Below, piece by piece: positions 1 through 5,148 of a stretch of 5,148 nt of DNA (position 1 is its first letter; the number at the start of each line of letters is the position of its first letter). Location of the stretch: contig JAUXIQ010000175.1 of NCBI GenBank assembly GCA_030620925.1, positions 1 through 5,148 of the forward strand. Direction: 5' to 3'. Position numbers and translations under genes: made by a program. The notes under the pieces were generated by a model. That model worked only from the letters and a program-made list of their open reading frames with translations, was not told the DNA's origin and ran no database searches. Source of the stretch: JAUXIQ01 sp030620925 [NCBI: Nitrospinota bacterium] (GTDB lineage: Bacteria; JAUXIQ01).

Positions 1-544
1 AGATGCCATGCAAGTTGTGCAGCGCCAGGTCTTTGCGGAACGCGGCTCTTACCTCTGGAGGAAAATGGCGTGCCCGCGTCGGGTTGAGGGGATGATTTTC
101 CAGTGCGGCGCGGCCGTCGGATTCGAACTCCCGCGCTTGCCGCTCAACGTACGGCCTCACTATTTCTTCCCATCCGGGGGGTGCCAGCGCAGACATCGAA
201 TTGGTGAACACTTGAGCTGTAACGCGTTCGGGACAATCGAGCGAGTAGCGCAGCGTGAGGGCCGCCCCGAGGGACTGCCCCACGACATACCAGCGCTCTG
301 AGCCCACTAACCGGCGGATTCGCTCGAAATTCTCAACGTAGGAGGACGGCGAGTAGGCGGCGGGATCGGCAGGGGAAGGCGAGCGGCCGTGCCCAAGCAG
401 CTCGACTACTACGGGCCGGTAGTGCTGAGCGAATGTTGCGAGATTCGGCGCCCACTGGGCCCGGCTGGAAAGGAGTCCGTGAACGAACAGGATAAACGGC
501 CCATGCTCGCCGTGGATTTCGTAGTGCAGCAACGAGTCGGACAC
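1..544 (-). CDS. alpha/beta hydrolase fold protein, 3' end cut by window edge
   Basis: The frame stays open from the start to the window edge, giving 181 visible residues; a full member is usually 250-290 aa, so about a third is missing. The N-terminal half of the fold is clear: an oxyanion-hole HG at residues 22-23 (FVHGLLSS), a GHGRS turn at 51-55, and a nucleophile elbow GQSLG at 89-93 with Ser91 as the presumed nucleophile. The catalytic acid and histidine would lie beyond the edge. GTG at 544 is preferred because AAGGGG sits 5 nt upstream. An in-frame GTG at 550, overlapping the upstream stop codon as GTGA, is the alternative. Both choices place the gene directly behind the RraA-like gene, so translation is probably coupled. 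The family includes esterases, C-C bond hydrolases and lactonases. Substrate is unknown, and the fold assignment is firm. Confidence 0.85.
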   Translation of the reverse strand, partial: MSDSLLHYEIHGEHGPFILFVHGLLSSRAQWAPNLATFAQHYRPVVVELLGHGRSPSPADPAAYSPSSYVENFERIRRLVGSERWYVVGQSLGAALTLRYSLDCPERVTAQVFTNSMSALAPPGWEEIVRPYVERQAREFESDGRAALENHPLNPTRARHFPPEVRAAFRKDLALHNLHGI

Positions 545-546
545 TT

Positions 547-1281
547 TCACCCCTTTTTCTTTACCTGCTTCGCCAGGGCGGTAATCCGCTCCCGGCTCTC
601 GGCGCGCGCTTCGTTCAATCCCTGTGAAGTCACCTGGCCGTCCTTGAAGTAGCTGAGTATTATTTCCTCGGCAGCAACGAATTCAGCGCAAGCGTGCGGG
701 AGTTCCGGGGCGATTTCGGCCGGTATCGTAGTCACCCCGTTACAATCGCCGTGCAGCAGGTCTCCGTGGTATACGGTGATGCCGCCGACGTGGACCGCAA
801 CCTGGAGGTCCAAAAAGTGCACGTAACCGTGCGCACAAATAGTGCCGTTGCTGAAGGCCGGAAACCCCAGCGCCCGCACCTGATCGAGGTCGCGGGCTGC
901 GCCGCTGGTCACCAGGCCAACCGCGCCGAAGGTCTTGTACGTTGTACACATGATCTCGCCGAAAGTCGCTGCAGCCGTGGGGTCGTCGAGGTCTTGAAAA
1001 ACCACCACTGCCGGCCCGGGCAGATCGCCGAAAGTTTCGATTTGTTGGTCGAAGTTGGCGTAGTCACCCCCTGCCGCCGGCTGCCCTGCCGAGCGAAACG
1101 TCGCCGTGGAGGCATAACCCACCATCGGCGGCATCTCCGGGAAGCAGGCCTTGATGCGGCTGTCCATGTATCCGGTGTTGCGGGGCCGCACGTTGAAGAC
1201 CTCGATGGCGTTGCAGACCGTAGGGGTATCATATTGCCGCAGCAGCTCCAGGTCTTTGTCGGAAAGCGTTTTGTTGTTCAC
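547..1281 (-). CDS. RraA-like / HMG-aldolase-family protein
   Basis: The 244-aa product belongs to the RraA-like superfamily, which includes 4-hydroxy-4-methyl-2-oxoglutarate (HMG) aldolases, oxaloacetate decarboxylases and the RNase E inhibitor RraA. Family landmarks are DTPTVCNAI near residue 20, GE at 108-109, the core GAVGLVTSGAARDLDQV at 119-135 with the conserved Arg130-Asp131, and GDLLHGDCNGVTTIP toward the C terminus. The usual Asp-Gly before the Arg-Asp pair is Ser126-Gly127 here. Known enzymes act as soluble oligomers with a divalent metal and cleave or decarboxylate pyruvate-type substrates. At about 244 aa it is longer than E. coli RraA (about 160 aa) and nearer the catabolic members, so an enzyme is more likely than an RNase regulator. 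GTG at 1281 is chosen because AGGAG lies about 8 nt upstream; TTG at 1287 is too close to it. The next gene follows without a gap. Exact substrate is unknown. Confidence 0.85.
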   Translation of the reverse strand: MNNKTLSDKDLELLRQYDTPTVCNAIEVFNVRPRNTGYMDSRIKACFPEMPPMVGYASTATFRSAGQPAAGGDYANFDQQIETFGDLPGPAVVVFQDLDDPTAAATFGEIMCTTYKTFGAVGLVTSGAARDLDQVRALGFPAFSNGTICAHGYVHFLDLQVAVHVGGITVYHGDLLHGDCNGVTTIPAEIAPELPHACAEFVAAEEIILSYFKDGQVTSQGLNEARAESRERITALAKQVKKKG

Positions 1282-1371
1282 GTTCAAATCTCCTCTTACT
1301 GAAAATCGAGCCTCCGAACCTTCGAATCATCCCTCCGGAACCGTCGTCTGACGCACTAAACAGAAGCCATG

Positions 1372-1845
1372 CTACTCTTCAATTTCATAGCAGAAATCGC
1401 AAACGTCGTCGCCCTGCATGATGGTCTTGGGGCGAGTGAGTTTCATCCTGGGGTTAAAACCTTTCACCATGGCGAAATCACGGCCGCAAGCCAATAGATA
1501 ACCGAGGTCCCTTATCCCCAATTCCTCGAACATCTTAACGTAATCGCAGCGTGTTATGTTGACTGCAAACTTAGCAGGGTTATGCTCCACAATCTCCAAA
1601 TCGTGGACACCGCCTTCGGAGAATGCTTCGGATGCCTTGAGATAATGCCTGAAGCTGTTATTCCCCATGATGCGCCCCAGCTCGGCACCCGTTTCGAAAG
1701 ATAAAGTTTCCAGAACCTCCTCGGCTATCTTCAGGGTTTTTTCTTCGCCGAACTCCTTCATGAAAGCCTTTATTAAAGGACCGGCTATGCGTGCTTCGGT
1801 CTCAGTAGTTTTTAGCCCGAGCAATCTGCTCAGATCAGCGCTCAT
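1372..1845 (-). CDS. L-2-amino-thiazoline-4-carboxylic acid hydrolase-like protein
   Basis: The 157-aa product matches my knowledge of the ATC hydrolase family (AtcC-like), named for a Pseudomonas enzyme that opens the thiazoline ring on the way to L-cysteine. Most homologs in anaerobes have no tested role. Recognisable parts are a helical N-terminal half, then NITRCDYVKMFEELG (96-110), DLGYLLACGRDFAM (113-126), GFNP (129-132), and the C-terminal TIMQGDDVCDFCYEIEE. Cys100, Cys120, Cys149 and Cys152 are candidate metal or catalytic residues. There is no signal peptide or membrane segment. ATG at 1845 lies 7 nt after GGAGG. ATG at 1848 is equally in frame, and ATG at 1860 overlaps the GGAGGG and has no good site of its own. 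The gene heads a minus-strand group with the RraA-like gene, about 90 nt downstream with no terminator between. Family is fairly sure; substrate is not. Confidence 0.8.
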   Translation of the reverse strand: MSADLSRLLGLKTTETEARIAGPLIKAFMKEFGEEKTLKIAEEVLETLSFETGAELGRIMGNNSFRHYLKASEAFSEGGVHDLEIVEHNPAKFAVNITRCDYVKMFEELGIRDLGYLLACGRDFAMVKGFNPRMKLTRPKTIMQGDDVCDFCYEIEE

Positions 1846-1911
1846 CATTAACCCTCCCATCAGTTTGATGCAGTGCCTCGCTGAAACCCGACCCCCCTAC
1901 GAATTTTCTGT

Positions 1912-1937
1912 ATTAAAGCATAGTAGGCGGCTTTAAT
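1912..1937. repeat. 8-bp perfect inverted repeat, possible operator
   Basis: ATTAAAGC at 1912-1919 is mirrored by GCTTTAAT at 1930-1937 around a 10-nt spacer. Centre-to-centre spacing of 18 bp puts the half-sites roughly two helical turns apart, suitable for a dimeric helix-turn-helix regulator. The repeat overlaps the candidate minus-strand promoter. No regulator gene is visible in the window to pair with it. Confidence 0.5.
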
Positions 1938-1940
1938 GAA
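1912..1940 (-). promoter_or_regulatory. candidate extended -10 promoter with inverted repeat, ahead of ATC hydrolase-like gene
   Basis: On the minus strand a TTTAAT -10 (1917-1912) is preceded by the extended -10 dinucleotide TG (1920-1919) and, 17 nt upstream, by a weak TTCATT -35 (1940-1935). The perfect 8-bp inverted repeat ATTAAAGC / GCTTTAAT (1912-1919 and 1930-1937, 10-nt spacer) fills the space between the two elements, as an operator would. Transcription would begin near 1905, leaving a leader of about 60 nt. The promoter call rests on pattern alone. Confidence 0.4.
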
Positions 1941-2003
1941 TAGAGAATCTTTCCTTTTCTGATTTGGATTATTCGGTTCTCATCAAGAGCACCCATAATT
2001 CTG

Positions 2004-2032
2004 TTGACAGGATAATAGGACAAGAGTATAGT
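2004..2032 (+). promoter_or_regulatory. strong sigma-70-type promoter for the leader and small cysteine protein
   Basis: A perfect TTGACA -35 (2004-2009), exactly 17 nt, then TATAGT (2027-2032, five of six bases to consensus). Transcription should begin near 2039, just before the folded leader. The -35 lies inside the small palindrome CTGTTGACAG (2001-2010), which might be a protein site. This is the best promoter in the window. Confidence 0.75.
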
Positions 2033-2045
2033 ATAGTAAATTTTT

Positions 2046-2129
2046 GTTGACGTTCGTTGATGAGCGTTAACCGGAAGGCGACGAGGTCTTCCGTGGTGAA
2101 AAATCACCCGGGGGACCTTTTTTATTTTT
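2046..2129 (+). ncRNA. riboswitch-like or attenuator-like leader RNA with alternative hairpins
   Basis: Three stems can be drawn from the sequence. P1 (2046-2071) pairs GTTGACGTTC with GAGCGTTAAC, 10 bp including two G-U pairs, with a GTTGAT loop. P2 (2072-2093) pairs CGGAAGGC with GTCTTCCG-side bases, 8 bp with a six-base loop. The third is a long terminator stem (2085-2117). P2 and the terminator both need bases 2085-2093 and so exclude each other, the hallmark of transcription attenuation. The leader starts within about 10 nt of the predicted transcription start and ends in a T tract ahead of the 60-aa gene. I could not match it to a riboswitch class I know. The signal might be a metabolite, metal, protein or tRNA. 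No leader peptide lies before the terminator, so classical ribosome-mediated attenuation is less likely. Confidence 0.6.
2085..2129 (+). terminator. strong intrinsic terminator inside the leader
   Basis: GGTCTTCCG (2085-2093), a bulged T and GGTGA (2095-2099) pair with TCACC (2104-2108) and CGGGGGACC (2109-2117): 14 bp with two G-U pairs, closed by an AAAA loop. The stem runs straight into TTTTTTATTTTT (2118-2129). It lies between the promoter and the downstream gene, so it must be conditional if that gene is expressed from 2004-2032. Its 5' arm overlaps the alternative hairpin at 2072-2093. Confidence 0.8.
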
Positions 2130-2141
2130 CGGCTTCCCTCA

Positions 2142-2183
2142 ATGAAATGGAGATGCTGCCCCTGCTGCGGAAAGGAGATTTAA
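2142..2183 (+). CDS. 13-codon cysteine-rich upstream ORF (MKWRCCPCCGKEI)
   Basis: This short ORF runs from ATG to TAA and ends one base before the GTG start of the next gene. Four of its thirteen residues are cysteines in a CCPCCGKE motif like a zinc knuckle, echoing the CPQCGKK at the start of the following protein. Its GGA-AAG-GAG codons are also the Shine-Dalgarno site of that gene, so translation of one would affect the other. It has no clear ribosome-binding site of its own (CTTCCCTCA precedes it). It could be a regulatory peptide, the original N-terminus of the next gene separated by a one-base frame change, or chance. Confidence 0.3.
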   Translation: MKWRCCPCCGKEI

Positions 2184-2184
2184 A

Positions 2185-2367
2185 GTGATAGAGATAGAAT
2201 GTCCCCAGTGCGGCAAGAAGGTCAATAAAAAGGATTACCGTTTTCACAGAAAAATCGAGGATGCCATACTGGATTTAATGAAAAATAATCGTCCTCAATG
2301 GCTAGACGAATACGGAAGCTGCCCAAAGTGGCTGGCAAACTACAAAGCCATGTTCTGCCCCAATTAG
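2185..2367 (+). CDS. 60-aa four-cysteine (zinc-ribbon-like) protein of unknown function
   Basis: I do not recognise a family. The product starts with a knuckle CPQCGKKV (Cys6, Cys9), continues with a basic stretch KKDYRFHRK (15-23, with His21) and a probable helix IEDAILDLMKN, and ends with GSCPKWLANYKAMFCPN (Cys46, Cys58). Two cysteine pairs could bind one zinc. There is no signal peptide or membrane segment. The GTG start is decided by AAAGGAG, with 7 nt between GGAG and the start. The gene is AT-rich (about 35% G+C in 2221-2280), unlike the roughly 70% G+C of parts of its neighbours, and it is the only gene on this strand in the middle of the window. Its own promoter and conditional leader argue that it is real and regulated. 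Nucleic-acid binding or metal sensing are possible but unproven. Confidence 0.65.
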   Translation: MIEIECPQCGKKVNKKDYRFHRKIEDAILDLMKNNRPQWLDEYGSCPKWLANYKAMFCPN

Positions 2368-2440
2368 TTTGCAGCCGATATATCTATTAAGCTGAAGCAC
2401 TAATACGAATACTATTATCAACTCAGGCCAAGCCCGTCTC

Positions 2441-3514
2441 TCAGGCGGTTAAAATGACGCTGCGGATGGTGGTATTTTTATCAAGCAGGTCGAGAGCGGT
2501 ATTGACCCCATCCAGCGGGAACGTCCCGGTAACCAGATCATCGAGCGGCAGACGGCCCTGCAGATATAGGTCTACGAGATAGGGGAAATCGTGCGGCGGG
2601 TGCTCAGAGCCGACCAGTGACCCGCGCAAGGTGCGGTCCATGAGCAGATGGAACGGACTGAAGTTGAGCCTGTCGGCAAACGATGGCACACCGACGACTA
2701 CGGTCGTCCCCCCGGGTAGTGTCGCCTTCATGGCCTTTAACATGGCATCAGTAGTCCCCACCGCTTCAATCGCAACGTCCACCCCTCCACCCATAAGTTT
2801 TTGAATATCCGACACGGGGTCTTCGGCGGTGATGGAATGCGTGGCCCCCACCCGCTCGGCGATTTCCAGCTTCGCCGGAGCGGTGTCCACGGCAATAATC
2901 TTCGCCGCCCCGGCCAGCCGCGCGCCCATCACGGCGGAAAGCCCTACCCCGCCGCAGCCGAACACGGCGACCGTCATTCCCGGCACGACTCCCGCAGTGC
3001 GCACAGCGGCGCCATAGCCCGTCATCACCCCGCATCCGATGAGGCAGACTTTGTCGAAAGGCGCTCTTGCATCGATCTTAATGGCCTGCCCCTGGTGGAC
3101 CACTACACGTTCCGCGAACCCCCCGATACTCATGTAGCGGTTCAGCTCTTCTCCATTACGGGTGAGACGCCCCCCTCCCGGGCTGGGATTCATGCCGACG
3201 CACAGGTATGGTTTCCCCCGCACGCAAGCCGGGCAGTGCCCGCAGCTCGGTGTCTGGGAAACGATGACGTGATCGCCCTGTTCCACTTGAGTCACCGAGC
3301 CGCCGACGTCCTCGACAACACCCGCTGCTTCGTGACCCAGAATAATGGGTAAGGTGACCATCTCACCGGTCATCTGCACGTTGCGGTCGCTGCGGCACAC
3401 GCCGCAAGCATGAACACGTATCAGCACGTCATCCGGCTCCAGGGCTTCAACGGTCAGCTCTTCCAAATTGACGGGATGCTTTTCCTTTTCCAGAACCACC
3501 GCTCGAGCTTTCAT
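2441..3514 (-). CDS. zinc-dependent alcohol dehydrogenase (MDR superfamily)
   Basis: The 357-aa product is a medium-chain, zinc-dependent, NAD(P)-linked dehydrogenase that interconverts alcohols with aldehydes or ketones in the cytoplasm. Catalytic zinc ligands are Cys40 (GVCRSD), His61-Glu62 (LGHEAAG) and Cys161 (IGCGVMTGYG). Structural zinc is held by Cys91, Cys94, Cys97 and Cys105. The Rossmann motif GCGGVG is at 186-191, and Asp210 at the end of the following strand suggests NAD over NADP. The cysteine pattern and TGYGAA segment place it nearer the class III/benzyl-alcohol-type branch than the short-loop alcohol dehydrogenases; substrate cannot be read from sequence. ATG at 3514 is chosen because AAAGGA lies 8 nt before it; a TTG-started extension to 3574 has no such site and no family counterpart. 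The gene follows the methyltransferase by 183 nt. Its end faces the small cysteine gene, 73 nt away. Confidence 0.93.
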   Translation of the reverse strand: MKARAVVLEKEKHPVNLEELTVEALEPDDVLIRVHACGVCRSDRNVQMTGEMVTLPIILGHEAAGVVEDVGGSVTQVEQGDHVIVSQTPSCGHCPACVRGKPYLCVGMNPSPGGGRLTRNGEELNRYMSIGGFAERVVVHQGQAIKIDARAPFDKVCLIGCGVMTGYGAAVRTAGVVPGMTVAVFGCGGVGLSAVMGARLAGAAKIIAVDTAPAKLEIAERVGATHSITAEDPVSDIQKLMGGGVDVAIEAVGTTDAMLKAMKATLPGGTTVVVGVPSFADRLNFSPFHLLMDRTLRGSLVGSEHPPHDFPYLVDLYLQGRLPLDDLVTGTFPLDGVNTALDLLDKNTTIRSVILTA

Positions 3515-3648
3515 CCAATAAGTCCTTTCAGGGGGCGATTCGATATATCCGTCTATATTAACCTTTGGGTTCAACCTCTACAGTACCGGCATCGGCGTCC
3601 ACATGATCGAAGTTGAGCGATTAGACTGTCTCCTCGTTTCCCTTTAGT

Positions 3649-3675
3649 AAGATTTCCAGGGGAATCTTGTTTTTT
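3649..3675 (+). terminator. intrinsic terminator facing the plus strand
   Basis: AAGATT(T)CC at 3649-3657 pairs with GGAATCTT at 3661-3668 (8 bp, one bulged T, loop AGG), followed by G and six T (3670-3675). On the minus strand the same hairpin is followed by ACTAAA, so it cannot serve the methyltransferase gene that ends nearby. No plus-strand gene ends just before it; the nearest candidate is the small cysteine gene ending at 2367. It may stop antisense transcription from running into the methyltransferase gene. Confidence 0.6.
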
Positions 3676-3697
3676 CAAACCGGTACCCCTCAGTGTT

Positions 3698-4657
3698 CTA
3701 ATAGTTATCCAGCGCTTCCATTAAGGCATTGAGATTTTCAAGAGGGGTATCGGGAGGAAGGTCGCACCCGGTACAGAAGCGCCAGTTGGGCACATCACTC
3801 ATTTTGTCCAGGAGCGCTGTGGTTTCCTCCACCACCTCTTGCGGAGTGCCTGATAGCATTGTACCAATAGGATTAAGATTTCCCAGGATCAAGACATTTT
3901 TAGGGACCAGGGGCACGATGGCGCGGATGTCCACCGCAGTATCGACGCTTATTCCACTGATCCCCGTTGCGCACATCTCTTCTATGAGGTGGGTGGAATC
4001 TCCACAGATATGCAGCAATATCGGCACCTTCATCTCTTCGACCAGCTTTTTAACAGGTGCGGCGGCGAACCTGGCGTAAGACTTGGAGTCCAGCAGGGAG
4101 GCCGTGGGGTCGCCCACGAAAAAAGAGCTGCAACCCATCTCCAACTGGGCATTACCCAATTCAATGCCGACCCGGGTGCAGAAATCCACCAGCTCATCCA
4201 CGAACTCGGGGTCGGAAACGGTGTTCATGAGGACATCTTCAAGACCTCCAAGGTTCGTAGCCAAGGTGAAAGGGGCGCCTATAGACCCCGATTTAGAGTT
4301 CTCCGGGTAACGCTCGCACATCAACCCGGCGGTCTTGAGCTGGTTGGGTAGTCTGCCGTCCTTATGGGGGTCGGGCACCTTGAGTCGGGCTAAATCTTCT
4401 CGGGTTTTAATGGGGTGGGTTTTAACAGATGCGGCCGCGTCGTCCTGGTAATATATTTCACAGCCGAGGACTTCCGCTATCGCCGATTGATCCACGAAAA
4501 AAGTGGGAACAGTACGGACGTTGTAAGTGTCCACCATGTTGGACAGAGTTCTGAAAGCCACCTCACCGTCAAGTATATTCTCTTTTATTGTAGTGTTGGA
4601 TAGCCGGGTGCTCACCGCTGCCATCATGGGTGTGCCCTTTCTTCTCTTTTTACTCAT
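3698..4657 (-). CDS. uroporphyrinogen decarboxylase-family (MtaA-like) methyltransferase
   Basis: The 319-aa product belongs to the URO-D superfamily, in the branch of zinc-dependent methylcobamide methyltransferases (MtaA, MtbA, CmuA-like) rather than heme-pathway HemE. The zinc signature of that branch is present: HICG with His216 and Cys218, and TGCDLPPDTPLENLNAL with Cys298, which lines up with the conserved third ligand; Cys295 is close by. It also has GDPTASLLDS, GISGISVDT and ILGNLNP segments typical of the barrel. Known relatives move a methyl group between a corrinoid protein and a thiol or tetrahydrofolate during anaerobic C1 or O-demethylation metabolism. No corrinoid protein, reactivase or substrate methyltransferase is in the window, so the partner is unknown. 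The ATG is supported by AAGGAG 7 nt upstream. The N-terminal stretch MSKKRRKG is unusually basic. Family is secure; substrate is not. Confidence 0.88.
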   Translation of the reverse strand: MSKKRRKGTPMMAAVSTRLSNTTIKENILDGEVAFRTLSNMVDTYNVRTVPTFFVDQSAIAEVLGCEIYYQDDAAASVKTHPIKTREDLARLKVPDPHKDGRLPNQLKTAGLMCERYPENSKSGSIGAPFTLATNLGGLEDVLMNTVSDPEFVDELVDFCTRVGIELGNAQLEMGCSSFFVGDPTASLLDSKSYARFAAAPVKKLVEEMKVPILLHICGDSTHLIEEMCATGISGISVDTAVDIRAIVPLVPKNVLILGNLNPIGTMLSGTPQEVVEETTALLDKMSDVPNWRFCTGCDLPPDTPLENLNALMEALDNY

Positions 4658-4984
4658 GGCCTTGCTCCTTGAAAGAAGAGTTGTCTGATTGCTGGTGAGA
4701 ATACATGAGATTTCCTTATAGGCGGGAGATGAATTACTGTCTGCGCTGTGATGTTAATTCTCCATTAGACGTTTAACAGATTGGTACCCGCCTGTCAAGG
4801 AGGTGGTGGGCTCACCTGCCCCGCTGTTATGGTAGTTACCGGGATAAACCCGCGGTGTCTTAAGTGGGACTATCAGTTATTTACCCTTGATTTGGAACTC
4901 CGTTCAAGGTAGAACAAGTTCAGAAGCCGGCCTGATCTTTAAGCAAACTTTATGACCCCGACCAATTAAAGAGGTGTGTATATC
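4658..4984. other. 327-bp divergent intergenic region with several possible hairpins
   Basis: No ORF with a credible start fits here. It separates the minus-strand methyltransferase from the plus-strand SDR gene, so it must hold promoters for both. Read on the plus strand it offers AGGTG/CACCT (4801-4817); TGGTAG/CTATCA (4830-4835 with 4870-4875) enclosing ACCGGG/CCGCGGT (4838-4856) and a weak TCTT/GGGA hairpin; and CCTTGA/TCAAGG (4885-4909). A weak plus promoter, TTGATT-17-TAGAAC (4887-4915), overlaps the last hairpin and would exclude the others from the SDR leader. GAGGTG at about 4970-4975 is the SDR ribosome-binding site. No T-tract terminator was seen on either strand. Confidence 0.35.
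4715..4743 (-). promoter_or_regulatory. candidate promoter for the URO-D-family methyltransferase gene
   Basis: On the minus strand CAGACA (4743-4738, four of six to consensus) is followed after 17 nt by TATAAG (4720-4715, five of six). The start would be near 4708, giving a leader of about 50 nt. A perfect TTGACA also occurs at 4798-4793 on the same strand, but the sequence 17 nt downstream (TAAACG) is a poor -10. Confidence 0.35.
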
Positions 4985-5148
4985 ATGGATACGCTGAATG
5001 GAAAGATTGCACTGGTTACCGGATCTAGCAGGGGTATCGGAAAGGCTATAGCCATCAGGCTGGCCGAGGCCGGAGCTGATATCGCCGTCAACTTCCGGAT
5101 CAATGAAGAAGAGGCCCGTGCCACCTTGGAGCAGGTTACCTCCACGGG
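4985..5148 (+). CDS. short-chain dehydrogenase/reductase, 5' part only
   Basis: The first 54 residues are visible and the rest lies beyond the window. They show the classical SDR nucleotide-binding start: strand KIALVTGSSRGIG, with the TGxxxGIG motif at residues 12-19, then a helix AIAIRLAEAGADIAVNF and RINEEEARATLEQV. The Arg inside TGSSRGIG, and the absence of an acidic residue at the end of the second strand (VNF), favour NADP(H), as in FabG-like reductases. The catalytic Ser-Tyr-Lys are outside the window, so activity cannot be judged. Full members are about 250 aa. The ATG has GAGGTG upstream with about 8-9 nt spacing. It is divergent from the methyltransferase gene. It could be a 3-oxoacyl-ACP reductase or any catabolic keto/hydroxy dehydrogenase of this type. 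Confidence 0.88.
   Translation, partial: MDTLNGKIALVTGSSRGIGKAIAIRLAEAGADIAVNFRINEEEARATLEQVTST

What the first reader, a model, noticed from the sequence alone, without database searches (positions are those of the whole stretch)
2004..2185. Compact attenuator or riboswitch-like leader of no class I recognise, controlling a tiny cysteine protein
Seen: a near-consensus promoter, a 10-bp hairpin (2046-2071), an 8-bp hairpin (2072-2093) and a 14-bp terminator stem with T tract (2085-2129). The second hairpin and the terminator share bases 2085-2093 and cannot form together. Known: this on/off layout is typical of transcription-attenuating riboswitches and protein-responsive leaders. Inferred: the pre-terminator RNA is only about 45 nt, so the sensor would be very small. 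The controlled gene is an uncharacterised four-cysteine protein, so metal or thiol status is one guess for the signal.
Basis: partly seen in the sequence, partly recalled or inferred. Interest (0 to 1): 0.75.

Follow-up and report, generated by a model that had tools for sequence, protein, structure and literature searches.

The report
ANTAR-like dual-hexaloop leader before small gene
A short RNA switch in front of a tiny zinc-finger-like gene is built like the switches that ANTAR antiterminator proteins operate, with unusual loop letters, so it most likely extends a known control system rather than founding a new one.

Summary
In detail: an 11-of-12 sigma-70 promoter, a 10-bp hairpin P1 (2046-2071), an 8-bp hairpin P2 (2072-2093) and a strong terminator (2083-2129) whose 5' arm contains the 3' arm of P2. 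A covariance search found the same leader in another phylum (G072): all 26 modelled pairs kept, 7 by changes on both sides. A model of the two then hit leaders just after ANTAR genes (G290, 56 nt; G037, 209 nt), before an ANTAR gene (G355) and before type III glutamine synthetase (G226).

Best reading: an antitermination switch for a 60-aa zinc-knuckle-like protein, off by default and opened by an ANTAR-type protein that holds P2.

It departs from the published definition: neither loop has A at position 1, the hairpins abut with no linker, and no ANTAR gene was found in the 89%-complete own genome. I call it a variant that works like an ANTAR target, not a filed member.

The parts
2004..2032 (+). 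sigma-70-type promoter TTGACA-17-TATAGT
   Evidence: 11 of 12 matches; G072 has TTGACA-17-TATGAT before its copy
2046..2071 (+). P1 hairpin, 10 bp, hexaloop GUUGAU at 2056-2061 (G4 at 2059)
   Evidence: all 10 pairs kept in G072, 2 with changes on both sides and 4 on one side
2072..2093 (+). P2 hairpin (antiterminator), 8 bp, hexaloop GACGAG at 2080-2085 (G4 at 2083)
   Evidence: 7 of 8 pairs kept in G072, no change on both sides
2083..2129 (+). intrinsic terminator: stem 2083-2119, T tract to 2129; its 5' arm includes the 3' arm of P2
   Evidence: 16 of 16 pairs kept in G072, 5 with changes on both sides
2172..2177 (+). ribosome binding site AAGGAG
   Evidence: sequence
2185..2367 (+). 60-aa small zinc-knuckle-like protein (GTG start); C6, C9, C46, C58, with Trp at the family's fourth Cys position

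Best explanation
The leader is an ANTAR-type dual-hexaloop antitermination switch. RNA polymerase starts near 2039; P1 and then P2 fold as they emerge. By default the stronger terminator (2083-2119) invades P2 and transcription stops in the T tract at about 2118-2129. When an activated dimeric ANTAR-type regulator, probably of a PAS-ANTAR-like kind as found beside the related G290 leader, binds the hexaloops, it keeps P2 folded, the terminator cannot form, and the 60-aa gene is transcribed. Shown here: the anatomy, the mutually exclusive predicted folds, conservation of the whole structure in a genome of another phylum, and the linkage of related leaders to ANTAR genes. Inferred: protein binding, the direction of control, the regulator's identity and its signal.
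For: (1) A model built from the window alone (P1 plus terminator) hit G072 at 45 bits, E 2.3e-7, in a search of 290 genomes; the four other non-self hits (35.4 bits and below) matched mainly the terminator. (2) In the G072 alignment 26 of 26 pairs are kept, 7 with changes on both sides, against a shuffle mean of 3.5 (3 of 500 shuffles reach 7) and 0-1 when partners are slid. G072 also has abutting hexaloop hairpins, GAGGAU and GAUGAA, before the terminator, and a TTGACA-17-TATGAT promoter. (3) The two-sequence model over 385 genomes hit 14 genomes besides G072. Of the five at 30 bits or more, four have ANTAR (G290, G226, G355, G037) and one does not (G266); ANTAR is in 70 of 385 genomes; p 0.004. 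(4) Linkage: the G290 hit starts 56 nt after the stop of a response-regulator-PAS-ANTAR gene; the G037 hit starts 209 nt after a GAF-ANTAR gene and precedes a glutamate synthase domain gene; G355 has one leader before an ANTAR gene and one before a divergent chemotaxis receptor gene; the G226 hit, loops AAAGAA and AUUGAU, precedes type III glutamine synthetase. (5) Dual hexaloops with G4 in both loops ahead of a strong terminator occur at 1 of 104 such terminators in 80 background loci and in 0 of 9 R3-hit loci (8 ANTAR-less genomes), but in all 5 of L016, L140, L142, L143, L144. (6) Loop-to-loop register in the window is 24 nt, equal to eutP (A29 to A53, PMC3369931 passages). G4 is the only base-specific contact in the EutV-RNA structure (PMC8934654 passages).
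Against: No ANTAR domain in the own genome, by Pfam profile up to E 10 (the profile does ring in other genomes) or by an alignment of eight ANTAR domains that had no positive control in that call; the genome is 89% complete in 445 contigs. Neither loop has A1, though A1 mutations reduced induction in the eut system (PMC3369931 passages). The linker is 0 nt; linkers are 5-12 nt in eut and 2-25 nt in the actinobacterial set, and shortening the eutP linker impaired it (passages). All 14 non-member hits taken together give only 6 with ANTAR, p 0.025. Two ANTAR-bearing hit genomes (G141, G051) do not show the motif at the hit itself, and in G355 the best hit lacks it while its neighbour on the other strand has it; of 12 ANTAR-gene loci only 3, already counted here, meet the rule. 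The P1+P2 model (R2) found G072 only at E 0.004 and missed G290. P2 shows no covariation of its own. The controlled gene is not an obvious nitrogen gene. In G072 the next gene starts about 260 nt downstream.
Confidence: 0.74

Rival explanations
1. A dual-hairpin attenuator worked by something other than an ANTAR protein: a small-molecule riboswitch, another RNA-binding protein, or the 60-aa zinc-knuckle protein acting on its own leader.
For: No ANTAR domain found in the own genome; loops lack A1; G072, which has the closest leader, is also one of the 5 of 98 genomes with a match to the small protein (28% identity, with a stop codon inside the match).
Against: The G072 leader is not beside that match, and the loci of the own paralog and of four other relatives show no such leader. 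Related leaders lie beside ANTAR genes. No Rfam family passes its threshold in the window.
Confidence: 0.13
2. A small RNA of about 85 nt with its own promoter and terminator, conserved for a trans role (for example sequestering an ANTAR protein, as reported for EutX/rli55), with the small ORF downstream by coincidence.
For: In G072 no gene-like ORF with a ribosome binding site was seen close behind; the next begins about 260 nt downstream. An ANTAR-sequestering RNA is mentioned in PMC8934654 (passages).
Against: In the window the ORF with a good ribosome binding site starts 56 nt after the T tract with no promoter-like site listed between. P2 competing with the terminator is preserved in G072.
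Confidence: 0.1
3. Not regulatory RNA: a palindromic DNA operator (P1) beside an ordinary constitutive terminator, with P2 arising by chance.
For: P1 is a near-palindrome just after the promoter (8 of 10 half-site letters identical); 116 of 708 unrelated stretches pair as well with the terminator arm.
Against: Both P1 mismatches are G-U wobbles, and the structure is kept with covariation in G072, with hexaloops and G4 in place.
Confidence: 0.03

Closest known systems
ANTAR dual-hexaloop antitermination RNAs (eutP/EutV, nasF/NasR, amiE/AmiR)
   Same: Two tandem hairpins with six-base loops, G4 in both, P2 overlapping an intrinsic terminator, loop-to-loop register 24 nt as in eutP; related leaders lie beside ANTAR genes.
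   Different: G instead of A at loop position 1 in both loops; no linker between the fully formed hairpins; 10- and 8-bp stems where the published definition asks for at least 3 bp; no ANTAR gene found in the own genome.
   Same: All three match CGUUY-NNNGAY-GARCG, then GGAAG 4-9 nt later, the top of P1 and the start of P2, then a terminator overlapping P2.
   Different: Different downstream genes; the G290 second loop is UCUGUG.
A1/G4 leaders of the same two genomes, between a REC-ANTAR gene and a periplasmic binding protein gene
   Same: Dual hexaloop layout before a terminator.
   Different: Loops AACGGC and AACGGC with A1 (G290; G072: read by eye, not listed by the scan), as against non-A1 loops in the window type.

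Membership tests
ANTAR-target dual-hexaloop RNA | two tandem hairpins, each with a six-base loop | tested here: met
ANTAR-target dual-hexaloop RNA | G at loop position 4 in both loops | tested here: met
   GUUGAU and GACGAG
ANTAR-target dual-hexaloop RNA | A at loop position 1 in both loops | tested here: not met
   G in both loops; the actinobacterial set is described as showing more than 50% conservation there, with a single point variation in the loops allowed (PMC8164766 passages)
ANTAR-target dual-hexaloop RNA | linker between hairpins (2-25 nt in PMC8164766) | tested here: not met
   0 nt if P1 and P2 are fully formed; loop spacing equals eutP
ANTAR-target dual-hexaloop RNA | P2 overlaps an intrinsic terminator (attenuating class) | tested here: met
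ANTAR-target dual-hexaloop RNA | ANTAR protein in the same genome | tested here: inconclusive
   none found, genome 89% complete; present in G072, G290, G226, G355, G037
ANTAR-target dual-hexaloop RNA | bound by an ANTAR protein and antiterminated by it | not testable with these tools
   needs a binding and transcription assay
Rfam riboswitch or leader families | match above the gathering score | tested here: not met
   one match up to E 5, ctRNA_p42d, 19.3 bits against gathering score 50, E 1.6

The most novel reading that the evidence does not exclude
A subclass of dual-hexaloop antitermination RNA that dispenses with A1 and with the linker, read by a diverged PAS-ANTAR subfamily or, in this genome, by a non-ANTAR protein, and used to control a small zinc-knuckle protein in a phylum-level lineage with a single genome held.
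Probability: 0.3. Interest if true: 0.6.

Novelty: new variant of a known kind. Interest (0 to 1): 0.4.

Why it matters
It suggests that ANTAR-style antitermination reaches poorly sampled phyla with loop letters that search models built on A1 may underrate. G072 and G290 carry both loop types and both ANTAR types (REC and PAS), so they offer a direct test of whether different ANTAR subfamilies read different hexaloops. It also gives a lead on the control of a small zinc-knuckle-like protein family for which no Pfam model passes its cut-off.

Tried and rejected
Rfam on the window and on L016: only sub-threshold matches. Relatives of the 60-aa protein in genome contigs, viral contigs and plasmids, and of window:1990-2370 in phages: none reported. 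Own-phylum DNA search: only the own genome is held. Other copies of the leader in the own genome: none (up to E 5). Hits of the single-sequence model in G126, G230, G207 and G114 were rejected as mainly terminator matches. G266 (bidirectional terminator) and the hits in the other ANTAR-less genomes were rejected because they lack the dual G4 hexaloop. The motif rule was written after seeing the alignments, so its counts are not blind; its background loci were fetched for a P2-like pattern, so they are not random DNA. A viral contigs pattern scan gave 30 stretches; R3 gave at most 21.7 bits there, taken as chance since the stretches were picked for P1 letters. Guanidine-II (mini-ykkC), CsrA-type, hammerhead and TwoAYGGAY resemblances were considered from memory only and not pursued beyond Rfam. 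Solved structures for the small protein family: only weak matches, best a probable lysine biosynthesis protein, E 0.0055; the row of G072 (L006) was left out of that protein alignment. Papers were seen as search listings and as passages only; no paper was read whole.

Full report
What is in the sequence. The window holds a promoter TTGACA-17-TATAGT at 2004-2032, then P1 (2046-2071), P2 (2072-2093) and an intrinsic terminator (stem 2083-2119, T tract to 2129), then a ribosome binding site and a 60-aa ORF at 2185-2367. Folding of growing transcripts gives P1, then P1 plus P2 (-25.5 kcal/mol at 2094), and the terminator displaces P2 from about position 2116. Leader 2039-2130 folds better than all 200 shuffles (z -5.1). 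Single-sequence tests of P2 are suggestive only: 2.2% and 3.1% in two shuffle tests, and 116 of 708 unrelated stretches reach 8 pairs with the terminator arm. The simple terminator scan missed the terminator.

Both hairpins have loops of exactly six bases, GUUGAU and GACGAG, with G at the fourth position, first bases 24 nt apart. Two hexaloop hairpins, the second overlapping a terminator, is the plan of ANTAR target RNAs. From passages of PMC3369931: A at position 1 and G at position 4 of each loop matter for EutV; the loops of eutP start at A29 and A53; linker changes impair induction; the majority of ANTAR-associated genes concern nitrogen. From passages of PMC8934654: G4 is the only base-specific contact in the EutV-RNA structure, and P2 is embedded in the terminator. 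From passages of PMC8164766: linker 2-25 nt, A1 and G4 more than 50% conserved in the actinobacterial consensus, and a single point variation allowed in the loops.

Conservation. The own phylum has only this genome among those held, and the own genome has no second copy of the leader. A model of the window alone (R1: P1 plus terminator) searched over 290 domain-level relatives matched G072 at 45 bits, E 2.3e-7 (E-values are rough). The other four non-self hits scored 35.4 bits or less and matched mainly the terminator. The G072 copy keeps all 26 pairs, 7 with changes on both sides; 3 of 500 shuffles reach that. P2, which shares its arm with the terminator, keeps 7 of 8 pairs with two one-sided changes and gives no covariation evidence of its own. 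A P1+P2 model (R2) found G072 at only 22.6 bits, E 0.004, in its phylum of 3 genomes, and missed the other two. The G072 loops are GAGGAU and GAUGAA in abutting hairpins, behind a TTGACA-17-TATGAT promoter.

Link to ANTAR. A two-sequence model (R3) searched over 385 relatives of G072 hit 15 genomes including G072 itself (strict filters). ANTAR (PF03861) is in 70 of these 385. Of the 14 non-member hit genomes 6 have ANTAR (p 0.025); of the five at 30 bits or more, 4 do (p 0.004). The links are physical. In G290 the hit starts 56 nt after the stop of a response-regulator-PAS-ANTAR gene. In G037 it starts 209 nt after a GAF-ANTAR gene and precedes a glutamate synthase domain gene. In G355 one leader precedes an ANTAR gene and another precedes a divergent chemotaxis receptor gene. 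In G226 the hit precedes type III glutamine synthetase with loops AAAGAA and AUUGAU; its ANTAR gene is on another contig.

A motif test. A rule requiring two hexaloops with G4 ahead of a terminator of 14 or more pairs was met at 1 of 104 such terminators in 80 background loci; in 0 of 9 R3-hit loci from 8 ANTAR-less genomes (22 terminators); in all of L016, L140, L142, L143 and L144; and in L152 but not L153. In L152 it lies about 0.7 kb from the R3 hit, and in L143 it is the second hit rather than the best one. Of 12 ANTAR-gene loci only L162, L163 and L164 meet it, and these are second copies of the G037, G355 and G290 leaders. Locus-level Fisher tests give p 0.0014 for 4 of 4 against 0 of 9, and 0.002 for 5 of 6 against 0 of 9. 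The rule was written after seeing alignments.

A non-A1 subgroup. Window, G072 and G290 share CGUUY-NNNGAY-GARCG followed 4-9 nt later by GGAAG; 9 of the 171 loci then held match, all of them copies of those three stretches. In both G072 and G290 a REC-ANTAR gene is followed by a leader with loops AACGGC and AACGGC and then by a periplasmic binding protein gene. For G072 the domains were tested and the loops read by eye. For G290 the loops come, with a 10-pair terminator, and the two genes are named by their close likeness to those of G072. G290 carries its non-A1 leader beside a PAS-ANTAR gene, and G072 has a diverged PAS-ANTAR gene on another contig. This suggests, without proof, that the PAS-ANTAR kind reads the non-A1 loops.

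What fails. Neither window loop has A1, the hairpins abut, and no ANTAR domain was found in the own genome up to E 10, nor with an alignment led by the PAS-ANTAR domains (without a positive control). The controls also gave nothing, but the profile rings in 6 of 41 and 70 of 385 other genomes. The assembly is 89.5% complete in 445 contigs with 3.55% contamination, so the regulator may be missing or the 5-kb contig misbinned. I therefore say that it works like an ANTAR target and is a variant of that kind, not that membership is shown.

The gene. The 60-aa protein belongs to a small C-x2-C ... C-x2-C family matched in 5 of 98 genomes including the own one. The window member has Trp at the fourth Cys position and a further Cys at 58. 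The loci of the paralog and of the four distant relatives show no such leader. Nothing found speaks for metal or thiol sensing by the RNA.

Mechanism. By default the terminator forms and the gene is off; an activated ANTAR-type dimer visits P1 and then holds P2, and the gene is on. Anatomy, conservation and linkage are shown; binding, signal and direction are inferred from the ANTAR literature cited.

Noticed in passing
L155 about 1895-2020; L156 1300-1150 (-): G290 and G072 carry a leader with loops AACGGC/AACGGC between a REC-ANTAR gene and a periplasmic binding protein gene, with a possible third hexaloop upstream (AACGAA in G290, by eye).
   Followed up: partly
L143 848-931 (-) and 1501-1585 (+): In G355 an ANTAR gene has a dual-hexaloop leader of its own, and a divergent chemotaxis receptor gene has a related leader, which suggests autoregulation.
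   Followed up: partly
L142 1501-1582, L144 1501-1572: Dual-hexaloop leaders before type III glutamine synthetase (G226) and a glutamate synthase domain gene (G037), fitting the nitrogen theme of ANTAR control.
   Followed up: partly
L009 764-845 (+): Weak R3 match (19.3 bits) about 0.65 kb before an ANTAR domain in G027.
   Followed up: no
window 2185-2367; L007 1465-1695 (-): Small zinc-knuckle-like family with a paralog in the own genome next to an apparent Nudix-type gene and a queC-like gene (named by eye); no Pfam family passes its cut-off for the window protein.
   Followed up: partly
window 1372-1860 (-), 3698-4657 (-), 547-1287 (-), 2441-3574 (-): Neighbours: ATC hydrolase family, URO-D (MtaA-like), RraA-like and zinc alcohol dehydrogenase genes, all on the opposite strand.
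   Followed up: no
window 3646-3671: A hairpin of up to 11 pairs between two genes, not examined.
   Followed up: no
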